From Desulfobulbus sp. (lineage in GTDB: Bacteria; Desulfobacterota; Desulfobulbia; Desulfobulbales; Desulfobulbaceae): DNA of 64,000 nucleotides. The notes beneath the pieces are model-generated. The model was given only the letters and a program-made list of their open reading frames with translations. It was not told the DNA's origin and ran no database searches. This document shows, in pieces, positions 1 through 64,000 of the stretch. The stretch's first letter is position 1. Each line of letters starts with the position of its first letter. Location: contig WQZH01000004.1 in NCBI GenBank assembly GCA_009780825.1, positions 62,001 through 126,000 of the forward strand, read 5' to 3'. A program made the position numbers and the translations under genes.

Positions 1-2272
1 CGGTGATCGATCCAGTCCCCTCGTGCAGGGGACGAACCCGGATCGCCTTGGTCGACAGGCTCTCCGCCGCCTGGCCGAAGGCCTGAAGCGTTCCCTGCAC
101 GTCGGCGCGGAGAATGACCCGTAGTTCTTTGATTTCGTGTTCCGCCATCTTCTCGAAGAGGTTGTCGAGCGAGACTTTGGAGACCGACGCCAGTTCGGTT
201 TCCCTTGCCTTGAGCTGCCGGGCGGATGCCACCGATTTGGCCATCTTCTCATCGGTGAGGACGATAAACTCGTCGCCGGCCTGGGGAACGCCGGAAAGCC
301 CCTGCACCTCGACCGGGATGGACGGGCCCGCTTCCTGGACCTGCTCGCCGCGCTCGTTGGTCAGCATCCGCACCTTACCGCTGTAGATACCGGCCACGAA
401 ATGGTCGCCGGGCCGCAGCGTTCCCTCCTGAACCAACATGGTGGCCACCGGACCCCGGCCTTTGTGCAGTTGCGCCTCGATGACCGTTCCCTTGGCACGG
501 CGGCCGGGATCGGCCCGTAATTCAAGAATTTCGGCCTGCAGCTGGATCGATTCCAGCAGTTCCTCGATGCCGATGCCCTTCTTGGCTGAGGTCTCGCAGT
601 AGATGGTGGTCCCGCCCCAGGCCTCGGGAATGAGGCCAAAATCGCTCAACTCCCGCCTGACCCGGTCAGGATCGGCATTATCCTTGTCGATCTTGTTAAT
701 CGCCACCACGAGAGAGACATCGGCTGCCTTGGCATGGGCGATAGCTTCCTTGGTCTGGTCCATGACACCGTCGTCAGCGGCCACGACCAACACCACGATA
801 TCGGTGACTTTCGCGCCCCGCGACCGCATTTCCGTGAAGGCGGCGTGGCCGGGAGTGTCAACGAACGTCAGGTCGCCCGAAGGGGCCTGCACGTGATAGG
901 CGCCGATGTGCTGGGTGATGCCGCCCGCCTCGCCTCTGGCCACATCGGTTTTACGGATGGCATCGAGAATCGATGTCTTGCCGTGATCGACATGGCCCAT
1001 GACGGTAACGACCGGCGGCCGGGGCCGCGCTTCGCCGCCCATTTCGTTTTCATGCTCCTGCAATGCTTCCAACTCCAATTCTTCAGTCATGGCCTGCTCG
1101 ACCTCGTAGCCAAAGTCGGCTGCCACCAGGGCGGCGGTATCGACATCCAAGGCTTGGTTGAGGGTGGTCAGCACTCCGAGCCGCATCAAAGCGGCAATCA
1201 CCTCGCTGGCCTTGATGCCCATCCGTTTGGCCAGATCGCCGACACTGATGGTGGCCACCACCTTGATCCGCCGCTTGATCGCCTTTGTTTCGGCCACCTG
1301 CGACGGCATCACGAGGTCTTTCTTGCCGCCTTCCCTCTTTTTCCTGCCCTTGCGGGGCCGCATGAATTCGAGATCACCATCCGGGACGAAATCGATCCGG
1401 CCTTTTCCCTTTTTCTGCCCTTTGGCAGCCTTTCTGCCGAGATCTTCATCCTCCGGCTGCACGGCGACTACCCGCTTGGATTTTTTCTTGGCCTTGTCAA
1501 CCCTCCCGGCCTCGTCCTTGACGGCGGGGATTTCAGCAGACACCTCGCCAGGCAGTGGACGCGACGACGGCCGGGCAGGCTTCTTCTGGACCGGTTTCAC
1601 CCGTTTTTCCGGGACAGGAATCACGACACGTCCCACTACCTTGGCCAACTGTTTCGGTTTTTTCGTTTCTTCTCCGCCGACTTCTTCAGGCTCAGCCGGC
1701 TGTTCCGGTTCAGCCTCCAGCAGGGTGGCTGCCTCTCCATTTTTTCCTTCGGCGGCCTCCGCAACTTCGGGACTGGTGGTCACAGGCTCGTCCACCGCCA
1801 CCTTCTGCGGGGCGGCAGCCACCTCTTCCTCTGCTCCGGCCTCCATCTCCTCTTGCGGCGATTTTTCCGTTTGCAGCGGCAAAGAAGCCTCTTCGGCTGG
1901 TTGTTGCACCGCATCAGAGAGCGTTTTTTCCTGCAACCGCGCCTCCAGAGCCTGAATCTCGGCTTCCAGAGCCAGCGCTTCGACCTCTTCCTGCTTCTTG
2001 GCCGCCTCTTCCTTATCGGCTTTTGAACGGCGCCGAACCACTGTTCTGGCCTTGGCGGAAGGCTCGGGCTTGTTTTTCAGTTCGATCCGCCCCGTTCCGG
2101 GCTCGGGAGATGCACCTCCCGTCAGCTTTCTGCGAATATCTGCGGCCATATCATCGTCAACGCTCGAACTGGGGCTGGCGACAGCATACCCCATGGCGAC
2201 CAGCTTATCGGCCAGCTCCTTGCTCTTAAGCCCGAACTCCTTGGCGAGATCGTAAATACGAACCTTGCTCAT
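1..2272 (-). CDS. infB: Translation initiation factor IF-2 (3' end beyond window)
   Basis: This GTPase places initiator fMet-tRNA on the 30S subunit and promotes subunit joining. About 757 residues are visible on the minus strand, and the C-terminal domains lie outside the window. The start is an ATG at 2272, beginning [13 protein letters not shown], a typical IF2_N domain. A long Glu/Ala/Pro/Lys-rich linker follows, then a second IF2_N-like domain before the G domain. The P-loop GHVDHGKT is near residue 423, the DTPGH switch follows, and NKID provides guanine specificity. It is the last visible gene of the conserved rimP-nusA-ylxR-infB operon, 37 bases after ylxR. This ORF is missing from the supplied track because its stop codon is outside the window. 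The identification is secure. Confidence 0.97.
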
Positions 2273-2309
2273 CAAACGCTCCCCTTCCTCTGTCCCTCGC
2301 CTAGCGCGA

Positions 2310-2516
2310 TCAATCCGCTTTCCGGATCATTTTGTTTTTTGCCAACCGTTCACGGCAGGTCGTGTGGTTGCAGCAATATATACCCCGACCACCCAGATCA
2401 CCATCTTGATCCCCGATCAACATGGTTGCAGCCACAACGAAACGCAGCATCTCAGATTTGGGTCTCTTGCGGCCGCAGCCCCGGCAGGTCCGCAGCGGGA
2501 CATGCCCTCGCCGCAT
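2310..2516 (-). CDS. ylxR: YlxR-family RNA-binding protein (DUF448)
   Basis: A 68-residue basic protein of the YlxR/DUF448 family, which is found between nusA and infB in many bacteria and is thought to bind RNA or the nucleoid. The signature is visible as PLRTCRGCGRKRPKSEMLRF near the N-terminus, followed by GGRGIYCC. The ATG overlaps the nusA stop by one base (TGATG), which implies translational coupling. The length is slightly short for the family (usually 80-100) but all core motifs are present. The exact molecular role is unresolved across the family. Confidence 0.93.
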   Translation of the reverse strand: MRRGHVPLRTCRGCGRKRPKSEMLRFVVAATMLIGDQDGDLGGRGIYCCNHTTCRERLAKNKMIRKAD

Positions 2517-3859
2517 CAGGCTGGCCCTGGTTCCAATGCGCCGGAATCATCAGACGCCGCATTCTCTTCGGCAACGCCAACCGGCGCCGCAGCAGGTTCC
2601 GGCGGCTGCACCAAAGCGGCTTTCTCCTGCAGCGTCTTGGCTTTTCCCTCATCCAAGCGCGCCAAGGGCACCAATTTTTCAGTTTCCATCCCAGCCAACT
2701 GACCAGCCGTGGAGATCCCGGCGGCAAACAGCCGGTCAGCCAGCCCTTCATCCACCCCATCAATCTCAAGCAGACTGCGATAGCCGCTGTTTTCCAGATT
2801 GCCGTAACGGGTTTCGCTCTTGACGTCGATCTTCCAGTTCAACAACCGGGAGGCCAAGCGGACGTTCTGCCCCTGCCGGCCGATGGCCAGCGACAACTGA
2901 TCGTCGGGCACGACCACCAGCATGGTTTTTCTCTCGTCTTCGATGATCACCATCGACACCTCGGCCGGCGCCAGGGCATTGTACACATACTTGGCCGGAT
3001 CCGGACTCCAGGGCACGATGTCGATCCGCTCGCCTTGCAGTTCCTGCACCACATTCTGAACCCGCGACCCTTTGAGGCCGACGCAGGCGCCCACCGGATC
3101 CACATCCGATTCAATGGAAGAGACCGCTATCTTGGCCCGAAATCCCGGCTCCCTGCTGGCACCCATGATTTTAACGATACCCTCGGCGATTTCGGGAACT
3201 TCCACCTCGAACAGCTTGATCAGAAATTCGTTGCAGGTCCGGCTCAATATCAGCTGGGCATCGCGGAACTTGCCACTCTCCCTGACGTCACGACGCACCT
3301 CCTGCACATAGGCCCGGATACGGTCGCCCTGTTTGTACGACCGTTTCGGGATCTGACCCTCATTGGGCAGAATGGCGTCCGTGCGCCCCAGGTTGATGAC
3401 CATGTCGCCGCGCTCGAATCGCTGGACAATGCCGTTGACGATTGAGCCTTCACGGTCGCGGTACATCTCGTAGATGACATCGCGCTCAGCGTCGCGCATC
3501 CGATGGATGATAACCTGCTTGGCAGACTGGGCGGCGATACGGCCAAGGTCGGCAATATTGTCCAGCTTTTCCCCGAGGTCGTCATCTATCTCGGCCTCAG
3601 GATCGAGCCGCCGCGCCTCCTCCAGCGAGATTTCGGTTTCTTCATCGAGCACTTCATCCACCACCGTGCGATACTGAAACACTTCAACTTCGCCCAGGCT
3701 CTCGTTGAATTGAACCTCGATCTCCCTGCGATTGCCGAATTTTTTCCTGACAGCCGAGCGGACAGCCTCTTCGATGGCATCGATCAGCAAGGAGCGATCT
3801 ATACCCTTGTCCCGGCAGATCTGATCGACAATTCGTTTGAGATTTTCTATTCCAACCAT
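2516..3859 (-). CDS. nusA: Transcription termination/antitermination factor NusA
   Basis: NusA binds RNA polymerase and modulates pausing, termination and antitermination. The order is an N-terminal RNAP-binding domain, an S1 domain (about 130-200), KH1 and KH2 (about 200-340, with [11 protein letters not shown] and [13 protein letters not shown]), then one C-terminal helix-hairpin-helix-like repeat ([16 protein letters not shown]) and an acidic/Ala/Pro tail. The ORF track starts at a TTG seven codons upstream. I chose the ATG at 3859 because GGAG lies six bases before it and the protein then starts MVGIENLK, as in relatives. That gives 447 residues. It sits between rimP and ylxR in the classic operon. 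Confidence 0.95.
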
Positions 3860-3902
3860 GTTTGACTCCAGCTCAGGCAACCGTTTGCATATTCCTGCGA
3901 CG

Positions 3903-4496
3903 TTACAGCGTCAGGCGGGCCTTTGATATATTTTCCATGTCGACCCGGACGGTTTCCCCGTCCAGCGCCAACACCACAGCTTCCCCTTCCATCCCCTGCA
4001 AGGTCCCAATAAGCACCCGCTGTCCCGCCACAGGCTCCTTGAGCTTAATTCGGGCCAGCTTGCCGATGAAACGGACAAAATCTTCCCGTTTCTTGAGCGG
4101 CCGTTCCAATCCGGGCGAGGAAACCTCAAGATGATAGGCGTGATCGATCAGATCTTCCACCTCAAGATAGGCCCCGATCTCCCTGCTCACCGCCGCGCAA
4201 TCGTCAATGGCGACGCCGCCTTCCTTATCGATGAACAGGCGGAGTACCCAGCCGTGCCCTTCCCGGCGGAACTGGATCTCCACCAGTTCCATCCCCATAT
4301 CGGCCAGCAAGGGTTCGGCAAAGCTCCAAATTGTCGTGATCAATCGATCCGCCGAGTCTTCCACTGCATGCAACCGTTTTATTTCAACATATTCTGACCC
4401 GCACAGGCTGGTCAGCTCGACCTCATCGAATCCTCGCGAACACCGGAGCAAACAAATGCTCTCCCGGCGCTTGCAGCGACCATGCCGCGAAGACAC
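3903..4496 (-). CDS. rimP: Ribosome maturation factor RimP
   Basis: RimP assists 30S subunit maturation. The conserved core runs from about residue 45 onward, with an N-terminal domain containing MGMELVEIQF, the VSSPGLERPL motif, and a C-terminal SH3-like domain (LIGTLQGMEGEAVVLAL). The track ORF opens at a GTG and has about 40 extra N-terminal residues that look non-conserved. RimP is usually 150-160 residues, so the real start may be the TTG at 4373 or the GTG at 4364. None of the candidates has a convincing Shine-Dalgarno, so the 5' end given is uncertain. It is the first gene of the nusA-infB operon. Confidence 0.88.
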   Translation of the reverse strand: MSSRHGRCKRRESICLLRCSRGFDEVELTSLCGSEYVEIKRLHAVEDSADRLITTIWSFAEPLLADMGMELVEIQFRREGHGWVLRLFIDKEGGVAIDDCAAVSREIGAYLEVEDLIDHAYHLEVSSPGLERPLKKREDFVRFIGKLARIKLKEPVAGQRVLIGTLQGMEGEAVVLALDGETVRVDMENISKARLTL

Positions 4497-4542
4497 CCAC
4501 TTCTACCCGTGCCGGCACTGCTCGCTGCCCAAGAAAAGGCAA

Positions 4543-4565
4543 TAAAAAAAGCGGGCAGAGCCCAC
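4543..4565 (-). terminator. Rho-independent terminator after tRNA-Gly
   Basis: On the minus strand GTGGGC-TCT-GCCCGC forms a 6-bp stem and is followed by a run of seven T. It lies about 80 bases beyond the 3' end of the tRNA and ahead of rimP, so it should separate the tRNA transcript from the nusA operon. Confidence 0.7.
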
Positions 4566-4642
4566 TTTCAATACACCGGCATTTCCGGGGCCGATCCCGG
4601 CAGGGATCAAGGCGACCGGTGGCACCGGGGCCAACTTCCATC

Positions 4643-4718
4643 TGGAGCGGGCAACGGGGTTCGAACCCGCGACCCCAAGCTTGGGAAGCTTGTGCTCTGC
4701 CAACTGAGCTACACCCGC
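4643..4718 (-). tRNA. tRNA-Gly (anticodon CCC)
   Basis: The minus strand folds into a full cloverleaf. The acceptor stem is GCGGGTG/TGCCCGC, the D-arm contains GCTCAGTTGGCAGAGC, the anticodon stem is CAAGC/GCTTG with loop TTCCCAA (anticodon CCC), and the T-arm is GCGGG-TTCGAAC-CCCGT. The discriminator is T and CCA is encoded. It decodes GGG. It is a single-tRNA transcription unit with a consensus promoter upstream and a hairpin terminator downstream. Confidence 0.95.
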
Positions 4719-4742
4719 TCTGTCGTTTATGGAAATTTCGTT

Positions 4743-4771
4743 AATATAGAGCTTTGGCAAGCGCTTGTCAA
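4743..4771 (-). promoter_or_regulatory. Sigma-70-type promoter for tRNA-Gly
   Basis: On the minus strand a perfect -35 TTGACA and a -10 TATATT are separated by 17 bases. The -10 box lies about 24 bases upstream of the first tRNA base, as expected for a short tRNA leader. Confidence 0.75.
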
Positions 4772-4884
4772 GCGGCAACATGGCGACCAACAATGATTTC
4801 CCTGCCGTGCCGCCACCTGCACCGCAAGAACGATCACAGCTCCGAGAACCGTCACCTCGCCGAGAAACGGACGGAGAGGATCGC

Positions 4885-4913
4885 TTTACAGATATTAATT
4901 TTTAATGTATAAT
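4885..4913 (+). promoter_or_regulatory. Promoter of the DHH-CBS-nucleotidyltransferase gene (leaderless)
   Basis: TTTACA and a perfect TATAAT are separated by exactly 17 bases. Only seven bases (CGGTGTC) lie between the -10 box and the ATG at 4921, so transcription should start at or within a base or two of the start codon. There is no Shine-Dalgarno, which is consistent with a leaderless mRNA. Confidence 0.6.
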
Positions 4914-4920
4914 CGGTGTC

Positions 4921-7608
4921 ATGGATATTATCACCACCCATATCGGCGCCGACTTCGACAGTCTGGCCGCCATGGTCGCCGCCAAGCGACTCTACCCCGC
5001 CGCCGAACTCGTCTTCCCCGGATCGCAGGAAAAATCGGTCCGCGATTACCTGGCCCAAGAGTTTCGCAACATCTACGAATTCAAAAAGATCAAGCACATC
5101 AACCTGACCAAGGTGCGGCGGCTGATCGTGGTCGATACCCGGCAGGCGGTCCGGATCGGCAATCTAGCGGAATGTCTAAATAATCCAGGAATTGTCGTTC
5201 ATATCTACGACCACCATCCCGACACTCCGGATGACCTCCACGGCACCCTGGAAACCATTGCCCCCTTTGGGTCGACCGCCACGATCTTCACCCGCCTCTT
5301 CCAGGAACAAGGCATCATGCCCAGTGCTGACGAGCTCACCCTGATGGCGCTCGGCATCTACGAGGACACCGGCAGCTTCCTCCACTCTTCCACCCGCCCT
5401 GAGGATCTGGACGCAGCCTCGTGGCTGCTTGCCCACGGAGCCAACCTCGACATCGTCTCCCAGTTCATTTCCCGGGAGCTCTCCTCGGAGCAGATCAGCC
5501 TCATCAGCCAACTGCAGCAAGAAGCGCAATCCTATGTCATTTGCGGCGTGACCGTGGTGATCAGCACCCTGACCAGGGCCGACTATATCGGTGATTTCGC
5601 GGTCATCGTCCAACGGTTGATGATCATGGAGAATATCGATGTCCTCTTTGCCCTGCTTAATTTGGGCGAACGGACCTATCTCATTGCCCGCAGCCGTATC
5701 CCGGAGGTCAACGCCGGCACCATCGCCCGTGAGTTCGGGGGCGGCGGGCACGCGTCCGCCGCCTCAGCCACCATCCGCGACATGACGATCACCGAGGCTG
5801 AGGAGCGGCTGGTCGGGCTCATCCATCGCCACATCCGCCCCAAGGCGGTGGCCGGGGAACTCATGAGTTCGCCGGTGATCTCCGTCACCCCGGACGTCAG
5901 CATCGACCAGGCCAACCAACTGATGACCCGCTATAACGTCACCGTCCTGCCGGTGGTCCGGCGCAACGGCGACCAGGAAAACGACTCGCCGCCCATCGGC
6001 TTTTTGGGCATGATCTCCCGAATGGTGGCGGAAAAGGCCATTTTCCACAAACTGGGCAATCTGCCGGTGGCCGACTACATGACCACCGAAATTGCCACCA
6101 TTCCTGAAAGCGGCACTCTGGTCGACATCCAGCGGCTCATCATCGAGAACCACCAGCGGATCATCCCGGTGGTCCGGGACGAGGCGATCTTGGGCGTCAT
6201 CACCCGTACCGACCTGCTCAACCTGCTGGTCCACGATCCGGCCCATCTCTCCCCCGACCTGCTCCGCAGCGACGAGCGGCCCTCGGTGGAGCGGACCCGC
6301 AACCTGGCCAGCGCCATGACCCAGGTGCTGCCCCGGGACATCATCGTGCTGCTGCGCGAAATCGGAGAAACCGCTGCCGCGTTCGGCTGCAACGCCTATG
6401 TGGCCGGCGGCTTTGTCCGCGACCTGCTCCTCCATGTCAGAAATATCGACATCGATATCGTCGTCGAGGGCGACGGTGTCCGTTTTGCCAAGGCGCTGGC
6501 GGAGCAACGGCATGGCGTTGTCCATCCCCACGAGAAATTCGGGACCGCCACGGTGATCTTCCCGGATCAGAGCCGCGTCGACGTGGCCACGGCCCGGCTG
6601 GAATATTACGAACATCCGGCGGCCATGCCCACGGTGGAGCACAGCTCGATCAAACTTGATCTCCATCGCCGCGATTTCACCATCAACGCCATGGCCATTC
6701 ATCTCAACCCGCAGCAATTCGGCGTCCTGGTCGATTACTTCAACTGCCAGAACGACCTCAAGGAACGGCGCATTCAGGCGTTGCACAACTTAAGCTTTGT
6801 CGAGGACCCCACCCGTATTTTCAGGGCGATCCGCTTCGAGAGCCGGCTCGATTTCATCATCACCCGCCACACCGAAAAGCTGATCAAGAACGCGGTGCAG
6901 ATGAACCTGGTCGGCCAGGTCGAAGAACCCCGTTTCTTCCATGAACTCAAGCTGATCCTCTCCGAAGACGACCCGACTCCGATCCTGCGCCGGATGGGCT
7001 ATTTCAAACTCTTCCCCTTCCTCTGGCCGGATCTGCGCCCCAACCTCAAGATCGACCGCCGTTTCCTCCACATCCTCACCCAGGCGAACCAGACGATTTC
7101 CTGGTTCAAGCTGCTCTATCTGCCCGACAAACTGGAAACCTGGATGGTCTATCTGCTGGCGATCATGAGTCGGTCGCGCACCAAGGAGCTGATTGCCTTC
7201 TGCCATCGTTTTGGCCTGCCGCCCCGGCAACGGCGGAAGCTGATCGCCCAGAAGAACGAAGCCGATCGAATCGCCCTGGAGATGCAGAAGCGCTCCTTCC
7301 TCCGTCCCAGCGAGACCTACTGGCTCCTGCACGACTTCGATATCGAAGGCTTGCTGTATCTGATGACCATCGCCCGCAAGCGGTTCATCCAGCAGGCGGT
7401 CTCCCTGTTCGTCACCACCTTGCGCCGGGTGACGCCCCTGGTCGACGGCAACGAACTCAAGGCCATGGGATACATCCCTGGCCCCCAGTTTCGCGCCATC
7501 CGCAACCACCTCATCGAACTGCAACTCGACGGCGAAATCGCCGACCACGACCAAGCCCTGGACTTCATCCGCACCCACTACCCTGTCGACAGCCAGCCGC
7601 AGCGCTGA
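4921..7608 (+). CDS. DHH-CBS-tRNA nucleotidyltransferase/poly(A) polymerase fusion
   Basis: An 895-residue protein that joins a phosphoesterase to a class II tRNA nucleotidyltransferase (CCA- or A-adding type). Residues 1-300 carry a DHH domain (ADFDSL at 10-15, DHH at 97-99) and a DHHA1 motif GGGGHASA near 275. Two CBS domains occupy about 315-440. The nucleotidyltransferase head follows, with GGFVRDLLL near 497 and the metal-binding DIDIVVEGDG, then the RNA-binding neck and body to the C-terminus. Similar fusions are known in Desulfobacterota and Aquificae as A-adding enzymes. Whether this one adds CC, A or CCA cannot be told here. The start at 4921 is required to keep the DHH motif, and the promoter abuts it. 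A shorter DHH-CBS paralogue lies at 38.2 kb. Confidence 0.92.
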   Translation: MDIITTHIGADFDSLAAMVAAKRLYPAAELVFPGSQEKSVRDYLAQEFRNIYEFKKIKHINLTKVRRLIVVDTRQAVRIGNLAECLNNPGIVVHIYDHHPDTPDDLHGTLETIAPFGSTATIFTRLFQEQGIMPSADELTLMALGIYEDTGSFLHSSTRPEDLDAASWLLAHGANLDIVSQFISRELSSEQISLISQLQQEAQSYVICGVTVVISTLTRADYIGDFAVIVQRLMIMENIDVLFALLNLGERTYLIARSRIPEVNAGTIAREFGGGGHASAASATIRDMTITEAEERLVGLIHRHIRPKAVAGELMSSPVISVTPDVSIDQANQLMTRYNVTVLPVVRRNGDQENDSPPIGFLGMISRMVAEKAIFHKLGNLPVADYMTTEIATIPESGTLVDIQRLIIENHQRIIPVVRDEAILGVITRTDLLNLLVHDPAHLSPDLLRSDERPSVERTRNLASAMTQVLPRDIIVLLREIGETAAAFGCNAYVAGGFVRDLLLHVRNIDIDIVVEGDGVRFAKALAEQRHGVVHPHEKFGTATVIFPDQSRVDVATARLEYYEHPAAMPTVEHSSIKLDLHRRDFTINAMAIHLNPQQFGVLVDYFNCQNDLKERRIQALHNLSFVEDPTRIFRAIRFESRLDFIITRHTEKLIKNAVQMNLVGQVEEPRFFHELKLILSEDDPTPILRRMGYFKLFPFLWPDLRPNLKIDRRFLHILTQANQTISWFKLLYLPDKLETWMVYLLAIMSRSRTKELIAFCHRFGLPPRQRRKLIAQKNEADRIALEMQKRSFLRPSETYWLLHDFDIEGLLYLMTIARKRFIQQAVSLFVTTLRRVTPLVDGNELKAMGYIPGPQFRAIRNHLIELQLDGEIADHDQALDFIRTHYPVDSQPQR

Positions 7609-7722
7609 CCGCTGCCGCTCTTTTTTCCTCGCTTTTCCCCGAGTCCGCCTTATTTTCTCCCCCACGCATGCCCCAAGCACCATATCCGGGCACCAACCAA
7701 TCCCGTTTTACAGGAGTCCTGA

Positions 7723-8355
7723 TTGTCCATGGATTTTGATTTCAACACCCTCATCCGGCAATTGATCATCCAAGTGCCCCCGCTGCTGTTCGCCCTGACG
7801 GTGCATGAGCTGGCCCATGGTTACGTGGCTTGGCGCCTGGGCGACCCGACCGCGAAACACCTCGGCCGGTTGACCTTGAATCCGTTCAAGCACCTCGATC
7901 CCCTGGGCGTGCTGGCCTTCGTCATCATGAAAATCGGCTGGGCCAAGCCGGTGCCGGTGAACCCCCATTATTTCCGCAATCCGCAACGCGGCATGCTGCT
8001 GGTCGCCCTGGCCGGTCCGGCGGCCAACGTCGCCCTGGCCGTGGTCAGCGCGGCGCTCATCCATCTGTTCGTAGCCCTGCGGTTGCCCTTCTTCTTTCTC
8101 CAGCCAGTGGTGATCATGCTGGCGGCCAGCGTCTGGATCAACATCATGCTGGCGGCGTTCAACTGCATCCCCATCCCGCCGCTCGACGGCTCCAAAGTGC
8201 TGATGGGCCTGCTCCCCCCGTCCGCGGCCCGCAGCTTCGCCAAAATGGAACCCTTCGGTTTTCTCGTCCTGCTGGCCCTGTTCTACACCGGTGTGATCGG
8301 CTGGGTGCTCATGCCCATCATCCGTTTTTCCAACACCTTGTTGCTGCTGAAATAA
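7723..8355 (+). CDS. Site-2 protease-type M50 family metallopeptidase
   Basis: A 210-residue polytopic membrane zinc protease. The catalytic motif HELAHG is in an early membrane segment (about residues 28-33). The second conserved motif, the LDG of PPLDGSKVL, is near residue 160. It belongs to the short PDZ-less M50 group, and its substrates are unknown. Several hydrophobic segments are evident. The start is a TTG at 7723 because AGGAG lies six bases upstream; the ATG two codons later is an alternative. It follows the nucleotidyltransferase gene by 114 bases and converges on fadL at a shared hairpin. Confidence 0.9.
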   Translation: MSMDFDFNTLIRQLIIQVPPLLFALTVHELAHGYVAWRLGDPTAKHLGRLTLNPFKHLDPLGVLAFVIMKIGWAKPVPVNPHYFRNPQRGMLLVALAGPAANVALAVVSAALIHLFVALRLPFFFLQPVVIMLAASVWINIMLAAFNCIPIPPLDGSKVLMGLLPPSAARSFAKMEPFGFLVLLALFYTGVIGWVLMPIIRFSNTLLLLK

Positions 8356-8379
8356 AAAAGGCCCAGAATATTCCGGGCC
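8354..8379 (-). terminator. Rho-independent terminator of the fadL transcript
   Basis: On the minus strand GGCCCGGAATATTCTGGGCC forms an interrupted stem and is followed by TTTTTTATTT. It lies between the convergent M50 peptidase and fadL genes and ends the acyl-CoA synthetase/fadL transcript. Confidence 0.75.
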
Positions 8380-8410
8380 CCGAGATCTGTCCTTGGACAG
8401 CAGCGCAAGG

Positions 8411-9712
8411 TTAGAATTTGTAGCTGAACCCAACAGTCACGAGATGGGCAGCTTCATTCGAAAACTCTCCGACGGCATACTGGTTGTTGACGTGGCGGCT
8501 CTCTTTGTCGTCATACAAATACGCCGCGCCGATCTCCATATCCTCGTTGATTTTGTACCGGACGCCTATGGAATACAGGCGGGCATCCGCATCGGGCAAC
8601 TCGAAACTCAGCGTATTGTCCGGAGCGGGATTCTGATCAATGGCGAAGCCGGCCATGAGTATCCAATTGTTCTTAAAGTCGTAGGTCACGCCCAAACGCC
8701 AGGTATTGGTATCAGACCATGATTTTACCCTGGGATCACCGAATGCCCCCTGCATGACCGGATTGGTTAATGGGGACGAATAGGTGAAATCCAAAGAGTC
8801 GTAGGCCGACCAGTAGGTGCGATTATACCCGAGTTCCACGGTCAACTGATCAAAAAAGGTGTACGAAACCGCCACTGCCAGGACAGCCGGCAGGGGAATT
8901 TCGACCCCGGCGTCACCGTTGTACAGGCTTCCGGGGATTGCGACACCGCCGCCCAAGAACGGCGGGAGCAGGACGTCCGATGTCGACATATTGGCATGAC
9001 CACTGACACCCAGGTTAATTTTGGACCGATAAGTGACGCCGATGTTCATGTTGTCTATCGGCCGGATGCTCATCGCCAGATTGTAGCCGGCTTCCCAAGC
9101 GTTGCCGTCCATATACCTGCCGATCCTGGAACTGGAATTCAAGGTCCCCATGGGTGTCTCTGCCGTAACAGGAACGGTCCCGTTACTCATGACCTGCCCA
9201 TCGACATACACGGCCCGGACCCCGGCGGCCAGCGAGAACCGGTCACAGAACCGGTAGGACACCGTGGGGTTGAACTCAAAAACCTTGACCGCGAATTTTT
9301 CCGCGAATGTGGCCGGATAGGGGTCCCGCCACTCTTTCGCCAGCCCGCCCGGCGCGGTGATCGAGAAGCCGAACCGGAACTTGTTGTATTCCGGCGAGAC
9401 CGCGAACAAGGTGGGCATGAAAAAATTCTCGGTCTCGGCCGATCCGTTGTAGGCTACGGTGCGATCGTCCCTATACTTGACCGGCGTCAGGTTGATCCAG
9501 GTAGCATCCGCCTCCAGATGGGTGCGGTTCTCCAGCCAGGACATATTGGCGGGATTATAATACGCTGCATCGGCGCCCGGCGTGTAGGCCACATAGCTGC
9601 CGGCACGCGCTACCGAGTTCACTGACTGTTCCGGGATGCTATAGCCCGAGGCAAAGGCCGACCCCGTTGCCGTCAGCAAAATCAATCCCGCCATTCCCCA
9701 CGTTTTCGTCAT
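8411..9712 (-). CDS. OmpP1/FadL-family outer-membrane transporter
   Basis: A 433-residue outer-membrane beta-barrel of the FadL family, which moves long-chain fatty acids or other hydrophobic compounds across the outer membrane. A signal peptide (about residues 1-22, ending SAFA) is followed by the family hatch region SGYSIPEQSVNSVARAG and YYNPANMSWL. Many alternating strands follow, and the last residue is Phe (FSYKF), as in BAM-assembled barrels. AGGGAG lies six bases before the ATG. It lies 54 bases after an acyl-CoA synthetase gene on the same strand, which supports fatty-acid import coupled to activation. Confidence 0.92.
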   Translation of the reverse strand: MTKTWGMAGLILLTATGSAFASGYSIPEQSVNSVARAGSYVAYTPGADAAYYNPANMSWLENRTHLEADATWINLTPVKYRDDRTVAYNGSAETENFFMPTLFAVSPEYNKFRFGFSITAPGGLAKEWRDPYPATFAEKFAVKVFEFNPTVSYRFCDRFSLAAGVRAVYVDGQVMSNGTVPVTAETPMGTLNSSSRIGRYMDGNAWEAGYNLAMSIRPIDNMNIGVTYRSKINLGVSGHANMSTSDVLLPPFLGGGVAIPGSLYNGDAGVEIPLPAVLAVAVSYTFFDQLTVELGYNRTYWSAYDSLDFTYSSPLTNPVMQGAFGDPRVKSWSDTNTWRLGVTYDFKNNWILMAGFAIDQNPAPDNTLSFELPDADARLYSIGVRYKINEDMEIGAAYLYDDKESRHVNNQYAVGEFSNEAAHLVTVGFSYKF

Positions 9713-9766
9713 GTACGTCTCCCTTTCTTTTCTTGTTGTTGGTTGATGGTTGATGGTGTGGCTTGG

Positions 9767-11443
9767 TCATGCCTGCATATTGTCGGCGGAATAGAGATAT
9801 CGTTTAATCTTGTGGGTGGCGGTTTTGACGAAAGGCTCGCGCCGTTCCAGTATTCGGGCAATATGGGAAGAGTGCGAGAGTTGCCCGTTGACGGTGGTTC
9901 GTATCTCTTTGAACAAATCAACGATATACCGCTGTCGCTGGGTCCGACTCTGCCCGGCTGTTTTCCCGTCGATGAACTCGTAGTCCGGGTACACCCAGGC
10001 CTCGAGCAGACCGCCATTCTCGACCACCAGCGACTCGACCACAAAGGGATAAGCGTTCAGCCTGTGCTCGATCGCCTCAGGATACACGTTTTCACCGTTG
10101 GACAGGACAATGACCGACTTGGACCGTCCCTTGATGTACAGGTTGCCCACGGAGTCGAGCATGCCAAGATCGCCGGTCTTGAGCCAACCGTCCTCGGTCA
10201 ATGTCTCCTTGGTCGTCTCCGGGTCGTTGAGATAACCTTTCATGATGTTCCGGCCCCGGGCCAGGATCTCGCCGATTCCGGTCTCGGGGTTGGGATCTTC
10301 AATGCGGATTTCCACGTTGGCCACCGGCTTGCCGACGGAACCGAGCCGAATGGTCGTGTCGCCGTGCGGCCCACCGGCGAGCAGCGGTGCCGCTTCGGTC
10401 AGACCATAGCCAACCAGGAAGGGGAACTTGGAATCACGCAGGAAGGCCTCCACCTCCGGGTTGAGGGCGGCGCCGCCGATGCCCATCACCTGCAGCCGGT
10501 TGCCGAAAAAGGCGTAGAGTTTGGCGCCGATCTTGCGATAGATCATCTTCCTGCCCAGACTGAACCGGCAGATGAAGCTGAGCATCTTACTTTTTTCCAC
10601 GGCCGGGATCACCCGTTTCTTGAATATTTTCTCGATGATCAGCGGCACAACCAGCATCAGGTGCGGCTGTTCCGTCTCGCAGATCTTCTGGAGGATGGCA
10701 GGAGTGGGCGTCTTGCCGGCATAGGCGATCCGGCACCCGGTCGCCAGCGGCAGGAGAAAGCCGGCGGTGAACTCGTAGGTGTGAGAGATGGGCAGCACCG
10801 AAAGCACAACCCAGCCGGGAGCGATCCGCATAACACCGGCGGCGGCGTGGACGTTGGCGCAGAAGTTGCCATGGGTGAGCATCACTGCCTTGGAAAAACC
10901 CGATGTCCCAGAGGTGTAGAGGATAGAGGCGAGGTCGTCCGGCGCAACCTTGGGAAAATTCAGGGCTTCGTCGTGGGCCTGTTCACCGAATTCCGCGAAG
11001 GCTTCAGCGACGAAGTCGCTGAAGGTCCGCAAATTGATCAGCCCGGTGTCGTCGCGGTAATCGTCAAAGGTGATGACATGGCGCAGCTGCTGCTTGAGAT
11101 CGTAGATTTTTTCGATCTGCCGCTGGGTGAGGAAGATCACATCGCAGCGCATTTCACCCAGAATATGGTGGACATCGGCTTCCGGGAGATCGGCAAAAAT
11201 AGGGACGGTGACCGCACCCAACCGGACCACTGCCAGATAGACGATCCCCCAATGATGGGAATTTTCTCCGAGGAGAGCGACCCTGTCGCCCTGTTTGACG
11301 CCGAGGCTTTGCAACAGCGCGGCAAGGGCAAGGATACGCTCATGGACCGCTTTATAGGAAAGCGGTTCGTCCAGCGCCATGCCGACGGCGGGCAATTGTC
11401 GATGTTTGCGGCAGCTGATATCAACCAGGTCGTTCAAGGTCAT
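9767..11443 (-). CDS. Long-chain acyl-CoA synthetase (AMP-binding, FadD-like)
   Basis: An ANL-superfamily ligase predicted to activate fatty acids to acyl-CoA through an acyl-adenylate. The P-loop-like motif YTSGTSGFSKAVMLTH is clear. GYGLTEAAPL is the A5-type motif, KTGDLG the A7/A8 region, and the C-terminal lysine region KTATHKIKRYLY is present. The track ORF begins 35 residues earlier at 11548. I prefer the ATG at 11443 because AGGAG lies six bases upstream and the conserved fold starts directly after it (MTLNDLVDISCRKH), giving 558 residues. It is cotranscribed with fadL. Substrate chain length is inferred only from the neighbour and the overall type. Confidence 0.9.
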   Translation of the reverse strand: MTLNDLVDISCRKHRQLPAVGMALDEPLSYKAVHERILALAALLQSLGVKQGDRVALLGENSHHWGIVYLAVVRLGAVTVPIFADLPEADVHHILGEMRCDVIFLTQRQIEKIYDLKQQLRHVITFDDYRDDTGLINLRTFSDFVAEAFAEFGEQAHDEALNFPKVAPDDLASILYTSGTSGFSKAVMLTHGNFCANVHAAAGVMRIAPGWVVLSVLPISHTYEFTAGFLLPLATGCRIAYAGKTPTPAILQKICETEQPHLMLVVPLIIEKIFKKRVIPAVEKSKMLSFICRFSLGRKMIYRKIGAKLYAFFGNRLQVMGIGGAALNPEVEAFLRDSKFPFLVGYGLTEAAPLLAGGPHGDTTIRLGSVGKPVANVEIRIEDPNPETGIGEILARGRNIMKGYLNDPETTKETLTEDGWLKTGDLGMLDSVGNLYIKGRSKSVIVLSNGENVYPEAIEHRLNAYPFVVESLVVENGGLLEAWVYPDYEFIDGKTAGQSRTQRQRYIVDLFKEIRTTVNGQLSHSSHIARILERREPFVKTATHKIKRYLYSADNMQA

Positions 11444-11608
11444 CGCGTTCTCCTGAATGACCGGCAGGTGCTCCGCCACCACCTGATCACCGGCGATTTC
11501 CCCGCATTCCACCATGTCCTGTTCGGTTGTATCTGGCGATGTCTGCATATTTTTGCCCCACTCTTGTCATGTGTACTTACTGTCGGCCTGTTTACCATAA
11601 CAGAAGAA

Positions 11609-11625
11609 TGTTTTCAAAGAAAACA
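11609..11625. promoter_or_regulatory. Perfect inverted repeat, possible operator
   Basis: TGTTTTC-AAA-GAAAACA is a 7-bp perfect inverted repeat in the divergent region between the acyl-CoA synthetase and the D,D-carboxypeptidase. It ends 10 bases upstream of a -35 box. The regulator is unknown. Confidence 0.35.
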
Positions 11626-11635
11626 GGCAATTCCC

Positions 11636-11665
11636 TTGACAGGGTGAAAAGAGAGCGGCTATTTT
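11636..11665 (+). promoter_or_regulatory. Promoter of the D,D-carboxypeptidase gene
   Basis: A perfect -35 TTGACA is followed after 18 bases by TATTTT. The gene start lies about 45 bases downstream. Confidence 0.5.
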
Positions 11666-11709
11666 TACAGATTTACATGTTTGCCTTCAACCGCCTGCGA
11701 TGATTGAGT

Positions 11710-12948
11710 ATGCCACGATTTCTCTCTTGCACCTTTTTGTCGATAGTGGTGAGTGTTGTCTTGCTTCTTTCCCCCTTGACCAATGCACGGGGCGAGCAAC
11801 CAGCCACCTCGACAACCAAAACAAAGCAACAAAAGGCCGCTCCAGGCAGCGGCAGCAAGGCAAGCGCGCCAGTCAAGGCCGCTTCACGGGCCGCCCACCC
11901 TCATCAGCCCACCGCAGTACATTCTGCGGCCACCTCGGCAACCAACAAAACGAGCCAGACGGCTCATTTGTCGAAGCCAGCCAAGCGCACCTCCCAGGCG
12001 CACGGAGCCGGCAAGGCCGCCTCTCCCGCCAAACAGCAGCAGGTTGCCCACCGTCAGCCCGTTGCAACCCCAAAGACCACGCCGGCACTGCAAACAAAAA
12101 AAGCCAAGAAAAAAAGCATGGCGCGCAACACGGCGCGTCCTGCCGCGACAGCGGCAAATTCCACATCTGTCAGTAGTGCACCACTGGGAATCGAACAACA
12201 GATCAGCGCGAGAAGCGCCATCATCCTGGACGCGAAGAGTGGCGCGGAACTGTTTGCCAAATATCCCGACAACCCGCGCCAACCCGCCTCCACTATCAAG
12301 ATCGTGACCGCCATGATCGCGATCAAGTCATTGAAAAACAATGAGATCGTCGATATCAGCAACCATGCTGCCAGCATGCCCAGTTCCAAGGTTTTTCTTG
12401 AAACCAGCAAACAGTACCAGGTCAATGATCTGATCAATGCGGTTCTTCTGGCCTCGGCCAATGACGCCAGTGTCGCCCTGGCGGAGAAGGTCGCCGGCAG
12501 CGAGGAGAATTTCGCCAACCTGATGACGGTCTCGGCGCGCATGTGGGGAGCGCGCAACACCGTTTGCCGAACGGCCTCGGGGCTCACGGCCCTTGGCCAG
12601 CAAACGACCTCCCGCGATCTGGCCACTATCTTCCGCTACGCCATGCAGCACGACGAGTTTGCCCAGCGGATGCACGAAAAATTCATCACCACCTCGTACG
12701 GCAAGGTTTTGCGGAACCATAACAAGGCACTCTGGCGTCTGGATGGTGCGCTTGGCGGCAAAACCGGCTATACCGTCGCCGCCCGTCAGACCTATGTCGG
12801 GCAGTTCAGCCGGGACAACCAGACCATCGTAGTGGCTCTCATGGGGAGTGAAACGATGTGGGCCGACTTGGCCAAGCTGGTCGAGTACGGCTTTAAAAAA
12901 CAAAAGGATGGGCAATTAGCGCGGGTCAGCGCCAACCCCACCGGCTGA
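11710..12948 (+). CDS. D-alanyl-D-alanine carboxypeptidase (S11 family) with long basic linker
   Basis: A penicillin-binding protein-type D,D-peptidase that trims peptidoglycan stem peptides in the periplasm. A signal peptide or anchor spans about residues 3-28. A low-complexity Ala/Lys/Thr/Gln-rich stretch of about 115 residues follows. The catalytic domain carries all three motifs: STIK near 192, SAN near 248 and KTG near 350. No clear C-terminal beta-domain is seen, since the protein ends shortly after the catalytic fold. The track starts at a TTG two codons upstream. The ATG at 11710 is equally possible and preferred as the commoner codon, although neither has a strong Shine-Dalgarno. The basic linker could bind the cell wall. 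Confidence 0.9.
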   Translation: MPRFLSCTFLSIVVSVVLLLSPLTNARGEQPATSTTKTKQQKAAPGSGSKASAPVKAASRAAHPHQPTAVHSAATSATNKTSQTAHLSKPAKRTSQAHGAGKAASPAKQQQVAHRQPVATPKTTPALQTKKAKKKSMARNTARPAATAANSTSVSSAPLGIEQQISARSAIILDAKSGAELFAKYPDNPRQPASTIKIVTAMIAIKSLKNNEIVDISNHAASMPSSKVFLETSKQYQVNDLINAVLLASANDASVALAEKVAGSEENFANLMTVSARMWGARNTVCRTASGLTALGQQTTSRDLATIFRYAMQHDEFAQRMHEKFITTSYGKVLRNHNKALWRLDGALGGKTGYTVAARQTYVGQFSRDNQTIVVALMGSETMWADLAKLVEYGFKKQKDGQLARVSANPTG

Positions 12949-12984
12949 AGATTACGATGGACCGCTCCCGCCGCCGCATTTGCG

Positions 12985-13020
12985 AAAAAAAAGGGCTGCA
13001 GGAATGCAGCCCTTTTTTTT
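12985..13020. terminator. Bidirectional rho-independent terminator
   Basis: GGGCTGCA-GGAA-TGCAGCCC is a perfect 8-bp stem flanked by eight A on the left and eight T on the right. It can serve both the carboxypeptidase gene (plus) and the response regulator gene (minus). Confidence 0.9.
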
Positions 13021-13037
13021 CGCACTGTTTAAAAAAT

Positions 13038-13412
13038 CTACCGCTCCGCAGCTAACTGCTTACGCACCGATTCAAGAAAAACATCCCGCTTGAACGGTTT
13101 TTCCAGCGTAGCAATATCACCGAGATAGCCGGCCATGGTCAGGTAGCGTTCCGCCTTGATGGCGCCCCCACCCGAAATGGCCAGAATCTTCTGTTCAGGA
13201 TAGTCACGCACCAACTCCATGATGAACTTCAAACCATCTTTAACCGGCATAATCATATCGGTGATGACTAAATCAAACGCATAGCGCCTGACCAGCGATA
13301 TCCCCTCTTCGCCGTTTTCGGCGGTATGGACGGTATACCCTTCCTGCTCCAGCATCTGGGTCAGCATGGTGCGAATCTGCGCCTCATCGTCGACCACCAG
13401 TATCCGTTTCAA
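13038..13412 (-). CDS. Single-domain response regulator (CheY-like receiver)
   Basis: A 124-residue stand-alone receiver domain. The acidic pocket (VDDE, residues 7-10), the phosphoacceptor D52 (VITDMIMP), the switch Ser (AISGGG) and the conserved Lys (LEKPFKRD) are all visible. It has no output domain, so it acts by protein contact. The start codon is a TTG at 13412, supported by GGAGG seven bases upstream. No histidine kinase is adjacent, so its partner is unknown. It is transcribed toward the shared terminator at 13.0 kb. Confidence 0.92.
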   Translation of the reverse strand: MKRILVVDDEAQIRTMLTQMLEQEGYTVHTAENGEEGISLVRRYAFDLVITDMIMPVKDGLKFIMELVRDYPEQKILAISGGGAIKAERYLTMAGYLGDIATLEKPFKRDVFLESVRKQLAAER

Positions 13413-13561
13413 ACGGCATCCTCCCTCTATCGCAGCCTATTGCCCCAAGTGCCAAGATTGATCGAACCTGTTGTGATCAGGCCGTTAATATTCTAAATTT
13501 CAATGACGCGTACTCATCCTACAAACGATGCCTGCGCGGTTCAATAGCTTTTTCTGCGGGC

Positions 13562-14500
13562 CTATTCTTTCTCCCGCCGGCATAATCGCCCAAAGCCGCC
13601 CGGGATAGTGCCCGAGGACCAGTATGCCCGCCCCTGTTTGAAATCGACAAACCACTGACCGCCAGGTTTTCTGGTCGCATCGACAAAGATAAACGGTTGC
13701 TCGCTGAAGAAACAGCCATGCACATACTGACCCGATGCCGATTGCTCCCGCTCAAGCAGCGAGAGGGCCTCCGCCAGCGAAGGCAGGCGCCAGTCGACAT
13801 GCCCCGCAAACCGCGCCCGGTTCACACGGTCAATCTCCCGCCGCATCGAACGGTGACTCATAATATCGATGCCGCCGCGTTGCCACATCAGCCCGGTGAC
13901 TCTGTCGCTCACGGTCAAACCGTCATGATTGTCGACCAGAGCCTTGGCAAAATGCCCCTGGGGATTACGCTCTTGTTCGGCGAAATTAAACCGGCGCACC
14001 AGGGCACCCACATCTTCCTCACTCATTTCGGCAGGTTCGTGCGGCAGGACGATTCGATCCGGCACCGTCACCACCGCTTCCCGTCCCGGCAATCCGGTCC
14101 CGTCTGCCGGTGTGTTGCCTGATTCGAACAGCGGAATCACCTTGGAATCATCATCGCTTTCCACCACATTGGCCAGCAACCAGCGCTTCAATTCCTCGTT
14201 GATGGGGTGAGTCCGCTCAAAGCGGGCCACCTTGCCTTGTTCCGTGACACAGCGGCGAACCATTTCCGGCGGCACCAAGATCTCGGCAATCACGCGGGCA
14301 TGTTTGATGCCGCGTTCCATCAGGCACAGCTTTGGCTCCTCATCCCAAGCGTCGATGAAAAAATAGTATATTCGTTCATTTTTGCTCCGTACCCGTTCCT
14401 TGCCTCCCCAGCTCTCAAAAGTGCCAAAGGTATATTCAGGTGTCATTTCCCAGTCGATCGCCGGTATTTCCATTTGCACCAATTTTTCGAAGAGCCCCAT
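13562..14500 (-). CDS. DUF1566 (Lcl C-terminal)-type protein with an unrecognised N-terminal domain
   Basis: A 312-residue protein without a signal peptide. The last 130 residues fit the DUF1566/Lcl_C fold, with VSDRVTGLMWQRGG, a WRLPSLAEALSLL segment and a WSSGTIPG ending. The first 120 residues form a separate acidic/aromatic domain that I do not recognise (WGGKERVRSKNERIYYFF). A charged spacer joins the two. The track uses a TTG start. I chose the ATG at 14500 because GGAGG lies five bases upstream. It is divergent from glgX. DUF1566 domains are often in extracellular or adhesion-like proteins, but here no export signal is seen, so the function is unknown. Confidence 0.8.
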   Translation of the reverse strand: MGLFEKLVQMEIPAIDWEMTPEYTFGTFESWGGKERVRSKNERIYYFFIDAWDEEPKLCLMERGIKHARVIAEILVPPEMVRRCVTEQGKVARFERTHPINEELKRWLLANVVESDDDSKVIPLFESGNTPADGTGLPGREAVVTVPDRIVLPHEPAEMSEEDVGALVRRFNFAEQERNPQGHFAKALVDNHDGLTVSDRVTGLMWQRGGIDIMSHRSMRREIDRVNRARFAGHVDWRLPSLAEALSLLEREQSASGQYVHGCFFSEQPFIFVDATRKPGGQWFVDFKQGRAYWSSGTIPGGFGRLCRREKE

Positions 14501-14598
14501 TTTGACCTCCATCAAGGTTGAAAATGATTTACAAGACCGTTAGATACACATTTAGTTGAATTTCTTATTACTATAATGAGAGCGATTGCCATTTCAAC

Positions 14599-16689
14599 AT
14601 GAAAAAGCCTGAGCAAACAAAAACAGGTTCACCACTGCCATTAGGCCCGACCATCACCCATCAGGGCGTCAATTTTGCCATTTTTTCACGGCACGCCTCT
14701 GCGGTCACCCTGGTCGCCGCCCCAAGGTCCAGACCAAATGAATGGGTAGAATTCCCGTTTGATCCGCGGGTCAACAAAACCGGCGATATCTGGCATATCC
14801 TGCTGTGCGACGCGCCCCTCCCGCTCCTCTACGGTTACCGGATCGATGGTCCGAGCGATCAAAAAAGCGGGCATTGCTTCGATGCCGGCCGTATCCTGCT
14901 TGACCCGTACGCCAAGGAGTTACATCCCTCTGCCTGGGGAGCCCGGCGAACCTATCTCGGCACCAGCCCCTGCAGCCTTTTGGACAAGCGCGACTATGAC
15001 TGGGAGGGTGACCGGCCGCTCAATATTCCCCTGCGGGACTCGATCATCTACGAACTCCATGTCCGTGGCTTCACTCGTCACTCTTCGTCCGGAGTCGATC
15101 ATCCCGGAACCTTCAGAGGCATCACCGAGAAAATACCCTACCTCGAAAAGCTGGGCATCACGGCGGTGGAATTGATGCCGGTGACGGAGTTCAACGAGAA
15201 CGAATCCATTTTCACCAACTCCCTCACCGGCGAGCGGCTGAAAAATTTCTGGGGATACAGCCCGCTCTCCTTTTTTGCGCCCAAGTCCAGTTACAGCAAC
15301 GATCCGCAATCACCGCTCACCGAGTTCCGCGACATGGTCAAGGCGCTGCACAGGGCAGGCATCGAAGTGATTCTCGATATTGTCTACAACCACACCTCCG
15401 AGGGAGGTGCCGACGGCCCGACCACCAGTTTCCGCGGCATCGACAACACCATCTATTACCTGCTCGATCCCTGGACCCGCGCATATCTCAATTTCTCCGG
15501 CTGCGGCAACACATGCAACTGCAATCATCCCATTGTCCGCAGCCTGATCATGGACGCCTTGCGCTGGTGGGTGATCGACATGCACGTCGATGGCTTTCGC
15601 TTCGACCTGGCCGCAATCCTCGGCCGGGATTCGAACGGCCAGGTCCTGTCCAACCCGCCGGCAGTGGAGAGAATCGCCGAAGACCCGATCCTGGCCCATA
15701 CCAAAATCATCGCCGAGGCCTGGGACGCGGCCGGACTGTATCAAGTGGGCCACTTTTCCCGGCACCATCGTTGGGCCGAATGGAACGGCCGTTTCCGCGA
15801 CGACGTCCGCGCCTTCATGTGCGGCCATGCCGGCATGGTCCCGGCATTGGCCACCCGCATTGCCGGCAGTTCCGATCTCTATCAGCATTCCAACCGCCGC
15901 CCCTGCAACTCGATCAATTTCATCACCAGCCATGACGGCTTCACCCTGGCCGACCTGGTCAGCTACAACGAAAAACACAATCTGATGAACGGCGAGAACA
16001 ACCGGGACGGCGACAATAACAATATCAGCTGGAACAGCGGTGCAGAGGGAGCGACCGCCGACAAGGGCATCCTGGCCCTTCGTTCCCGCCGCATCCGCAC
16101 CATGGCGACGATTCTGCTGCTCTCCCAAGGAGTGCCGATGCTGGTTGCCGGCGACGAATTCGGCCGCAGCCAACAGGGCAACAACAATGCCTGGTGCCAG
16201 GATAACGCCGTCAGTTGGATTGACTGGAACCTGGAGAGGAACAATAAGCTGTTGCTGCGCTTTTTCCGCAAACTGATCCGGCTGCGCAAGGCGCATCCGG
16301 TCTTCCGGCGCGAAGATTTCTTCCTCCACGATCCCCAAGGCCGCAAGCCAGACGGGCCGCCGTTTGAGATCCTCTGGCAGGGCCTGCGGCCGGGCGAGCA
16401 GGACTGGTCCTGGGATTGCCGGACCCTGGCCTTTCTCCTCATCGGCGCGAACCTGCAACCGCCCGATGCCGATTTTTTCGTCATGCTCAACGGCAGCCCC
16501 ACCCAGACCGCCCTGTTCACCGTGCCCCCGGCCAGCAAGGGCAGGATCTGGGCGCGGATCATCGACACCGGGCGCTGTCCGCCTCAGGACTTCGTTGACC
16601 CGGAGCATGGCGATACGGTAAAGTGCAGCCATACTCTTGCAGTCCCCAATATGGGCTGCATTGTCCTGCAGTCGCGACCTACGAGGTGA
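14599..16689 (+). CDS. glgX: Glycogen debranching enzyme GlgX / isoamylase (GH13)
   Basis: A 696-residue GH13 debranching enzyme that hydrolyses alpha-1,6 links in glycogen or limit dextrin. An N-terminal CBM48-like domain (about 10-110) precedes the TIM barrel. The catalytic residues are in DGFRFDLA (nucleophile Asp about 336), IAEAWD (acid Glu about 373) and TSHDGF (Asp about 446). VYNHTSEGG is the first conserved region. A perfect -10 TATAAT lies at 14572-14577 but the -35 is weak, and there is no clear Shine-Dalgarno. The SGNH hydrolase starts four bases after the stop, so the two are probably cotranscribed. Confidence 0.94.
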   Translation: MKKPEQTKTGSPLPLGPTITHQGVNFAIFSRHASAVTLVAAPRSRPNEWVEFPFDPRVNKTGDIWHILLCDAPLPLLYGYRIDGPSDQKSGHCFDAGRILLDPYAKELHPSAWGARRTYLGTSPCSLLDKRDYDWEGDRPLNIPLRDSIIYELHVRGFTRHSSSGVDHPGTFRGITEKIPYLEKLGITAVELMPVTEFNENESIFTNSLTGERLKNFWGYSPLSFFAPKSSYSNDPQSPLTEFRDMVKALHRAGIEVILDIVYNHTSEGGADGPTTSFRGIDNTIYYLLDPWTRAYLNFSGCGNTCNCNHPIVRSLIMDALRWWVIDMHVDGFRFDLAAILGRDSNGQVLSNPPAVERIAEDPILAHTKIIAEAWDAAGLYQVGHFSRHHRWAEWNGRFRDDVRAFMCGHAGMVPALATRIAGSSDLYQHSNRRPCNSINFITSHDGFTLADLVSYNEKHNLMNGENNRDGDNNNISWNSGAEGATADKGILALRSRRIRTMATILLLSQGVPMLVAGDEFGRSQQGNNNAWCQDNAVSWIDWNLERNNKLLLRFFRKLIRLRKAHPVFRREDFFLHDPQGRKPDGPPFEILWQGLRPGEQDWSWDCRTLAFLLIGANLQPPDADFFVMLNGSPTQTALFTVPPASKGRIWARIIDTGRCPPQDFVDPEHGDTVKCSHTLAVPNMGCIVLQSRPTR

Positions 16690-16693
16690 CCAC

Positions 16694-17233
16694 ATGATCA
16701 AAGTGTTGATGTTGGGCGATTCTCTGGTGGAATGGGGCAACTGGTCCAAACATCTCCCCCATATCGCCGTGATCAACCGGGGCATTGCCGGCGAAATGAC
16801 CGAGGAACTCTCAGCCCGGCTGATGGATGAAATCGACGACTGCCCCGATCCGGATGTGGTTCTCGTTCAATCCGGCACCAATAACCTGCTGATGGGGTAT
16901 ATGTTTTTTCCGGCGATCTTCACCACCATGATGCAGCGGCTGCGTGCCTGCTATCCGCATGTGCCGCTGATTCTCTGCTCGTTGATGCCCATGCCCGCCG
17001 CCCCACTCCACGAAATCGAACAGGTCAACCGGCAACTGGCCGAGGTGGCCGCAGCCATCGAGCATTGCGTCTTCCTCGATCTGATCGGCCCCTTTTCCGA
17101 ACAATGTCTGCCCATCACCCATCCCGGATTTCTTGCCGACAATGTGCACCTCAGCACCAGGGGTTATCAAGTTTGGGGGGCAGAAATCGCCCGCTGCCTG
17201 AAGCTCCTGTTTCCCGAAGCTAGTCGAGATTGA
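16694..17233 (+). CDS. SGNH/GDSL-family hydrolase
   Basis: A 179-residue cytoplasmic-looking SGNH hydrolase (lipase/esterase or PAF-acetylhydrolase-like). Block I is MLGDSLVEWG with the nucleophile Ser at about 10, block II has NRGIAGEMT, block III is QSGTNN, and block V is DNVHLSTRGY with the catalytic Asp/His near residue 150. The track extends the ORF 19 codons into glgX. I chose the ATG at 16694, preceded by GAGG and lying directly after the glgX stop. The substrate is unknown. Proximity to glgX suggests, weakly, a carbohydrate-ester role. Confidence 0.88.
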   Translation: MIKVLMLGDSLVEWGNWSKHLPHIAVINRGIAGEMTEELSARLMDEIDDCPDPDVVLVQSGTNNLLMGYMFFPAIFTTMMQRLRACYPHVPLILCSLMPMPAAPLHEIEQVNRQLAEVAAAIEHCVFLDLIGPFSEQCLPITHPGFLADNVHLSTRGYQVWGAEIARCLKLLFPEASRD

Positions 17234-17352
17234 CAGAGGACCATCAACTTCTTATTACATTATCCAATTCGCGATCCTGATCACCCCCTGTGGCCGCCCC
17301 GATTCATCACCATCGTCGGAATGCTTTCATCCCCTCACATTGGAGAGTTTAT

Positions 17353-18216
17353 ATGTTCCTGCCGCCCAAGATACTGATTCGTACCGCTCTTTGCCTAGCC
17401 CTGATCGCCCCGGTTTCCGCCCAGGCCGCAGAACAACCGGCTGCTTCTCCGCAGGAAACAGTCGCCGGGACCACGCTCGACGGCGTATCCCTGCAGGGGA
17501 ACGTCCTCGAAACCATGAACAGCACCGGCTACACCTATCTGCTCATCGATGCCGCCCAGGGAAAAATCTGGGTCGCCATCCCCGAAACCCAGGTCAAGGC
17601 TGGCCAGATCCTGACCATCGCGTCGGGCACAACCATGTTCAATTTTACCTCCAAGACCCTGAATCGCACCTTTGACCGCATCATCTTCGCGCCCGGTTTG
17701 GACAAGAGCGCCCAAGCGGTACCTCAAGCCGCAGGCGGCGCAGCCAAACCCGCTCAGAAGAACGGATTCGATGCCGCCTTGCGGGCCGAGGCTGCCGGCG
17801 CCAGGAATGTTCCCCCTGAAGGAGGTATCGATGTCGGCGGACAAGGTGTCTCGACCGGCAGCGCCGGGGCGGTGGTGCCTTCTTCGATCGAGGTCAACGT
17901 GCATAAGGCCACCGGACCGAACAGCTATTCGGTGGGCGAATGCTTCGAGCAGGGCAAGGAATTGAACGGCAAATCCGTCCGTGTCCGGGGCAAGGTGATG
18001 AAGATCTCGCGGATGATCATGGGCAAGAATTGGCTGCATATCCAGGATGGAACCGGCAACCCGTTGAAAAACCATCACGATCTGGTGGTCACCACCACAG
18101 AGGCGCCAGTTGAAGATACGGTGGTCACCATCGAAGGCACACTGGCAGCCAACCGGGATTTCGGCGCAGGCTACCGGTACGATGTGCTCATCGAGGACGC
18201 CAAGGTCGAACAATAG
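17353..18216 (+). CDS. Secreted protein with two OB-like (NrfJ-type) domains
   Basis: A 287-residue exported protein. A signal peptide (about 1-24, ending AQA) is followed by a domain of about 75 residues starting GVSLQGNVLETMNSTGYTYL. A linker follows, then a second longer domain with GKSVRVRGKVMKISR and WLHIQDGTG. Both resemble the OB-fold found in NrfJ and related periplasmic nucleic-acid-binding-like proteins. The ATG at 17353 has GGAGAG five bases upstream; the track start 21 codons earlier lacks this and would disrupt the signal peptide. The ligand is unknown. It lies 119 bases after the SGNH gene. Confidence 0.8.
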   Translation: MFLPPKILIRTALCLALIAPVSAQAAEQPAASPQETVAGTTLDGVSLQGNVLETMNSTGYTYLLIDAAQGKIWVAIPETQVKAGQILTIASGTTMFNFTSKTLNRTFDRIIFAPGLDKSAQAVPQAAGGAAKPAQKNGFDAALRAEAAGARNVPPEGGIDVGGQGVSTGSAGAVVPSSIEVNVHKATGPNSYSVGECFEQGKELNGKSVRVRGKVMKISRMIMGKNWLHIQDGTGNPLKNHHDLVVTTTEAPVEDTVVTIEGTLAANRDFGAGYRYDVLIEDAKVEQ

Positions 18217-18233
18217 GCCATCTTGTCTTGCCC

Positions 18234-18818
18234 ATGCATACGCATACGCCCAGGATTCTTCCCGCCGAGATCGGCTTTGATTTCGATGGCGTCATTGCCG
18301 ACACGGTCGAGGCCTTTATCCGCATCGCCTGCGAACAGTACGGATACTGCGGGATCTGCCCGGAACAGATCACGCATTTTTCCGTGGAGTCGTGCCTGCC
18401 GATGGAGGCGGGACTCGCCGAGACGATCTTCCTGCAGATTCTGCGTGATTCGGTGGGAACAGGCCTGTTGCCCATGCCGGGAGCGGTCGAGGTGCTTGGC
18501 GAATTGTCCCGGCACGGCCGGGTGAGCGTTGTCACCGCCAGGCCGGAAGCAGAACCGGTACGGGTCTGGCTGCAAACGATTTTTCCGGAACCTGTCTGGC
18601 AACGTATGCAGGTGACAGCCGTGGGCGACCATGACGACAAGGTCCGACACGTCAAGGCATTGGGATTATCCGCCTTCATCGACGACCGGGCCGAGACCTG
18701 CATGCAGTTGCACCATGCCGGCATCGAGGCTATCGTGTTCAGCCAGCCCTGGAACCAAAACCGCCATGCCCTGCCCACAGTACGCACCTGGGCCGAAATC
18801 CGCGATCTCTGCCTGTAA
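18234..18818 (+). CDS. HAD-superfamily phosphatase, 5'-nucleotidase-like
   Basis: A 194-residue HAD hydrolase. Motif I is [11 protein letters not shown] (Asp nucleophile and Asp acid/base), motif II is VTARP, the Lys is in DDKVRHVK and motif IV is FIDDRAE. The cap is small and helical. The pattern fits the NT5C/5'(3')-deoxyribonucleotidase-like group, though substrate cannot be read from the sequence. The track opens at a TTG two codons upstream. The ATG at 18234 is listed here, and neither has a good Shine-Dalgarno. It follows the OB-like gene by 17 bases and precedes a Nudix hydrolase by 20 bases. Confidence 0.88.
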
Positions 18819-18838
18819 ACCCTCCAAAAGAGCCATCC

Positions 18839-19282
18839 ATGCGCTGCCCTGCCTGCGGAACCCAGATCGTTCCTTTCAAAAATCCGGCCCCCACCGTGGA
18901 CATCATCATCGAAACCGAGGGCGGCATTGTTCTCATTGAACGGAAGAATCCCCCCTTCGGCTGGGCCTTGCCCGGAGGGTTCGTCGATTACGGCGAATCA
19001 TTTGAGGATGCGGCCCGCCGGGAAGCCGCGGAGGAAACCAGCCTGACAGTCACCCTGACCCTCCAGTTCCACACCTATTCGGCTCCGGACCGCGATGCCC
19101 GCCAACACACCGCCTCAACCGTCTATATTGCCACGGCCAGCGGGCAGCCGGTGGCGGCGGACGATGCCCAACGCGCCGAGGTGTTCTATCAGGATAACCT
19201 GCCGCCCCTGGTCTTTGACCACGAACGCATCCTGCGGGATTATTTCGCCTTCAAGCAAAGCGGCAACAGGCCGCGCCTCTGA
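18839..19282 (+). CDS. Nudix hydrolase with N-terminal CPxC
   Basis: A 147-residue Nudix hydrolase. The Nudix box runs [20 protein letters not shown] and continues ETSL. The usual Gly of the EExGU end is Ser here. The N-terminus CPACG could be half of a zinc ribbon. This group often handles ADP-ribose or oxidised nucleotides. The adjacent upstream HAD phosphatase suggests a shared nucleotide clean-up role, which is inference. The stop lies 24 bases from the convergent coiled-coil gene. Confidence 0.92.
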
Positions 19283-19306
19283 TCGACGGGCGTTTAAAAT
19301 CCGGTT

Positions 19307-20269
19307 TCACTTCCGGTGCGGACGCCGCTTTGGCTGCCGGTTTGACCCCTCGACCTGCAATGTTCCCAACTGCAATGCGGGCGGCGGGGCAACCGTCTGA
19401 TCAGCAGACGGCTCGGCTTGTGATGGGGATGGAGAGGATGGCGCTGGTTCTTCAGGCGACGGTGACGGTTTTTCGGCCGACGGTGTTGCTTCTTCGACCG
19501 GCCATGACGGTGTCTGAGGCTGTGTTTGTGTCCGTTCGGCCGCTGCGGGGGATGGAGCTTCCGACGGTGGGTACGGCGAGGCGACCGAACTGCCGGGCCC
19601 TGCCGATCTGGTCACGACATCGCGCCCCGGCAACGATACGGGAGCAGGCGGCATGGCTGGAGATTTGTGCATCCGCTCCTGCCAGATCAGCAACAGGAGC
19701 ACGGCTAGCAGTCCGGCACAACCCACGACCGCAAGCCACAGCCTGGCAGAACGGCAGCAGCGACGCGCCGTTTGCGGGTTTGCCGTTTCCTGCCCGGCCG
19801 GATCGGCCGTTTGCTGACGCGCCTTGGACTCGGCTTGCCCGGCAACCGCCGGAGGATCGCGCTCCATCACCTGCTGCTCAGGCGTCGAAACCAGCCCATC
19901 CGCGGGCACAGGCTGCCACTCACCCGTATTCTGCCCCGCGAGACGGGAAAGAATGGACTCGGCTCCCGCCACGGCCGCTCGCTCTTCGGCCAATCCGGGC
20001 AGATCCGCCACAAGCTGTTCAATATCGCGGTACAGCTGCACCGCTTCCTCGCGGTTTCCGGCGGCGGCTGTCCTGGCCTGATGACGCAGGCGTTCTACCT
20101 CAGCCAGCAGCCGCTTCACCTCCTGTTCCAGCGCCTGCCGCTGTCCAGCGTCGATCTCGTCGCTGAATTGGCGAAGCAGAAACCGGGCTTCAAGCACCCG
20201 CCGTTCCTCAAATTTTGCGCGGATACGGGAAACGGGATGTTCTGGAGCAAACGCAGCGTCACCAGGCAT
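19307..20269 (-). CDS. Coiled-coil, single-TM, proline-rich membrane protein (unknown)
   Basis: About 320 residues and not matched to any family I know. Residues 1-140 are charged and helical, with a likely coiled coil (RQALEQEVKRLLAEVERLRH). A single membrane segment lies near residues 175-195 (LWLAVVGCAGLLAVLLLLIW). The remainder is a Pro/Ser/Glu-rich tail ending in a basic RQPKRRPHRK. The track ORF begins 40 residues earlier, but that part overlaps the small selenoprotein gene in another frame. I prefer the ATG at 20269, which lies 13 bases after the small gene. Topology suggests a cytoplasmic coiled coil and an extracytoplasmic proline arm. It could be TonB-like or a scaffold, but there is no direct evidence for either. 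Confidence 0.65.
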   Translation of the reverse strand: MPGDAAFAPEHPVSRIRAKFEERRVLEARFLLRQFSDEIDAGQRQALEQEVKRLLAEVERLRHQARTAAAGNREEAVQLYRDIEQLVADLPGLAEERAAVAGAESILSRLAGQNTGEWQPVPADGLVSTPEQQVMERDPPAVAGQAESKARQQTADPAGQETANPQTARRCCRSARLWLAVVGCAGLLAVLLLLIWQERMHKSPAMPPAPVSLPGRDVVTRSAGPGSSVASPYPPSEAPSPAAAERTQTQPQTPSWPVEEATPSAEKPSPSPEEPAPSSPSPSQAEPSADQTVAPPPALQLGTLQVEGSNRQPKRRPHRK

Positions 20270-20282
20270 CGTTGCGCACCAG

Positions 20283-20444
20283 TCAAAAAAATATTTTGAG
20301 AGCCGCGTAGATGGCCAGCCCCACACCTGTGGAACCGTAGAACAGGAGTCAGGATGGGCAACCGCTGTCCGCGCGTTTGCGCAGCACAATAAAGGCGGCG
20401 ATTCCAGCCAGAATAGCCGTTGCGGCCATCAGCAACTCTTGCAT
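20283..20444 (-). CDS. Putative small membrane selenoprotein with CPSU motif (UGA = Sec)
   Basis: An overlooked ORF absent from the track because of an in-frame TGA. An ATG at 20444 has a perfect AAGGAGG five bases upstream and lies 24 bases after typA. Thirty-one codons give one hydrophobic helix (LLMAATAILAGIAAFIVL), a basic cluster RKR and the end DSGCPS, then TGA at 20349-20351. The frame stays open for 21 more codons, and these again encode a hydrophobic helix (LLFYGSTGVGLAIYAALKI) before a second TGA at 20283-20285. Reading the first TGA as Sec gives a 53-residue two-helix protein with a redox-type CPSU motif between the helices. A SECIS-like hairpin follows the UGA at the usual distance. 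If UGA is a stop, a 31-residue peptide remains. The function is unknown. Confidence 0.6.
20316..20337 (-). promoter_or_regulatory. Candidate bacterial SECIS element
   Basis: In the RNA after the UGA, CGGUUCCAC-AGGU-GUGGGGCUG folds as a 9-bp stem (three G-U pairs) with a 4-base loop AGGU starting 20 bases after the UGA. This fits the known bacterial rule of a 3-14 base apical loop with an early G, 16-37 bases downstream of UGA. It also resembles the AGGUCU loop region of E. coli fdhF. Confidence 0.55.
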
Positions 20445-20468
20445 GATACCTCCTTGCTGGGGAAAGCG

Positions 20469-22268
20469 CTATCCCCGGATCTTGGCGTCCTTCTTCTTGC
20501 GCAACCGAATGGCCTTGGGCGTGATCTCCACCAGCTCGTCGTCGTTGACGTACGATATGCAATCTTCCAAGCTCATGTCAACCGGTGGGGTGAGGATGAC
20601 CGCATCGTCGGAGCCTGAAGCGCGTATATTGGTCAGTTTTTTGCCCTTGGCCGGATTGACGATCAGGTCGGCCGGGCGGCAGTGCTCGCCGATGATCATG
20701 CCGGGATAGACCTCGATCCCAGGGCCGAGAAAAAGCCGGCCGCGTTCCTGGAGGTTGAACAAGGCATAGGCCACAGTGGTGCACGGTTCCTTGACGATCA
20801 TCACCCCGTTGATCCGATTCTGGATCTCACCGGCATGGGGACCCCATTCGGCGAAGATGTAGTTCATCACCCCCATGCCACGGGTGTCGGTCATGAACAC
20901 CGAACGATAGCCCAAAAGTCCGCGGGTCGGCACCTTGAACTTCATCCGGGTCATCTCCTTCTCCACCTGCATGTCGACAAGGACCCCCTTCAATTTGCCC
21001 AGTTTCTCAATAACCACGCCCTGGAATTGCTCGTCCACGTCCACTGACAACTCTTCATAGGGTTCGAGCAAGCGGCCATCGACTTCCCGCATGATCACCT
21101 GCGGCCTGGTCACCTGAAACTCGTAGTCTTCCCGTCGCATTTTCTCGATGAGAATGGAGAGATGGAGTTCGCCCCGGCCGGAGACCCGGTAGCCAATGGA
21201 CTCGGTGAGTGGCTCGACCTGGAGGGCAACGTCGGAAAGGGTTTCGCGGGCAAGCCGTTCTTCGAGATGGCGCGAGGTGACATATTTGCCGTCCTGACCG
21301 GCGAACGGCGAATCGTTGGGGATGAAGTTCATGGAAATGGTCGGCGGGTCGATCTCGATCAGCGGCAGAGGCCGGGGATCGGCGGGATCGGTGAAGGTGA
21401 CGCCCACGGTCACGTCTTCCATGCCGGCCACGGCCACGATGTCGCCCACCGAGGCACTGTCCACCGGGACCTTCTGGCTGCCGCTGAAACCGAAAATCTT
21501 GTTGATCCGCACCGGGGTGATCGACCCGTCGCGGCGGGCCACGACCAGCGGAGTGCGTAGATCGAGCCGGCCGTTGGTCAGCTTGCCGATACCCAACCGG
21601 CCAAGGTAAGGTGAATAATCGATGGTGTTGATCTGGAGCTGCAGCGGCATCCCGGCGCTGCCCGACGGTGGGGGCACATGCCTGACGATCATTTCGGACA
21701 CCGCCTGCATCCCGGTTTCCGGCGTGACCGGCGCATCTGGCTCGGTCAGCGCATACCCGGCCTTGGCCGAGGCATACACCACCGGAAAGTCGAGGACATG
21801 ATCCGGAGCATCGAGACGGTCCAGCAAACCGAAAACCTGATCGACCACCCAATCGCAACGGGCCGCCGGCTTGTCGATCTTGTTGATCACCACCAGGATG
21901 GGCAGGCTGGCGGCCAGGGCCTTTTTCACCACGAAAAAGGTCTGCGGCATCGGTCCTTCCTGGGCATCGACCAGCAGCACCGCGCCATCGGCCATGCGCA
22001 ACACCCGTTCCACCTGGCCGCCAAAGTCGGCATGGCCCGGGGTGTCGATGATATTGATCTGGTAGTCGCCATACTGGTAGGAACCGTTCTTCGAGGCGAT
22101 GGTGATGCCGCGCTCGCGCTCCAGATCCATGGAGTCCATCAGCCGTTCCGCCACCTGCTGGTTGTCGCGGAACATGCCGCTGTGGCGGAACAGCTGGTCA
22201 ACCAGGGTCGTCTTGCCATGATCGACATGGGCGATGATGGCGACATTGCGGATAAACTTCTGTTCCAT
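20469..22268 (-). CDS. typA: GTP-binding protein TypA/BipA
   Basis: A 599-residue translational GTPase that binds 70S ribosomes and is linked to stress and low-temperature ribosome assembly. The G domain shows AHVDHGKTT (P-loop, residues about 12-20), [10 protein letters not shown] and NKID. Domains II, III and V follow, and the BipA-specific C-terminal domain ([17 protein letters not shown]) is intact. Length matches the family. The ATG follows GGGGCAGGAGCAGT, giving an AGGAG Shine-Dalgarno. It is the first gene of an apparent operon with the small selenoprotein and the coiled-coil membrane protein. Confidence 0.97.
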
Positions 22269-22571
22269 ACTGCTCCTGCCCCTCTGGGGCGTCTATATTG
22301 CACGGTGATTGTCCCGGATAACCGGAAGGCAACTGCTCGCGGGTGGGCCCGGCATGATGTCCAGAGAAGAAAGCGGACCGGCCCTGAAACGGAAAAAGAG
22401 AGTTTATATACCGGGAGAACGACAAGAAGACAAGGAGATTGATGCGGGGACCTGGCGGCGGAATGCAAAAGGCTCCCCGTCAGGCAGAGATGCCGGGCGC
22501 GTTGGCAACAAAGCCAATTCCCGTGCGGGATCGGCCTGCACTCCGGGGAGGGCGGTGCCTCCCAGGTCTGT
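22269..22571. other. Intergenic region upstream of typA
   Basis: Three hundred bases without a convincing ORF. On the minus strand it holds a GCCGATCCCGCACGGGAATTGGC hairpin shortly after motB, which may slow transcription but has a poor T-run. It also holds the typA promoter listed separately, giving typA a leader of roughly 130 bases. Confidence 0.5.
22405..22433 (-). promoter_or_regulatory. Probable typA promoter
   Basis: On the minus strand TTGTCT and TATATA are separated by 17 bases, with TATAAA overlapping two bases later. It is the best sigma-70-like match between motB and typA. Confidence 0.4.
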
Positions 22572-23420
22572 TCAAAAAGGGAATCTAAGCAGTCGCGGTG
22601 GTGGGGCAGGAGCGGGTTTCTGCTCCTCGACCTCGCCGGTGGTGGCTCCGTACAAAACAAGATCTACCCGCCTGTTCTGCTGGCGTCCTTCTTCGGTGCT
22701 GTTGTCGGCGACCGGATGGTATTCGCCATAGCCGGTAACCGCTATCTTTTCCGGAGCCAGACCATGCCGGTCCATAAAGAAGCGGGCGATGCTGGTGGCT
22801 CGTGCGGTCGACAACTCCCAATTCGACTGGAATGCCGCCGAATGGATGGGAATATTGTCGGTGTGCCCTTCAAAACGGATCTCGTTGTCGTAGGGCAGCA
22901 GGATCTCGGCCATCTTGGCCAGCAGATCGTAGGAGGCGGGCTTGATCGTCGCGCTGCCCGAATTGAAAAAACCGGCTTCCTTCATGCTGATCACCAACCC
23001 TCGTTTGGTGATATCGATATTCACCTTGTCCTGCGCCTTGTTCTCGATCAAGAATCTCTCCAAGGTGACCAGTATCTCCTTGAAGTCATTTTTCGTTGCC
23101 TGCGTCTTGGGTGCCTGTGCTTTATCCTGAACGTCGCTCTTGGATTTCAGTTTTTCAACGTTTTTTGGCTGCATCCGCATCGACGGGATGGGCATTATGT
23201 CGGCTTTATTAATGATCTGCGGCTTGCCCGAGGTGGTGCCGGTGGTGACGCCGAACGCGGTCCGGTAAGAAGCGGCGACCTCATCCACTTTCTTCTTATC
23301 GGTCTGGGACATGGCGTAGAGGGTAACGAAAACCGCAAAGAGCAAGGTGATGAAGTCAGCGTAGGAAACCAGCCACCGCTCGTGATTGGGCGCCTTTTCC
23401 GGTTCTTTTTTTCGTGCCAT
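22572..23420 (-). CDS. motB: Flagellar motor stator protein MotB
   Basis: A 282-residue stator subunit that anchors the proton channel to peptidoglycan. The N-terminal membrane helix has the family motif WLVSYADFITLLFAVFV, which includes the proton-carrying Asp. The plug/linker region follows, then a C-terminal OmpA-like domain with FEGHTDNIPI and LSTARATSIARFFM. It starts one base after the motA stop region and is coupled to motA. Length is normal. Confidence 0.94.
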   Translation of the reverse strand: MARKKEPEKAPNHERWLVSYADFITLLFAVFVTLYAMSQTDKKKVDEVAASYRTAFGVTTGTTSGKPQIINKADIMPIPSMRMQPKNVEKLKSKSDVQDKAQAPKTQATKNDFKEILVTLERFLIENKAQDKVNIDITKRGLVISMKEAGFFNSGSATIKPASYDLLAKMAEILLPYDNEIRFEGHTDNIPIHSAAFQSNWELSTARATSIARFFMDRHGLAPEKIAVTGYGEYHPVADNSTEEGRQQNRRVDLVLYGATTGEVEEQKPAPAPPPRLLRFPF

Positions 23421-23421
23421 A

Positions 23422-24207
23422 TTATTTTTTGCCCCCTGCCTCGCCGGCAGGTGAACCCGGGCCGCCGTGACCGCCCAAATATGATCTCAGGCGCTCTTCG
23501 ATGAAACGGGGATTTTCTCCGTTTTGAATGGCGACAATGCCGGCAATGATAATCTCCTTGCGTGTCGATTCGTCTTTGATGCGAAGCTTAATCTTGGTGG
23601 CGGCGGGCAGACAGATGATATTGGCCGTGATCAGGCCATAGATGGTGGCAACGAAGGCCACGGCGATACCGGATCCGAGTTTGGAGATATCCTCCAGATT
23701 GCTCATGACGTGAATCAGGCCGACCACCGCGCCGACGATCCCAACGGTCGGCGCATAGCCGCCGGCGGCCTCGAAGAATTCGGCGCTCATTTTGGCGTGT
23801 TCTTCGGATGCGGCGAGGTCGATTTCCATCAACTCTCTGATATCTTTCGGTTCGACGCCATCGACCGAAAGGGAGATGGCTTTCCTCATGAACCGGTCCT
23901 TGTGCGTCTGGGCATCCTGCTCCAGGGCGATGATGCCGTTTTTTCTCGCCTTGGCTGCATACCTGCAGATCTCGGCGATGAGATCGTCATTCTTCGACGG
24001 GTTGCTGAGCAGCTTCTTCACATCCTTGAAGGCGCCGATGGCGGCACTTAACGGAAAACTGGCGAAGGTGGCGCCAAAGGTGCCGCCGAGAACGATTATG
24101 GCGGCGGTGGGTTGCAGGAGAGCGGAGATATGCAACCCCTCCAGCGTGGCGCCGCCGACGATCGCGCTGAGGCCCATGATCAAGCCGATGATAGTTGCGA
24201 TATCCAT
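23422..24207 (-). CDS. motA: Flagellar motor stator protein MotA
   Basis: A 261-residue four-helix membrane protein that forms the stator ion channel with MotB. Helix 1 (ATIIGLIMGLSAIVGGATLEG), helix 2 (IIVLGGTFGATFASFP) and the C-terminal pair (APTVGIVGAVVGLIH and IAVAFVATIYGLITAN) match the PomA/MotA family, including the conserved Pro/Gly residues. The cytoplasmic loop is charged. No strong Shine-Dalgarno precedes the ATG. It follows flbD by 190 bases and is almost abutting motB. Confidence 0.94.
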   Translation of the reverse strand: MDIATIIGLIMGLSAIVGGATLEGLHISALLQPTAAIIVLGGTFGATFASFPLSAAIGAFKDVKKLLSNPSKNDDLIAEICRYAAKARKNGIIALEQDAQTHKDRFMRKAISLSVDGVEPKDIRELMEIDLAASEEHAKMSAEFFEAAGGYAPTVGIVGAVVGLIHVMSNLEDISKLGSGIAVAFVATIYGLITANIICLPAATKIKLRIKDESTRKEIIIAGIVAIQNGENPRFIEERLRSYLGGHGGPGSPAGEAGGKK

Positions 24208-24397
24208 AGATTGCTGAGCGTGTTAATTGGAGGCGGACGGTCTGTTGCGACTCGAATGCCTTGGAAAGATTGTGAAATTATTGTAGGGGAAGGTGCGGGG
24301 ATGCGAAAGGAAAAAAACGAAAAAGGGAATGGTTGGTCAAGTACCCCCTTGCTGTCCGGTGCGATGGCGGAAAATGGACATGTTCGATCCATTCTGG

Positions 24398-24634
24398 TCA
24401 AGGCGGCGGCGCCTCGGCAACGGCGTCTTCGCCATCGAGCTGCTGCCGTGACTGTCGGAGTATCCGCGCGCGGTAGCTAATGATTTTATCAATGATCTCC
24501 ATGGGATTCTCCCGAATAAGGATATGGTCGTCATTGATCAGCTCAACGATCGTGTCGGGAGTCTCCTCAATACTCTTGATCAAGTCGGGATTGAGATAAA
24601 ATTCCGACTTGTTGAGTTTGGTGAGTTTAATCAT
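24398..24634 (-). CDS. flbD: Flagellar protein FlbD
   Basis: A 78-residue FlbD-family protein, commonly encoded beside motA/motB, with an unclear role in motility. It begins MIKLTKLNKSEFYLNPDLIK and contains ETPDTIVELINDDHILI, both typical of the family. The track ORF starts 21 codons upstream in sequence that also forms the pccA terminator, so the ATG at 24634 is preferred. A short Ala/Pro-rich C-terminal tail extends past the usual family end. Confidence 0.9.
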   Translation of the reverse strand: MIKLTKLNKSEFYLNPDLIKSIEETPDTIVELINDDHILIRENPMEIIDKIISYRARILRQSRQQLDGEDAVAEAPPP

Positions 24635-24679
24635 AACACACCCCAAGAGGCAAGAAGCGAGACGGTCGTACCGCTCCAA

Positions 24680-24732
24680 TAAAAAGCCGCCGACCATTCC
24701 GGGAACATAAGCTCACCAGGGGAATGGCCGGC
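24680..24732 (-). terminator. Terminator after the carboxylase alpha-subunit gene
   Basis: On the minus strand GCCGGCCATTCC pairs with GGAATGGTCGGC across a 20-base loop (12 bp, one G-U). It is followed by GGCTTTTTATT. It separates the carboxylase genes from flbD-motAB. Confidence 0.7.
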
Positions 24733-24802
24733 AGAGTGTCTCGCCGATTTTTTTCGGATGTCGTTGTCACCTGTCTTCCCGAAGCCACCGGCGTCGGGCG
24801 GT

Positions 24803-26821
24803 TCATGTCCCCAGCTCGAATTTAATCAGCACCTCGTCGGCTTCCACCGCCTGCCCCTTATTCACCAGAACCTCGGCAATGATACCGTCCACCGGCGAGG
24901 CAACGCCGCTCTCCATTTTCATCGACTCCAGAATGACCAGATTCTGGCCCCGGAAGACGCGCTCGCCCTTTTGCCCCAACACATCCACCACCAAGCCCGG
25001 CATCGGGCAGAGGAGAATATTGTTGAGCGAACTGTCGGCCTTCTCGGGCATATAGCGCATCATCTCCCATTCCTTCGGCGTGTAAATTTCAAACAGCCGA
25101 GAAATGCCGTTGAAGCTCATGAAGATGAACGATTCCTCGAAACGGATACGGAACCGGTAGATTTGGCCGTTGATGTTCAATTTCAGGCGGCGGCGAAAGA
25201 ACTCAAAGGTCGGAACCTCGACCCGATAGGTGGAACCGTCCACCCGGATGGTGCAAGTCTCGCCGCTGACCGGCGTGCTTTCCAAGGTCACCTCGAACAG
25301 GTCGCCCTGGCACCGGACTTTGTATTGATGTGTTCTCCCCAGGTCGCGTTTGCCGCCGATGTCGGAGACCATGTGGCGCAGGGATTCGCGGACCGCCACT
25401 GTGCGGGTATGATAGATCACGGTGGCTGCCAGGGCCGCCAATCGCAGATATTGGAGCGAAGGCGACCGCTTCGACACGCCGCCGTCGAAGTGTTGATCGA
25501 TGAAGCTTGTGGTCAAAGCGCCTTCGGCGAACTCGGGCAGGCACAGCACGCTGGTGACGAAGTCGATGTTGGTGGAGACCCCTTCGATATGGTAGCCATT
25601 CAGCGCCTCAACGAGCGCACGGCGGGCATCCTCCCTGGTTGCGCCGTGACAGATCAGCTTGGCCAGCATGGAGTCGTAATAGACATCGATCTTGCCACCG
25701 ATATTGACGCCGGAATCCACGCGAATGCCCTTGCCGCGCGGGGCGGCGTAGCGGGTGATCATGCCGGTGGAGGGAATGAAGCCGCGGGAGGGGTCCTCGG
25801 CGCAGATCCGGCTCTCAATGGCCCACCCGTTGAAGGTGATGCCACTCTGGTCGAAGGGCAGCGGCTCGCCATAGGCGATGCGGAGCTGCAATTCGACCAG
25901 GTCAAGGCCGGTGACCATTTCGGTGACCGGGTGCTCCACCTGGAGGCGGGTGTTCATCTCCAGGAAATAAAAATCGTGCTGAGCATCCATGACGAATTCG
26001 ACCGTGCCGGCATTGACATAGTTGGCCTGACGGGCCAGATTGCAGGCCGCGCGTCCCATCCGCTCACGCAGATCAGCGGAGACGGCTGGCGACGGCGATT
26101 CCTCGATCACCTTTTGATAACGCCGCTGGATGGAGCATTCCCGTTCGCCCAGGTGCACCACATGCCCCTGGCTATCGGCCAGGATCTGAATCTCGATGTG
26201 CCGGGGCTGCTCTATGTAGCGCTCGACGAAGACCCGGGTGTCGTTGAAGGCCTTGAGGGTTTCCTTGCGGCTGGCCGCCAGGGCGTCCTTCATTTCTTCG
26301 GGCTTGCGGACAATGCGCATGCCCTTGCCGCCGCCACCCGCCGCCGGCTTGAGCAGCACCGGGTAGCCGATCTCGGCCGCGACGGCGATGGCCTCCTCCT
26401 CATCCTTGATCGCCTCGATGGTACCGGGGATGACCGGGACCCCTGCATTTTTGGCCAATTCTTTGGAAGTGATCTTGTCGCCCATGATGTCGATGGCTTC
26501 GACCGGAGGACCGATGAGCACCAGCCCGGCATCCTGGATCGCCTTGGCAAAATCGGCCTTCTCGGAAAGGAAGCCGTAGCCGGGATGGATGGCTTGGGCG
26601 CCGGTGGCCTTGGCTGCCTTGATGATCTTGTCGATGTCGAGATAGGATTTCTGCGAAGGCGACTCGCCGATGTGCACCGCTTCATCGGCCAATTGCCTGT
26701 GCAAACTGCGGCTGTCGGCATCGGAGTAGACCGCCACGGTCTTGATGCCCAGGCGGTTGCAGGTACGGATGATACGAACGGCAATTTCGCCGCGATTGGC
26801 TATCAGAATTTTATCGAACAT
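24803..26821 (-). CDS. Acyl-CoA (propionyl/acetyl-CoA) carboxylase, biotin carboxylase plus biotin carrier subunit
   Basis: A 672-residue alpha subunit. The biotin carboxylase half starts FDKILIANRGEIAVRI and includes the ATP-grasp loop GGGGKGMRIV and the catalytic EMNTRLQVEHPVTE. A BT-like region follows. The biotinyl domain carries the lysine in ESMKMESG near residue 637. The whole layout matches PCC-alpha type subunits. The ATG at 26821 has GAGG six bases upstream and follows the beta-subunit stop by eight bases. With the beta subunit it would carboxylate propionyl-CoA (or acetyl-CoA). Specificity cannot be fixed from the sequence alone. Confidence 0.93.
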   Translation of the reverse strand: MFDKILIANRGEIAVRIIRTCNRLGIKTVAVYSDADSRSLHRQLADEAVHIGESPSQKSYLDIDKIIKAAKATGAQAIHPGYGFLSEKADFAKAIQDAGLVLIGPPVEAIDIMGDKITSKELAKNAGVPVIPGTIEAIKDEEEAIAVAAEIGYPVLLKPAAGGGGKGMRIVRKPEEMKDALAASRKETLKAFNDTRVFVERYIEQPRHIEIQILADSQGHVVHLGERECSIQRRYQKVIEESPSPAVSADLRERMGRAACNLARQANYVNAGTVEFVMDAQHDFYFLEMNTRLQVEHPVTEMVTGLDLVELQLRIAYGEPLPFDQSGITFNGWAIESRICAEDPSRGFIPSTGMITRYAAPRGKGIRVDSGVNIGGKIDVYYDSMLAKLICHGATREDARRALVEALNGYHIEGVSTNIDFVTSVLCLPEFAEGALTTSFIDQHFDGGVSKRSPSLQYLRLAALAATVIYHTRTVAVRESLRHMVSDIGGKRDLGRTHQYKVRCQGDLFEVTLESTPVSGETCTIRVDGSTYRVEVPTFEFFRRRLKLNINGQIYRFRIRFEESFIFMSFNGISRLFEIYTPKEWEMMRYMPEKADSSLNNILLCPMPGLVVDVLGQKGERVFRGQNLVILESMKMESGVASPVDGIIAEVLVNKGQAVEADEVLIKFELGT

Positions 26822-26829
26822 TGCGTGCC

Positions 26830-28383
26830 TCACAGGGGAATATTTCCGTGTTTGCGATCCGGGCCCTTGGTCTTCTTGCTGTCGAGCATCTGCAGCGTGC
26901 GGATAAGATGCGAGCGGGTATCGCGCGGAAAGATGACATCGTCTATGTACCCTCGCTGCGCGGCAAGGAAAGGATTCGCGAAGGTGCGGCGGTATTCCTC
27001 CATCTTCTCGTTGAGCACGGCCTCAGGGTCCTTGGCTGAATAGATTTCCTTGCGATGGATGACTTCGGCCGCGCCCTTGGGGCCCATGACCGCGATTTCG
27101 GCGGTCGGCCAGGCATAGTTGACATCGCAGTGAATATGTTTGGAGTTCATCACCAGATAAGCGCCGCCGTATGCCTTGCGGACGATCACCGAGATACGCG
27201 GTACCGTGGCCTCGGTGAAGGCGTAGAGCAACTTGGCGCCATGGCGGATGATGCCGCCGTGCTCCTGATCCGGACCGGGCATGAAGCCGGGCACGTCAAC
27301 CAGGGAAATCAACGGGATGTTGAAGGCATCGCAGAAACGGACAAAACGCCCGGCCTTGAACGAGGCGTCGTTGTCGAGCACGCCGGCCAGCACCGCCGGC
27401 TGATTGGCCACCAGGCCCACGGTCTGCCCGCCGAGCCGCCCGAAACCGCAAATAATGTTGCGGGCAAAACCGGCATGAACCTCCATGAACTCCGCACCGT
27501 CCAAGATCGAAAAGATCAGCACGTTCATGTCGTAGGTCTGACTGGAGTTGCTTGGAATGAGAAAATCCAAGGCCGGATCGGTCCGGTCCGGGGCGTCGCT
27601 GAGATTGAGGATCGGCGCCCGCACGCGATTGTTGGAGGGGAGGTAGTTGATCAACCGCCGCACCTCGCGCAGGGCGAGCACGTCGTTGGGCACGGTGAAA
27701 TGGGCCACGCCGCTCTTGCCGGCATGCACCTTGGCCCCACCCAAGGCCTCGGAGGTGATGTCCTGGTGGGTGACGGTCTTCACCACGCTCGGTCCGGTAA
27801 CGAACATATAGGAGGAATCCTCGACCATAAAGACGAGATCGGTGATCGAAGGACTGTAGACCGCACCGCCGGCACAAGGCCCCATGATACAGGAAATCTG
27901 GGGTACCACGCCGCTGGCTCGGACATTGCGATGAAAGATCTCGCCGTAGGCGGCAAGGGCATCGACGCCCTCCTGGATGCGTGCGCCGCCGGAATCGTTG
28001 AGACCGATGATAGGGGCGCCTCCCTTGACGGCCAGATCCATGACCTTGCAAATCTTCTGGGCATGCGCTTCCCCCAGCGAGCCTCCGAGCACCGTGAAAT
28101 CTTGGCTGAAAACAAAGACTTCGCGGCCGTCTATGGACCCATGGCCGGTGATGACACCGTCGCCGAGGTAGCTTTTTTCCGCGCCCAGATTGCCGCCGCG
28201 GCCCAGTTTGAGCACATCGAACTCCTCGAATGAGCCTTTGTCCAAAAGCAGGTCGAGCCGTTCCCGCGCCGTCAGCTTACCCTTGCGATGCTGGTCTAAT
28301 TTCTTCTCCTCGCCTCCGGCATCTCTGGATTCCGCCCGTAATCGTTCCAAGGTTTCAAGAGTTGTATTGTATTGGGTATCCAT
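26830..28383 (-). CDS. Acyl-CoA carboxylase carboxyltransferase (beta) subunit, PccB/MmdA-like
   Basis: A 517-residue carboxyltransferase with N- and C-lobes of the crotonase-like fold. [17 protein letters not shown] and [20 protein letters not shown] belong to the CoA-binding oxyanion region. [16 protein letters not shown] and [18 protein letters not shown] belong to the carboxybiotin side. It is typical of PccB or of MmdA, the alpha subunit of methylmalonyl-CoA decarboxylase. The adjacent full BC-BCCP subunit favours the carboxylase. The track ORF starts 47 residues earlier. The ATG at 28383 has AGG eight bases upstream and gives the family length. The promoter is at 28.56 kb. Confidence 0.93.
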
Positions 28384-28785
28384 GGGCATTACCTGATAGT
28401 GGAACCGGCACATTCCCAGACAAGGGTGACATGCGCGTTCACGATAATAAACGTACGTCCTCTCGCAGCCAATCGGCTCAGCCTCGCTCTCCTTGGCAGC
28501 CGATCGATTCCGGAGGGCGGACACACTGTTTGGTCAGAAAATTTGCATTGGAAAATACAATAATACTTGAGCGACGCCTTGTTGACAAATCAGAAAAATT
28601 CATTCCCGGCATTAATTTAGCGGTTGAAAGAAAGTGAGCGAAAATATTGTGTTCCGTTCGTCCATCATCCCATTGGTCAGATAGGCCTATTGCCCCACCA
28701 TACGGATTTGCGCGGACGAGGCCGGGCACGGCGGCTGATCCTCACCCAAAAACTCGCCAGCCAAACGTAGAGACTGCTGGCTTGC
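28384..28785. other. Intergenic region upstream of the carboxylase operon
   Basis: Four hundred bases with no credible gene. It contains the strong minus-strand promoter listed separately and an AT-rich core (about 28540-28630). The rest, up to the DUF6485-like stop, shows nothing I can name. Confidence 0.6.
28560..28588 (-). promoter_or_regulatory. Promoter of the carboxylase operon
   Basis: On the minus strand TTGTCA and TATTAT, each 5/6 matches, are separated by exactly 17 bases. This gives the beta-subunit mRNA a leader of about 170 bases. Confidence 0.65.
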
Positions 28786-29031
28786 TCACCCGCCCGTCAG
28801 CGACCGCTGGGTGTCCGGTTTAACGGGAGCGAGTCCATGGCACGCTACAAAGAAGGCTATGGACCGGTCAGAACGCTTCTCCTGTTCTGGGGTGAAGTAG
28901 CAGGCGGGAAGCTCGGCTTTGACGCGGTGGTGGGCCACGCACTCACAGCACTTGCCGTGACGCGGACACTTGTAGTGGGTGCAAGGGCAGTTTTGGTCCC
29001 CCAAGGCTTGATGATGGCATTGCTCATCCAT
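28786..29031 (-). CDS. Cys-rich DUF6485-like protein
   Basis: An 81-residue protein rich in Cys and His. The segment NCPCTHYKCPRHGKCCECV, followed by HH and LPACYF, matches the DUF6485 pattern I recall, a small cysteine-rich family in anaerobes that probably binds metal. No signal peptide is seen. The track starts at a GTG four codons upstream. The ATG at 29031 has GGAG nine bases upstream and is preferred. It is monocistronic, between the carboxylase promoter region and an untranscribed gap. The function is not known. Confidence 0.75.
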   Translation of the reverse strand: MDEQCHHQALGDQNCPCTHYKCPRHGKCCECVAHHRVKAELPACYFTPEQEKRSDRSIAFFVACHGLAPVKPDTQRSLTGG

Positions 29032-29565
29032 GTGATTGCACACTCCGTCTTGGCAATATAGATAAATACATTTAAAAATAATGAGTTAAGTCAATTTTCC
29101 CATTGAGTGGGCATTCGGAGCGGAAAAAAATCTGGGATCCTGCTCGACAGTCACCTGCACGTTCAGAGCTCGGTCCAGCAAAATGAGGAATGTATGCGGT
29201 CGGGGAATAGTCAGTGACAGGACGGCCATCCAGCCATTGTAGTATGCAGCCGTGAACCCAATCAAAGGAACCTCCCCTGCAACGGCAGTGTTATTTTCGC
29301 AACCCGATGGCCATCGGAAAAATGATATTTCTGATGGCCATCTCATGCCTTACATACACTAAGTTCCGTTAATGTCAAATGGTTAGTGCTCAAACGGAGC
29401 GTCTGCGGTTCGTTCTTTTCCCTTGTTCGAAAAATGCCAGGAGCATATCTTGCCGGCAGACACATTTTTCTTGATCATGCCGGGCCACATTTGTCTACTG
29501 AGGATAAATTTTCGTCTGCAACCTACTGGGTTGTCTCGGTCAATTTTACACAATTATTCAAGACG
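29032..29565. other. Intergenic region with paired palindromes
   Basis: Over 500 bases without a convincing gene. An 86-residue minus ORF (29086-29346) has no family signature and no proper ribosome site. The palindrome GATGGCCATC occurs twice (29306-29315 and 29333-29342), 27 bases apart start to start. The first is extended to CGATGGCCATCG. Confidence 0.45.
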
Positions 29566-30543
29566 ATGGACAGGGCACCCATCACATTTCAGCCGCCTCC
29601 GTGGCTGCGCAATCCCCATGCGCAGACCCTGTGGCCCAAACTGTTCCGCAGACGGCCCGACTTGGCGCTGTTGCGGGAGCGTCTGGAATTGGCGGATTCC
29701 GATTTCCTCGATCTGGCTTGGGCCGCACATGCAAGCGGCCCGGTGGTGCTGATGCTCCCCGGTCTGGAAGGCGATCTGCATTCGCACTATGCCCTGCCGG
29801 TGATGGCCACCTTGCGCCAGTCCGGCCTGCAGCCGGTATTCATGCACCTGCGCGGATGCAGCGGCGAACCCAACCGGCTGCCCCGCTCATACCACAGTGG
29901 CGCGGTCGAGGATCTCGACGAAGTCCTGAGCTTGTTGCGGGACAGTGGCCGGCCGGTGGCGGCGGCCATCGGCTTTTCTCTGGGCGGCAACCTGCTGCTT
30001 CGCTATCTGGGCATGGCCGGGGCCACCTCCCAACTCCGGGCAGCAATGGCCGTCTCAGTCCCCTTTGTCTTAGCCGACGCCTCCCGACGCTTGGAACAAG
30101 GCGGTTCCCGCCTCTATCAACAATACCTGATCACCCCATTGAAACGTTCTTATCAACTAAAATTCCAAACAATCCCCTCGCCGTTACGGGTCGATCTCGA
30201 CCAGATCCGCACCCTCCGGGAGTACGACGAGCACATCACCGCACCGCTCAACGGGTTTGCCGGGGCCGACGATTACTATGCCCGATGCAGCTCCATAGGA
30301 TATCTTGCCGCCATCACCACCCCGACCTTGATCCTGCACAGCACTGACGACCCCTTTATGTACCCGCACAATGTTCCCCGGGCTGACCAGGTCGGTTCAG
30401 GAGTGCGCTTGGCCATCCAAGAACACGGCGGCCATGTCGGATTCATCGAGGGCCGCTTTCCCTGGCAGACCAGTTGCCTGATCGACCGGCTGGCGCTAGC
30501 TTTTTTCCACGAGCACCTGCCCGCCGATTTTGCTGTCTCCTGA
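29566..30543 (+). CDS. YheT-family alpha/beta hydrolase
   Basis: A 325-residue alpha/beta hydrolase of the YheT group. The opening PPPWLRNPHAQTLWP is a family hallmark. GLEGDLHSHY is the oxyanion region and GFSLGGN holds the nucleophile Ser. STDDPF carries the likely Asp and EHGGHVGFI the His. The substrate is unknown, probably a carboxyl ester. The track ORF starts 60 residues upstream in low-quality sequence, so the ATG at 29566 is preferred. Its stop TGA forms half of TGATCA, whose other half is the stop of the convergent cbiR-like gene. Confidence 0.9.
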   Translation: MDRAPITFQPPPWLRNPHAQTLWPKLFRRRPDLALLRERLELADSDFLDLAWAAHASGPVVLMLPGLEGDLHSHYALPVMATLRQSGLQPVFMHLRGCSGEPNRLPRSYHSGAVEDLDEVLSLLRDSGRPVAAAIGFSLGGNLLLRYLGMAGATSQLRAAMAVSVPFVLADASRRLEQGGSRLYQQYLITPLKRSYQLKFQTIPSPLRVDLDQIRTLREYDEHITAPLNGFAGADDYYARCSSIGYLAAITTPTLILHSTDDPFMYPHNVPRADQVGSGVRLAIQEHGGHVGFIEGRFPWQTSCLIDRLALAFFHEHLPADFAVS

Positions 30544-31134
30544 TCAGAACGGCAGGGCCCGCACCCGGTCGATCGCCGCCAGGGCGTCTTCTGGATCGAA
30601 GATTTCGAAACAGACCAGCAACTCCTCGCGCAAGAAAGGACAAGCTCTCCGCAGGGTGACGTCGTCCAGGGGGAGATGATCGGTGTGTCCATCCGTGCCG
30701 GAAAGATGCAACTCGACGATGTGAGGATGATAATGAACGGGCAGCGCTCTGCCCAAGAGGCTGTGCGTGAGGTCGAAAGTGAGGCGGCTGTGGAAGACAA
30801 CCCGGTCGATCAGGTTTTCCAGGGCCATCAGATCGGGCCAATGCACCTTGCGCCATCCGGGCAGAGGGTGGAGGGTCATATTGAGCAGGGGGAAACCGCT
30901 GTCCACAAAAAATTCGGCGGCGGCCAGAGCATTTTCCGTCCGGTCAGTGGGCAGATGCAGGGTGTATTCCAGGTTCAACGCGGCCAATCCGTCGAGCCAG
31001 GATGTCACTTTGGCCTGCATCGACTGATTCCAAGTGTAGACCAGGAGTTCGACGAAATCGGCCCGGCCTTCCACCAACCGGGCGTTATCGAGGAAATTTT
31101 CCCCGGTAAGCCATGACGTGGTTCCCAATTTCAT
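30544..31134 (-). CDS. cbiR: Probable CbiR-like cobamide-remodelling phosphodiesterase (TIM-barrel)
   Basis: A 196-residue protein resembling the AP-endonuclease-2/xylose-isomerase TIM-barrel superfamily. It opens MKLGTTSWLTGENFLDNARL and has candidate metal ligands in FVELLVY, EYTLHLPTD and IVELHLSGTDGHTDH. CbiR enzymes hydrolyse cobamides for lower-ligand exchange and are encoded near cobT/cobS/cobU. Here it is the last gene of exactly such a cluster and its start overlaps cobT by 50 bases. It is shorter than characterised CbiR (about 250 residues), so the assignment rests on context plus fold. Another TIM-barrel role in corrinoid metabolism is possible. Confidence 0.7.
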   Translation of the reverse strand: MKLGTTSWLTGENFLDNARLVEGRADFVELLVYTWNQSMQAKVTSWLDGLAALNLEYTLHLPTDRTENALAAAEFFVDSGFPLLNMTLHPLPGWRKVHWPDLMALENLIDRVVFHSRLTFDLTHSLLGRALPVHYHPHIVELHLSGTDGHTDHLPLDDVTLRRACPFLREELLVCFEIFDPEDALAAIDRVRALPF

Positions 31135-32179
31135 CGCGAGATTTCCCGAGAGCAGCGAAGGTCCCCATCTCCTCGATCATACGGAGCGAGGCCTCAATGA
31201 TTGCAAACACAAGGGCGCAGCCGGTGCCTTCGCCCAGACGCATATCCATGTCGAGCATCGGCTTGAGCCCCGTGATCTCGCTCAGCAGCTTGGCCCCCGG
31301 CTCGCAGGAGAGGTGCGAGGGAATCATGTATTCCACGGTCTCGGGCTTGAGGCGCATGGCTGTCAGTGCGGCGACATTGGAGATCAGACCGTCGGTGACC
31401 ACCGGTACCCGCCGGGCGGCGCAGGCCAGATAGGTGCCGGTTATGCCGGCAATGTCGAGGCCGCCTACCTTGGCCAGCACATCGATGGGATCGTTCAGGT
31501 CAGGCTGGTGATGCCGCACGGCCTGGACGATCGTCGCCTTCTTCCGTTCCAGGGCCTCGTCGGTCAGGCCGGCCCCCCGCCCGACCACCCGCTCGATGGG
31601 AGCGCCGGTGAGGGCGTAGAGCACGGCGCTGCTCGCGGTGGTGTTGCCGATGCCGATCTCGCCGGTGCCGATCAGGTCGTACCCCTGGTCAATGGCGGCA
31701 TTGGTGACCTCGATCCCCACCTCGATCGCCTGGATGGCCTCCTCGCGGCTCATGGCGGGCTCCTTGAGGAAATTGGCAGTGCCGTAGCGGATCTTGCGTT
31801 TGATCACCTTGGGCAGGTCAACATCGACCTGGATGCCGATATCCACGGCAAAGATGTCTGCCTTGGCGTAGCGGGCAAGAAAATTGACCCCCATACGGCC
31901 GGACGTGACAAAATCGGCGCCAATGCGGGTGATGTCTTGAGGATACATGGCGATCCCCTCGACATAGATACCGTTGTCGGCCATCATCACCACAATGGCC
32001 TTCCGCTTGATCGCATTGTGCACCTGCCCGGTTATGCCGGCGATCTGCCGGGCGATATGTTCCAATCTACCGAGGCTGCCTGGCGGCTTGAGGCAGTAGT
32101 CGATCTCCCGTTGCGCGGCGGCCATGGCCGCCTGGTCGATGGGCCGAATGGATTTGAGGGTTTGGGCGAGTAACTGCAT
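31085..32179 (-). CDS. cobT: Nicotinate-nucleotide--dimethylbenzimidazole phosphoribosyltransferase
   Basis: A 364-residue CobT that makes alpha-ribazole phosphate from a lower-ligand base and nicotinate mononucleotide. Signatures are KPPGSLGRLE, MMADNGIYVEG, GEIGIGNTT and the catalytic-Glu region LGEGTGCAL. The ATG at 32179 is preceded by AGGGT. The track ORF start 21 codons upstream overlaps cobC and is rejected. It lies eight bases after cobC and overlaps cbiR by 50 bases. Length is typical. Confidence 0.96.
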   Translation of the reverse strand: MQLLAQTLKSIRPIDQAAMAAAQREIDYCLKPPGSLGRLEHIARQIAGITGQVHNAIKRKAIVVMMADNGIYVEGIAMYPQDITRIGADFVTSGRMGVNFLARYAKADIFAVDIGIQVDVDLPKVIKRKIRYGTANFLKEPAMSREEAIQAIEVGIEVTNAAIDQGYDLIGTGEIGIGNTTASSAVLYALTGAPIERVVGRGAGLTDEALERKKATIVQAVRHHQPDLNDPIDVLAKVGGLDIAGITGTYLACAARRVPVVTDGLISNVAALTAMRLKPETVEYMIPSHLSCEPGAKLLSEITGLKPMLDMDMRLGEGTGCALVFAIIEASLRMIEEMGTFAALGKSRDEIGNHVMAYRGKFPR

Positions 32180-32186
32180 GAAGACC

Positions 32187-32786
32187 CTATTTGTAGTTAA
32201 AGCGGATGAGAATGGGCAGCTCGCCCATGAATTCGATTTCACTCAAGGCGGCGTTGTCAACCTTGAATTTCCAATAGCCTTTGGTCACCGATTCGCAGAA
32301 GAAATGGGCGAGCAGCGACCGGATGCAGCCGCCGTGCGAGACCACCGCAACCCTTTTGCCAGAGTGCGTCTTGATGATCTCCTCGACCACATTGATCACC
32401 CGGTATCTGAAGGCGGCAAAGGCTTCGGCGCCGGGGATATGGGTTTTGTCCCAGTCGGTGAGCCACATCTGCCAAATCTCCGGGTATTGTTGAGCGATGG
32501 CCGAGAAATGCATGCCTTCCCATTCGCCGAAATGAAATTCCTGAAGACTGGAATCGGTGATGATCCGGGCCTGGTCGCCAAATATCAGCGTAGCCGTCTC
32601 CACTGCCCTCGACAGAGGGCTGGCAAAGATGGCATCGACTTCAAGGGCGTTGATCCGCTCCCGCAGGGCCTGAGCCTGGAGGCGGCCATGATCGTTGAGC
32701 GGAGTGTCTGTGCTGCCCACGAGGATGCCGGTCTTGTTCTGTTCGGTTTCTCCGTGACGGATGAGATACAGTCTGGTGGTGTTCAT
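32187..32786 (-). CDS. cobC: Alpha-ribazole phosphatase, histidine phosphatase family
   Basis: A 199-residue histidine phosphatase. The phospho-His motif is LYLIRHGETE, the second catalytic His is in VVSHGGCIRSLL, and FGEWEG carries the acidic residue. In this context it should remove the 5'-phosphate of alpha-ribazole phosphate (or of cobamide phosphate). The ATG at 32786 overlaps the cobS stop by four bases (ATGA), so it is translationally coupled. Family members can act as phosphoglycerate mutases, but the neighbours argue for CobC. Confidence 0.9.
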   Translation of the reverse strand: MNTTRLYLIRHGETEQNKTGILVGSTDTPLNDHGRLQAQALRERINALEVDAIFASPLSRAVETATLIFGDQARIITDSSLQEFHFGEWEGMHFSAIAQQYPEIWQMWLTDWDKTHIPGAEAFAAFRYRVINVVEEIIKTHSGKRVAVVSHGGCIRSLLAHFFCESVTKGYWKFKVDNAALSEIEFMGELPILIRFNYK

Positions 32787-33562
32787 ACAAGCCAATATTT
32801 CCAGATAAGAAGTGCCACAAAAAAACACAGCAGTTCAGAAAGTTCGATGGAGGCGCCGATGGTATCGCCGGTGATGCCGCCCAGCCGCCGGTTGACATAG
32901 GCGGCAAAACCTGTCGCCAGCGCGATCGGAGGCAGGTGGAAAATCAGGGTCAGCCATGGAACCAGGGTGAGCCGCACTCCCCCAAAGAAGAGTATCCCAC
33001 TGACCAGGAGCAAAGAAAGCAAGGTGGCCGAACCGGCCTGCATCAATCCGGTCTGGTTGACAAAATCACCAATGCCGCGTTCCTGGCGGGCGTACTGGGC
33101 CGATGCCGAATGCCAGACCAGCGCCATCCGGCCCACCACCGGCGCGACGAGCACGGCAGGAACGACTCCGTCCGCAGCAATAGCGTATAAAAAGAGATAT
33201 TTCAACAAGATGGCCAGCACCACGGCGATCACCCCGTTGACGCCTAACCGCGAATCACGCATGATTTCCAGCATCCGCTCGCGCGAACGGTAGCTGAACA
33301 ACCCGTCGGCGGAATCGGCGAGGCCGTCAAGATGCAGGCCGCCGGTGACGCCGATCAGCAAGATAACCGCGACAATCGCCGCCAGTTCGCGGCCGAGCAG
33401 CCAATCGGCCAGCACAACCCCTCCGGCGGCGGGCAAGGCCACCAGCAGTCCGACCAGGGGCATCCATTTCATGCCTTGGACAAAGCGCTCGGCGGTGAAC
33501 TCGACAGCCATCGGGATCGGATAGCGGGTCATGAACTGAATCATGAGAATGAGTGCCCGCAT
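32783..33562 (-). CDS. cobS: Adenosylcobinamide-GDP ribazoletransferase (cobalamin synthase)
   Basis: A 259-residue integral membrane enzyme that joins alpha-ribazole to adenosylcobinamide-GDP. The signature GLHLDGLADSADGLFSYRSRERMLEIMRDSRLG is visible (split here: LHLDGLADSADG and MLEIMRDSRLGVNG), and several membrane helices follow. It starts 11 bases after cobU and overlaps cobC by four bases. Length is normal. Confidence 0.96.
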   Translation of the reverse strand: MRALILMIQFMTRYPIPMAVEFTAERFVQGMKWMPLVGLLVALPAAGGVVLADWLLGRELAAIVAVILLIGVTGGLHLDGLADSADGLFSYRSRERMLEIMRDSRLGVNGVIAVVLAILLKYLFLYAIAADGVVPAVLVAPVVGRMALVWHSASAQYARQERGIGDFVNQTGLMQAGSATLLSLLLVSGILFFGGVRLTLVPWLTLIFHLPPIALATGFAAYVNRRLGGITGDTIGASIELSELLCFFVALLIWKYWLV

Positions 33563-33573
33563 ACCGCGACTCC

Positions 33574-34134
33574 TTATCCCTTGATGCGCATCGGTATGCC
33601 GGAAACCACCAGATAGACCTCGGCGGCGGCGGCGGCCATTCGCTGGTTGACCCGGCCGGCGCAGTCACGGAAAAAACGGGCCATGGCCGACTCCGGCACG
33701 ATGCCGCAGCCGACCTCGTTGGTCACCACGACTAAATCCGCACGGCTGTTGGCAGCGGCGGCAACGATCGCCTCGATCTCTGTCATCACAGAGGCTTCAA
33801 TCCCGTTCAACCGGGCAGGAGCGGGACTTTCCCAATCAATGGACTGAGCGAGTATCCTGTTGGCAGTCAGCATGGCGAGACAGTCGAGCAACAACCCATC
33901 ACAACGCTGTCCTGCATCAACGATAACCGCGGAAGGGCAATCCGGCGCCTCATGAGTCCGCCAGGTGGCAGGCCGCTGAAGCTGATGTTGCGCAATCCGA
34001 TCGCCCATCTCGTCATCCAGGACTCTGGCGGTGGCGATATAGGCGATATTTTGACCAAGGCCGCCTGCCAGCCGTTCGGCAAAGCTGCTCTTGCCGCTCC
34101 TGGCCCCGCCGGTGACTAGAAGAATACGGCCCAT
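33574..34134 (-). CDS. cobU: Adenosylcobinamide kinase / adenosylcobinamide-phosphate guanylyltransferase
   Basis: A 186-residue bifunctional enzyme that phosphorylates adenosylcobinamide and then adds GMP. The P-loop GGARSGKS is at residues 9-16. The guanylylated His lies in QHQLQRPATWRTHEAP, and NEVGCGIVPES is the family motif. It is the first gene of the cobU-cobS-cobC-cobT-cbiR operon. I found no cobalamin riboswitch in the 220 bases upstream. Confidence 0.95.
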   Translation of the reverse strand: MGRILLVTGGARSGKSSFAERLAGGLGQNIAYIATARVLDDEMGDRIAQHQLQRPATWRTHEAPDCPSAVIVDAGQRCDGLLLDCLAMLTANRILAQSIDWESPAPARLNGIEASVMTEIEAIVAAAANSRADLVVVTNEVGCGIVPESAMARFFRDCAGRVNQRMAAAAAEVYLVVSGIPMRIKG

Positions 34135-34234
34135 GCATTACCCATAGATAGAGTGAAAAAGCCTTCTTCGTTTCGCTGCCCACAGGCGCTACGCGAGGAG
34201 GATTGGTTCCCATTTTCGAGACAAGCTCCCGAAT

Positions 34235-34268
34235 TTAAAAAGGGTTGGGAGCGTTTAACCAGCGCTCC
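34235..34268 (-). terminator. Terminator between the CAP-domain gene and cobU
   Basis: On the minus strand GGAGCG-CTGGTTAAA-CGCTCC is followed by CAACCCTTTTTTAAA. It should end the CAP-domain transcript or attenuate readthrough into cobU. Confidence 0.5.
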
Positions 34269-34354
34269 GCTGTTATATCGAATTCACATCAAAAAAGATA
34301 GAGGGAAATCGCCCAGTTGAACCAGAGTTTCGCCTCCTGACCAAGGCCACGGGG

Positions 34355-34786
34355 TTACTTGCAGGCGAAAAAAGTGACATAATTGCCGACCTCGGCAATG
34401 CCCACCTTGGTGACGCCCTCCTTGAGCATGTTTTGGTCATGGTCCCTCGATTGACGCCAGGCATCGAACTGCTTGAGGGGGACACTGAAATTCCAGCCGA
34501 CATTTTCAACACACATGCGACTGCCCGAACGCTGGAACCGTTGGTCAAAGTTGCGATGGCTCATTATCTTCTGGCGAAACATCTCGAAACTGTGGTGTCT
34601 GGCGAGCCGGATGAGATTGGCGTCGAATCGAAGCGATTCCAAGCCACGGTCATAACGATACCGATTGATCTGCTCAAGCAGGGTCCGGGCGTACAGAGAA
34701 GCACCTTCATCCTTCATCTGCGCAGTCGCCGGAATAGAAATGAGGGGCAGCGCGAGGCAAACAAAAAGCACAATTCGTAATTTCAT
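34355..34786 (-). CDS. Secreted CAP-domain (SCP/PR-1) protein
   Basis: A 143-residue exported protein. The signal peptide covers about residues 1-23 (LRIVLFVCLALPLISIPATA). The remaining 120 residues are a compact CAP domain with INRYRYDRGLESL, LARHHSFEM, SHRNFDQRF, CVENVGWN and a HDQNMLKEGVTKVGIAE ending, keeping the two His and the Glu of the CAP cavity. The role is unknown; bacterial CAP proteins have been linked to binding lipids or to proteolysis. The track start 13 codons earlier would spoil the signal peptide, so the ATG at 34786 is preferred. Confidence 0.85.
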   Translation of the reverse strand: MKLRIVLFVCLALPLISIPATAQMKDEGASLYARTLLEQINRYRYDRGLESLRFDANLIRLARHHSFEMFRQKIMSHRNFDQRFQRSGSRMCVENVGWNFSVPLKQFDAWRQSRDHDQNMLKEGVTKVGIAEVGNYVTFFACK

Positions 34787-35185
34787 TTTCTCAATGTCAA
34801 ATCTGATTGAATGTTTCGGGAACATATTGACCTGATGTCGGTTCAGCGTACAGGGGTTGCGGCTATCTCGTGGGCAATGTTCATCTTATCTTTTTTCGCA
34901 ATTCCATAACAGTAAGTTTATGATATTATCAACGAAAAACTCTCTGAGCTGCTGGCGCGACGCCAGCAACCAGTATATCTGCTGCTGTATTCCGGCGAGT
35001 CTGGATTATCAAGAGCGATACCGCCACAGCGGTGAGCAGCGCCTGCCATACGGCAAGACAGTCTAGACGCTGACGCGCACCATCCCAAGGGTAATCGGTC
35101 AACGGCGAGGGCTGAACAGACTGCGGCCACCACGGCAAGGCCCTGCCCATGGCATCGCAAAAAAAACGGAACGGAATTGCAAGCC
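34787..35185. other. Intergenic region between CAP and cupin genes
   Basis: About 400 bases without a credible gene. It includes an AT-rich core (34880-34940) and the perfect hairpin listed separately. I see no consensus promoter with good spacing. Confidence 0.5.
34950..34968. repeat. Perfect 8-bp hairpin
   Basis: TGCTGGCG-CGA-CGCCAGCA is an inverted repeat with a 3-base loop and no T-run on either side, so it does not look like a terminator. Confidence 0.5.
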
Positions 35186-35506
35186 ATGCACCCTAAAAAT
35201 ATCCGCGATGCGCTGCCTGTCCATCTTGCAGTCGAAGCCTGCGAAGATCTTCTCCACGTTCCTGGAGTACGCATCGAGCGTATCGTTTCCAAGGGGCACG
35301 CCTCGCCTGATCATGGGTGGTACGACCAGGATAAGGGTGAATGGGTCATGGTGATGACAGGCAGGGCGATTGTCGAGTTTGCAGACGGCTCCATCTGTAC
35401 GTTGTCCGCGGGTGATTACGTCAACATACCGGCACATTGCAAGCATAGGGTGTCGTGGACAGACCCTGACGATGTCACCATCTGGCTGGCTGTGTGGTAT
35501 ACGTAA
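35186..35506 (+). CDS. Small cupin-domain protein
   Basis: A 106-residue single cupin. Residues about 25-100 include SPDHGWYDQDKGEWVMVM, GRAIVEFADG, LSAGDYVNIPAHCKHRV and a WLAVWYT end. The usual first cupin metal ligands appear as DHGW...E and the second His as HCKHRV, so metal binding is plausible. The track starts at a TTG three codons upstream, and the ATG at 35186 is preferred. It is monocistronic and the substrate is unknown. Confidence 0.85.
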   Translation: MHPKNIRDALPVHLAVEACEDLLHVPGVRIERIVSKGHASPDHGWYDQDKGEWVMVMTGRAIVEFADGSICTLSAGDYVNIPAHCKHRVSWTDPDDVTIWLAVWYT

Positions 35507-35567
35507 CGCCACCGCGCATCCGGTGCGGGCGGCTGGAGCTTATACTCTAATGCGGCTGCGCGCCCGC

Positions 35568-36938
35568 TCACCACGCCGAGAACACCGCCCGCCGGGCAGC
35601 GGCCGAACGCCGCAGAACCGGGATCTCCTCGTCGACGTAATCGATCACCCGGGCCTCCTTGCCCTCGGCGGGCCGCATGATCCGCCCCACCACCTGCAAC
35701 AGCCGGCCCTCGAACTTGATCGGCGTGGCCAGGACCAGGGTGGACAGGCCGGGACAGTCGAACCCTTCGCCGATCAACTGCACCGTGGCCACCAAGACAA
35801 CTATCCGTCCTGACTGAACATCTGCGACAATATTCATCCGCCCCTCGGGCGGAGACTGCCCGGTGAGGACCGGAGCGGACACGCCCTGTCCGGCCAGCAA
35901 TCCGGCCATGGCCCGGCAATGGGCCACCCGGTCCGACACCACCAGGATGGTGCCCTGATGGTCCTGCCGCAGCAAGGCGAGAATGTCGCCAACGATCAAC
36001 TGGTTGCGCGGCGCGTTGGCGGCCAGCGCCTTGATCAGCTTGGCGTATTCGCCCCGATACCCATAGACGAACCCGGTCGGCCGCTGCTGCAAAACCGGTC
36101 GCACCACTGCGCCGCTGGCCGCCAGCATCCGGTTGTCGACCGCATGGACCCGGTCGCCCATATAGATATGAATCAGCCGGGTCATGCCATCCTCCCGGCG
36201 GAAGGCGGTGGCGGACAGCCCCAGCATATAGAGGCAATCAAAGGCCGAAACCACGTCGGTGAACAGGCTGGCCGGCACTCGATGACACTCGTCGACCACG
36301 ATCTGACCGAATTGGTCCGGCAAGGTGTCCAGATGCTTTTTGGCCGTGTTGACGATGGCCACAGTCACCGGCCGGACCTCGAAGATACCGTCACCGGCCA
36401 GGCCGGCCTCCACGCCGACGAACTGAGCGATCCGCTGCTGCCACTGGCGCATCAGCTCCTTGGAATGGACCAGGATCAGGGTCGGCTGCCGTCGCCGGAC
36501 AATCAGTGCCAGGGCCATGACTGTCTTGCCCGAACCGGTGCCCGCCTCGAGTACGCCAAACGAATGAGACGACATTGCCGCCATCGCTTGTTCCTGGTAC
36601 GGCCTCAGGTGGCCATGAAACGGGAGATCGATTTCCGCAAGCCGGCGGCGGCGGTCGTCGATGACCGGCGTTAACCCGGTGATCCGGCGGCAGAGACGTA
36701 CCGCCTGGTTACCGAAACCGCGCGGGAAAAAAAGATGCCCGTCGGCCTCGCGAAAGAAGAAGAGGTGCGGCTTGAGTTTTTTGCCGATCCATCGGCCGAA
36801 CTGCCTGGCAGCCAGGTACTTGGGGTTATCGATGGTCAGTTCGGCCTGGATGGCCGCCATCAAGGACGGAGGGGCACCAATGAGACAGCATTCCCGATCA
36901 ATCGTGAGACACGGAGTCTGTTCGCTATTCCTGGTCAT
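35568..36938 (-). CDS. SF2 DEAD/DEAH-box helicase (XPB/UvrB-like)
   Basis: A 456-residue superfamily 2 helicase. An N-terminal region of about 100 residues precedes the motor. LRPYQEQAM is the Q-like motif, GTGSGKT (about 135) is Walker A, VDECHRV is a DECH box and LGLSAT is motif III. The second RecA fold has VATVQLIGEGFDCP (motif V) and QVVGRIMRP (motif VI). It is compact, with no nuclease or methylase domain and no partner gene nearby. The substrate (DNA or RNA) is undetermined. Similar stand-alone helicases are common in Desulfobacterota. Confidence 0.9.
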   Translation of the reverse strand: MTRNSEQTPCLTIDRECCLIGAPPSLMAAIQAELTIDNPKYLAARQFGRWIGKKLKPHLFFFREADGHLFFPRGFGNQAVRLCRRITGLTPVIDDRRRRLAEIDLPFHGHLRPYQEQAMAAMSSHSFGVLEAGTGSGKTVMALALIVRRRQPTLILVHSKELMRQWQQRIAQFVGVEAGLAGDGIFEVRPVTVAIVNTAKKHLDTLPDQFGQIVVDECHRVPASLFTDVVSAFDCLYMLGLSATAFRREDGMTRLIHIYMGDRVHAVDNRMLAASGAVVRPVLQQRPTGFVYGYRGEYAKLIKALAANAPRNQLIVGDILALLRQDHQGTILVVSDRVAHCRAMAGLLAGQGVSAPVLTGQSPPEGRMNIVADVQSGRIVVLVATVQLIGEGFDCPGLSTLVLATPIKFEGRLLQVVGRIMRPAEGKEARVIDYVDEEIPVLRRSAAARRAVFSAW

Positions 36939-37032
36939 GGTCTGATCTGATCGCGGCCAGACGACGCGCGGCCTTTTTTATTTCCGCCAGCTTGACAGAG
37001 GGGGGAAAATCGAGCATTTTGGTAGAGGTTAT

Positions 37033-37057
37033 GCCGGGCCGATTCAATATGCCCGGC
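37033..37057. repeat. GC-rich 7-bp hairpin between helicase and secreted-protein genes
   Basis: GCCGGGC-CGATTCAATAT-GCCCGGC pairs fully over seven bases. There is no T-run, and the purpose is unknown. Confidence 0.4.
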
Positions 37058-37175
37058 CCACGCCGACATCGCCATGCCATTGGGAGCCCATGCCTGATTC
37101 CTCGTTGCCGGTGTGTGCATCATGAACCCGCCGGCGAATACACCCCACCATCGCCGCTTTTTTATTTGACTGACA

Positions 37176-37802
37176 ATGCGCAACCAAAAGAACTTACGCA
37201 TCCTCCGGCTGCTGTGCGGCCTGTTTCTGTGCCTGTTTACGACCGTCAACGCCAAGGCCGATGGTCAGAAAAACATCGTCCTGACCCTGCCGGCGGAAAC
37301 CGTGCTGGCCGCCCTGCAAAAGGCTCTGCCTCTGGACATTCCCTCGCGGAGCCAACAGTTGCAAGGCGACATCATCGTCGAATCGGTGGACCGGCTGGTT
37401 ATCCACAACAACATTATCTCGTTGCACGGCATACTTTCCGGAAAAAACCTCATTGTGACCACCAATCTTGCCGGTCAGGATCTCCAGCTGCGGATCGGAG
37501 AGGTTCGCCTGCCCGTTGCCTGCGACCTGCAGACCCGGTTCGATCCGGCCAAACGCCAACTGTTCGTCTCCCCCCAATTCAAAGAACCCGCCCAAAGCAC
37601 AGGTACTCCCCAAGATGCGCTGCCCTCCCTGCTCGGCGCCCTCAATGGCCGGGAATACGCGATTGATCTCGATGCCCTGAAAACAATCAATCTCAAGGTC
37701 GGTTCCGGATCGATTCCCGTCACCATGAAGCCTGTCAGCATCGCCGGAGTTGATAATGCTCTGATCGTTAACATGCTGCCCCAGATCGGCTCCCGGCGGT
37801 AG
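37176..37802 (+). CDS. Secreted protein of unknown function
   Basis: A 208-residue protein with a clear signal peptide (about 1-28: LRLLCGLFLCLFTTVNAKA) and no lipobox. The mature part is beta-rich, with LTLPAETVLAALQKALPL, SLHGILSGKNLIVTTNL and RLPVACDLQTRFDP, and ends near SIAGVDNALIVNMLP. It slightly recalls lipid-binding or SRPBCC-like periplasmic proteins such as DUF1439, but I cannot assign a family. It precedes the HIT gene by 39 bases, so the two may share a transcript. Confidence 0.75.
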   Translation: MRNQKNLRILRLLCGLFLCLFTTVNAKADGQKNIVLTLPAETVLAALQKALPLDIPSRSQQLQGDIIVESVDRLVIHNNIISLHGILSGKNLIVTTNLAGQDLQLRIGEVRLPVACDLQTRFDPAKRQLFVSPQFKEPAQSTGTPQDALPSLLGALNGREYAIDLDALKTINLKVGSGSIPVTMKPVSIAGVDNALIVNMLPQIGSRR

Positions 37803-37841
37803 CAGCTTCCCCGAGCAACCATGAGAGAGGAGGTCCCCGTC

Positions 37842-38183
37842 GTGTCAAACGATTGTCTGTTCTGCAAGATCGTCCGGGGCGAAATCCCGGCCAATAAACT
37901 GTACGAAGACGATGATGTCCTGGCCTTTCTCGACATCGCTCCCCAGGCCCCGGTTCATGTTCTGGTGATCCCGAAAAAACATCTCAGCGGTCCTGCGGCC
38001 GTTGCCGAGGAGGACGAACGGGTGGTGGGCAAGCTGATGCGGGTAGGAAATGAGATCGCCCGCAAGGAAGGGATAGCGCACTACCGGATCGTGTTCAACA
38101 ACGGCGCCCAGGCGGGACAAACCGTCTTTCACCTGCACATGCACATCCTGGGCGGCCGTCACATGGCCTGGCCTCCGGGCTGA
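37842..38183 (+). CDS. HIT-family nucleotide hydrolase (HinT-like)
   Basis: A 113-residue HIT-domain purine nucleoside phosphoramidase type enzyme. It opens with NDCLFCKIVRGEIPA, continues with APVHVLVIPKKH, and has the HIT triad as VFHLHMHILGG. The track starts at an ATG seven codons earlier. I chose the GTG at 37842 because AGGAGG lies eight bases upstream and the protein then begins as in other HinT members. The substrate is probably AMP-lysine or an aminoacyl adenylate, from family knowledge. Confidence 0.93.
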   Translation: MSNDCLFCKIVRGEIPANKLYEDDDVLAFLDIAPQAPVHVLVIPKKHLSGPAAVAEEDERVVGKLMRVGNEIARKEGIAHYRIVFNNGAQAGQTVFHLHMHILGGRHMAWPPG

Positions 38184-38213
38184 AACCGGCCGCGGCCTCT
38201 CCCCGCACCGGCT

Positions 38214-39524
38214 CTAGGACGGCATCATGCCGTACAGATAGTTGATGATGTCGGTGCGGGTGACAATACCGATCACCTTCTGTCCCTGCACCACCGGCAG
38301 GTGGCCGATGTTCTTCTGCACCATCAACTCCGCCGCCTCGCTGGCCAGGGCGTCGGGGGGGATGGTGGTGACTTGGCGATTCATGAAGGCCTTGACCGGA
38401 CTGTTCCATTGTTTGTTTAGCCGCAACTTCTTCAAGTCCCACAACACCACAATACCACGCAGGCATTCGTCCTCCTCGACCACTAACCCGCGAATTTTTT
38501 CCTTCTCCATAATATGGCTGACTTGACGCATGGTGGTCTCTGGCGGCACGGTGGTCACAGGGAAGGACATCACGTCCGCGACCAGGGCAGCGCCTCGCTG
38601 TATTTCGTGCAGGATGGCGATGATCTTTTGCCGGACCTCAGCAGTGCTCATCTTGGCGTCAGCGATGGTGGCCGACCCGGCTCCGGGATGGCCGCCGCCG
38701 CCAAACCGCTGCAACACGTTGTTGATGTTGATCTCCGGCGTTGAACTGCGGCCGATGATGAAATAACCGCCGCCTTCGTTGACAAAGATCACAAATACCG
38801 CGTCGGCATTCACTATCTTGCCGTACAGCTGTACCACGGTGGCCAGTTCGACATACTTGTCGATGTGGACCACACCGATCCCCACCCGTTTCCCCTTGAT
38901 ATCCTGCTGTTCGGCATCGCGCATCAGGCGGAACAGCACCTTTTTCTGCATCTCGCCGTAGACCATGTTGAGAAAATCGACAGCAATGGTCAGATCCGCG
39001 CCCTGTTCCAGAAGAAAGACGGCTGCGCGGGCATCTTCCGGGGTGGTGGAACTGAAGGTCAGGTGACCGGTATCCTCATACAGGCCGATCAGGTACAAGG
39101 TGGCCTGCAGAGGGGTGAGCTGCAGGTGCAGCTCCTTGATCTCGCGTACCAGCAAGGTGATCGCGGCGCCGACTTTCTCGACGCACTGCCAATCGGGATG
39201 AATGTCACCAAGACTCATGTGATGATCCCAAAGCAGCACCTCGATGTTCTCCCGCCGCCCCCAGAGCGAGTCGCCCAAATCGAGCCGATGCCGCTGATTG
39301 GTATCAACGACGATCAGGCGGGTGACGGCGTCCAGGTTGACTTCGTCGCTCAGAATGATGTCAAAGGCGGTTTTGTGCAGAGAAAGGAAACGATGGACAT
39401 TGGGATTGACGTTTCTCGGACACACGGCAACGGTACCCGGATACAGCAGAGTAGCCGCCACAATGGATGCCAGGCCGTCAAAGTCGGTATTACGGTGGGT
39501 AGTGGCAATGTGCATGGATATCAT
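38214..39524 (-). CDS. DHH phosphoesterase with two CBS domains
   Basis: A 436-residue protein with the same front half as the 895-residue fusion at 4.9 kb but no nucleotidyltransferase. DHH motifs are TTHRNTDFDGLAS (about 8-20), VVDTNQRHR and LLWDHHMS (near 103). DHHA1 carries RFGGGGHPGAGSA near 283. Two CBS domains (about 314-430) follow, as in VADVMSFPVTTVPPETT and VKAFMNRQVTTIPPDAL. It could cleave cyclic dinucleotides or short RNAs and sense an adenylate through CBS, but no activity is proven. The start is one of TTG/ATG/ATG within six codons; the ATG at 39524 is listed. Confidence 0.88.
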   Translation of the reverse strand: MISMHIATTHRNTDFDGLASIVAATLLYPGTVAVCPRNVNPNVHRFLSLHKTAFDIILSDEVNLDAVTRLIVVDTNQRHRLDLGDSLWGRRENIEVLLWDHHMSLGDIHPDWQCVEKVGAAITLLVREIKELHLQLTPLQATLYLIGLYEDTGHLTFSSTTPEDARAAVFLLEQGADLTIAVDFLNMVYGEMQKKVLFRLMRDAEQQDIKGKRVGIGVVHIDKYVELATVVQLYGKIVNADAVFVIFVNEGGGYFIIGRSSTPEININNVLQRFGGGGHPGAGSATIADAKMSTAEVRQKIIAILHEIQRGAALVADVMSFPVTTVPPETTMRQVSHIMEKEKIRGLVVEEDECLRGIVVLWDLKKLRLNKQWNSPVKAFMNRQVTTIPPDALASEAAELMVQKNIGHLPVVQGQKVIGIVTRTDIINYLYGMMPS

Positions 39525-39708
39525 CGGCAATGCAAAAAATATCCCACGGTGGCCGCTCTGCCGGCAACCGCATTAGGAGGAACAAACGCTGGAGATAATA
39601 TACTGGATCTACTTGAAAAATAAAGAACAATAACCAGTTGGCAAAAGAGCAGAAAAAACCGTTGGTTATCACCCGGATCAGCGCCAGCGGCACAATTTCT
39701 GCCGCTGC

Positions 39709-39792
39709 ATGGCAAAACCACGCCTCCCCGCTTTCCTGTTCACCCTTGCAACCGCCTGGGCCGCCATGGGCATGATTGTTATCTACATGTAA
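39709..39792 (+). CDS. Possible 27-residue single-TM peptide
   Basis: An ORF too short for the track: ATG, 27 codons and TAA, encoding a basic start (MAKPRLPAF) and one hydrophobic helix (TLATAWAAMGMIVIYM). There is no Shine-Dalgarno, so the call is weak. It lies in the 406-base gap between the DHH-CBS gene and the aldo/keto reductase, a gap that otherwise shows nothing I can name. Confidence 0.22.
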   Translation: MAKPRLPAFLFTLATAWAAMGMIVIYM

Positions 39793-39930
39793 TATCAAAT
39801 AGTTGTGCATCATGTCATGCGTACTGATAACGGTTGCATTGTCGGTCCTGGAGAGGTAGAAAAATAGGAAGCGAAATGTATCGCCATAAACGGATCACCC
39901 CTTATTTCCGGACACTGGAGAGGATATGCT

Positions 39931-41094
39931 ATGAAACAGCGCACATTGGGCAAAACCGGCGAATCTGTGTCTATTTTGGGTTTCGGCTGCATGCGTCTGC
40001 CCGTTGCCGGCCCGAATCCTTCTTGCATCGACGAAGATATGGCCATCGCCATGATCCGCAAGGCCATTGACCGGGGCGTCAACTATGTGGATACGGCTTG
40101 GCCGTATCACGGCGCCAAAGGATTTGTCGAGCCGGGCGCTTCCGAGCCTTTGGTGGGTAAAGCCCTGGCGGGCGGCTGGCGGGAAAAGGTGAAGGTGGCC
40201 ACCAAACTGCCCTCCTGGCTGGTTAAGAGCAGGGCTGACATGAACCGTTCTCTGGATCTCCAGTTGAAACGTCTGCAAACTTCGCACATCGATTTCTACC
40301 TCGCCCATACCTTAAACGCCCGCTATTGGGCGGCCCTGCAGCAGGCGGATTTGGCCGGCTTTTTTGCAGAAGCGCGCAAAGACGGACGGATTAAGCACGT
40401 GGGCTTTTCCTTTCACGATCGCTTTTCCGTGTTCCAAGAGATCGTGGAAGGCTATGACTGGGACTTTGCCCAGATTCAATACAACTATCTGGATCAAGAC
40501 TATCAGGCCGGCAAGGAGGGCGTGAAACTGGCGGCGAGCAAAGGCATGGGCCTGGTGATCATGGAACCTCTGCGCGGCGGCTTCCTGATCAACCAGATGC
40601 CGGAGCCCCTGCGCGCCCATCTTGCACAGGTCCGGCCCACTTGGTCCCTGGCGGACTGGGGGCTCCGCTGGCTCTGGAACCAGCCGGAAATCTCCGTGGT
40701 TTTGAGTGGTATGAGCGCCATGGAGCAGGTGGAGCAAAATCTGAACATCGCCTGTACCGAGGAACCTTTCACCGATGCCGACGAAGCGGCCGTGGCCTTT
40801 GTGCGCGACGCTTTCCTGAGCCGGATCAAGGTGGGCTGCACCGGCTGCGGCTACTGCATGCCCTGCCCGGAAGGGGTGAATATCCCCAGAAACTTCATGC
40901 TCTACAACGATTACCACCTGACCGACAACGAAAAAATGCGCGCCCACATCAAGAACATATACGGGAATCTGATCCTTGAACCTGGCGAAATGGCCGACCG
41001 TTGCCAACGCTGCGGTCAGTGCGAGGAAAAATGTCCCCAGCAGTTGCCCGTGAGCGAAGCCATGGCAGAGGTGGCGGCCTTGTTCTGCCAGTAA
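39931..41094 (+). CDS. Aldo/keto reductase with C-terminal ferredoxin-type cysteines
   Basis: A 387-residue oxidoreductase. The N-terminal TIM barrel has GFGCMRLPV, the active-site region GVNYVDTAWPYH and the NADPH site region near ISVVLSGMS. The C-terminus carries CTGCGYCMPCPEGVNIPRNF and CQRCGQCEEKCPQ, a cluster-binding arrangement seen in anaerobic members of this family. GGAGAGG lies seven bases before the ATG. The physiological substrate is unknown. It is monocistronic and convergent with pstB. Confidence 0.92.
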   Translation: MKQRTLGKTGESVSILGFGCMRLPVAGPNPSCIDEDMAIAMIRKAIDRGVNYVDTAWPYHGAKGFVEPGASEPLVGKALAGGWREKVKVATKLPSWLVKSRADMNRSLDLQLKRLQTSHIDFYLAHTLNARYWAALQQADLAGFFAEARKDGRIKHVGFSFHDRFSVFQEIVEGYDWDFAQIQYNYLDQDYQAGKEGVKLAASKGMGLVIMEPLRGGFLINQMPEPLRAHLAQVRPTWSLADWGLRWLWNQPEISVVLSGMSAMEQVEQNLNIACTEEPFTDADEAAVAFVRDAFLSRIKVGCTGCGYCMPCPEGVNIPRNFMLYNDYHLTDNEKMRAHIKNIYGNLILEPGEMADRCQRCGQCEEKCPQQLPVSEAMAEVAALFCQ

Positions 41095-41107
41095 GCGATG
41101 CCGATGA

Positions 41108-42004
41108 TCAGCCGAATCGGCCGGTGATGTAGTCCTCGGTCAACTGGTGGCGAGGATTGGTAAAAATGCGATCAGTAGAACCGACCTCGACCAGATCGCC
41201 CAGGTGAAAGTAGGCGGTGCGTTGGGAAACCCGAGCCGCCTGCTGCATGTTGTGGGTGACGATGACGATGGTGTATTGCGCCTTGAGCTCGGTGATCAAA
41301 TCTTCCACGGTGGCGGTGGCGATGGGGTCAAGGGCCGAGCAGGGTTCATCCATGAGGATGACTTCGGGCCGCACGGCGATGGCCCGGGCAATGCAGAGCC
41401 GCTGCTGCTGGCCGCCGGAGAGGCCGGTTCCCGGCTGGTCAAGACGGTCGCTGACCTCATCCCACAGGCCAGCCTTTTGCAAAGAACTCTCCACAATATC
41501 CTGAAGTTCGGCTCTGCTGGCGGCCAGGCCATGGATCTTGGGTCCATAGGCGACATTGTCGAAAATCGACTTGGGGAATGGATTGGGCTTCTGGAAGACC
41601 ATGCCCACCCGGGCGCGGAGCGGAACCACATCCACCTTCCGGTCATAAATGTTGAGATCATCCAACAAGATGTCACCGGTGACCCGGCAGCCGGCCACGG
41701 TGTCGTTCATCCGGTTGAGACAGCGCAAAAAAGTCGACTTGCCGCATCCCGAAGGGCCGATCATGGCCAACACCTCGTTCTTGCCGACATCGATACTCAC
41801 ATTTTTGATGGCGTGCTTGTCGCCGTAATAGACGTTGACCTCCCGGCAGATCATCCGGGGTGCCTCGACAAAGGGTAACCCCACGGTCTGGCGCTGGTCG
41901 CGGTCCACCTTGCGAACCTCGGCCACCACAGCCATGTCTGCTCCGCTTCTTTTCACCGCCGCCACCTCAGCCATGCCCAAAGCCACATCCAGAATCATCG
42001 TCAT
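41108..42004 (-). CDS. pstB: Phosphate ABC transporter ATP-binding protein PstB
   Basis: A 298-residue ATPase of the high-affinity phosphate importer. Walker A is GPSGCGKST, the signature is LSGGQQQR, Walker B is [13 protein letters not shown] and the switch His is in VTHNMQQA. About 50 N-terminal residues precede the usual start ([17 protein letters not shown]). The ATG at 42004 has GAAGG seven bases upstream, so the long form may be real, although family members are usually 250-270 residues. It is the last pst gene here and is separated from pstS by a 200-base gap with a strong hairpin. Confidence 0.95.
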
Positions 42005-42089
42005 GCCTTGCCCTTCTCTCCGGGAATAGTTCTGGCTGCCGCCGGAGACGAGTCTGCCCCCTGCTGCTCATCCCGCCTCAACGGACGCG

Positions 42090-42123
42090 ACCCAACGAAC
42101 GGCAGCACCTCCGTCCGTTGGGT
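42090..42123 (-). promoter_or_regulatory. Stable hairpin between pstS and pstB
   Basis: ACCCAACG-A-ACGG pairs with CCGT-C-CGTTGGGT around an 8-base loop, giving 12 pairs with one internal mismatch. There is no downstream T-run in the pst direction. It could protect pstS mRNA or reduce pstB expression. Confidence 0.5.
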
Positions 42124-42207
42124 TTGATCATTGCCCCATCCACGTTGCGCCAATGACAGCGCCCGTGTGCATCACCATCGCATTCGTACGCCCGCAGTCA
42201 GAATCGA

Positions 42208-43260
42208 TTATTTGTTCAGATACACGTTTAAGGCCTTGGCATTGGCCGCCATGGCCTTTTGTTCGTCTCGCGGCATGGGGATCAGGCCTTTGTCGGCCAG
42301 GTACCCCTGCTCGCCCCAGGCGCGGTCGCTGGTCAATTCAGCCAGGAACTCGGCAATGCCAGGAATCTTGCCGACATGGTCTTTCTTGACATAGATGAAC
42401 AGCGGTCGGGACACCGGATATGTGCCATCAGCAATGGACTTGAATTCCGGTTGCACACCTTCAATGGTCGAGGCCTGGATCTTGTCGGCGTTCTGATCGA
42501 GATAACTGAAACCGAAGATGCCCAAACTCTTGGGATTGGCTTCGAGCTTCTGCACAATGAGATTATAGTTCTCAACGACCTCGACATAGGCGCCGTCTTC
42601 ACGCAAGCTCTGGCAGACAGCCTTGAATTTCTTCTCGTCGGTCGATTGCAGCGCCTTGATCGAGGGGAATGCTGAGCAACCATGGTCCATGATCAATTCG
42701 ACAAAAGCATCGCGAGTGCCCGAGACAGGCGACGGACCCAACACCTCGATCTTCTCCGCGGGCAATTTGGGATTCACGTCGTGCCAGGTCTTATAGGGGT
42801 TGGCCACCAGTTGGTCGCCACCTGCAGGGCTGGGCACCTCCTTGGCAAGGGCCAGGAATAGATCTTTCCGGCCAAGCTGCAGATGCTCGGCTTTCTTGCT
42901 GTTGGCCAGGACGATACCGTCATAGCCGATCTTGATTTCGACGATCTGGGACACGCCGTTTTGGGCGCAGGTTGCAACTTCCGACTTGCTGATCTGACGG
43001 GAGGCATTGGCGATATCCGGGGTATCGACCCCGTCACCGGCGCAGAACAGCTTCATCCCGCCGCCGGTGCCGGTGATTTCTATCTTCGGAGTCTTGAACT
43101 TGCTGCTCTTGCCGAACTGCTCAGCCACAACGGTGGCAAAGGGAGAAACCGTGGAGGAGCCGACTATCGAGATGTAATCGCGGCCATCAGCGGCGTGAGC
43201 AGAGGCGGCCGTACCGGCGAGCAAGGCGGTGGCGGTCATGATGTGGACAAATTTCTTCAT
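42208..43260 (-). CDS. pstS: Phosphate-binding protein PstS
   Basis: A 350-residue periplasmic phosphate-binding protein. The signal peptide covers about residues 1-23 (ending AAAHA or SAHA). The PBP-like domain includes ISIVGSSTVSPFATVV, ITGTGGGMKLFCAG and SPVSGTRDAFVELI. The ATG at 43260 has AGGAG seven bases upstream; the track start 24 codons earlier lacks this. It is the third gene of a pstC-pstA-pstS-pstB order, which is unusual, since pstS normally comes first. Confidence 0.95.
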   Translation of the reverse strand: MKKFVHIMTATALLAGTAASAHAADGRDYISIVGSSTVSPFATVVAEQFGKSSKFKTPKIEITGTGGGMKLFCAGDGVDTPDIANASRQISKSEVATCAQNGVSQIVEIKIGYDGIVLANSKKAEHLQLGRKDLFLALAKEVPSPAGGDQLVANPYKTWHDVNPKLPAEKIEVLGPSPVSGTRDAFVELIMDHGCSAFPSIKALQSTDEKKFKAVCQSLREDGAYVEVVENYNLIVQKLEANPKSLGIFGFSYLDQNADKIQASTIEGVQPEFKSIADGTYPVSRPLFIYVKKDHVGKIPGIAEFLAELTSDRAWGEQGYLADKGLIPMPRDEQKAMAANAKALNVYLNK

Positions 43261-43371
43261 GGGTGGTCTCCTGATAAAGGTTGCTGTCCAGAACGGTCTA
43301 TCTGTCCCGTCTGTTTCTGGAACACTACACACGTCTCATTTGCTTCCTGTCAGCAAACGGTTCGGATTGCA

Positions 43372-44670
43372 TTACCAGCGGCGTTCGAACTTGTTACGAA
43401 GCAGAACCGCTGAGGCGTTTATGGCCAACAGCAGGAGGAGCAGCACCATGATTGCCGCCGCGGTTCGTTCGACAAAGGCCCGTTCCGGGTTATTGGCCCA
43501 AAGATAGATCTGCACCGGCAACACCGTGGCCGGATCGCTGAAACCGCGCGGGACATCGACGATGAAGGCCACCATGCCGATCATCAAGAGCGGCGCTGTC
43601 TCGCCCAAGGCCCTGGCCATGCCGATAATGGCCCCGGTCATCATGCCGGGCATGGACAACGGCAAGACATGATGGACAACGGTCTGCATCTGCGAGGCAC
43701 CGATCCCCAGGGCGGCCTCACGGATGGAAGACGGCACCGATCGCAGCGAGGCGCGACTGGCGATTATGATGGTCGGCAAGGTCATCAGAGTCAGCACCAA
43801 ACCACCGACCAAGGAGGCAGAGCGGGGCAGGTTCATGCAGTTGAGGAAGACGGCCAGCCCGAGCAGGCCGAAGACGATCGACGGAACGGCGGCCAAGTTG
43901 TTGATGTTGACCTCGATCAGATCGGCCCAGCGGTTTTTGGGCGCGAACTCTTCCAGGTAGACCGCCGCAGCCACGCCGATGGGGAAACTGAATGCCAGGG
44001 TGACGGCCAAGGTGAAAAAGGAACCCATGACTGCGCCTCGAATTCCAGCCAACTCAGACTCACGGGAATCACCCGCCTGAAAGAAGGTGGCATTGAAGGT
44101 TTGCCGCAGCCGGCCGGAGGCGGCCAGCTGATCGATCCAGGTCGCCTGTTTGTCGCTGATCCGGCGCTCGTTCTCGGTCACATCGCGGGAAATATGTCCC
44201 TTGACGAACATGTCGACCTCGCCGGCAGCCAAAACCCAGATCGGCTTGGTGGCACCGATCAATTCCGGCTTGCGCGTCACCATCTCCTGCAGTTGATAGG
44301 CGGCTCCGATACTGACCAGCTTGATGGCGGCCCGCCTGTCCTGGCGATCCATCGCCTGCGGAAAAAGGCTCAGCGTCGCGTCCCGCACTAACGCGGCATA
44401 GTTGGCGCTGGCCAAATTGTGGACATCGAACACCGCCGGAGCGAAATGGATGTCGAGCAGGATCTGGGTCTGCCGAAACGCCGTGTATCCCTTGATCGCG
44501 ATCGCGCCGAGCAACAGGACCAGAAACATCAGGCTGGCGGCAATGGCCGCAAGCCCGAAGAACTTGAAGCGCCGTTCCCTGCGATAGCGGGCCGTCAGGC
44601 CGGCATTGACCCAGGCCATGGCGCCCATGTCGCCTAGCTCGTTCATCTGGCCGCTCTTTTCCTCATTCAT
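43372..44670 (-). CDS. pstA: Phosphate ABC transporter permease PstA (long, DUF3333-type N-terminus)
   Basis: A 432-residue permease. The C-terminal 280 residues hold the ABC membrane domain (LEEFAPKNRWADLIEVNINN, EAALGIGASQMQTVVHHVLP with the EAA loop, ALGETAPLLMIG). The first 150 residues add a membrane helix and an extracytoplasmic domain typical of DUF3333-containing PstA. The ATG at 44670 overlaps the pstC stop by eight bases. The track ORF starts 28 codons earlier inside pstC and is rejected. Confidence 0.93.
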   Translation of the reverse strand: MNEEKSGQMNELGDMGAMAWVNAGLTARYRRERRFKFFGLAAIAASLMFLVLLLGAIAIKGYTAFRQTQILLDIHFAPAVFDVHNLASANYAALVRDATLSLFPQAMDRQDRRAAIKLVSIGAAYQLQEMVTRKPELIGATKPIWVLAAGEVDMFVKGHISRDVTENERRISDKQATWIDQLAASGRLRQTFNATFFQAGDSRESELAGIRGAVMGSFFTLAVTLAFSFPIGVAAAVYLEEFAPKNRWADLIEVNINNLAAVPSIVFGLLGLAVFLNCMNLPRSASLVGGLVLTLMTLPTIIIASRASLRSVPSSIREAALGIGASQMQTVVHHVLPLSMPGMMTGAIIGMARALGETAPLLMIGMVAFIVDVPRGFSDPATVLPVQIYLWANNPERAFVERTAAAIMVLLLLLLAINASAVLLRNKFERRW

Positions 44671-46048
44671 ATTCTTCACGGTATTTGCGCACCACGTAGA
44701 GGGCGATGACATTGAGCGCCAGGGTGACAATGAACAGCAACAAGCCCAAGGCAAAGGCCGCCAGTGTCTTGGGGCTGTCGAATTCCTGGTCGCCGACCAA
44801 CAGCGTAACGATCTGCACGGTCACCGTGGTCGCCGCCTTGAAGGGATTGAAGGTGAGATTGGCGGCCATGCCGGCGGCCATGACCACGATCATGGTCTCG
44901 CCGATGGCCCGCGACACCGCCAGCAGGATCGAGCCGACGATGCCGGGCAAGGCGGCGGGCAGAATGACCAGCTTGATGGTCTCGCTCTTGGTGGCGCCCA
45001 GGCCGTAGGAGCCGTCACGCAGCGACTGGGGCACGGCATTGATGACATCGTCGGACAGCGAGGAAACAAAGGGAATGATCATGATCCCCATCACCAGTCC
45101 AGCGGCCAGGGCGCTTTCCGAGGCTACCGGCAGACCGACCATGGCGCCCAGATCCTTGATGGCCGGCGCCACCACCAAAGCTGCGAAAAACCCGTACACT
45201 ACGGTGGGCACGCCGGCCAGAATCTCCAAGAGCGGTTTGACCGCGGCCCGGAACCTGGCACCGGCGTATTCGGAGAGGTAGATAGCTGACATCAGGCCCA
45301 AGGGCACGGCGATGACCATGGCGATGCCGGAGATAAGAAAGGTGCCGACGAGCACCGGGATCGCTCCGAAACTGCCGGAACTGCCCGTCTGATCGGCCCG
45401 GATAGCCATCTGCGGGCTCCATTTGAAACCAAAGAGAAAATCGGTCGGGGAAACCTGCTGAAAAAACCGGATCGACTCGAGCAGAACCGAAAGCACGATG
45501 CCGATAGTGATGAAGACAGCCAAGGTGGAACAGAGGGTGAGCACAACCTTGATGACTCGCTCGACCTGATTGCGGGCCCGCAATGTTGGCCGAATCCGCT
45601 TCAGCAGCAGACAGGCGCCGGCCAGCGCCGTGCTCAGGGCCACGGTCGCCAGCGCCAGGTCGCTGATTCGCCGCATGCCGAGATACTGGTCGGCGGCGGC
45701 CTGGATCAGGGGATCGACCTTGTGGGCCATCATAGTGCCGGCCACCAGGTTGCGCAGGTCATTGACCAGCAGGTTGGCTTGGTCCGGGCTGGATATCCCC
45801 TTGGCCGCGGCGACCCCATCCATGGCCATGCGGATGAGCAGCGGTTCGGCGGCCAGGTGCCAGACGACCACCACTGCCAAGGACGGCAGTCCGCACCACA
45901 ATCCGGCCAGTACGCCATAGTAGTAGGGACGGGAATGCAGTTTCCCGGACAACGATTGCCGCGCAAGCATGAAGGCGCGCCGGCAACCCAGCCAGTAGGT
46001 CAACGAGGACAGAAGCAGGATCAGGGTAACGAGCAGAGGTAGGGACAT
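44663..46048 (-). CDS. pstC: Phosphate ABC transporter permease PstC (long form)
   Basis: A 461-residue permease of the PstSCAB importer. It has an N-terminal membrane helix pair and a long extracytoplasmic loop before the transport domain (AVPLGLMSAIYLSEYAG, VPTVVYGFFAALV, SYGLGATKSETIKLVILPAA with the EAA-type loop). The start is uncertain: the ATG at 46048 lacks a Shine-Dalgarno, while a TTG seven codons upstream (46069) has GAGG. It is the first gene of the pst operon and divergent from pfk. Confidence 0.92.
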   Translation of the reverse strand: MSLPLLVTLILLLSSLTYWLGCRRAFMLARQSLSGKLHSRPYYYGVLAGLWCGLPSLAVVVVWHLAAEPLLIRMAMDGVAAAKGISSPDQANLLVNDLRNLVAGTMMAHKVDPLIQAAADQYLGMRRISDLALATVALSTALAGACLLLKRIRPTLRARNQVERVIKVVLTLCSTLAVFITIGIVLSVLLESIRFFQQVSPTDFLFGFKWSPQMAIRADQTGSSGSFGAIPVLVGTFLISGIAMVIAVPLGLMSAIYLSEYAGARFRAAVKPLLEILAGVPTVVYGFFAALVVAPAIKDLGAMVGLPVASESALAAGLVMGIMIIPFVSSLSDDVINAVPQSLRDGSYGLGATKSETIKLVILPAALPGIVGSILLAVSRAIGETMIVVMAAGMAANLTFNPFKAATTVTVQIVTLLVGDQEFDSPKTLAAFALGLLLFIVTLALNVIALYVVRKYREEYE

Positions 46049-46119
46049 GGCAGTATTGTTGAAGAGCAAAGAGCCTCACCGCGTTTCACCGCTTTGCCTC
46101 AAATCCTACCGGCGCTTTA

Positions 46120-46148
46120 TTACAACCGGATTTGATCAGTGTTATATT
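46120..46148 (+). promoter_or_regulatory. Probable phosphofructokinase promoter
   Basis: TTACAA and TATATT are separated by 17 bases. The start codon of the phosphofructokinase lies about 115 bases downstream. No clear Pho box is seen for the divergent pst operon. Confidence 0.4.
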
Positions 46149-46265
46149 TCCGTTAGAACTCTGGCGCGCAGCGGAGTAACATGATTAAAGAAAACGATAT
46201 CGAACATATTGCCGCTGATTTCCGGGGACTACTCCCCGGGCAAGAGCGCATCACGGAGAAAATCC

Positions 46266-47396
46266 ATGGGAAAATGTATCGGCGTCCTGACCGCCGGCGG
46301 TGACAGTCCTGGACTCAATGCCGCCATCCGGGCCATTAGCAAGAGCGCGTTCAATGCGTTCAATATGCAGGTGATCGGCTTTCGCGACGGCTTCCGCGGC
46401 CTGATGGAAAGCCGTACCGTGCACCTGGAAGGAGAAATCCTTTCCGGCATCCTCACCTTGGGCGGCACCATTCTCGGGACCAGTCGCGACAAGCCGCACA
46501 AGATGCCTGTCGGCTCGAAGGTCCAGGACATGACCGAGGTGATGATCGACAACTACCATCGCCACAACCTCGAAGCCCTGGTGTGCATTGGCGGCGGAGG
46601 CACCCAGAAGAATGCCTTTCGCCTGGCCCAGGCCGGAGTGAACGTGATCACCCTGCCCAAGACCATCGACAACGATGTCGCCATGACCGACATCACCTTC
46701 GGCTTCGATACCGCCCTATCGATCGCCACCGACGCCATCGACCGCCTCCACTCCACCGCCTACAGCCACCACCGCATCATCGTGGTCGAGATCATGGGTC
46801 ACAACAGCGGCTGGCTCGGACTGGGCGCCGGATTAGCCGGTGGAGCCGACGTCATCCTCATTCCCGAGATTCCCTATGACGTGCATCAGGTGGCCGACGC
46901 CATCCGCAGACGCCGGCATCAGGGCAAGAATTTCAGCATTGTCGCCGTTTCCGAGGGCGCATTGGCGATGGAGGACGCCAGGGAGCTGGCCAGGCTCAAA
47001 GAAAAAAAACAGACGGACAGGGATCAAAAAAAACAACATAAGGCCGCGGCCGGCCTGAAAGCCTTTCAGGCCAATCACGCCGGCAACACCTTGCGATTGT
47101 CGGCGCAACTGGAACAGCTCACCGGTCTGGAGAGCCGGGTGACTATCCTCGGGCATCTCCAGCGAGGAGGCACGCCCACCGCCGCCGACCGCATCCTCGC
47201 CACCCGTCTGGGCTCAGCCTGCGTCACAGCCATCGACGCCCGGCAATACGGCTGCATGGTGGCGGTCAAGGGTCAATCGACCGAGGTGGTGGATTTGGCC
47301 GAGGTGGTCGGCAAACGCAAGGTGGTGCCAATCGATCACCCGTGGATCAAAGCCGCCATGGAAACAGAGACCTGTCTGGGCGACCACCTCCGTTGA
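46266..47396 (+). CDS. 6-phosphofructokinase (group with GGxGT motif)
   Basis: A 376-residue phosphofructokinase that converts fructose 6-phosphate to the 1,6-bisphosphate. [16 protein letters not shown] binds the phosphoryl donor, LPKTIDNDV is the catalytic Asp loop and [19 protein letters not shown] contacts substrate. The donor loop reads [11 protein letters not shown], so the usual Asp of GGDGS is Gly, and a Lys sits in PKTIDND where ATP enzymes often have Gly. Donor preference (ATP or pyrophosphate) is therefore open. An inserted charged stretch ([16 protein letters not shown]) is near 245-265. The ATG at 46266 has GGAG upstream; the track start 19 codons earlier is rejected. Confidence 0.9.
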
Positions 47397-47424
47397 GTGC
47401 GCAGCGGGAGGGAGGGCCCGCCGG

Positions 47425-48099
47425 TCAGACCGGATCTTCGCTGCTCCGGACGATTTCCCCCTCCGCCAGGTAGATGACCTCCTCGGCGATGTTGATCGCC
47501 CGGTCGCCGACCCGTTCAAGATGACGGGCAATGAGATAGACGTTGACCAGGGCGGCGGCGTTGTCCGGGCGGCGTTTGATCTCCCCGATCACCGTCTTGT
47601 AGGCCGCATCGCGCAGGCTGTTGACTTCGTCGTCCATGAGAAAAATGCTTCGGGCCAGGGCCGTATCCTCAGCGACCAGCGCGTCTAGGCTGGTCTTCAC
47701 CATTGCCAACACCTTGGCAGCCATGGGCTGGTAATCCAGTTCCACCGAGAAATCCGCGGTGGCGACCGCCGTGATGGTGAGGATCCGCTTGGCGATGTTG
47801 ACCGCGATATCGGCGATCCGTTCCAGTTCGTTGTTGATTTTGATGATCGCAATGATCAAGCGCAGATCACGGGCCACCGGCTGATGGAGGGCGAGGATCT
47901 TCAGACATTCCTCCTCGACCCGAATCTCCATGTCGTCGACTTCCCAATCCGCGGTCATAATCGCCTGGGCCTGTTCACGGTCCTTGGTGTTCAAGATGGC
48001 GCAAGCCTGCCGCAGGCGGTTTTCCGCCAGGGTGCCCATGGTGAGAATCGCTTTTTTCAGTTCATGGATCTCTCGATGGAAATGCATGTGCTTCGCCAC
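47425..48099 (-). CDS. phoU: Phosphate-signalling protein PhoU
   Basis: A 224-residue helical PhoU that damps PhoR signalling and Pst activity. Two PhoU repeats are visible, with acidic metal-binding motifs such as VDDMEIRVEEECLK and FLMDDEVNSLRD, and a C-terminal RHLERVGDRAINIAEEVIYL. The track ORF starts 25 codons earlier. I chose the GTG at 48099 because GGAGG lies six bases upstream. It is transcribed away from phoB and toward pfk, and is not in the pst operon. Confidence 0.93.
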   Translation of the reverse strand: MAKHMHFHREIHELKKAILTMGTLAENRLRQACAILNTKDREQAQAIMTADWEVDDMEIRVEEECLKILALHQPVARDLRLIIAIIKINNELERIADIAVNIAKRILTITAVATADFSVELDYQPMAAKVLAMVKTSLDALVAEDTALARSIFLMDDEVNSLRDAAYKTVIGEIKRRPDNAAALVNVYLIARHLERVGDRAINIAEEVIYLAEGEIVRSSEDPV

Positions 48100-48283
48100 G
48101 GGACTCCTCCGATTTGATGGTGTTAAGGATAAGACACGGCACGCCATTATTACGTACCGTTTCTCCGTTACCACCAGATTAGAAACCGATTAAGATCGCG
48201 TTAGCTTTTTTCTTTTCCCTTGCACCCCGCATTGGGGGCGCATAAACAGTACCCCAGACACAGGTACCACAGCGGAGAAAAAA

Positions 48284-48979
48284 GTGAAGAAACCGAGCAT
48301 CCTGGTGGTCGAGGACGACGCCGACATCCAACAGCTTGTCAGCTACAACCTGATCAAATCTGGATTCAATGTCCTGTGCGCCGACAGCGGCGAGGAGGCC
48401 CTGCGCCTGATCGCCAGGGAACAGGTCGACGCCATGGTGCTTGATCTGATGCTGCCCGGCAAGGATGGTGGCGAGGTGTGCCAGGCAGTGCGCTGCCAGG
48501 AAGCCACCCGCGGACTGCCGATCATCATGCTGACCGCCAAAAGCGAAGAGGACGACATTGTGGATGGCTTGGGATGCGGAGCCGATGACTACATCACCAA
48601 ACCCTTCAGCCCCCGGGTGCTGATCGCCCGGATCGAGGCGGTCCTGCGAAGGACGCCGGCGCCCGGAGGCGAACCGGAGAGCGAGTCTATCCGTATCGGC
48701 AGCCAGGGCATGGAGATTCACCCCGGCCGGCACGAGGTGCGGGTGGACGGCAGTGAAATCCATCTCACCGCCTCCGAATTCACCATCTTGGAACTGCTCG
48801 CCGGCCGGCCCGGTTGGGTCTTTTCCCGGCAGCAGATCATCGACCGGATTCGCGGCTACGATTACAGCATCACTCCCCGGGCCGTGGATGTGCAGATTTT
48901 TGGCCTGCGCAAGAAGCTCGGAGATTCAGGCGCCTGCATTGAAACGGTACGGGCGATCGGTTACCGGATCAGGCCATAG
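48284..48979 (+). CDS. phoB: Phosphate regulon response regulator PhoB
   Basis: A 231-residue OmpR/PhoB-family regulator. The receiver domain has the acidic pair VVEDDAD (about 8-14), phosphoacceptor D54 (VLDLMLPGKDG), MLTAKS and ITKPFSP. The winged-helix domain includes LTASEFTILELLAGRPGWVF and RAVDVQIFGLRKKLG, then VRAIGYRI. The start is a GTG at 48284 with GGAG six bases upstream. It is cotranscribed with phoR (84 bases apart) and divergent from phoU. Confidence 0.95.
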   Translation: MKKPSILVVEDDADIQQLVSYNLIKSGFNVLCADSGEEALRLIAREQVDAMVLDLMLPGKDGGEVCQAVRCQEATRGLPIIMLTAKSEEDDIVDGLGCGADDYITKPFSPRVLIARIEAVLRRTPAPGGEPESESIRIGSQGMEIHPGRHEVRVDGSEIHLTASEFTILELLAGRPGWVFSRQQIIDRIRGYDYSITPRAVDVQIFGLRKKLGDSGACIETVRAIGYRIRP

Positions 48980-49063
48980 CCGCCAAACAGATCCTCCGAA
49001 TATAGGGGCATTCATCCCGCGGCAACCCACCGACGCAACCACCAATTTTCGCGAGAGCCGCCC

Positions 49064-50872
49064 ATGCGCAACATCCGTCTCTTCTGGCAGATCTTTCCGG
49101 TCTGTATCGGCATTACCTTGGCCTCCATGCTGGCGGTCGTCTGGCTGGCCTCCACCACCAGCCACTCCTTTTTCATCGATCGCCTCAAAGATGAAATCCG
49201 GGAACGTGCCCTCCTGATCGAGCCCACCATCGCCACGCTCAGTGGCGGCGAGGACCGGCCTTTCCAGGACTTAGTCCGCCAGGTGGGCCGGCGGGCCGCG
49301 ACCCGAATCACGGTGATCGACGGTAATGGCACGGTGCTGGCCGACTCCGACGAAGACCATCTGCTCATGGATAACCATGCCAGGCGGCCCGAGGTGGAGC
49401 CGGCCCTGACCGGTGAGATCGGCTATGCCATGCGCCACAGCCGGACCTTGGGCGAAACCATGCTCTATGCCGCCATTCCGGTCATACTCGGCCCTGACCA
49501 GCATCGGGGGGCATTGCGTCTGGCCATCCCGGCGACATCCATCGAGAATATGCTGGCCTCGCTGTACAAAAAAATGGTCGGCATCGGCCTGGCTGTGGCG
49601 ATGCTGGCCGGACTGCTGTCCCTCTATTCCGCCCGCAGGATCAGTCGTCCTCTGGAGGAAATGAAGCGGGGAGCCGAGCACATGACCTCGGGCCGTATCG
49701 ACCAACTTGTCAGGATCGACAGTGGGCGCATGTCGGCGGAAATGGCCAGTCTGGCCGCCTCAATCAACAAAATGGCCGAGCAGATCAATCGCCGCATCTG
49801 GATCATCATCCAGCAACGCAACGAGTTGGAGGCGGTGTTTGCAAGCATGGCTGATTCGGTGGTCGCCATTGATGCCGACAAGAAGATCATTCGCATGAAT
49901 CAGGTGGCCGCAGCACTTTTCGCCCTGCCCGCGGAAACGGTCAAGGGCAAGGCGGTGGAAGGGGTGATCCGCAACGCCAGCCTCCTGGAAATGATTGATT
50001 GCACCCTTGGCCACAATCCGCCGCAGGAACGGAAGGTGACCTTGTTCAGCGGCGCTGATCCGATTATCCTCCAGGTCCATGCCGTACCGCTGCGCGACGA
50101 AGACAACCGCAGCATGGGTGTCCTCTTGGTGATGAGCGACCTGACCAAGCTCAACCGGCTGGAAACCATCCGTCAGGACTTTGTCGCCAATGTCTCCCAC
50201 GAATTGAAGACGCCGATCACCGCGATCAAGGGATATGTCGAGACCCTGCTCGACGGCGCGCTCGACGATGCGGACACTGCCCGCCGGTTTCTCGGCATCG
50301 TCGTCCGCCAGACCAACCGCCTGGATGCCATTGTCGACGATCTGCTGACGCTTTCCCGGATCGAAAACCAGGAAAACAAGGAGGAAATAGCCCTGGAACC
50401 GGGCGAGGTGGGCCCGGTGTTTGCCGGTGCGGTCCAGACCTGCGCCGTGCTGACCAACGCCAAGGACATCGTTTTGCAGGTGCAATGCGATCAGGAGGTC
50501 ATGGTGGCCATGAATCAGCCACTTTTGGAACAGGCGGTGATCAACCTGCTCAAAAATGCCATCGCCTACAGCCCCCATGGATCGGTGGTGTCCCTGAGCT
50601 GTCAGGAAAGCGGCGCCGGAGCGGGCGAACGGAAAGCGCACCTGGCGGTCATCGACAACGGCCCCGGTATTGCCAGGGAGCATCTGCCCCGGCTGTTCGA
50701 ACGGTTTTATCGCTGCGACAAGGCGCGCAGCCGCGATCTGGGCGGCACCGGCCTGGGCTTGGCAATCGTCAAGCACATCGCCCAGATCCATCATGGCACG
50801 GTGGAGGTGGCAAGCGCTCCCGGCCAGGGTTCGACCTTCACCATTATCTTGCCCGCGATCGACCTGCCATAG
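49064..50872 (+). CDS. phoR: Phosphate regulon sensor kinase PhoR
   Basis: A 602-residue membrane histidine kinase. TM1 is at about 7-29, an extracytoplasmic sensor domain spans about 30-165, and TM2 is at about 170-187. A HAMP domain follows (about 188-240), then a PAS domain (about 250-350, with AVFASMADSVVAIDADKKI) and HisKA with the phosphorylated His in VANVSHELKTPITAIKG near 378. The HATPase domain has NLLKNAIAYS, IDNGPGI and GGTGLGLAIVK. The long periplasmic sensor is longer than in E. coli PhoR. GAGAG lies upstream of the ATG. It partners with PhoB. Confidence 0.94.
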   Translation: MRNIRLFWQIFPVCIGITLASMLAVVWLASTTSHSFFIDRLKDEIRERALLIEPTIATLSGGEDRPFQDLVRQVGRRAATRITVIDGNGTVLADSDEDHLLMDNHARRPEVEPALTGEIGYAMRHSRTLGETMLYAAIPVILGPDQHRGALRLAIPATSIENMLASLYKKMVGIGLAVAMLAGLLSLYSARRISRPLEEMKRGAEHMTSGRIDQLVRIDSGRMSAEMASLAASINKMAEQINRRIWIIIQQRNELEAVFASMADSVVAIDADKKIIRMNQVAAALFALPAETVKGKAVEGVIRNASLLEMIDCTLGHNPPQERKVTLFSGADPIILQVHAVPLRDEDNRSMGVLLVMSDLTKLNRLETIRQDFVANVSHELKTPITAIKGYVETLLDGALDDADTARRFLGIVVRQTNRLDAIVDDLLTLSRIENQENKEEIALEPGEVGPVFAGAVQTCAVLTNAKDIVLQVQCDQEVMVAMNQPLLEQAVINLLKNAIAYSPHGSVVSLSCQESGAGAGERKAHLAVIDNGPGIAREHLPRLFERFYRCDKARSRDLGGTGLGLAIVKHIAQIHHGTVEVASAPGQGSTFTIILPAIDLP

Positions 50873-51019
50873 GCAGCCAGCTCTCTGCGGACAATGAAGG
50901 ACCGATGCGGACAGGGACAGGCCAGGAGCTGCCGGCACAGGTCAGCACCTAGACGGTGAAAGCCTGTACAACCAGACAGGCCGCGCAGCAACCGAAACGC
51001 CGCGACGATGCTCTCCCCT

Positions 51020-53062
51020 TCATTTCTTGCCGTTACCGATACCGGTCATTCCGTTGTTCCGCCCTGGCCTCCCAGGCCGGAAACTCCTGACTGCCTGGCG
51101 GAAAGCGGCAAGCATTTCCGCTGTCGCCTGTTCGCGGTAACGGATGGCGATATAGAAGTTGATGATGACTTCCGCCTGGCGCCGCAAATCGGGTCGCACC
51201 GCGCCCACCGCCTCCAGCAGATCGGCAGGCCCCTGATAATCATGGGCAACGACGCCCGCCCGCCCGAGCTTTTCCCGGAAAACCCGCCAGGCCCGCCCCA
51301 CTTGATCATCCTCCCGTGGCGTCTTCCGCATAAAAACCAGGGTCAAAAAAAAGAACACCGTTGCCCCGACCACCGCCGCAGCGATGAGCAGAAATTGGAA
51401 AATCCCCCTGAATTTTTCCAGGTCGATGCCCAGCGAGGCGAATAAACGGAACTGGTCGGCGATGGAATACTCCATGACCCACTGGTTCCAGCGGCTGTTG
51501 ACCATATCCCAGGCGTTGAACAGGCTGGCCGCCCACTGGCCGACGGCACTCTGTTTGAACTGGGAGAAGAGCGAATCCCGCTCCTCGGCGCCGCTGGCCA
51601 CCCTGGCGTTTTCCAGGCCACGGTGCGGGGCAACGGCCAGGGTCGGGTCAACCCGCCGCCAGACGCCGCCATCTCTCACTTCGGCCCAGACATGGGCATC
51701 AGACTGACGGATCAGCCAGTAGCCGCCAAAGGGATTCTCCTCGCCGCCAAAATAGCCGTTGACCAGCCGGGCTGGGATGCCCGCCGCCCGCATCAGGAAA
51801 GCGAAAGAGGCGGCAAAATGCTCACAGAAACCATTGCGGCTGTTGAACAGGAACCAGTCGATGGTATCCGTTCCAGGTGGCGCCACCTCGGGCGTCATGC
51901 TGTAGGTGAAGTGATTTTCCCGATAAAAATCGAGGACTTTTTCGACAAGATCTGCATCCGATGCCGCCGTCCGCCGGAGCTGGGCCGCAAGTTCCCGCGC
52001 CTGGGGATTGCTCCCATGAGGCAATTGCAGACCGATCCGGTCGTCCCGGGCTGGTTGGTACCCTGACTGGACGCCAAGGGCTGATTCGGCCTGGTAGCTG
52101 ATACGCGACGTCACCGGCCTTGACCGATAGATGGCGAAATCGTCGCGCAACAAGATTCCCTGACTTGTGACCCGCACCGGCAAGTCGAGGGCAAAGAGCC
52201 AGCGTTGATTGTGCGGCTCCAAGGTGACGGCATAGCCAAGCCGCTCTGCCGGCACCTCCATACGCCGCGCCGCCGGGCGCATGTCCGCCCCCCCCTGTTT
52301 CCAGGTATCGCCCCGGCAATCCCACAACACGACGCCGCGCCAATAGAGCTGGTTCTTCGTGGGACGGAATCCATTCTCGAAGCTGGCGCGGAAGGCGGCG
52401 GTGCCTCGCACCGCCAGTTGGGCGACGGCGCCAAAGGAAATTTGGTCGGCAAACCCGGTGCTGCTCTCCAAAAGGGCCGGCCGCCCCCACAAACCGCCTT
52501 GAATGCGCGGAAAAACGAGGAACAACAACAGCATCAAGGGGAAGGCGCGGGATGCGAGCCGCCACGACAAAGCGAGTGCCGGCGTCAGCGCCAGGGCCGG
52601 AAACTGGATGCGGATGAGCACCGCCGTGGTGAACAGGATGCAGCCGATGATATAGGCGGTGGAGAAGAGGGAATCATCGAAAAACATCCCGGAAACAATC
52701 AGGAAATAACAAAGAATGACCACCGTTATTTCGTCGCGCTGATGCCGCTGTTCAAACAGCTTCAGGGCAATCATCATGGTTAGGAGCGAGACGAAGGCTT
52801 CGAGCGTCAGGCCCTCGTTCGTGACGATGGCCGCCGCGAACAACAAGACACCCAAAAGGGTTCTCATCATCAGTCCCACCCTCGGCAGGCTCCAGCGATG
52901 CAAGGCGAAATGATAGGCCCAGAGGGCTAGACAGAGCAGGATGACCGAGCCGGAAATATTGAAAAAATGCGGCAAGGTACAGAGGATGACCGTGCACAGT
53001 ACCAGATGCGCTTCCTGGCGGCTGGGGGCAAAACTCGGCGCGGCACCCGCGGAGACGGTCAT
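51020..53062 (-). CDS. Membrane transglutaminase-like protein (DUF3488/TgpA type)
   Basis: A 680-residue protein with about six N-terminal membrane helices (residues 20-190), then a large outside domain and one C-terminal helix (about 560-585). The transglutaminase core has the triad Cys in NGFCEHFAASFAFLMRAAGI near 410, His in DAHVWAEV near 455 and Asp in RVDPT near 470. It is the third gene of the moxR-DUF58-TgpA operon and overlaps DUF58 by four bases. The substrate is unknown. Family relatives are needed for growth in some species, perhaps through cell-envelope peptide processing. Confidence 0.93.
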   Translation of the reverse strand: MTVSAGAAPSFAPSRQEAHLVLCTVILCTLPHFFNISGSVILLCLALWAYHFALHRWSLPRVGLMMRTLLGVLLFAAAIVTNEGLTLEAFVSLLTMMIALKLFEQRHQRDEITVVILCYFLIVSGMFFDDSLFSTAYIIGCILFTTAVLIRIQFPALALTPALALSWRLASRAFPLMLLLFLVFPRIQGGLWGRPALLESSTGFADQISFGAVAQLAVRGTAAFRASFENGFRPTKNQLYWRGVVLWDCRGDTWKQGGADMRPAARRMEVPAERLGYAVTLEPHNQRWLFALDLPVRVTSQGILLRDDFAIYRSRPVTSRISYQAESALGVQSGYQPARDDRIGLQLPHGSNPQARELAAQLRRTAASDADLVEKVLDFYRENHFTYSMTPEVAPPGTDTIDWFLFNSRNGFCEHFAASFAFLMRAAGIPARLVNGYFGGEENPFGGYWLIRQSDAHVWAEVRDGGVWRRVDPTLAVAPHRGLENARVASGAEERDSLFSQFKQSAVGQWAASLFNAWDMVNSRWNQWVMEYSIADQFRLFASLGIDLEKFRGIFQFLLIAAAVVGATVFFFLTLVFMRKTPREDDQVGRAWRVFREKLGRAGVVAHDYQGPADLLEAVGAVRPDLRRQAEVIINFYIAIRYREQATAEMLAAFRQAVRSFRPGRPGRNNGMTGIGNGKK

Positions 53063-54009
53063 GATGATGTATACAGGGCCAGCGCCCGCAGGCAGAGGCT
53101 CTTATGGGACAGGCCCCGGCCAGGCGCGATCAATTGCCGGGCCAGGCGCAGGCCGTAGCGGGCGCCGTAGCCGTCTGCCCGCAGCATGAGATAGCAGAGT
53201 TGACCGAGCTTCATCTCAAGATCTTTTCCCGGCATATCGGCCAGGGAAAAAATGGCGCCGCCGCCCTCGTCTTCTTCAAAAAACTTGGTGAAGAGACCAC
53301 GCTGGGTGGCCAGACTCTTCCAGTGGATTCGCCTTGGGTTGTCGCCGGGGCGATAGGGCCGCAGGCCATCGAAATCGTGGCCCGCTGTGCGGACGGGCAA
53401 TTTGTCGCTCTCCTCGCGCTCGCCTGTTTTTTTTTCGCTGCCCGCATGGGTCGGGATTGGCTTCGGGTACACCAACCCGGTCAAAATCACGGGCATCTCC
53501 CGCGTCGCCCGCAATAGCCCCAACGGGAAGGTGCTGGCGACAAAAATCCGGCGCATCTCGACGCGGCCCCGCCGGCTGACCGCCATGAAAACCTGACACA
53601 TCACCGGCAACGCATCGGCCCTCTCCACCCTGACCCAGTTGTTGCCATCAAGCGACAGGGACAGGCCATAGCAGGGGCCGTCTTTGGCCTGAAGTGACAG
53701 GGAAAAGGGCAACGCCTGCCCGGCGAAGACCGCGGCCTCACCGTGCCCTTGGCAGACAAGATCGCGGATATTGCGCAGCGTCAAGACGATGGAGACCAGG
53801 AGAATGGCGCTCAATAAAAACGTCAGCAGATAACCGAGGTTGTTGTTGTGATTGATCGAGCCAACCAACAACGCCACCAGCAGCACGACATAGACGATGC
53901 CGTGGCCGGTCGAGCGCAGGCGGACGCCGCAGGCGGGCAAGGCAAAGCGGGCGAAGGACGTGTTCCCCTGGCTGGCGCCCTGGCTGCTCATCGCCTGATC
54001 TGCCGTCAT
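53059..54009 (-). CDS. DUF58-domain membrane protein
   Basis: A 316-residue protein with two membrane helices near residues 35-80 (GIVYVVLLVALLVG, LLTFLLSAILLVSIVL), then a beta-rich outer region and the DUF58 signature DGLRPYRPGDNPRRIHWKS around residue 215. A von Willebrand-like end is short or absent. It overlaps moxR and the transglutaminase gene by four bases each, so the three are translationally coupled. DUF58 proteins act with MoxR ATPases, but the substrate is unknown. Confidence 0.93.
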   Translation of the reverse strand: MTADQAMSSQGASQGNTSFARFALPACGVRLRSTGHGIVYVVLLVALLVGSINHNNNLGYLLTFLLSAILLVSIVLTLRNIRDLVCQGHGEAAVFAGQALPFSLSLQAKDGPCYGLSLSLDGNNWVRVERADALPVMCQVFMAVSRRGRVEMRRIFVASTFPLGLLRATREMPVILTGLVYPKPIPTHAGSEKKTGEREESDKLPVRTAGHDFDGLRPYRPGDNPRRIHWKSLATQRGLFTKFFEEDEGGGAIFSLADMPGKDLEMKLGQLCYLMLRADGYGARYGLRLARQLIAPGRGLSHKSLCLRALALYTSS

Positions 54010-54995
54010 GCCGGGACCGGGACCGCCCGGAAGGCGAGCTCCAGTGCGTCGATAGTCATGGCGGCCAGGGAATCGGCTGTTTTCAAGCGGTGGATAGCGA
54101 TATAGGGCAGCACGCGGTGCACATCTTCCGGCAACGCGAAGTTGCGTCCATGTAGCAGGGCATGCGACTGGCTGGCCCTGGCCAGGAAGAGGCCGGCGCG
54201 CGGCGAAAGGCCGAGGGCAAAGCGGCCGCTATTGCGGGAAAAATCAAGAATATCCTGAAGATAATCAACAAGCGCCTTGGAGAGACGCACCTGACTGACC
54301 TGATGCTGCAACTGGAAAACGACGTTGGCGTTAACGAGCGCTTGTTCGTCATCGCTGACCGTGGTCCCACCCGCCGCCAGTAACCGCCGCTCCGCTTCAT
54401 GGTTGGGATAACCGAGGGATATTTTCATCAGGAAGCGGTCGAGCTGCGACTCCGGCAGAGGATAGGTTCCAGCCTGTTCCAGTGGATTCTGGGTGGCGAT
54501 GACGAAAAAAGGCGTGGGCAGAAGGCGGCTCTCGCCCTCAAGCGACACCTGCCGCTCTTCCATCGCTTCGAGCAGGGCGCTCTGGGTCTTGGCCGTCGCC
54601 CGGTTGATCTCGTCGGCCAAAAGGATCTGGGTGAAGATGGCCCCGGGATGGAAGGAGAACGAGCCGCTGCGCTGGTCGAAGACGGAAACGCCCAAAATGT
54701 CGCCCGGCAGCATGTCATTGGTGCACTGGACCCGGCGGAATTCCAGGCCCAACACCTTGGCCAGGGCTTTCGCCAAGGTCGTCTTACCGATGCCGGGAAC
54801 ATCCTCGATCAAGAGATGTCCGTTGGCCAAAAGACAGCACAGAGACAGCCTGATCTGCTCTTCTTTGCCGAGGACATGGGCGCCAAGCCGGTGCTCCAAG
54901 GCGGCGAACAGTTGCATGGTTTTGGCCGGAACATCGGTCGGAGCGGTTATCTGGCCGGGGGAGGGTTGGCGCTGGTTTGCTGGCCGGGTATCCAT
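54006..54995 (-). CDS. MoxR-family AAA+ ATPase
   Basis: A 329-residue AAA+ ATPase. Walker A is EDVPGIGKTTLAKALA, Walker B with the MoxR hallmark is LLADEINRATAKTQSALLEAM, sensor 1 is VIATQNPLEQAGTYPLPE and the C-terminal lid has LGLSPRAGLFLARAS. MoxR proteins often assemble or activate metal or extracellular protein complexes together with DUF58 partners, as here. The N-terminal 25 residues are Pro/Gln-rich and variable. It is the first gene of the operon. Confidence 0.95.
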   Translation of the reverse strand: MDTRPANQRQPSPGQITAPTDVPAKTMQLFAALEHRLGAHVLGKEEQIRLSLCCLLANGHLLIEDVPGIGKTTLAKALAKVLGLEFRRVQCTNDMLPGDILGVSVFDQRSGSFSFHPGAIFTQILLADEINRATAKTQSALLEAMEERQVSLEGESRLLPTPFFVIATQNPLEQAGTYPLPESQLDRFLMKISLGYPNHEAERRLLAAGGTTVSDDEQALVNANVVFQLQHQVSQVRLSKALVDYLQDILDFSRNSGRFALGLSPRAGLFLARASQSHALLHGRNFALPEDVHRVLPYIAIHRLKTADSLAAMTIDALELAFRAVPVPA

Positions 54996-55242
54996 GGCGG
55001 GGAGAGATCACAAGAAATAGGTTCGGGGGTAAAGACGGCCTGGTACCGCTTTGACCTTTTCCTCCCCATCATAGCAGAAAAAATTGGATGGACAAAAGAG
55101 AGATGCATTTTCCCGCGCCAGCGGTGTGTTAAGTGGCCGGCGTAATCGATGCGGCCTTGACTGTGGCGCGGCCAAGCTCGTCACCAGATCAGCGATATTT
55201 TCGAGTTGCGGGTGGGATGTGGGCGTAGCGCAGGCCAGCGCC

Positions 55243-56220
55243 TCAGAAGATGGCGGCGGCCACCACGCCCATCCAGGCCGCGCAGCAGCCAAGCAGCGCG
55301 GTGCGGGTCATCAGGCGGCAGGCCAACGGGATGTGGACAATCTTGACCATCCCCAAGCCGTCCCCGATGTAGGGCTTGTCCACCAGGACGCCGTGATAGG
55401 TGTTCGGGCCATTGAGGCGCACCCCCAAGGCCCCGGCGAAGGCTGCCTCGGGATAGCCGGCATTGGGGCTGGCATGGCGGGTACCCTCGCGCCAGGCGGT
55501 GATCAGAGCGCGGCGGGCGTTGAGCCCGGAGGTCAGCCGGGAGGCCAGCCCGATCAGCGGCGCGGACAGCCGCGCGGGAACGAAATTGGCGGCATCGTCG
55601 ATCCGGGCCGCGGCCCGGCCAAAGAGCAGATAGCGCAGATTTTTATAGCCCACCATCGAATCCAAGGTATTGACCATCTTGTAGGTCATGGCGAGCGGCG
55701 CCCCGCCGACGGCCGCGAAAAAAAGCGGCGACAGCACGCCGTCAACCACGTTCTCGGCCACGGTCTCCACCGTTGCTCGGGCAATGTCGCCGGCCTGATA
55801 CCGTTCGACGTCCCGGCCGACGATCATCGCCACCTCGGACCGGGCCTGGTCGACCCTGCCGGCGGCCAGCGACCGGTAAATCTCCATGGCCGCCTGGCCG
55901 AGCGAACGGGCCGACAGGCAGTAGAAGAGCAGCAGGGTTTCGACCGCAAAGCCAATCACCTCATGCAACCGCCAGCCCAGGCCAACGATCAAGGCGCTCA
56001 TTCCCCACCAGCCGATAATCAAACTGAGCGCGAAGCCGAGGCCAGCCAGACGCTCGTCGGCAATCCACCGGCGGAACAACGGTTCCGCCTTGGTGATGGT
56101 CCATCCCATCCAGCGGACCGGATGCGGCAGCCAGCGCGGATCACCGCACACAGCATCCAAGGCGAAGGCCGCCGGTATCGGGAAAATATGCAGCCAGGGC
56201 AGGACTTCGGCCAAGGTCAT
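55243..56220 (-). CDS. cbiB: Adenosylcobinamide-phosphate synthase CbiB/CobD
   Basis: A 325-residue membrane enzyme that attaches aminopropanol (or its phosphate) to adenosylcobyric acid. AFALDAVCGDPRWLPHPVRWMG opens the family domain (first 20 residues: FALDAVCGDPRWLPHPVRWM), and VAENVVDGVLSPLFFAAVGG and LGVRLNGPNTYHG follow. The ATG at 56220 lies seven bases after the decarboxylase stop; the track start 27 codons earlier is rejected. It is the last gene of the second corrinoid cluster (cobO-cbiP-cobD-cbiB). Confidence 0.94.
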   Translation of the reverse strand: MTLAEVLPWLHIFPIPAAFALDAVCGDPRWLPHPVRWMGWTITKAEPLFRRWIADERLAGLGFALSLIIGWWGMSALIVGLGWRLHEVIGFAVETLLLFYCLSARSLGQAAMEIYRSLAAGRVDQARSEVAMIVGRDVERYQAGDIARATVETVAENVVDGVLSPLFFAAVGGAPLAMTYKMVNTLDSMVGYKNLRYLLFGRAAARIDDAANFVPARLSAPLIGLASRLTSGLNARRALITAWREGTRHASPNAGYPEAAFAGALGVRLNGPNTYHGVLVDKPYIGDGLGMVKIVHIPLACRLMTRTALLGCCAAWMGVVAAAIF

Positions 56221-56227
56221 GGCCTGC

Positions 56228-57310
56228 TCAGTCCACCGCGCCGACCGCAGCCCGCAGGTGGCGGGCAACGATCTCGTTGGTGGCCGCATCCTTGAGGGCA
56301 ATGCGGATATAGCCTTGGTCGAGGCCGTGGAAATTGGCGCAGTTGCGGATCAGCAACCTGTGTTCGGCCAGGGCGCTGCAAACTGAGGCGGCGGTACGGT
56401 CTGCAGGCAGACCGATGAGCACATAGGAGGTGACGCTCGGGTACAGGGTCAGCCTGCCGGTTTGCAGCCGCTGCCGGAAAAGCTGCCCTTCATCGGCCAG
56501 ATAGGCGCGGGTGCGCTCGATGAAGGCTGTCACCTGTTCCCGGTTCGCGCCGAGAAACCGGAGCGCCTCCTGGGCCAGGCCATTCACGCTCCAAGGCTGC
56601 ATCAGGCGGCGGAATCGGTCGATCATCGGCGCGTTGGCCACCAAGAAACCGGCCCGCAGCCCCGGCATGCCAAAAATTTTGGAAACCGACCAGAGGACCA
56701 CAACGTTGTCCAGGCAGCAGTCGCTCAGGCTCCGGCCACGATCCGCCGCCGCAAAGGGCAGATAGGATTCGTCGATCACAAAGCGAACCCGAGGATGCCG
56801 GAGGCACAGGTCGAGCAGGACCCCGTGGTCGACAAGATGACCGGTGGGATTGTTGGGATTGCAGAGAAAAACCGTGTCGTAATCGGGCAGGACAGCCGCA
56901 AGCCGCTCTTGGTCCAGGGTAAAATCCTGCTCCGCTCTGGTCAGCAAGAAAGCGGGCTCAATGCCGCAGACCCGGCAGCCATCGGCATAATCGGCATAGG
57001 TCGGACCGACGATCAGCACCTTCCGGGCCGCCAAGGCCGTGCAGGCGGTGTAAATGAACTGGGTGGTCCCGCTCCCGGCCAGCACCCTCTCCTCGGCCAC
57101 ACCGAGCAGGGCGGCGATGGCTCGGGCGGACGAGCGGGCATCGGCCTCGGGCAACACCCGGATCCGGTCAATCCGGGCCTTGAGATGCTCGATCAATCCT
57201 GGCATGGCGCCCAGCGGATTGATGTTGCTGCTCATGTCGATGATGTCATCCGGCCGGCAACCCAACTGCTCCGCCAAACCAAAAATGTTGCCGCCGTGCC
57301 CCTGGATCAT
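56228..57310 (-). CDS. cobD: Threonine-phosphate decarboxylase (CobD, PLP-dependent)
   Basis: A 360-residue fold-type I PLP enzyme that makes (R)-1-amino-2-propanol phosphate for CbiB. It opens HGGNIFGLAEQLG and IIDMSSNINPLG, has the pyridoxal contact FLCNPNNPTGHLVD, the Asp in VIDESYLPF and the PLP Lys in SVSKIFGMPGLRAGF. The track ORF starts 69 residues earlier. The ATG at 57310 has GGGAGG four bases upstream and is preferred. It could also be a histidinol-phosphate aminotransferase, but its place between cbiP and cbiB supports CobD. Confidence 0.92.
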   Translation of the reverse strand: MIQGHGGNIFGLAEQLGCRPDDIIDMSSNINPLGAMPGLIEHLKARIDRIRVLPEADARSSARAIAALLGVAEERVLAGSGTTQFIYTACTALAARKVLIVGPTYADYADGCRVCGIEPAFLLTRAEQDFTLDQERLAAVLPDYDTVFLCNPNNPTGHLVDHGVLLDLCLRHPRVRFVIDESYLPFAAADRGRSLSDCCLDNVVVLWSVSKIFGMPGLRAGFLVANAPMIDRFRRLMQPWSVNGLAQEALRFLGANREQVTAFIERTRAYLADEGQLFRQRLQTGRLTLYPSVTSYVLIGLPADRTAASVCSALAEHRLLIRNCANFHGLDQGYIRIALKDAATNEIVARHLRAAVGAVD

Positions 57311-57386
57311 AGCGCCTCCCAAGCCAAAACAGCAGCCGCCATGCGCCGGGCAGGACACGGTGAACAGTCGGCCGCCAAACCGATCC

Positions 57387-58898
57387 TCATCGCATCCGCT
57401 CCTGTAGGCTAGCCGGCAGCAGTGCCGCCAGAGCTTCGATGTCGAGGTGGGCCAGGGCATGCGCCGCCAACTGCTCGTAGGCCTGATCGCGGGCCGCCGG
57501 ACCGTGCAGCCGGTCAACCTTGATCTGATTCAAGCCGATCCCCGCCAGCCAGCGGCGGGTGATGGCCGGCGTGTCGAACAGACCGTGCATGTAGGTGCCC
57601 ACTACCCGGCCGTTCGCACCAACGCATCCGTCGCGGCCCGCGCAAGCGCCTCCATTCCGGGCCTGAATCGCCATCAGGCTGCACGTCTCGGGCGCATCCG
57701 TCCGCCCCATGTGGATTTCGTATCCCTTGCCGGCGATGCCGTCCCAGCTGAAATCGGTCAAGGTGGTGGTCTTGGGGGCCTGAAGCACGGTTTCAACCGG
57801 CAGGAGGCCCAGCCCGGCAGTGACGCCCGGTTCCCCCTCGATGCCTCCGGGATCACATACCCGGGTGCCGAGCATCTGATAACCGCCGCAGATGCCGAGC
57901 AGATGGCCCCCAGCGGCCGCATAGTTACGCAGATGATCGCGCCAGCCGGTATCGGCAAGCCATTGCAGATCGGCGCGGGTGGCTTTGGTGCCGGGAAGGA
58001 TGACCGCGCGGAAAGGACGCAGCGCCTGTGGCCGCTCCAGGTAGACGAGCTGGCAGCCGTCCAGCTTGTCCAAGGGATCGAAATCGGTGAAATTGGAAAT
58101 ATGGGGCAGCCGGATCACCGCGATCGCCGGCGGTCCATCCCCTTCAGGATGCAAGGGCCGGGACCTCTCGATCACCACCGCGTCCTCGGACTCGATACGG
58201 AAATGCTTGTACCACGGAAGCACACCGAACACTTGCTTGCCGGTCCGCTGCTCGATCCAGTCGATTCCGGGCTGAAAAAGGGCAAGATCGCCGCGGAACC
58301 GGTTGATGACGAAGCCGCCGATCCGCTCCTGCTGCGCGGGCGATATGCAGGCGAGCGTACCGACGATCTGGGCAAAGACACCGCCCCGGTCGATATCGGC
58401 CACCAGCACCACCGGCGCTTCGGCATAGGCGGCCATTCTGAGGTTGACGATGTCGCCCGCCATCAAATTGACTTCAGCGCAGGATCCGGCCCCTTCGAGG
58501 ATGACCAGGTCGTGGGCCCGGCGCAGCCGGTCGAGCGCGTCCTGGCTCTCGGTGAACAAGTATTCTTTCTTCTCGTACAACGACCGGGAGGAGGCGTCCA
58601 TCCAGACCGTGCCGTTCAACACCACCTGGGACCCCACATCGCTCACCGGCTTGAGCAGCACCGGGTTCATGTCGCAGTGGGGCGCGGTTCGCGCCGCTTC
58701 GGCCTGAACGATCTGGGCCCGGCCCATTTCCGCCCCTTCGGGCGTCACCCCGGAATTGTTGGACATATTCTGGGCCTTGAACGGGGCCACCCGCAACCCG
58801 CGATTGGCGAAGATCCGGCACAGGGCCGTGGCGACGACCGACTTGCCCACATCCGACCCGGTTCCGAGCACTGCCAGGCAGGCAGCTTGATGCGTCAT
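57387..58898 (-). CDS. cbiP: Cobyric acid synthase
   Basis: A 503-residue amidotransferase that amidates four side-chain carboxyls of adenosyl-cobyrinate diamide. The dethiobiotin-synthetase-like half has VLGTGSDVGKSVVATALCRI and KAQNMSNNSGV. The GATase half carries the Cys in GICGGYQMLG and His in GTYMHGLFD. It follows cobO by 51 bases and lies 76 bases before cobD. Length and motifs are normal. Confidence 0.96.
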   Translation of the reverse strand: MTHQAACLAVLGTGSDVGKSVVATALCRIFANRGLRVAPFKAQNMSNNSGVTPEGAEMGRAQIVQAEAARTAPHCDMNPVLLKPVSDVGSQVVLNGTVWMDASSRSLYEKKEYLFTESQDALDRLRRAHDLVILEGAGSCAEVNLMAGDIVNLRMAAYAEAPVVLVADIDRGGVFAQIVGTLACISPAQQERIGGFVINRFRGDLALFQPGIDWIEQRTGKQVFGVLPWYKHFRIESEDAVVIERSRPLHPEGDGPPAIAVIRLPHISNFTDFDPLDKLDGCQLVYLERPQALRPFRAVILPGTKATRADLQWLADTGWRDHLRNYAAAGGHLLGICGGYQMLGTRVCDPGGIEGEPGVTAGLGLLPVETVLQAPKTTTLTDFSWDGIAGKGYEIHMGRTDAPETCSLMAIQARNGGACAGRDGCVGANGRVVGTYMHGLFDTPAITRRWLAGIGLNQIKVDRLHGPAARDQAYEQLAAHALAHLDIEALAALLPASLQERMR

Positions 58899-58949
58899 GG
58901 CGCTCTCCCGGCATTGGTGTCCGGCGTACTCCCTTGGCGCCGCATGTGA

Positions 58950-59465
58950 TTACCCTTCGATACCCTTGCGGGCAAGCACACCCCGCTCGTAATAATGTTT
59001 GATTGTCCGCATCTCGGTGACCAGGTCGGCGCGCTCCAGAACCGAGAGCGGAGCGCCCCGACCGGTCAACACCAGCTCCACCGCCGGTGGCCGCCGCGCC
59101 ACCAGCTCAAGCAGATCGCACTCCTCCAGCAAACCCAAGACACAGGCCACGTTGATCTCGTCGGCAATGACCAGATCAAACGTGCCGGAGGTCATGGCAG
59201 CATTGATCGTGGCCAAACCGTGACGCGCCGCGTCGATATCCTGGCGGGTGACCGCATGAATGAGCATGCACCCCAAGCCGTACTGCTCGATGGTGATGGC
59301 CTCAGGCAAATGCCGCAGGGCGTGGAGTTCACTGTAGTCGGCGTTTTTGACAAACTGACCGATATACACCCGAAGCCCCGCCCCGGCAGCCCGTATGGCC
59401 AACCCCAAGACGGCGGTGGTCTTCCCCTTGCCGTCACCGGTATAGATCTGGACAAATCCCCGCAT
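58950..59465 (-). CDS. cobO: Cob(I)yrinic acid a,c-diamide adenosyltransferase (CobO/BtuR)
   Basis: A 171-residue ATP:corrinoid adenosyltransferase of the CobA/CobO family. The P-loop TGDGKGKTTAVLGLAIRAAG starts at residue 8. VIADEINVACVLGLL and LVLTGRGAP are family motifs. The track ORF starts 23 codons earlier; the ATG at 59465 has GGGGAG nine bases upstream and begins MRGFVQIYTG. It is the first gene of the cobO-cbiP-cobD-cbiB cluster. No cobalamin riboswitch motif was found upstream. Confidence 0.94.
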   Translation of the reverse strand: MRGFVQIYTGDGKGKTTAVLGLAIRAAGAGLRVYIGQFVKNADYSELHALRHLPEAITIEQYGLGCMLIHAVTRQDIDAARHGLATINAAMTSGTFDLVIADEINVACVLGLLEECDLLELVARRPPAVELVLTGRGAPLSVLERADLVTEMRTIKHYYERGVLARKGIEG

Positions 59466-59795
59466 ACACGAGCACTCCCCGGTAGCGATGTTCTTTCGCC
59501 TCAGGGACGCCAACATCACCCAGCAAATCATCATCTAGCCGCACGAGCCTCTATTAGAGAATCGCGGCAGAACAGTCAACAGCTTATTGCACCGACTCCA
59601 TATTCCGGCTCCGGCAGCCACTCCGGGGTGGAGGATTTGAGTGGCGGAACACCGTACAGATACCTGCGGTTTATAAAAATGCTTTTTCAACATGGCAATC
59701 ATCTCAATTTACGCAAGATCATCTTGAAAAAATTGTAAAAATATATTTATTTTTTATCGAGGTTGTCTTGCTAACTCAACTTACATCGAAAAAAT
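59466..59795. other. Intergenic region upstream of cobO and of an exported unknown
   Basis: About 330 bases of divergent control region. The right-hand 110 bases are strongly AT-rich. A 37-mer around GGTTTATAAAAATGC and a TTGAAAAAATTG element could form promoter parts, but no well-spaced pair is convincing. I looked for a B12 box and did not find one. Confidence 0.5.
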
Positions 59796-60449
59796 ATGAA
59801 CGAAGCAAAGAATGGGCGCTGTTTCCATGTCGGGCCGGTTCTTTCCGGCCTTCTGGCTGGCCTGCTGCTTGCCTCGCCAGCCCAACCGGTCAAGGCGGAC
59901 GATGAAATCCGGCTCGGTGCCGTCATTCAGATCCCCTTCGATCTCAGTGCATCACATTCGCTGTTCGATCCCGCTGCCATCAGGCTTGGCCTGACCTGCC
60001 AGTTCGCGAACGTGGAGAAAGACAGCATCACCACCACCCGCCGCGTGACCGACACCTATGTCGACGGCAACTTGACTTCAAGCGTCGAGTCATCCGCCGT
60101 GACCCGGGCCGACCGGGGAAATCGGGTGGTTGGCGTCGAAGGGAATGTGTTTGTGACCGTGCTGGGTAATTGGAATATTTCCGCAGAAGTGCTCGGTCTG
60201 TATGGGAACAACAACATCCAGGGCGCCTTGGGCGGCGGATACGGTCTTGCGGAAAACTTTTTTTTGGATGCCAAGGCCATGTTCCCCTATTCGGCAGTCG
60301 GGCTCCGGTTCCTCAATGAAGCGGAACTGTACGGCGGACTCTCGACCCTGGGCGGTTTCAATCCGGCCCAAGACCGCCATCGTTTCGTCGCAACGACCAC
60401 CATCAACAGCTCTACCCCTACCGAGACGACCGTGGTACGGCCGGAATAA
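59796..60449 (+). CDS. Exported, probably outer-membrane, protein of unknown function
   Basis: A 217-residue protein with a signal peptide (about 10-34: VLSGLLAGLLLASPAQPVKA). The mature part alternates small and polar residues as in beta-barrels or surface sheets (IRLGAVIQIPFDLSA, RLGLTCQFANVEKD, NWNISAEVLGLYGNN, GALGGGYGLAENFFLDAK). It ends RPE without a terminal aromatic residue, so assembly by BAM is uncertain. It is divergent from cobO with no obvious operon partner. I do not recognise the family. Confidence 0.7.
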   Translation: MNEAKNGRCFHVGPVLSGLLAGLLLASPAQPVKADDEIRLGAVIQIPFDLSASHSLFDPAAIRLGLTCQFANVEKDSITTTRRVTDTYVDGNLTSSVESSAVTRADRGNRVVGVEGNVFVTVLGNWNISAEVLGLYGNNNIQGALGGGYGLAENFFLDAKAMFPYSAVGLRFLNEAELYGGLSTLGGFNPAQDRHRFVATTTINSSTPTETTVVRPE

Positions 60450-60730
60450 CGGCCGCATCACGGCAGCCGCCCCTCCCTGCTGCAAGCATGGCCTGATCCA
60501 ATATGACCAACGGGGGATCCGCATCAACCCGCCGCTCGGCCAGTCCTTTTCCCCCGTCTTCACCGCCTCTGGCGCATAGTCCCCAATTGGCGCAGAATAC
60601 AGCGCACATAGCGCTCAACCAGCACCCCATTCTCTTACCTTTTGTTTTCATTCAAAAAAATGCATTCAAAATACTCCTATATTTTTTTCTTCCCTGCTCT
60701 GCTTCCGAAACCATGGAACGAGAGGAGGTT

Positions 60731-60841
60731 ATGCGCTACAGGTGTCTGCAAGATAAAAACAGAGCTTTATCGAGATTTAATGAGGAAAATGGAGATATGG
60801 GCGGATTGTTCTTTGTGGATATCTTGTTGGCAATTTTTTAA
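60731..60841 (+). CDS. Possible 36-residue small protein
   Basis: ATG at 60731 preceded by GAGAGGAGGTT, a strong Shine-Dalgarno. It encodes MRYRCLQDKNRALSRFNEEN and a hydrophobic end (GLFFVDILLAIF). No family is recognised. The strong ribosome site is the only support, and it could belong to a leader peptide or be chance in an AT-rich region. Confidence 0.3.
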   Translation: MRYRCLQDKNRALSRFNEENGDMGGLFFVDILLAIF

Positions 60842-60854
60842 CTTAAAACATAAT
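60827..60854 (+). promoter_or_regulatory. Probable promoter of the dnaA-like gene
   Basis: TTGGCA and CATAAT, each 5/6 matches, are 16 bases apart in an AT-rich stretch about 260 bases before the dnaA-like start. Confidence 0.35.
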
Positions 60855-61115
60855 ATATTAGTTTAATTGCATATTTTTAAACTATCCGCAAAACGAACGT
60901 CGTTATTGAGGGTTATACGACTCTCCATCATGTAACGCCTTATTGCTCCGAAGAGTTCCATGCTGTTGTCAATCCCCCTCCTTGCCTCCCTATTTGCATC
61001 GCGAAATCACCGCAAACCGTTTTTGACCGGTTGCCGGATCTTCAGTAGATTGCCGCCATTCGATCGGCTGCCCGACTTCCGGGACCACTCTTGCGTCTCA
61101 AAGGAAACGTCTCTT

Positions 61116-62435
61116 ATGATGTGGAATACGATCAAGAAATCCCTGCACAGCACCTTACCGGAAAGTGAATACGATCTGTGGATCAAACCGCTTGAGTGCC
61201 GGCATCAGGGGGGGCAACTGCTGGAACTTGCCGGACCGGACCGTTTTTTCTGCGCCTGGGTGGAAGATCACTACCTGCAACTCATCCGCAGCACGGCCCA
61301 CGAGGTTGGAGGGGTCGTGGAAGTTCGCCTGACCGTCTGCGAAAGTCTGCCCCGTTCTTTTACCAGCGGCAAGGGCGGCCAATTCCTTCTGCCGGGCACC
61401 CTGCCGCCTCCGCGCCTGCACTCGCTGCACCCCGCCTTCACCTTCGAGCAGTTCATGGTGGGCGAATCGAACCTGCTGGCCCAATCTGCCTGCAAAGCCT
61501 TGGCCGCCGGCGACTCCACCTTCGGCAACTGCCTGTTCATGAACAGCAGCACCGGTCTGGGCAAGAGCCACCTGACCCAGGCCGTGGTCCACCAGGTGTT
61601 GCGGACCGCGCCCGCCACCCGGGTGCAGTATCTGACCGCCCAGCAGTTTTCCGCCGAGATGGTGAGGAGTATCCGCAGCAACTCCATGGAGCAGTTTTCG
61701 AGAAAATTCATCAATAACTGCGAGATGCTGCTGGTCGAAGATGTCCACACCCTCCCCGGCAAGACCAAAACCCAGAATGAACTCAACACCGTCCTCGACT
61801 ACCTGCTCAAATCAGGAACCAGGGTGATCCTGACCTCGGCCCTGGCGCCGAGTAAGCTGACGGGTATCGACAACGACTTCCTCAGCCGCATGACCTCGGG
61901 ATTAGTCACCGGGATCACGTCGCCGGATTATGAAACCAGGGCCCGGATCATCCGCCATAAGATGCAGTTCCACGGCCTGGAAGCGGACGAGGACATGGTG
62001 GGATTCATGGCTGAACACCTGCACTCCGACATCCGCCGGATGGAGAGCGCCATCATTGGCATCAAGGCCAAGTCTTGCCTACGAGGCGTCCCACCGGACC
62101 TGACCATGACGCGGGAGGTGGTTCTGGAGTTGGCAGGCGGAATCATGGAGGAGATCACCGGCGAAGCCATCCGCGATCTCATCGGCTGCCAGTTCCGGAT
62201 CAGTGCCGAAGAGTTGCGGTCGCGGTCGCGCAAACGCTCCATCGCCTTTCCCCGGCAGGTGGCCATGTATCTCACCCGCAAATTCACCGACTGGTCCCTG
62301 GCTGACATCGGCAGTCTCTACAACCGCGACCACTCCACGGTCCTGCATGCCATCAAATCCATCACCAGAGACATGGCGCAGCAGGATTCGGTCCGCCGGC
62401 AGGTGGAGATGCTCTGCGCCAAACTCAAGAAATAG
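61116..62435 (+). CDS. dnaA: DnaA-family replication initiator (divergent)
   Basis: A 439-residue DnaA-type protein. Domain I (about 1-80, with LPESEYDLWIKPL) and a very short linker precede the AAA+ domain, opening FTFEQFMVGESNLLAQSACK. Walker A is STGLGKSH near 146-152. Walker B reads LLVEDVHTL near 205, with Glu-Asp where most DnaA have Asp-Asp. Sensor 1 and a LSRMTSGLV arginine-finger region follow. Domain IV has RKRSIAFPRQVAMYLTRKFT and IGSLYNRDHSTVLHAI, the DNA-binding signature. The ATG at 61116 is preferred over the track start 52 codons earlier. There is no dnaN neighbour, so it may be a second DnaA. Confidence 0.88.
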   Translation: MMWNTIKKSLHSTLPESEYDLWIKPLECRHQGGQLLELAGPDRFFCAWVEDHYLQLIRSTAHEVGGVVEVRLTVCESLPRSFTSGKGGQFLLPGTLPPPRLHSLHPAFTFEQFMVGESNLLAQSACKALAAGDSTFGNCLFMNSSTGLGKSHLTQAVVHQVLRTAPATRVQYLTAQQFSAEMVRSIRSNSMEQFSRKFINNCEMLLVEDVHTLPGKTKTQNELNTVLDYLLKSGTRVILTSALAPSKLTGIDNDFLSRMTSGLVTGITSPDYETRARIIRHKMQFHGLEADEDMVGFMAEHLHSDIRRMESAIIGIKAKSCLRGVPPDLTMTREVVLELAGGIMEEITGEAIRDLIGCQFRISAEELRSRSRKRSIAFPRQVAMYLTRKFTDWSLADIGSLYNRDHSTVLHAIKSITRDMAQQDSVRRQVEMLCAKLKK

Positions 62436-62485
62436 TGCGGCGGCGGGCAAACCTGCCATCTTGCCGCTTCGCGCGGCTGCCCTGC

Positions 62486-63889
62486 TCAAAAATAGACGGG
62501 CTTAACCTCGGCAGCCATCTCCGTCGAGGCTTGGGCGCCGATCACGCCGGCAATCCTCCGGGCCTCCTTAATCATATCGTTGATGCCGATGCCCTTCCAG
62601 CCAAAACCGCACAGATGCAGATCGGGGTGAGCGGCCTGTATCTCGCTGCGCCAGCGGAGCAACCCGGTGTATCCGGCCTCCAGCTGCGGAATGCCTGCCT
62701 TGGCCCGCAGCACGGCGGTATAGACAGGCGGCGGCAGCGTCATTAACCTGCCAAGATCGGCGCAGACCGCCTCAATCAACTGCTCGTCGGCCAGTTCCAG
62801 CCGTTCCGGATGCCGACGGCCGCCAACCAGCGCTTCGACCAATTGGCAGCCGGCTGGAGCGCGGCCGGGAAACATATGGGAGGAGAACAGCGCCCCAAGG
62901 GCGAAACGTTGCTCCCGCTCCGGGGCCAAATAGCCGAAACCGAAGGGAATCTGCGCCCGTTGGTCAAAACCGAGCAGCACCGAGAGGATACGGGCCTCGG
63001 GGATGACCGTCATCGGCGGCGGCATGGCCGGCAGGGCGGCGGCCATCAAAACCAGGCAGCGATTCACCGGCAGGGCCAAGACCAGATGGCGGCAGGTAAT
63101 CTCTCTCCGGTCGGCGGTATGCACCCGCCACCCGTCCTGCTGCCGGGAAATACGTGCAACAGAGGCATCACAGGTAAGCATTCCCGCATCCTGCAGCCCT
63201 GCGGCCAGCCGCCTGGGCAGCACGGCCATGCCGTCCTTGAAACTGGTCATGGCCGGCAGTCCCTTTTTTCCCCGCCCCTCCTTCCCCGCAGACCGCATCC
63301 TGCCGACCGCGCCCCGGATCACCGAACCATGTGAGCGCTCCAATTCCCGCACCCCCGGCATCACCGCGTCGATGACCAGCCGTTCGATATCGCCGGCATA
63401 GGTGCCGGTGAAGACCGCATCGGCAAAGGGCAACAGCGCGGAGCCGAAACGATGAGCCACCCATTGCGCCACTGCGGGCTCGCCCGGCAGCGGCTTTTGC
63501 CACAACTCGCCCAGGACCCGCAGTTTGGCAGACCAGGGGATCAACGGCTGGCGCAGGATCGCCAGCGGTTTTTGCGGGATACACTGCAGCCGGCCGTCCA
63601 GGCAGACATAGCGGACAAAGGTGGCCAAAGGCGCGACGGTAGCTTCTGCTTCCAGGCCGGCCAGACGGATCAGTTCGCGGCTTTCGGCGCAGTTGTCGAG
63701 GAATCCGTGCGGCCCCCATTCGGCCAAGTAGCCGGATCCATGGAAGGTGGCAATGGCGCCTCCCGGCTCGGCCGCCTGTTCCAGCACCAGGGGCCGCATC
63801 TCCGGCCTCAAGGCGCGGACAAAGGTGGCCACGCTCAGGCCGGAGATGCCGCCGCCCACGATGCCGATGTCACAGCTTGATGATTGCAT
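62486..63889 (-). CDS. hemG: Protoporphyrinogen oxidase (HemY/PpoX type)
   Basis: A 467-residue FAD-dependent amine-oxidase-fold enzyme that oxidises protoporphyrinogen (or coproporphyrinogen) in haem synthesis. The FAD-binding dinucleotide motif is IGIVGGGISGLSVATF, then LVLEQAAEPGGAIATF. The substrate region includes WGPHGFLDNCAESRELI, and the C-terminal FAD motif is LHLCGFGWKGIGINDMI. The length is typical of the oxygen-type enzyme. It is convergent with dnaA, and the family also includes coproporphyrinogen oxidases, so the exact substrate is not certain. The gene symbol is given by role; hemY is used for this type in many genomes. Confidence 0.9.
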   Translation of the reverse strand: MQSSSCDIGIVGGGISGLSVATFVRALRPEMRPLVLEQAAEPGGAIATFHGSGYLAEWGPHGFLDNCAESRELIRLAGLEAEATVAPLATFVRYVCLDGRLQCIPQKPLAILRQPLIPWSAKLRVLGELWQKPLPGEPAVAQWVAHRFGSALLPFADAVFTGTYAGDIERLVIDAVMPGVRELERSHGSVIRGAVGRMRSAGKEGRGKKGLPAMTSFKDGMAVLPRRLAAGLQDAGMLTCDASVARISRQQDGWRVHTADRREITCRHLVLALPVNRCLVLMAAALPAMPPPMTVIPEARILSVLLGFDQRAQIPFGFGYLAPEREQRFALGALFSSHMFPGRAPAGCQLVEALVGGRRHPERLELADEQLIEAVCADLGRLMTLPPPVYTAVLRAKAGIPQLEAGYTGLLRWRSEIQAAHPDLHLCGFGWKGIGINDMIKEARRIAGVIGAQASTEMAAEVKPVYF

Positions 63890-63938
63890 AGCATATATTC
63901 GAATGTTGTCGGCCGGTTGCGGCCTGTTGGCAGTTATC

Positions 63939-63966
63939 TTGACAGTCGGTTATTCGTGCTTACCAT
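63939..63966 (+). promoter_or_regulatory. Possible promoter reading out of the window
   Basis: A perfect -35 TTGACA is followed after 16 bases by TACCAT, a weak -10. GGAGAAAGG lies further downstream, so a plus-strand gene probably begins beyond 64000. Confidence 0.3.
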
Positions 63967-64000
63967 GTTGCCCGGAGAAAGGAAAGGCCCTTTATCCCCT

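Follow-up and report, generated by a model that had tools for sequence, protein, structure and literature searches.

On the minus strand of the window (the whole stretch of 64,000 nucleotides that was analysed), directly downstream of the gene typA/bipA, lies a short reading frame that contains one in-frame TGA, the reason why the gene had gone unnoticed (Table 1). It opens with an ATG (20444-20442) 24 bases past the typA stop, runs for 31 codons that end in GCPS, meets the internal TGA (20351-20349) and continues for 21 more codons, LLFYGSTGVGLAIYAALKIFF, up to a second TGA (20285-20283). The ATG of the next gene follows at 20269, 13 bases beyond the end of the frame. If the internal TGA is translated, here as U, the product would be MQELLMAATAILAGIAAFIVLRKRADSGCPSULLFYGSTGVGLAIYAALKIFF. 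The start codon, the AAGGAGG site in front of it, the 31-codon frame ending GCPS-TGA, the 21 further codons and the 13-base gap had all been described in the original prediction, and direct reading confirmed each of them. The product of the gene downstream (19307-20269, minus strand) is charged in its N-terminal part and has a single predicted membrane helix and a tail rich in Pro and Ser; in 17 loci (cluster 3) its relatives come after the selenoprotein gene.

Table 1. Position of the candidate selenoprotein gene, its signals and its upstream neighbour in the window
Feature	Position	Strand	Remarks
Candidate selenoprotein gene	20283..20444	-	53 sense codons and a TGA stop (20285-20283)
Shine-Dalgarno sequence AAGGAGG	20448..20454	-	4-base spacer to the ATG; read directly
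UGA, predicted to be read as selenocysteine (Sec32)	20349..20351	-	TGA in 180/180 Sec-form loci; Cys in two homologues
Cys29, putative partner of Sec32 in the CxPU motif	20358..20360	-	Invariant, 180/180
Putative bSECIS hairpin, conserved 8-bp stem, loop AGGU	20317..20336, loop 20325-20328	-	Covariation; stability against synonymous shuffles
First predicted transmembrane helix (TM1), about residues 3-22	20379..20438	-	Hydrophobic in all members; helix 2-25 in a low-confidence model
Second predicted transmembrane helix (TM2), about residues 33-52	20289..20348	-	dN/dS 0.16 in the distal codons; helix 30-52 in a low-confidence model
typA/bipA, upstream neighbour	20469..22268	-	24 bases before the ATG; context only

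Conservation of the internal UGA and of the codons after it

Most of 96 relatives have a frame that is read through one TGA. The internal codon is TGA in all 74 non-identical genes, and three residues around it, Cys (-3), Tyr (+4), and Gly (+10), never vary. In 60 of these genes codon +22 is the end of the frame, and the others end by +26. In a larger set of 180 loci (two partly redundant collections, in which 117 loci are less than 80% identical to one another) the internal codon is again always TGA, and the Cys at -3 and the Tyr at +4 are present in all; the final stop, by contrast, is TAA in 73 loci, TGA in 56 and TAG in 51. The original prediction named the motif CPSU: the CxxU pair is indeed conserved, but the family-wide form is C-x-P-U, and CPSU is the version of the host species.

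Substitutions in 20 pooled pairs point the same way on both sides of the UGA: dN/dS is 0.21 before it and 0.11 in codons 1-12 after it, and in codons 13-21, past the hairpin described below, it is 0.16 against 0.79 beyond the stop. Judged by these ratios, the codons past the hairpin are under purifying selection. Synonymous change is about halved in the hairpin codons (pS 0.25 against 0.42 and 0.51), which suggests an added constraint at the RNA level. The second helix as well as the UGA is conserved among homologues, as the original prediction had anticipated.

These data bear on one alternative: that the UGA is a genuine stop, that the product is a 31-residue single-helix peptide, and that the downstream frame is untranslated. 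Any standard ORF caller gives this short frame, and the hairpin of the single host sequence is not above chance. Yet TAA and TAG, both common at the end of the frame, never occupy the internal site in 180 loci, a Cys codon stands there in two homologues, and purifying selection on the protein persists past the UGA and past the hairpin. We regard a genuine stop as highly improbable.

The putative bSECIS hairpin and the selenocysteine machinery

A hairpin with a 9-bp stem and the loop AGGU, with 20 bases from the UGA to the loop, had been proposed as a bacterial SECIS element and is present in the host sequence. Eight of its nine pairs are conserved with covariation across relatives (per-pair agreement 55 to 74 over all 74 genes), but the ninth, outermost pair is not (22 of 74). 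Since the host hairpin, folded alone, is no better than its dinucleotide shuffles (z 0.34), the case for it rests on comparison. In an alignment of 61 of the 74 sequences, the 8-bp stem shows 36 double-sided changes and pairing in 92.4% of its cells, a somewhat favourable figure as the 13 omitted sequences are mostly the most divergent ones; no shuffled or slid version of the alignment equals this pairing. Column pair 25-32, for instance, is A-U in 29 sequences and G-C in 21. With the protein held fixed, natural hairpins are 4.3 kcal/mol stabler than synonymous-codon shuffles (180 loci, mean z -1.85), against z -0.71 for a control region before the UGA in the same test. The loop reads AGGU in 82 of the 180 loci, and GG falls within its first four bases in 167. 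Covariation and stability against synonymous shuffles thus bear out the hairpin that was proposed, in its 8-bp form.

The host genome (2.75 Mb in 56 contigs) holds all four genes on which the original prediction depended: selA (609 bits), selB (356 bits), the tRNA-Sec gene selC (72.7 bits, against a gathering score of 47), and selD (368 bits). The selD gene itself has one in-frame TGA, and the loop of the hairpin that follows, +23 from the U of this UGA, is as far downstream as in the small gene. Over 96 genomes, which share ancestry and include some incomplete assemblies, the gene and selB occur together in 73, the gene only in 8, selB with the gene undetected in 9, and neither in 6 (Fisher p 0.008). 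Six of the 8 carriers without selB above the cut-off have selA and the remaining two, without selA, are 84% and 76% complete; assembly gaps are therefore likely in this group. Within the host's family, four genomes of one genus (g9: G031, G041, G049, and G055) are without selA, selB, and the selenoprotein gene, and this genus appears to have lost selA and selB.

An ordinary tRNA might also read through the UGA, by programmed readthrough or as Trp, to give a short and a long form. The long frame is conserved, as such readthrough would have it, and partial termination at the UGA is normal for selenocysteine genes. Set against this, the SECIS hairpin lies at the distance seen in the host's selD, the replacement found in homologues is Cys, with another Cys at -3, the gene is missing where selA and selB are missing, and UGA also serves as the final stop of the host gene. 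We give readthrough by an ordinary tRNA hardly any credence. Frame 20444-20283 on the minus strand is, in our view, almost certainly a selenoprotein gene: SelB and tRNA-Sec would decode the UGA as selenocysteine, directed by the bSECIS hairpin just downstream. On the comparative sequence evidence, its product would be a membrane hairpin of 53 residues (TM1 - CxPU - TM2) from an undescribed family in which the Sec form is almost universal.

Distribution, gene neighbours and cysteine forms

Profile searches detected the family in 213 of the 258 genomes from the host's order (136 of the 149 of good quality) and, for a second order, in 47 of 199; both are orders of sulfate-reducing bacteria. There is one TGA in all matches of the second order and, except for G072, in each of the host-order matches listed. 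A DNA pattern scan of named genomes gave at least 80 loci, all with frames that end soon past the second helix. Carriers among the named loci are Desulfogranum, Desulfopila, Desulforhopalus, Desulfofustis, Desulfoprunum, and Candidatus Electrothrix gigas; further ones are Desulfovibrio, Desulfonatronovibrio, and Desulfonatronospira MAGs and one Myxococcota MAG. The copy in the Myxococcota-labelled MAG (L180, 1232-1399, minus strand) has a hairpin with a GGG loop and is either a horizontal transfer or a binning error. In three genomes of the second order (G665, G669, and G685) two or three matches with one TGA each occur at separate places and possibly are paralogues. In samples of the whole phylum the family was found in two orders only, bar a few weak or chance matches. 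We rejected two candidates as chance matches: one on a viral contig (L032), where the matched residues, TLLFYGSTGVGKTTL, form the ATP-binding loop in a clamp-loader-like protein, and another (L066) with TAG. Two weak matches (G423 and G448) lie inside longer stop-free frames of 482 and 236 aa and could conceivably be remote Cys relatives.

The setting in a typA operon, also part of the original prediction, is of local value: the gene adjoins typA in the host, but the two are linked in only part of the order, and typA is therefore no clue to function. Neighbours vary by lineage (typA; mtnA, which the gene precedes; or other contexts), and we rejected linkage to mtnA as a functional clue on the same ground. 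The loci examined have no consistent functional neighbour, nor do transporter, metal, selenium or feo genes adjoin the gene in them. In genus g81 the selenoprotein gene stands directly after a rubredoxin gene in four genomes (L070, L233, L239, and L248); in G134, of this genus, its GTG start adjoins the TAG stop of the rubredoxin gene.

Homologues with Cys in place of Sec, which the original prediction suggested looking for, do exist, with the motifs CPAC and CPMC, in two genomes only (G072 and G059, from another family of the host's order). Both genomes retain selA and selB, and no GGU-loop hairpin is left in the Cys forms. The gene that follows in G059 reads as mtnA, which is also the case for Sec forms in related families. 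With two Cys forms against more than 200 genomes, the family is almost always found with Sec. The pattern G-S-x-G-x-G of the second helix is doubtful as a helix-packing motif: it overlaps the hairpin and becomes AAxAAA-like both in the Cys forms and in genus g81, which has a shifted hairpin. It is at least partly an RNA constraint. A change of the Gly/Ser pattern where the hairpin is lost or shifted is seen at L068, L069, L065, and L239; a transmembrane sequence here seems to bear the imprint of an RNA element.

Possible function and comparison with known systems

AlphaFold places two helices at residues 2-25 and 30-52, with low confidence (mean pLDDT 66). K/R stands at 2.38 in the loop after TM1 against 0.56 at the N-terminus, from which the positive-inside rule would put the loop in the cytoplasm. 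We tentatively propose that the loop lies at the cytoplasmic face of the inner membrane, that Cys29 and Sec32, at the start of TM2, may cycle between selenol/thiol and selenenyl-sulfide, and that the protein, bound to the membrane, would act as a two-electron redox relay that connects a thioredoxin- or rubredoxin-like soluble carrier with a partner in the membrane. These three elements taken jointly are possible, short of probable: the invariant C-x-x-U and the rubredoxin gene directly upstream in four genomes of one genus speak for them, whereas the lack of a consistent neighbour and of a solved relative and the low-confidence structure model speak against. A stronger version is quite unlikely: a virtually Sec-obligate minimal membrane enzyme in which two helices and one C-x-P-U pair would transfer electrons, from the cytoplasmic face, between a soluble carrier on the one hand and menaquinone or a membrane complex on the other, with Cys hardly able to replace Sec.

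The first half of DsbB consists of TM1 followed by C-x-x-C at the start of TM2. The small protein shares this order of parts, a first helix and then C-x-P-U where the next transmembrane helix begins, and it might be a minimal DsbB-like quinone:thiol oxidoreductase in which Sec stands where DsbB, in its C-x-x-C before TM2, has the cysteine that faces the quinone. Two DsbB models of NCBIfam each hit a single member (E = 0.00047 and 0.055), values that are not significant with 119 members scanned, and DsbB is absent among the Pfam families listed. Moreover, compared with DsbB/VKOR the small family has half the helices and a single redox pair, without the four-helix bundle or the second cysteine pair, and its positive charges put the loop in the cytoplasm, opposite to DsbB. 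We rejected membership of DsbB/VKOR and find the DsbB-like function rather unlikely.

The Cys-Sec pair might alternatively bind a metal, selenide or persulfide, the protein being a membrane helper that handles it. The predicted membrane selenoproteins do include transport proteins, namely MerT, YeeE/YedE, and SO_0444 (Table 1 of PMC13188914), but in the loci examined no transporter, metal or selenium genes adjoin the small gene, and two short helices offer no obvious channel unless they oligomerize; we would not expect a helper of this kind. The Sec form of the MerT-like mercuric transport protein (PF02411) resembles our family as a membrane selenoprotein with C/SxxU; the small family has only two helices and PF02411 is not matched among the Pfam families listed. 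The FeoB-associated Cys-rich membrane protein (PF12669) is likewise tiny and has cysteines that follow the first helix. Membership there was rejected too: 4 of 119 members touch the model, at best with E 0.056 and below the gathering score, and the loci examined have no feo neighbours.

In Pfam, NCBIfam, PHROG, and PDB, no relative survives the number of scans made. The catalogue of May 2026 holds 119 selenoprotein families, none like a two-helix CxPU protein (PMC13188914). When 119 members of our family were compared with Pfam and NCBIfam, none matched the models of these families, and the catalogued families that have no such model were set apart by motif and description only (PMC13188914); the earlier remark that no named family fits holds good. 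The catalogued CxxU selenoproteins (SelW-like, AhpD-like, GrdA, DUF1858, and the CC/Se motif NF041239; PMC13188914) have in common with ours a UGA-encoded Sec with Cys at -3 and a bSECIS directly after the UGA. The small family differs from them in its two transmembrane helices, its 53 residues, the near absence of Cys homologues, and the lack of any model match.

According to the deep-Sep study, Cys homologues now seem to exist for every known selenoprotein, and its authors note that their filter may discard selenoproteins without them (PMC12013277). Three of the genomes screened there, Desulfolithobacter dissulfuricans GF1 (G028), Desulfosediminicola flagellatus (G532), and D. ganghwensis (G533), all have a match to our family (for G028 and G532 the gene itself was read), and the two-helix family is not among the nine new ones of that study (PMC12013277). 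Plausibly, it was missed because Cys homologues are almost absent. Bacterial selenoproteins are a known class; within the literature searched, the two-helix family, with its size and architecture, appears to be new relative to those catalogued. The known set of selenium-using proteins would then be incomplete, and this family would be a concrete example of what selenoproteome counts can miss. Being small and tractable, it also lends itself to the question why Cys does not readily take the place of Sec at some sites.
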